Source of the DNA: Actinomycetes bacterium
GTDB taxonomy: Bacteria; Actinomycetota; Acidimicrobiia; Acidimicrobiales; Acidimicrobiaceae
Direction of reading: 5' to 3'
Length of the DNA: 8,481 nucleotides
Assembly: GCA_021819025.1 (NCBI GenBank)
Contig: JAKASN010000054.1
Span: 1 to 8,481 of the forward strand
This document shows positions 1 through 8,481 of this stretch, in pieces (positions within the stretch are counted from its first letter, which is position 1; the number at the start of each line of letters is the position of its first letter). The notes below the pieces were generated by a model. The model did no database searches. It saw only the letters and a program-made list of their open reading frames with translations, and was not told the origin of the DNA. A program made the position numbers and the translations under genes.

Positions 1-51
1 CACGGGTAAATCGATCCCGGCCCAAGTGCCACTAAGATCGAATCGTCAATC

Positions 52-125
52 GGGCGCTTAGCTCAGCTGGTTAGAGCGCAGCCTTCACACGGCTGAGGTC
101 GGGGGTTCGAGTCCCTTAGCGCCCA
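52..125 (+). tRNA. tRNA-Val (anticodon CAC)
   Basis: Full cloverleaf is visible. The 7-bp acceptor stem GGGCGCT/AGCGCCC (52-58 with 118-124) is perfect; the D-stem is GCTC/GAGC. The anticodon stem is CAGCC/GGCTG around the loop TTCACAC, giving anticodon CAC (valine, GTG codons). The T-arm is GGGGG-TTCGAGT-CCCTT, with two G-T pairs. The discriminator base is A125 and CCA is not encoded. tRNA 3' ends are common integration targets of mobile elements, and the DNA that follows is full of mobile-element debris. Confidence 0.97.
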
Positions 126-128
126 CTC

Positions 129-152
129 GGGGTTACCGACAAAAGTAACCCC
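129..152 (+). terminator. hairpin just after tRNA-Val
   Basis: Perfect 8-bp inverted repeat GGGGTTAC/GTAACCCC (129-136 with 145-152) around an 8-nt A-rich loop, beginning 4 nt after the tRNA. There is no T-tract after it, so it may be a processing or REP-like hairpin rather than an intrinsic terminator. Confidence 0.45.
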
Positions 153-205
153 ACCATAACGACAGAACCCAGCGCGGCGATGCCATTATCGTCGCATACT
201 GTGAC

Positions 206-251
206 AAACCAATCAGCACCGGGCTCTAAGCGCCGGTGCTGATTGGTTTTT
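206..251 (+). terminator. strong intrinsic terminator
   Basis: Perfect 17-bp inverted repeat (206-222 with 233-249) with a G+C-rich inner half, a 10-nt loop and a run of five T at 247-251. This is the classical form of a rho-independent terminator on the + strand. It lies 80 nt after tRNA-Val and no other + strand gene precedes it, so it probably ends the tRNA transcript. Confidence 0.85.
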
Positions 252-326
252 GGGAACTGAAGCTGTTTTTAGGGCTGCGGGGACAAGGTGGTCGTCACAA
301 TGAGCCCGAACTAAATCGGCGCTCAG

Positions 327-824
327 CTACGTCGGGGCGTAGTCGGCGTAGCTGACCCGCCTTCGTTTGGCACGCATGGGCTGGGTCAAGGAATCTTGTT
401 CCGCCTTGTCCCGAAACGCCTTGATCTTTCTCAGGTTTGCCGCCATGGTAAGGATCGCCACGAAGATGGACTGGGCGGCGATACCTCTTACGCGGCGCCT
501 CCCCGGCGCTGCGAGCGACTCATGCGCCGGATCTTTGATATAGCCGTTCAGCCCTTCGATGGTATTTCGCAGCGTCGCATAGCGCTTGGCCCATGCTCGC
601 GATCCAAAGGCGAGCTCCTGGCGATGGCGTACTCCCACATCGGGTGCGATGGTAACCGAAGCGGCCGAGCAAATCTTCGCCGGGCACGACGGAGCGTCAA
701 ACACCTTGGCTTTGGGAGAACCCGCCTGATTCGAAGATGGCCGAATCGGACATTTCACCCCGGGACGCTTTCCCAGAGCCGTCAGGATCATGAATGTCGC
801 CTCTTGCATCGGCCGCTTCACCAT
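327..824 (-). pseudogene. hybrid remnant: PadR-regulator start fused to transposase C-terminus
   Basis: The 165-codon frame is a chimera. Residues 1 to about 19 (MVKRPMQEATFMILTALGK) match the usual start of PadR-family regulators, which begin M-V/A-R-R-P-x-x-E/D-x-T-F-L-I-L-T-A-L. The normal PadR continuation (HGYGI and the winged helix) is absent. From about residue 23 the sequence is instead the C-terminal third of an actinobacterial DDE-type transposase. It shows VKCPIRP, a K-I-C-x-x-A-S-V segment (50-57), Y-A-T-L-R-N-T-I-E-G (82-91; E90 may be the last acid of the catalytic triad), KDPAHE (97-102) and GRRRVRGIAAQS (108-119). The full transposase would be several hundred residues, so most of it and its first acids are missing. 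The natural start with its promoter is kept, so the hybrid could still be expressed. Family calls come from remembered motifs. Confidence 0.75.
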
Positions 825-831
825 GATGCGC

Positions 832-861
832 AGTATATACAGTTGAACTGCCTACAATCAA
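832..861 (-). promoter_or_regulatory. promoter and palindromic operator of the PadR-derived start
   Basis: On the minus strand, -35 TTGATT (856-861), an 18-bp spacer and -10 TATACT (832-837) stand 7 nt before the ATG at 822-824, so the message would be nearly leaderless. The -10 overlaps the palindrome GTATATAC (833-840), and CAGTTgAACTG (840-850) forms a second inverted repeat. PadR proteins commonly repress their own genes at AT-rich palindromes of this kind. The regulator body is gone, so the site would now answer to some other protein or to none. Confidence 0.55.
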
Positions 862-1079
862 ATGACCGGTCACGTCTCGAAGTGCCAGCTCGCTCGACCG
901 GATTGAATGGTCCAAGCTAGACGCAGAACTCGGCTCGTGTCTGCTCGCCACTGACCTTGGAGAATCACTCCGGATTACACCTGCCTCCGTTCAGAGTGAG
1001 CGCCAATTAGATCGATTTTCGGGTGATGCGGGTGGAAGCTGCTCCAACTGAGGAAGCATCTCATCTGATAAACATGGGT
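862..1079. other. stretch without recognised gene
   Basis: Together with its flanks this gives about 320 bases between the PadR-like start and mazE. The + strand has one open frame of about 65 codons ending near 1049, with no ATG start and no recognised motif. The minus-strand frame 697-951 overlaps the hybrid pseudogene and looks like a shadow. I see no RNA gene here. Confidence 0.5.
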
Positions 1080-1101
1080 GGAAGGGCGTTCGAACATAGA
1101 C
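1080..1101 (+). repeat. 22-nt direct repeat, copy 1 (partner at 2632-2653)
   Basis: Matches 2632-2653 at 19 of 22 positions, including an unbroken 12-mer GTTCGAACATAG (1088-1099 and 2640-2651). The two copies bracket the mazEF pair and the DinB-type gene. The 8-mer GTTCGAAC inside it is a perfect palindrome. Confidence 0.6.
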
Positions 1102-1131
1102 ATTCCGTCGATGCCAGTGTGCAACGCAAAA

Positions 1132-1140
1132 TGCTATACT
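1132..1140 (+). promoter_or_regulatory. extended -10 promoter of mazEF, leaderless start
   Basis: TGCTATACT is a perfect extended -10 (TGn plus TATACT at 1135-1140), and no convincing -35 is seen 17 bp upstream. Counting 7 nt from the last base of the -10 puts transcription start on the A of the ATG at 1147. A TGCAA (1120-1124)/TTGCA (1143-1147) inverted repeat flanks the box and could be the antitoxin's operator. Confidence 0.7.
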
Positions 1141-1146
1141 AATTGC

Positions 1147-1395
1147 ATGGCACAGTTGGTCACTCGCATCGACGAACAACTCGCAAGCGACGTCGACGAA
1201 CTCGTGAAAGAGGGTGTGGTGACCAGTCGCTCCGAAGCGGTGCGCATGGGGCTGGAACAACTGATCGACCGTCACCGAAGGCAACGGGTTGGAGCGCAAA
1301 TCACCGAAGCGTACCGACGGTTACCACAGACAGGTGAGGAAACGACGGGCCTCGACGAGGCGACAAGGGCGCTCGTCGAGGAGGAGCCGTGGTGA
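1147..1395 (+). CDS. mazE: MazE-type ribbon-helix-helix antitoxin
   Basis: 82-residue antitoxin of a type II TA pair. Residues about 1-45 form an RHH DNA-binding domain: a short strand (QLVTRID), then helix A (EQLASDVDELVKEG) and helix B (SRSEAVRMGLEQLID). The rest is charged and acidic near its end (TRALVEEEPW), as expected of the tail that wraps the toxin. The frame is open back to 1078, but 1147 is chosen because a perfect extended -10 ends 6 nt before that ATG and no Shine-Dalgarno is present. The stop overlaps the toxin start, implying coupled translation. Actinobacterial MazF partners usually carry RHH antitoxins rather than the AbrB-fold MazE of E. coli. Autorepression with the toxin as co-repressor is expected from the family, not shown here. 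Confidence 0.88.
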   Translation: MAQLVTRIDEQLASDVDELVKEGVVTSRSEAVRMGLEQLIDRHRRQRVGAQITEAYRRLPQTGEETTGLDEATRALVEEEPW

Positions 1396-1703
1396 CTACG
1401 CCCCGACAAGGTGAGATTTGGTGGGCTGAGGTCGAGACTGCTCGTCGGCCCGTCCTCGTCGTGACCCGATCGGAGGCAGTCGAAGTTCTATCTGGCATCG
1501 TCGTTGCGCCCGTTACTCGAACCATCCGCCAAATACCAACCGAAATCTCACTCGGTGAACCAGAAGGACTTCGAGCAGATTGCGTCGCCTCGTTCGACAA
1601 CCTCCAAAGGATCCGTCGAAGCGCGTTGACCGAAAAGGCTGGTGATCTCGGCCTGCGGCGAGACGAAATCTGCCTAGCGGTTAAAGCGATGACTGACTGC
1701 TGA
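1392..1703 (+). CDS. mazF: MazF/PemK-type endoribonuclease toxin
   Basis: 103-residue toxin of the MazF/PemK family; members cut mRNA, and sometimes tRNA or rRNA, at short sequence motifs. Visible landmarks are the opening QGEIWWAEV (family R/Q-G-E/D-I-W), the strand RRPVLVV (19-25), the block APVTRTIRQIPTEISL (39-54) and CVASFDNLQRI (64-74), which sits where MazF proteins carry the conserved Ser/Thr region of the active site. Length is normal for the family and no lesion is seen. Two in-frame GTG codons (1389 and 1392) could start it. 1392 gives the GTGA 4-nt overlap with the antitoxin stop; 1389 would add one residue. The cleavage motif cannot be told from sequence. Confidence 0.93.
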   Translation: MTTPRQGEIWWAEVETARRPVLVVTRSEAVEVLSGIVVAPVTRTIRQIPTEISLGEPEGLRADCVASFDNLQRIRRSALTEKAGDLGLRRDEICLAVKAMTDC

Positions 1704-1755
1704 GCAGTTCCGCGTCGTCGCTCCGAAATGGACCATCCGGCGCGACTGTCACATG

Positions 1756-1780
1756 CCTTGATCGACATACCGATTCAAGG
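1756..1780 (+). terminator. weak hairpin after mazF
   Basis: A 9-bp stem with one bulged T (CCTTGATCG paired with CGATTCAAGG) and a 6-nt loop, 53 nt after the mazF stop. Only a poor T-tract follows, so it is at best a weak terminator. Confidence 0.35.
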
Positions 1781-1864
1781 TGTCCTGATTCGACGGGCCA
1801 GGGGACAGGGTTTGAACGAAGGCTCGTTACCTGCACCTACGTCGCAAGAATCACGACGTCGTAC

Positions 1865-1882
1865 CTGGAGGAAGGTCTCCAG
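1865..1882. repeat. small inverted repeat before the DinB-type gene
   Basis: CTGGAG/CTCCAG, 6-bp arms with a 6-nt loop, 58 nt before the ATG at 1940. It could be an operator or a hairpin; there is no further support. Confidence 0.3.
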
Positions 1883-1939
1883 TTAGTTGTCGTAGACCAC
1901 CCGTGAAATCCTCTCGCTGCTTGCGTATTGTGAATCAGC

Positions 1940-2506
1940 ATGAAGAAGATCTTGCATAGCTACTTGCAGACCGCCCGCGCCGCCGCCGTCTGGAAGTTAG
2001 ACGGCCTTTCGGAGTACGACATCCGTCGCCCTCTTGTCCAGAGCGGGACCAACCTCCTCGGGATCGTCAAACACCTCACGTGTGTCGAGCTCGGCTACTT
2101 CGGTCCCGTCTTTGGTCGACCCATGGGTCAGCCCAATCTCTGGTTCGAGGATGACGTTGAGTTCAACGACGGCCTCTTCGTACGAGCGGACGAATCGAGG
2201 GATGACATCACTGGGAACTATCGCAGAGCGTGCGAGACTTCGGATGCAACAATCGATGCGTTGGACCTTGAGACGGCAGGCTCCGTGCCGTGGTGGGGCG
2301 ATTATCCCGTCACACTCCACCACGTACTTGTTCACGTCATCGCCGAAACCTACCGGCACGTTGGGCACTCCGATTTTGCTCGAGAGCTCATTGACGGTTC
2401 GATTGGCTACGCCGCGGACGATAGCAACCTCCCTGAGCATGACAGCGCGTGGTGGCGCGCCTACCACGATCGGGTTGAGGACGAAGCACGTCGAGCGTCG
2501 AGTTGA
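1940..2506 (+). CDS. DinB superfamily (DUF664-type) protein
   Basis: 188 residues with the four-helix-bundle layout of the DinB/DUF664 group, putative metal-dependent enzymes related to mycothiol- and bacillithiol-dependent transferases. The usual metal-binding histidines can be placed: H45 in GIVKHLTCVE at the end of helix 2, and H140/H143 in ETYRHVGHSDFARELIDG (136-153). W119 and the loop SVPWWGDYP (115-123) occupy the position of the conserved tryptophan loop. There is no signal peptide or membrane segment. No Shine-Dalgarno is present; TATTGT at 1926-1931 is a possible -10 that would give an almost leaderless mRNA. This family is not DNA polymerase IV despite its name. It is a passenger between two TA modules and no substrate can be named. 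Unlike its neighbours it has no partner gene. Confidence 0.88.
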   Translation: MKKILHSYLQTARAAAVWKLDGLSEYDIRRPLVQSGTNLLGIVKHLTCVELGYFGPVFGRPMGQPNLWFEDDVEFNDGLFVRADESRDDITGNYRRACETSDATIDALDLETAGSVPWWGDYPVTLHHVLVHVIAETYRHVGHSDFARELIDGSIGYAADDSNLPEHDSAWWRAYHDRVEDEARRASS

Positions 2507-2537
2507 CTTCGTCGATTCAGCCCAACGTTCATCGTTA

Positions 2538-2548
2538 GGGGGTTCGAG
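2538..2548 (+). repeat. GGGGGTTCGAG, identical to the tRNA-Val T-arm core
   Basis: This 11-mer, 31 nt after the DinB-type stop, is identical to 101-111 in the tRNA T-arm. Related sites are 2636-2645 (+), 2748-2756 (complement) and, with one mismatch, 1084-1093. Confidence 0.4.
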
Positions 2549-2586
2549 AAACAGGGATTCGGGCTCGTTTCCGGACCTACGATGGC

Positions 2587-2608
2587 CAGCGCCGCTAAGA
2601 CGGCGCTG
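2587..2608 (+). terminator. G+C-rich hairpin downstream of the DinB-type gene
   Basis: Perfect 8-bp stem CAGCGCCG/CGGCGCTG with a 6-nt loop, 80 nt after the stop codon. No T-tract follows. It may slow or end transcription weakly. Confidence 0.4.
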
Positions 2609-2631
2609 CGTTGCACCTTATGAACTGAGGG

Positions 2632-2653
2632 GCAAGGGGGTTCGAACATAGTC
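2632..2653 (+). repeat. 22-nt direct repeat, copy 2 (partner at 1080-1101)
   Basis: Matches copy 1 at 19 of 22 positions. Its left part AAGGGGGTTCG (2634-2644) is also the left arm of an 11-bp perfect inverted repeat whose right arm CGAACCCCCTT lies at 2748-2758. With copy 1 it encloses mazEF and the DinB-type gene. Confidence 0.6.
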
Positions 2654-2929
2654 GCGTTACCTCCACTCCGAAGTTGCCGAAAAACCGAGGCTGTCGTGAT
2701 GGTGCGTTCACGGATTCACTCGCCGGGTGTGCCGACAATGTTACTTACGAACCCCCTTCATTCGTTGCGAAGTGACTCGACGTCATCGTGGCCATGTTTG
2801 TTGCCACCCGATTGGGCCAACTAAGTTTTTCAAATCGCGTGATCTGTCAATGGCCAATTCAAAGTCCTCGCTGGTGGCCGCGGGTATCGATGGACGGCGA
2901 TTGGCACTTCGGCCATGCACGGACTCGTC
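2654..2929. other. intergenic stretch between convergent units
   Basis: From the DinB-type stop to the doc stop is about 420 bases without a supported gene. It holds the hairpin at 2587, the repeat at 2632, and the right arm of the 11-bp inverted repeat at 2748-2758. Short + strand frames (2727-2993, 2788-3021) run into doc on the opposite strand and show no family motif. I see no clear terminator for doc. Confidence 0.5.
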
Positions 2930-3295
2930 TTATTCGAGACGGAGCCGACGGGCAATTACTTCAAGGTCCAGTCGCGAGCTGGCCACGTCGTAAACAAGCT
3001 GAAATGCTTCGTCATCGGTGAACTGCGGGGCTAGGCCGTTGAGATCGCAGAATACAACCGTGCTCAGCCACGCGAGTCGCTTGTTACCATCCACGAGGGC
3101 GTGGTTCTTGCCCATCGAATGTAGGAGTGCAGCGGCCTTGAGACTGATGGTTTCGTAGGCGTCTTCACCAAAGGCACTGGACCGGGGGCGATTGACCGCT
3201 GAGTCCAACAATCCAACATCACGAACCGGACCGATTCCAAGGGTTCGAATCATCCCGATGATGTCCTCGAGTTCGAGATATTCGATTTTGTTCAT
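2930..3295 (-). CDS. doc: Doc-like (death-on-curing, Fic-fold) toxin
   Basis: 121 residues, the normal length of Doc proteins. The Fic signature is H65-A-L-V-D69-G-N-K72-R73. Doc enzymes carry Lys (NKR) where AMP-transferring Fic proteins have Gly. This change is linked to phosphorylating, rather than AMP-tagging, the target; P1 Doc inactivates elongation factor EF-Tu this way. The N-terminal part (LELEDIIGMIRTLG, then GLLDSAVNRPRSSAFGEDAYETI, 28-50) is the usual Doc helix and flap region. The start ATG overlaps the upstream antitoxin stop by 4 nt (ATGA), so translation is probably coupled. All core residues are present, so I expect an active toxin. The Phe usually found two after the His is Leu here, as in many actinobacterial members as I recall them. 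Confidence 0.93.
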   Translation of the reverse strand: MNKIEYLELEDIIGMIRTLGIGPVRDVGLLDSAVNRPRSSAFGEDAYETISLKAAALLHSMGKNHALVDGNKRLAWLSTVVFCDLNGLAPQFTDDEAFQLVYDVASSRLDLEVIARRLRLE

Positions 3296-3498
3296 GTAGA
3301 GCTAAGCCGCTCCAGGACATCGCTCCAGCGTGTCGCCATGCGACGAGTTGATTCGTCGACCCGCGCTACATGGCCGGACCGCTCGAGTCGGTCGAGCACC
3401 GCGCGGCGAATGACTTCTTGACGTGAGACGCCTTCAAATTCGGAGAGGGAGGCGAGCGCCTCCTCGAGAGTGGCGTCGATTCTAAGGGTGAATGCCAT
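3292..3498 (-). CDS. ribbon-helix-helix antitoxin paired with Doc
   Basis: 68 residues. FTLRID at 3-8 is the DNA-contacting strand, followed by helix A (ATLEEALASLSEFEG) and helix B (SRQEVIRRAVLDRLERSG). A short tail ending RRMATRWSDVLERLSST should contact the toxin. The fold is RHH (Arc/MetJ/CopG type), not the Phd fold that partners Doc in phage P1. The start ATG lies 6 nt from a -10 box, so it is read as leaderless; no Shine-Dalgarno is visible. The palindrome covering that promoter is the likely autoregulatory operator. The gene is first in a two-gene operon with a 4-nt overlap to doc. Confidence 0.9.
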   Translation of the reverse strand: MAFTLRIDATLEEALASLSEFEGVSRQEVIRRAVLDRLERSGHVARVDESTRRMATRWSDVLERLSST

Positions 3499-3504
3499 TC
3501 AATA

Positions 3505-3532
3505 ATGATACCACTGCGGTATCAACTAGCAA
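3505..3532 (-). promoter_or_regulatory. promoter and operator of the RHH-doc operon
   Basis: Minus strand: -35-like TTGCTA (3527-3532), 16-bp spacer and -10 TATCAT (3505-3510). Transcription start then falls on the ATG at 3498, a leaderless message. The palindrome TGATACC-actgc-GGTATCA (3506-3524, 7-bp perfect arms, 5-nt centre) overlaps the -10. That is the expected size and place of an RHH operator, so binding would block the polymerase. Confidence 0.75.
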
Positions 3533-3870
3533 CTCTCGGTACTTGGTCTTCGAAAGCCCTAGTTGTAGGCCCGCGACCAGGCACCAAAAATGTGCCGTCG
3601 AGGACACCGATGCCGTCGGTCCGTTCGCCGCACCATGATTGAAGGCCGCCTGGCGAAACGCATGAAGATTCGTGTGGCCGGTTCTTATTGTGTCCCTTAA
3701 GGTCCACTCGTTGTCTATATCGCAACATTCTGCCTGGCAGATCCGCTACCTCTATTTCTGCTCACGGTTATAGCTGGAATTGCTAGGCCCTAGGAACGGG
3801 CATCGCGACTACTGGTTACGATCGCATACTTCGTGATGGCGACGCTTTGTTGGGCAAATCCTAACAACCC
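3533..3870. other. stretch between divergent TA operons, no supported gene
   Basis: About 390 bases lie between the RHH start (3498) and the higB start. It holds a 5-bp hairpin GGCAC/GTGCC (3580-3596) and a degenerate tRNA-Val 3' end at 3692-3710. The minus-strand frame 3522-3728 (68 codons) has no recognisable motif. The left edge serves the RHH-doc promoter and the right edge the higB promoter. Confidence 0.5.
3692..3710 (+). repeat. degenerate copy of the tRNA-Val 3' end (possible old att site)
   Basis: 19 bases match tRNA-Val positions 111-129 at 16 of 19: GTCCCTTA, then three mismatches within the next four bases, then CCACTCG. The orientation is the same as in the tRNA. Integrative elements duplicate the 3' end of their target tRNA, so this could be the far attachment site of an old insertion. 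The match is short and could be chance. Confidence 0.35.
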
Positions 3871-3900
3871 TTGAGTTGTACACCGTGTATGTTGTATACT
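3871..3900 (+). promoter_or_regulatory. promoter and operator region of the higBA-like operon
   Basis: -35 TTGAGT (3871-3876), 18-bp spacer, -10 TATACT (3895-3900), predicted transcription start near 3907. The inverted repeat TACACcGTGTA lies in the spacer and may be the XRE operator. If the start at 3907 is right, the toxin would have to begin downstream of it, for example at GTG 3916, not at ATG 3889. Confidence 0.5.
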
Positions 3901-4260
3901 ATCCTCAGATGGGAAGTGAATCTTGAACTCGTGGAGTCCTGGCTCGATGACCTCGATCAGAACTCTTACGAACAAGTTGTCGCTGCTCTGGAGTTGCTCT
4001 GTGACCGAGGCCCACAGCTTGGACGTCCGTTGGTCGATGCCGTGAAGGCATCACGTCACAAGAACATGAAGGAGTTGCGTCCTGGCTCTAAAGGGCGCTT
4101 CGAGTTGAGGATCCTCTTCGCGTTCGATTTCGAACGAAACGCAGTTCTGCTAGTGGCGGGAGACAAATCGAGAAGTTGGAAGAAGTGGTATGAGGTGAAC
4201 ATTCCGGTTGCTGATAGCCGCTTCGATGACCACATTAGGAAACAGAAAGGAGGACTTTGA
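3889..4260 (+). CDS. higB: RelE/HigB-type toxin (Gp49-like)
   Basis: 123 residues from ATG 3889. The family pattern is complete: W8-E-V opening strand, helix ESWLDDLDQNSYEQVVAALELL, then the block LGRPLVDAVKASRHKNMKELRPGSKGRFELRI. This is followed by LFAFDFERNAVLLVAGDK (the central sheet) and the C-terminal WYEVNIPVADSRFDDHI. RelE/HigB toxins bind the ribosome and cut mRNA being translated; the R/K/H-rich RHKNMKELR segment belongs to the expected active surface. The start is uncertain: ATG 3889 lies upstream of the best -10 box, whereas GTG 3916 lies just after its predicted transcript start but would drop the conserved W. The toxin precedes the antitoxin, the order typical of higBA. Its stop overlaps the next ATG by one base. 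Confidence 0.9.
   Translation: MLYTILRWEVNLELVESWLDDLDQNSYEQVVAALELLCDRGPQLGRPLVDAVKASRHKNMKELRPGSKGRFELRILFAFDFERNAVLLVAGDKSRSWKKWYEVNIPVADSRFDDHIRKQKGGL
4246..4253 (+). promoter_or_regulatory. strong Shine-Dalgarno for the XRE antitoxin
   Basis: AAAGGAGG, 6 nt before ATG 4260 and inside the 3' end of higB. It is the only strong ribosome binding site seen ahead of a gene in the window. It decides the antitoxin start at 4260 over the in-frame TTG at 4257 and should favour antitoxin over toxin synthesis from one mRNA. Confidence 0.85.
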
Positions 4261-4565
4261 TGACAAAGAATCTGGAGCACTTGCTTGAAAGGCGTCCCGT
4301 CAACCGCGAGGTTGTGGAGACTCACAAAAAACGAATGCTAGAGGAAGTCCGGGCTTATCGCCTTCGCGAGCTACGCGAGGCTTCTAACATCACCCAGGTG
4401 GAACTTGCTAGCCGCCTGAAGGTCAGTCAGAACCGCGTCTCACGGATCGAGCATGGCGACATCGAACGCGCGCAGCTCGACACGCTACGCAAGTATATCG
4501 AGGCGGTCGGTGGTGAATTGAGAGTCGAGGTGGAAATTGGCGACGAACGTTTTCTGATCGCGTAA
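4260..4565 (+). CDS. higA: XRE-family helix-turn-helix antitoxin (HigA-like)
   Basis: 101 residues. Residues 1-34 are a basic helical arm that would meet the toxin. Residues about 35-75 are a Cro/C1-type helix-turn-helix, with TQVELASRLKVSQNRVSRIEHGDI containing the Q-x-x-[LV]-A and S-x-x-x-[VI]-S-x-[IW]-E-x-G landmarks. The tail EAVGGELRVEVEIGDERFLIA ends in a short beta segment common in this group. It is co-transcribed with higB (1-nt overlap) and preceded by a strong Shine-Dalgarno. As HigA it would neutralise the toxin and repress the operon promoter at 3871-3900. The 270 bases after it, up to 4834, hold no feature I can support. Confidence 0.93.
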   Translation: MTKNLEHLLERRPVNREVVETHKKRMLEEVRAYRLRELREASNITQVELASRLKVSQNRVSRIEHGDIERAQLDTLRKYIEAVGGELRVEVEIGDERFLIA

Positions 4566-4834
4566 CTTTCTGCAGAAGTAGTCGGCCTCGCTGGATTAAA
4601 CCTGGCTTCATTGTGCGATAAATTTCTCAGCCGATGTTTCGTTGAAGTAGGTACTCACAATTACTGCCAACGGTATGCCCGATAGCGCATGAAATCATTT
4701 ATGACCGGACGAAGTCGTACGGCGAAGTATGGATCCCACTTTAAATACAGGTCGGTTCTCACTGATCAGTAACGAAATCCGCCGGGACTTTCTGAACGGA
4801 TTCGACTCATTCTGGGGGATCTGCGACTTATGTG

Positions 4835-5310
4835 CTAACCAGTTCGTCCACGACTATCCCTCATGTTCACACCTTCTCCTCTCAGGGTTCGCCAGATTGT
4901 GCTCGCGTCCAGACCAAGTAAATTGCCAATCATCGTTGAAGAGCTTCCGGCCGGTAGGCCTCAAATACGAGTTATACCTGCTCAGGGGTGAGCGGACGGT
5001 TTCGCCTTGGAACCCCGCGTCGCCTTAGTACGTTTGATACAGTCGTGTGATGGATACGAAATTGGGCAGCGAGTTCTTCGATGGTATTTCCTGTTCGGTA
5101 GGCGACAATAAGATCATCGATTTGTCGCGGATCTAGGCGAATCTGGCTCTGTTTGGGTACATAGTTCCTGAGAGGGATTTTATCGTTTGAAGATCCTTGG
5201 GGACTCTCTCCTCTTGTTTTCCACTCCATAACTATCCTCTGAGCAGGGTGTAAAGGGTTGGAAAGTCCTCGCATCGCCTCCAACAAAGTATCCGTATGCG
5301 AACCCTGCAC
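4835..5310 (-). pseudogene. broken double helix-turn-helix protein of the serine-recombinase neighbourhood type
   Basis: The first frame (GTG 5310 or ATG 5229 down to 4972) carries a resolvase-like HTH: RLDPRQIDDLIVAYRTG, then TIEELAAQFRIHHTTVSNVL. It enters a second repeat (RPLTPEQV) and meets TAA at 4972-4974. Past the TAA the same frame reads LVFEAYR (4951-4971). After a one-base shift near 4949-4951 another frame continues with AGSSSTMIGNLLGLDASTIW, RTLRGEGVNMRDSRGRTG and TAG at 4835-4837. That is the expected second HTH (x-LY/EAYxAGxSxxxIGxxLGxDxSTIWRxLRxxGV). One nonsense codon and one single-base loss therefore separate it from an intact gene of about 130-155 codons. Such small double-HTH genes often stand beside large serine recombinases in actinobacteria, and a recombinase remnant lies at 6721-7275 on the same strand. 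Confidence 0.8.
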
Positions 5311-5320
5311 CTTAGCGGTG
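5278..5320 (-). repeat. 43-nt diverged direct repeat, copy A (partner 6376-6418)
   Basis: 32 of 43 positions match copy B with no gaps. On the minus strand both encode similar peptides, MQGSHTDTLLE here and MQGLHSDTLVD in copy B. The differences are largely conservative, pointing to a shared coding ancestor rather than a structural repeat. This copy spans the 5' end of the HTH pseudogene. Between it and vapC (5321-5541) I see only a 34-codon minus-strand frame (5312-5416) with a faint likeness to transposase starts. Confidence 0.55.
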
Positions 5321-5541
5321 CTCCGGGTACCAGCCTAAGGCATACAGCCCGACGTGGGCCGTGACGTGGTCGTCGCTGGATTCCACACTGACGGGGTTGG
5401 TTGAATTACTGTGCATCTCTGAGATGCCCTTCTTGTTTGGTAGCTGGCTTGTCTTGCAATAGCAGTTTCCCCTACAGGAAGTGCACCTTCGCGCATTTCG
5501 GACTGACGCTCAGGCGGACAGGCGAATTATCCGGGCTAGGT

Positions 5542-5937
5542 TCAGACGGTAACTACTTTAATCAGTTCTTCGAGACCAGTGAAGTCGTCTGGGTTGCGTG
5601 TATAGAGCGTCAGGTCGTTGGCGTGCGCGATTGCCGCGATCAGTAGATCGGCCATGCGTGATGGGTGCGTTCGGCCGGTGCTGGCAACAGCCGCAACTAC
5701 TTGACCAAAACTACGTGCGGCTGCTGCACCGAAGGGGATAGGTTCGAAGGTCGCCTCCGCTTGCTGAAGGCGACCCTGGCGCCTTGATTGCTCGGTGACC
5801 GTCGATGCCAGAATTGGCCCTGCGGCTAGTTCTGCAAGTGTGATCGCACTAACTGAAATCGCCTTGGGTAGGGCTCGTTGGACCAAAGGGTCATCCCAGT
5901 CGATGACCACTGATGTGTCGAGCAGACCCGTGATCAT
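5542..5937 (-). CDS. vapC: VapC-type PIN-domain ribonuclease toxin
   Basis: 131 residues with a complete PIN active site: D7 in the opening GLLDTSVVIDW, E36 in TLAELAAG, D97 in SRMADLLIAAIAH, and D117/D118 in the closing LYTRNPDDF. These acids bind Mg or Mn ions for RNA cleavage; VapC toxins often cut initiator tRNA, other tRNAs or 23S rRNA, and the target here is unknown. Length is standard. The ATG at 5935-5937 abuts the antitoxin stop (TAGATG), so translation is coupled. No lesion is seen. Downstream (5312-5541) there is no clear terminator. Confidence 0.95.
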   Translation of the reverse strand: MITGLLDTSVVIDWDDPLVQRALPKAISVSAITLAELAAGPILASTVTEQSRRQGRLQQAEATFEPIPFGAAAARSFGQVVAAVASTGRTHPSRMADLLIAAIAHANDLTLYTRNPDDFTGLEELIKVVTV

Positions 5938-6186
5938 CTAGAACTCTTGGTCAACGAAGTTGTCGAGGTCGGCTCGAAAACCCTTTGCGTCAATGCGCGG
6001 CCTGGTCTCGACGAAATCAGCGATGGCGGATTTCGGAACCACTGTTCGCCGTGGTGCGAAAAGAGGGCGCAATTCGGCCACCGGAACTCCATTACGGGTC
6101 ACCACGAAACTTTCCCCAGCGACGACCTCGTCGATTACTTTGGCGTTCTCGTTGCGCAGTTCACGTTGGGCGATAGTTTTGGTCAT
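5938..6186 (-). CDS. vapB: Phd/YefM-type antitoxin VapB
   Basis: 82 residues from ATG 6184-6186. The Phd/YefM pattern is clear: MTKTIAQRELRNENAKVIDE (N-terminal dimer and DNA-binding part), then GESFVVTRNGVPVAELRPL (the conserved F-x-V-T-x-N-G-x-P-V-A-x-L). A flexible tail, TRPRIDAKGFRADLDNFVDQ, should occupy the VapC active site. The frame is open to 6243, but the start at 6186 is chosen because the family begins M-x-x-I/T-x-x-R-E-L-R-N and because a TGnTACGCT box lies 6 nt before this ATG. It is leaderless with no Shine-Dalgarno. It is directly followed by vapC with no gap. Confidence 0.93.
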   Translation of the reverse strand: MTKTIAQRELRNENAKVIDEVVAGESFVVTRNGVPVAELRPLFAPRRTVVPKSAIADFVETRPRIDAKGFRADLDNFVDQEF

Positions 6187-6192
6187 GAAAGT

Positions 6193-6223
6193 AGCGTAGC
6201 AGAATGTGCGACGCAGTGCTACG
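6193..6223 (-). promoter_or_regulatory. promoter and inverted repeat of vapBC
   Basis: Minus strand extended -10 TGC-TACGCT (hexamer 6193-6198), placing transcription start on the vapB ATG. The 7-bp perfect inverted repeat CGTAGCA (6195-6201)/TGCTACG (6217-6223), with a 15-nt spacer, overlaps the -10 and is a good candidate operator for VapB. No clear -35 is present. Confidence 0.55.
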
Positions 6224-6375
6224 AAGATGGTCCCTCGCTTCAATTCAACTTCACGGATTCTGACCGTCGTACTGAAAGTGTTTTGAAGAGAGTGTATTTA
6301 GCGGATCCTTTGTCACACCAGCGGACGATCAGGAGCTTCCACGGCGAGGCCCTGGTTCTTATGGTGTCGGTCAAG

Positions 6376-6418
6376 GTCCACCAAGGTATCCGAATGAAGA
6401 CCCTGCATCACAACGGTG
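6376..6418 (-). repeat. 43-nt diverged direct repeat, copy B (partner 5278-5320)
   Basis: It matches copy A at 32 of 43 positions and has the same orientation. It lies inside a 53-codon minus-strand frame (6313-6474) that is otherwise unrecognised. Copies A and B bracket the vapBC module. About 190 bases from here to vapB hold no other supported feature. Confidence 0.5.
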
Positions 6419-6704
6419 TCAGAGTTCCACCTCGGCCCCGGCAGGACCACTGAGTTCTGTTGGACTTTCGACATTCCAGATGCTCGACTTCTTGTAGCTC
6501 GTCATGATGAGGATTCTTATGGCGCATTTTGTCAGGATGTGGCACGGGTCTCAGATCGAGACCATCCATGTGGTCAAAGTTTGACGGGTTGCATGCGTAG
6601 AGCAGAAGGCCATTCGATAGTGCGATGGCAGCAATCATCGCGTCATAAGCCCGCGCTCGAGTGTTTCGCCCCGCACGGTGCAGCGACGCCGCGACCCGGC
6701 CCAT
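6408..6704 (-). pseudogene. C-terminal remnant of a second VapC (PIN) toxin
   Basis: Residues 1-57 of this frame match the last third of a PIN toxin: GRVAASLHRAGRNTRARAYD, then AMIAAIALSNGLLLYACNPSNF and GLDLRPVPHP. The counterpart of D97 of the intact VapC survives (D21). The last acid is gone, since NPSNF replaces NPDDF. The front half with the LLDTS motif and the conserved Glu is missing; the frame meets TAG at 6756-6758. After PHP the frame runs on for about 40 unrelated codons, so the natural stop has been lost too. No antitoxin is attached. It ends against a serine recombinase remnant, which suggests a deletion joined them. It cannot be a working nuclease. Confidence 0.75.
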
Positions 6705-6720
6705 TTTACGAGGTTCGTAC

Positions 6721-7275
6721 TCACAGTGTCGTAGCTTGAAGAGTACTAGAGATCCCTATTTTGGTAACTGTTGTAGCCCCATCGGTTTCCTCGTCGGCGG
6801 CACAATAACGGTCGTGGTGGACGTGGTCTGGCACGAGGCCAGAGTGCAGGTGGTCTACGGGTTTGCTGTAAATGACTGTGACGGTCCGCTCAGTGGTCTC
6901 TTCGTCGGCGCCGTTATAGGTTTTGGCGAAGAAGGCTGGTTCGAATAGCCGTCGGTTGCCGTGGCTGGTTTCGCGGTATTGCCGAGCTGGACTGGGTCGC
7001 GTCGACGGCGTTGGTCGGGCTCATTGGTGGGGGCTCGTAGCTCTTCTTGACATCGCTAAGCTGCTCTCGGATCCTCAGGAGCCGACCCGCAATGAGGTCT
7101 TGCTAGGCATTGAGTAGATCGAGCGGCATTGCCCGGCCTAGTTGTCGTCGAGGAGTTCATCGCCCTTGCCCGTCAGGTCGATACGTCGTGGCGCCGTCTC
7201 TTGCCGTTCCGCGGTTGCTGGCATCAGCAAAACATCGGAGTCCCTCAGGAGGAGTTGCTAGAGTTTGGCTTGCAC
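6721..7275 (-). pseudogene. C-terminal remnant of a large serine recombinase
   Basis: There is no long intact frame, but the minus strand in changing frames gives the coiled-coil and C-terminal part of an actinobacterial serine recombinase, in order. At 7275-7150: VQAKL-stop-QLLLRDSDVLL, then LTGKGDELLDDN-stop. From 7129 in another frame: MPLDLLNA-stop-QDLIAGRLLR and IREQLSDVKKSYE (family: A-G-A-I-P-L-D-L-L-K-x-E-Q-D-R-I, with GAG apparently changed to TAG at 7103-7105). From about 7000 in a third frame: ARQYRETSHGNRRLFEPAFF, AKTYNGADEETTERTVTVIY and SKPVDHLHSGLVPDHVHH, ending at TGA 6721-6723 (family: R-R-L-F-N-Q-A-F-F). The catalytic serine domain and zinc ribbon are absent. This was the likely mobility enzyme of the region and is dead. 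Confidence 0.8.
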
Positions 7276-7328
7276 CGGGCGGGGGAGACGAGAGGGAGTG
7301 ACAGGTTTTTTTCGGCACTGGGGTAAAT

Positions 7329-7358
7329 ACTCGGCAGAGGCCGAGTTCTTCCCTTTTT
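7329..7358 (+). terminator. intrinsic terminator-like hairpin
   Basis: Perfect 7-bp stem ACTCGGC/GCCGAGT (7329-7335 with 7340-7346), 4-nt loop AGAG, and T-tract at 7354-7358. Its orientation is +, yet no + strand gene ends before it. It may shield the oxidoreductase from transcription through the remnants. Confidence 0.6.
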
Positions 7359-7663
7359 AAAGACCGTTATGCCGAGCCCGCCCCGCACTCGTGATCTGCT
7401 GTTGCGTCTTTGTTTGGCGTGCTTGGATGGAGCAATCTAGTCTCCGGGATATCGCTGGTATCGGTGTGCTTTGACCTCAGTCTCTGCGCAGGGCCGAAAA
7501 CAATATGAAGCACTCAATTTTCCCCAATGCCCGTTTGCTTTAGCGGTGCCAGGGGCGCTCTGCACGTTGCATTTGGGCCGATTGCGACAGATGTCTTCTC
7601 GCAAAGGCGCCATACTCCCGCAGACTACATCCAGGGGGTTCAGTGATTGTAGGCTGATCGCTT
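7359..7663. other. stretch ahead of the oxidoreductase, nothing supported
   Basis: About 300 bases without a gene. Frames on both strands (7471-7719 +, 7540-7794 -) show no family motif and overlap the oxidoreductase start. TAGGCT (7650-7655), 8 nt before the ATG, is a possible -10 for the oxidoreductase, again nearly leaderless. GGGGGTTCA at 7634-7642 resembles the GGGGGTTCGA sites on the left. Confidence 0.4.
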
Positions 7664-8481
7664 ATGCGAGCAGTTGGAGTCTTCGAATTTGGCGGCTCAG
7701 AAGTTCTCCGGGTGATTAATCTTCCTGACCCGGAGCCTGGCGCGGGAGAAGTCGTCGTTCGCGTACACGCGGCAACTGTCAACCCCACGGACATTATGAC
7801 GCGTAATGGAGCGCGAGCCGAGCTATTGCGCGCGGATGGGGATGGTCCCTACCTAATGGGGATGGAAGCTGCCGGGGAAGTGGCGGCGATTGGCGAAAGC
7901 GCCGATACCGACTTGCGTCGGGGCGACCGCGTCATGGCTATTGTCGTTCCGAAAGGTGCATATGGTGCTTACGCAGAACTAGTAGCCGTACCTGCCGAGT
8001 CGGTGGTGAGAAGTCCGGCGGGGGTTACAGATGCCGAGGCGGCCACTTTGCCCATGAATGGCTTGACAGCCCGCATGGCCCTTGACACTCTCCACCTAAA
8101 GAGAGGCAGCGTTGTCGCCATAACCGGAGCAGCTGGGACTCTAGGCGGATATCTCATCCAACTGGCCAGAGCAGACGGCCTGACCGTGGTGGCCGATGCA
8201 TCCCAAGCCGATGAGGGACTCGTGAAAGGACTGGGGGCCGACTTCGTGGTGCGGCGAGGGGACGATGTGGCGCGCCGGATTCGCCAGGTAATTGTCTCGG
8301 GAGTGGACGGACTGGCCGACGCCGCATTATTGGGAGACAAGGTCATCCCAGCAGTTCGCGACGGTGGCAAAGTGGTGACCCTGCGCGGCTATCGTGGTCC
8401 CGAGGTGCCCGTGCGCGAGATAACCTTTCACCCGATTTTGGTGCGCAACTACTTCAAAGAGCATGAGAAGCTCGACCGCTT
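7664..8481 (+). CDS. zinc-independent MDR oxidoreductase (quinone reductase-like), 3' end outside the window
   Basis: 272 residues are present and the gene continues past the edge; members are usually about 310-340. The N-terminal GroES-like domain shows MRAVGVFEFGGSEVLRV, the linker PDPEPGAGEVVVRVHAATVNPTD (21-43) and MGMEAAGEVAAIG (65-77). The nucleotide domain has AITGAAGTLGGYLIQLA (152-168; family A-x-x-G-x-x-G) and the strand VVADAS (175-180). The cysteines and histidines that bind zinc in alcohol dehydrogenases are absent, which places it with the NADPH:quinone oxidoreductases and enoyl reductases. These are cytosolic enzymes that reduce an activated C=C or quinone with NADPH. ATG 7664 is chosen because it starts the family-typical M-R/K-A-V. 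No Shine-Dalgarno is seen. It appears intact, unlike the remnants before it, and probably marks the return to ordinary chromosome. Confidence 0.93.
   Translation, partial: MRAVGVFEFGGSEVLRVINLPDPEPGAGEVVVRVHAATVNPTDIMTRNGARAELLRADGDGPYLMGMEAAGEVAAIGESADTDLRRGDRVMAIVVPKGAYGAYAELVAVPAESVVRSPAGVTDAEAATLPMNGLTARMALDTLHLKRGSVVAITGAAGTLGGYLIQLARADGLTVVADASQADEGLVKGLGADFVVRRGDDVARRIRQVIVSGVDGLADAALLGDKVIPAVRDGGKVVTLRGYRGPEVPVREITFHPILVRNYFKEHEKLDR

Follow-up and report, generated by a model that had tools for sequence, protein, structure and literature searches.

Stacking of mobile cassettes is a role usually assigned to integrons. In the Vibrio superintegron, cassettes of one module each, toxin-antitoxin (TA) modules among them, stand in tandem, each ended by a recombination site. 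The 3' ends of tRNA genes are the classical target of tyrosine integrases. The acidophile Acidithiobacillus ferrooxidans belongs to a different phylum from the host of the DNA analysed here. In the sections of the cited papers used for this comparison, a TA system was proposed to stabilise the superintegron (PMC12548467), and insertion of a serine recombinase element into a tRNA gene, as in the Mycobacterium AICEs at tRNA-Leu and phage phiRSM1 at tRNA-Ser, was called rare, with it being not clear whether failure to form tandem arrays limits AICEs (PMC3218068). Tycheposons, according to the part of the source used, are 4-200 kb long and carry a tyrosine recombinase, and one additive island was marked by recurring tRNA 3' end repeats (PMC10872708). 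TA modules in the mobile genome of A. ferrooxidans are, like our locus, a case of TA-rich mobile DNA in an acidophile (PMC4226512).

We analysed a stretch of 8,481 nucleotides (the window), which is the entire contig of a fragmented metagenome-assembled genome (MAG) from Acidimicrobiales (543 contigs, 73.9% complete). The results showed four TA pairs in a row behind a tRNA gene, split by short sequences that resemble tRNA ends (Table 1). The layout is like that of the Vibrio superintegron in its tandem one-module cassettes, TA included, each ended by a putative recombination site. Chromosomal integrons are anchored at attI, whereas here the anchors are tRNA genes, the arms are like the att arms of large serine recombinases (LSRs), and no integron integrase was found over the cut-off in the window's own genome. 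A tRNA target is shared with the serine recombinase ICEs as described in the excerpted source, but here several kinds of tRNA gene are used and the units are compact, integrase-less TA units in tandem. Cargo builds up behind a tRNA gene as in the tycheposons and tRNA-repeat islands of the cited text; tycheposons, however, are tyrosine-based and of the size given above, while here the clearest units are 0.8-1.6 kb in length and LSRs are the recombinases found with them. A search of titles and abstract openings in mostly open-access literature, with bioRxiv outside it, gave no prior description of TA cassettes in tRNA-anchored LSR arrays. We consider it probable, at roughly 0.7, that the four TA modules are separate non-autonomous LSR cassettes in a tRNA-anchored array, with LSRs acting in trans.

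Table 1. Features of the window, with positions counted from its first nucleotide
Feature	Position	Strand	Remarks
tRNA-Val(CAC)	52..126	+	Array anchor; GGTTC...CCAC 3' end is a putative attB half-site
Terminator-like stretch	127..157	+	After the tRNA; also after tRNA-Val in G006
Relics	327..1002	-	Weak DDE transposase match at 330-824, under cut-off; PadR remnant from about 773
Degenerate arm, type E1 (GGGCGTTCGAACATAG...)	1085..1106	+	Probable left edge of MazEF segment; repeat
RHH antitoxin of MazF	1147..1395	+	Pfam RHH 19.6 against a cut-off of 20.5 bits, just under; dN/dS 0.12 (one relative)
MazF/PemK toxin	1389..1703	+	Pfam PemK/MazF 9e-11; dN/dS 0.07 (one relative)
Arm	1809..1836	+	18.4 bits; boundary of MazEF and mycothiol-transferase; counterpart in L021 at 10002
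Mycothiol-S-transferase/DinB-like gene	1940..2506	+	Best match PF04978, 2.5e-40; own segment 1837-2666
Arm E1	2639..2666	+	28.6 bits
Doc (Fic/DOC) toxin	2930..3295	-	Pfam Fic/Doc 1e-11; dN/dS 0.16-0.21 (four full-length comparisons)
RHH antitoxin of Doc	3292..3498	-	Pfam RHH_1 5e-5, over cut-off
Arm E2	3680..3707	+	27.7 bits; same type as right arm of the LSR475 element, L102
RelE/HigB (Gp49) toxin	3889..4260	+	Pfam Gp49/RelE-HigB 5e-21 (scan from 3910)
XRE antitoxin	4257..4565	+	Pfam HTH_3 9e-11
Double helix-turn-helix protein relic	4844..5316	-	Broken by a stop and a frame change
Degenerate arm, type E3	5256..5283	+	17.3 bits; CCAA in place of CCAC
Last codons of LSR gene (head H3)	5281..5334	-	Likely scar of the left end of an LSR element
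PIN (VapC-type) toxin	5542..5937	-	Pfam PIN 1e-7; dN/dS 0.07-0.13
Phd/YefM antitoxin of PIN toxin	5938..6186	-	Pfam 29.4 against a cut-off of 29.8 bits, just under
Arm E2	6354..6381	+	22.1 bits
69-bp gene-less unit	6382..6450	+	LSR element head H3 and arm E4
VapC relic	6451..6710	-	C-terminal 63 residues; 79% identity to open VapC frame in L034
Decayed LSR gene	6748..7350	-	E 5e-14; residues about 350-556 of 577, several stops
MDR-family dehydrogenase gene	7664..8481	+	Truncated by contig end; right flank of the array

The pairs RHH/MazF, RHH/Doc, RelE(Gp49)/XRE and Phd/PIN are intact, with open frames and Pfam or NCBIfam support, and each has the type II TA layout, in which a toxin from an established family is encoded next to a small antitoxin gene. 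The original prediction of four intact modules of four toxin folds is thus borne out. The Phd antitoxin passes TIGR01552 phd_fam (NCBIfam), and the RelE/HigB frame is open from 3871, with ATG 3889 as the likely start codon. The dN/dS values of the modules against close relatives were 0.07-0.22, while the VapC relic and the longer helix-turn-helix piece gave 0.31-0.35; as the short helix-turn-helix piece gave 0.16, the contrast is modest. These values support purifying selection on the TA modules, in line with the expectation that they are under selection to stay.

The dead helix-turn-helix gene and the headless VapC of the original prediction were both recovered as relics, and the gene it had called DinB-type is present but best matches a mycothiol-S-transferase. 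In relatives, the double helix-turn-helix protein sits at the ends of E3-type segments. The DNA match of the VapC relic to locus L034, where an open VapBC stands at tRNA-Ala(TGC), ends at 6701. All mobility genes visible had been described as broken, which holds for the window: the LSR sequences inside it are relics, and the decayed LSR gene, missed at the time, adds to them. The PadR gene, a remnant here, is open in L021. A repeat at 5274-5341 was considered as a protein start and rejected; it consists of the C-terminal tail of the LSR gene and tRNA-adjacent DNA.

Between the modules stand 28-nt arms (GGTTY...CCAC), which in the window end at 1836, 2666, 3707, 5283, 6381 and 6450. They mimic the 3' end of a tRNA rather than copying it, and the array combines a tRNA anchor with partial tRNA repeats at its segment ends. 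A weight matrix was needed for the arms because they are degenerate and a near-exact repeat search was insufficient; with at most 3 mismatches, E1 was found in 4 and E2 in 11 of 98 genomes. The matrix was applied to 554,983 bases, comprising the window and 60 loci, 3 of them from its own genome. At a cut of 16 bits it recognised 49 arms, compared with 1 in the control sequence (reversed or complemented), and at 18 bits or more 43 against 0. A caveat to these counts is that the 14 training arms were taken from the same loci, and two of them are the window's own. Loci L129 and L031 overlap, and their sole shared arm match, at 15.9 bits, lies under the cut used. The window arms ending at 1836 and 5283 are degenerate. 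The 69-bp gene-less unit was present in 12 copies of identical length at 11 loci (window included) and at four kinds of tRNA gene. Behind the tRNA gene of the window comes the terminator-like stretch common to G006 instead of a cassette head. The first arm, at about 1085, lies 960 bp from the tRNA and has a degenerate sequence; the left edge of the MazEF segment is weak for these reasons.

In relatives, copies of the window modules have their starting edge precisely on the CCAC that closes another tRNA gene. The RelE segment measured 1,576 bp in the window and 1,575 bp at tRNA-Ala(TGC), with 87.6% identity, whereas its 150-bp flanks gave 53.3 and 50.0% against 51.2 and 51.3% for shuffled sequence. 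The Doc segment measured 1,041 bp in the window, 1,019 bp at tRNA-Val and 1,015 bp at tRNA-Ala (80.4 and 79.7% identity). Doc and RelE segments together showed 80-88% identity inside and 50-59% in the flanks, with 50-51% after shuffling. RelE was located at tRNA-Ala(TGC) in L020, in L023, where the toxin frame is broken, and in L133, which the contig end truncates; L134 shows the head alone. Doc was located at tRNA-Val(CAC) in L026, tRNA-Ala(CGC) in L027 and tRNA-Ala(GGC) in L028, which ends before the right arm, and in L026 and L027 Doc and PIN move as a pair (right flank 92.7%), a point against fully separate cassettes. Since Doc and RelE recur as blocks of near-equal length at other tRNA genes, the TA modules are likely to be mobile cassettes.

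At tRNA-Val(CAC) itself, L021 and L026 carry other cassettes directly at the 3' end. The order of the PadR remnant, MazEF and mycothiol-transferase genes is kept behind the same tRNA in G013 (L021), where MazEF lies inside a 3.4-kb segment with other genes. L019, from another family of the order, is an array in which the junctions around RelE/XRE and MazEF are repeated. Among 20 gene-sized segments, from loci fetched largely for matching the window, 13 held a TA module (in one case a lone PIN gene). In relatives the modules differ in order and stand at other tRNA genes, their edges still exact; this gives good support to the suggested island that gathers TA modules, and the same genes in the same order with normal flanks were seen in none of the 98 genomes (own included). 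What that suggestion missed is the mechanism, in which recombination arms probably delimit the modules as cassettes. From tRNA-Val to the MDR gene, the 60 genomes searched (own included) gave no case of a clean empty site for the region as a whole, because they hold just 2 MDR homologues besides the window's own (34-35% identity, at E 1e-30).

The stretch from GGTTC to the end of CCAC spans 23 nt in tRNAs but 28 nt in arms, placing the outer motif of the arms 5 bp further out. This difference matches the one reported for serine integrases, whose zinc-ribbon motif is displaced by 5 bp from attB to attP (PMC3783163), and the arms therefore have LSR att geometry. An AAC start at offset 16-20 was found in 15/33 non-redundant heads after arms, against 1-3/33 in four other 5-nt windows, the mirrored motif being missing from the other 18/33; in tRNA heads AAC occurred there in 15/50 against 1-4 in other windows, so more than half of the heads are without the motif (3 of 72 rows, with <40 nt downstream, were dropped from this tRNA survey). 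Elements that encode an LSR lie at tRNA ends, two of them terminating in such arms. LSR genes of 577-582 aa end within tRNA genes, and long ORFs ran into the tRNA in 13 of the 16 cases listed. A 4,490-bp element at tRNA-Val(GAC) in L102 carries an open reading frame for a 475-aa LSR with Resolvase, Recombinase and Zn-ribbon domains, and its right arm is of type E2, as are the arms that follow Doc and PIN. No particular LSR among the elements found was assigned to the E1 and E3 arms.

The segments could instead be what is left of complete LSR integrative elements, each with a TA module on board, the addictive TA genes having been kept while most of the element decayed. The LSR relic and LSR tail in the window, and several tRNA ends that bear only truncated LSR C-termini, fit this account. 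Independent decay, however, would not yield RelE segments differing by one base pair or the three similar Doc lengths with the same edges at different sites, and the 69-bp unit repeats at a single fixed length. Moreover, LSR queries at E 0.1 had no match in five segments, Doc in the window, L026 and L027, and RelE in the window and L020; these segments do not encode an LSR of their own, as an autonomous element would. We regard decay of complete elements as unlikely.

If the modules are non-autonomous cassettes, LSRs would act on them in trans: each would be inserted where a tRNA gene ends in CCAC, successive cassettes lining up in tandem and a 28-nt att arm remaining at the border between neighbours. 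The cassettes may travel as excised circles, the arrays would grow by insertion adjoining the tRNA, and LSRs would have made the arm junctions; the movement, the responsible enzyme and the addiction role are what we infer. No LSR of either kind passed the threshold in the window's own incomplete MAG, and the mobiliser was therefore lost, not assembled, or never resident. Tandem growth would call for recombination between attP-like DNA and an occupied tRNA end, a reaction that serine integrases are not known to carry out readily in the absence of a directionality factor; this speaks against the account. TA cargo may be common since loss of a TA cassette would cost the cell, as proposed for the Vibrio superintegron.

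A tyrosine integrase acting at tRNA 3' ends, as in most tRNA islands and tycheposons, is a very improbable builder of the array, even though PF00589 genes were found in 42/43 genomes searched and G004:C301 has two such genes about 1.3-3.5 kb past its tRNA-Ala(TGC). That tRNA has no heads or arms of the defined types. Of the places listed, the others on a contig with a surveyed junction or tRNA (G022:C8, G020:C2, G020:C4 and two long contigs, G017:C1 and G052:C1) lie at distances of tens of kb or more; among the places listed, none was on the window contig or on contigs with TA cassettes. By contrast, LSR genes stand exactly at the junctions, and the arms have LSR-type spacing.

The array is likely integron-like in layout, yet not an integron by the tests run. 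In attC, crossover takes place inside GTT, and the motifs follow a set order. Tandem small TA-rich cassettes in mixed orientation do resemble a chromosomal integron or an attC-site cluster with its integrase elsewhere, but here the junctions fall at CCAC, >20 nt from GTT, the GTT and AAC motifs are in the order opposite to attC, and the anchors are tRNA genes, leaving this explanation hardly credible. The 8 sub-threshold IntI matches in the own genome (best 66.2 against 265 bits) were rejected, being typical of any tyrosine recombinase; all 14 control genomes gave matches under the cut-off as well. Chance clustering of TA genes or mis-assembly of the metagenome bin is similarly implausible: the repeats and the fragmented source of this single-contig window favour mis-joins, but several independent assemblies show these blocks with the same edges, and two cultured isolates, Acidithrix ferrooxidans and Ferrithrix thermotolerans, have the LSR head.

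We give even odds to the wider proposal that Acidimicrobiales hold a second gene-cassette platform, a serine-recombinase counterpart of the integron. In it, tRNA genes would be the landing sites, LSRs of neighbouring elements would act as the shared integrase, sub-2-kb TA cassettes and 69-bp empty units would be captured in trans into ordered arrays, and TA addiction would prevent their loss. If this holds, unrelated TA modules pile up as cargo of a shared insertion site, and an integron-like cassette economy is possible on LSRs and tRNA genes, a target called rare for LSRs in the cited part of PMC3218068. Reading the modules as cassettes makes it testable whether the host or the stability of the array is the reason for their retention. 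Among cultured species, Acidithrix ferrooxidans has LSR sequence of this family at tRNA-Val(CAC) (L138).

The window is the entire contig C479, one of 543 in a metagenome-assembled genome (MAG) of 2.74 Mb and 73.9% completeness. All four toxin-antitoxin (TA) modules that the original prediction had called intact, RHH/MazF, RHH/Doc, RelE(Gp49)/XRE and Phd/PIN, were recognisable with open frames. By sequence, MazF had a solved relative in MazF3, Doc in Doc-family proteins and PIN in VapC-type chains; for the RelE toxin, no solved relative was detected at E 0.1. Used as a DNA query, the window from position 1000 onward matched 50 of 98 genomes, its own included, and the matches ended at identical window positions across different genomes. 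Elsewhere, window blocks began at the exact nucleotide following the CCAC of a tRNA gene. RelE/XRE lay directly behind tRNA-Ala(TGC) in the fetched loci L020, L023 and L133 (the last ended by the contig end; in L134 the head, the DNA directly after CCAC, was alone visible), and Doc lay directly behind tRNA-Val(CAC) in L026, tRNA-Ala(CGC) in L027 and tRNA-Ala(GGC) in L028, where Doc is cut. In the window, both blocks instead follow 28-nt arms resembling a tRNA 3' end. The window arms scored 17.3-28.6 bits against a matrix built from 14 arms. Sites of at least 16 bits numbered 49 in 554,983 bases versus 1 in the reversed/complemented control; because the scan covered the window and 60 loci (3 from its own genome) that were picked for common modules or heads and also supplied the training arms, these counts indicate motif specificity, not genome-wide frequency.

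The RelE segment (1,576 bp in the window, 1,575 bp in L020) was 87.6% identical across 1,573 columns, with 53.3% and 50.0% identity in the 150-bp flanks (shuffled, 51.2% and 51.3%). The Doc segment (1,041 bp in the window) was 80.4% identical to its 1,019-bp copy in L026 and 79.7% to its 1,015-bp copy in L027, and its flanks were 53.3-59.3% identical versus 50.2-51.1% after shuffling. The L026 and L027 copies were 93.5% identical to each other, and their left flanks, each a tRNA gene, were 64.7% alike. These two loci have the following PIN block in common (right flank 92.7%), indicating that Doc and PIN moved or were inherited together there. The mycothiol-transferase segment had a left flank conserved with L021 (82.7%); this block and MazEF form one stretch common to the window and L021 behind the same tRNA-Val(CAC), which reflects inheritance or a joint move, not shuffling. 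The TA-rich island is real, and the proposal that it gathers TA modules is well supported, as the same modules stand at other tRNA genes with exact edges. It exceeds a mere cluster and constitutes an array of likely mobile TA cassettes anchored on tRNA, a variation on known kinds, namely tRNA islands, large serine recombinase (LSR) elements and gene cassettes.

Between successive same-strand junctions, 32 segments were delimited. Twelve were exactly 69 bp and gene-less, consisting of an LSR element head plus an arm of type E4, and were located at tRNA-Ala(CGC), Ala(TGC), Val(CAC) and Val(TAC) and behind arms. A TA pair was present in 12 of the 20 gene-sized segments, including DUF433/DUF5615 in L099 (3e-24 and 7e-30), which we take to be a TA system; one more (L100) carried a lone PIN gene (PF01850, 1.9e-14). 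Because locus retrieval relied largely on similarity to the window modules, this TA share of 13/20 is biased. The other seven segments held a PadR operon, a DUF1801-like gene (below the cut-off), mycothiol-related and AHSA1 genes, or a recombinase. The cleanest array was L019 (genome G076, from another family within the same order), with a LysE transporter, RelE/XRE and MazEF, and with junction arms that were identical or differed at 1 of 28 positions, which suggests that the system extends beyond one family. In L029, a 69-bp unit at tRNA-Ala(CGC) was immediately followed by a nucleotidyltransferase gene with a HEPN-like gene downstream (19.6 of 22 bits, below the cut-off), adjoining a Doc module; this pair may represent a further TA type in this setting.

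Coordinates of features in the window and in the fetched loci
Feature	Locus or contig	Position
Arms (end positions)	window	1836, 2666, 3707, 5283, 6381, 6450
69-bp unit	window	6382-6450
69-bp unit, further copies	L029, L097, L109 (two copies), L118, L120, L122, L124, L125, L127, L128	
Decayed LSR gene	window	6748-7350
LSR tail	window	5281-5334
Double-HTH relic	window	4844-5316
Terminator-like stretch	window	130-167
Terminator-like stretch, similar	L109	7235-7272
Array junctions	L019	1101, 2148, 3128
Nucleotidyltransferase and HEPN-like genes	L029	3391-4420
LSR gene continuing into opposite-strand tRNA	L108	4758-6488
LSR genes continuing into opposite-strand tRNA	L115, L117, L165-L167	
Two tyrosine recombinase genes	G004:C301	1251-4721
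Three tRNA-Ala(CGC) 3' ends	G049:C109	40751-49478

The commonest head, CAAAGTATCCGTATGAGAACCC, directly adjoined 20 tRNA ends, representing five kinds of tRNA, and is the 3' end of an LSR gene of 577-582 aa, oriented towards the tRNA and encoding Resolvase, Recombinase and zinc-ribbon domains. Exact copies of the LSR head H3, which the window also contains, were found in 27 stretches from named records, carried by MAGs titled Actinomycetes, Actinobacteria, Acidimicrobiaceae or bacterium and by two isolates, Acidithrix ferrooxidans and Ferrithrix thermotolerans. Matches to the 577-aa LSR type at E 1e-20, truncated ones included, occurred in 20 of 60 genomes; a tRNA gene was in reach at 22 of the 30 fetched LSR-matching loci, and 13 among 16 listed long ORFs ran into the tRNA. 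Such LSR genes continue into the tRNA, so the final recombinase residues are encoded by whichever tRNA is occupied. In genome G022, one such element, known from its ends, probably covers about 23 kb, beginning at tRNA-Met and reaching an E4 arm on the same contig. A second LSR, of 475 aa, is encoded by a 4,490-bp element found at tRNA-Val(GAC). On its right, this element terminates in an E2 arm, like those that follow Doc and PIN in the window. LSR queries against the tested Doc and RelE segments gave no match at E 0.1. The window retains a decayed LSR gene and a tail, and three other contigs of its own genome, C38, C178 and C534 (L036, L035 and L103), carry two further tRNA-Ala ends bearing LSR heads, as well as a fragment of RelE and an additional E2 arm. 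Tyrosine recombinases were common in the surveyed genomes. Among the matches listed, two such genes in G004:C301 lay about 1.3-3.5 kb behind a tRNA-Ala(TGC) whose 3' end showed none of the defined heads; they are a different kind of occupant of this end. On contig C109 of genome G049, three tRNA-Ala(CGC) 3' ends were observed on one strand at 3.3-5.4 kb spacing with nearly identical heads, as if tandem elements had each brought a tRNA end.

The distance from GGTTC to the end of CCAC was 23 nt in tRNAs and 28 nt in arms. Rutherford and colleagues describe a serine integrase zinc-ribbon motif shifted by 5 bp between the attachment sites attP and attB, and attP half-sites of 25 bp (PMC3783163). 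Among 33 non-redundant heads following arms, AAC started at offset 16-20 in 15, versus 3, 2, 1 and 1 at offsets 1-5, 6-10, 11-15 and 21-25; among 50 heads following three tRNA genes, it did so in 15, versus 1-4 in the other offset ranges counted. These counts indicate that the mirrored motif is enriched, yet most heads lack it. The three surveyed tRNA genes were followed by 50 distinct heads across 69 cases (of 72, 3 were cut short), which marks their 3' ends as hot spots for insertion. Integration of serine recombinase elements into tRNA genes has been described as rare, the cases named being a Mycobacterium tRNA-Leu group and phage phiRSM1 (PMC3218068).

Pairwise dN/dS was calculated between the window and near-full-length relatives with at least 70% protein identity. 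Every toxin and antitoxin fell within 0.07-0.22, and the mycothiol-transferase gene gave 0.15, with MazE, MazF and mycothiol-transferase each compared with a single relative (L021). RelE versus L019 gave a less certain 0.04 at dS 2.6, and Phd versus L130 and L131 (49% identity) gave 0.23 and 0.18; several distant pairs were saturated. Partial copies gave 0.22 for PIN in L026 and L027, 0.23 for XRE in L106 and 0.53 for the Doc antitoxin in L038, and the fragments of RelE in L023, where its frame is broken, gave 0.33 and 0.09. The window relics gave 0.35 for the VapC remnant and 0.31 and 0.16 for the HTH pieces. The expected selection on the modules was supported: they appear maintained and the relics less so, with a modest difference between the two.

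The edges, the arms, the occurrence of two cassettes at other sites, the presence of LSR elements at ends of the same kind and selection on the modules are established. In our working model, LSRs of co-resident elements would recombine cassette junctions with tRNA ends, and incoming cassettes would insert beside the tRNA, displacing older ones outward. TA cargo would be common because losing a TA cassette would cost the cell, an idea proposed for one Vibrio superintegron TA system (PMC12548467). Against this model, the window tRNA has its own terminator-like stretch and relics behind it, the MazEF left edge is degenerate, and searches of the window's own MAG detected no LSR at E 1e-20 (577-aa type) or 1e-15 (475-aa type). 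Tandem growth also requires a reaction that is non-classical for serine integrases. If trans-mobilisation were proven, the array would represent a distinct cassette platform.

The terminator-like stretch behind tRNA-Val was 84% identical over 38 nt to one in L109, which lies behind tandem 69-bp units in another genus, and may itself be mobile. A small double-HTH protein was observed at the E3 end of several cassettes (L031, L032, L033 and L034) and as a relic in the window. One homologue carries the source name Pin-like recombinase, and the protein may be either a DNA-binding protein specific to the cassettes or part of a recombinase.
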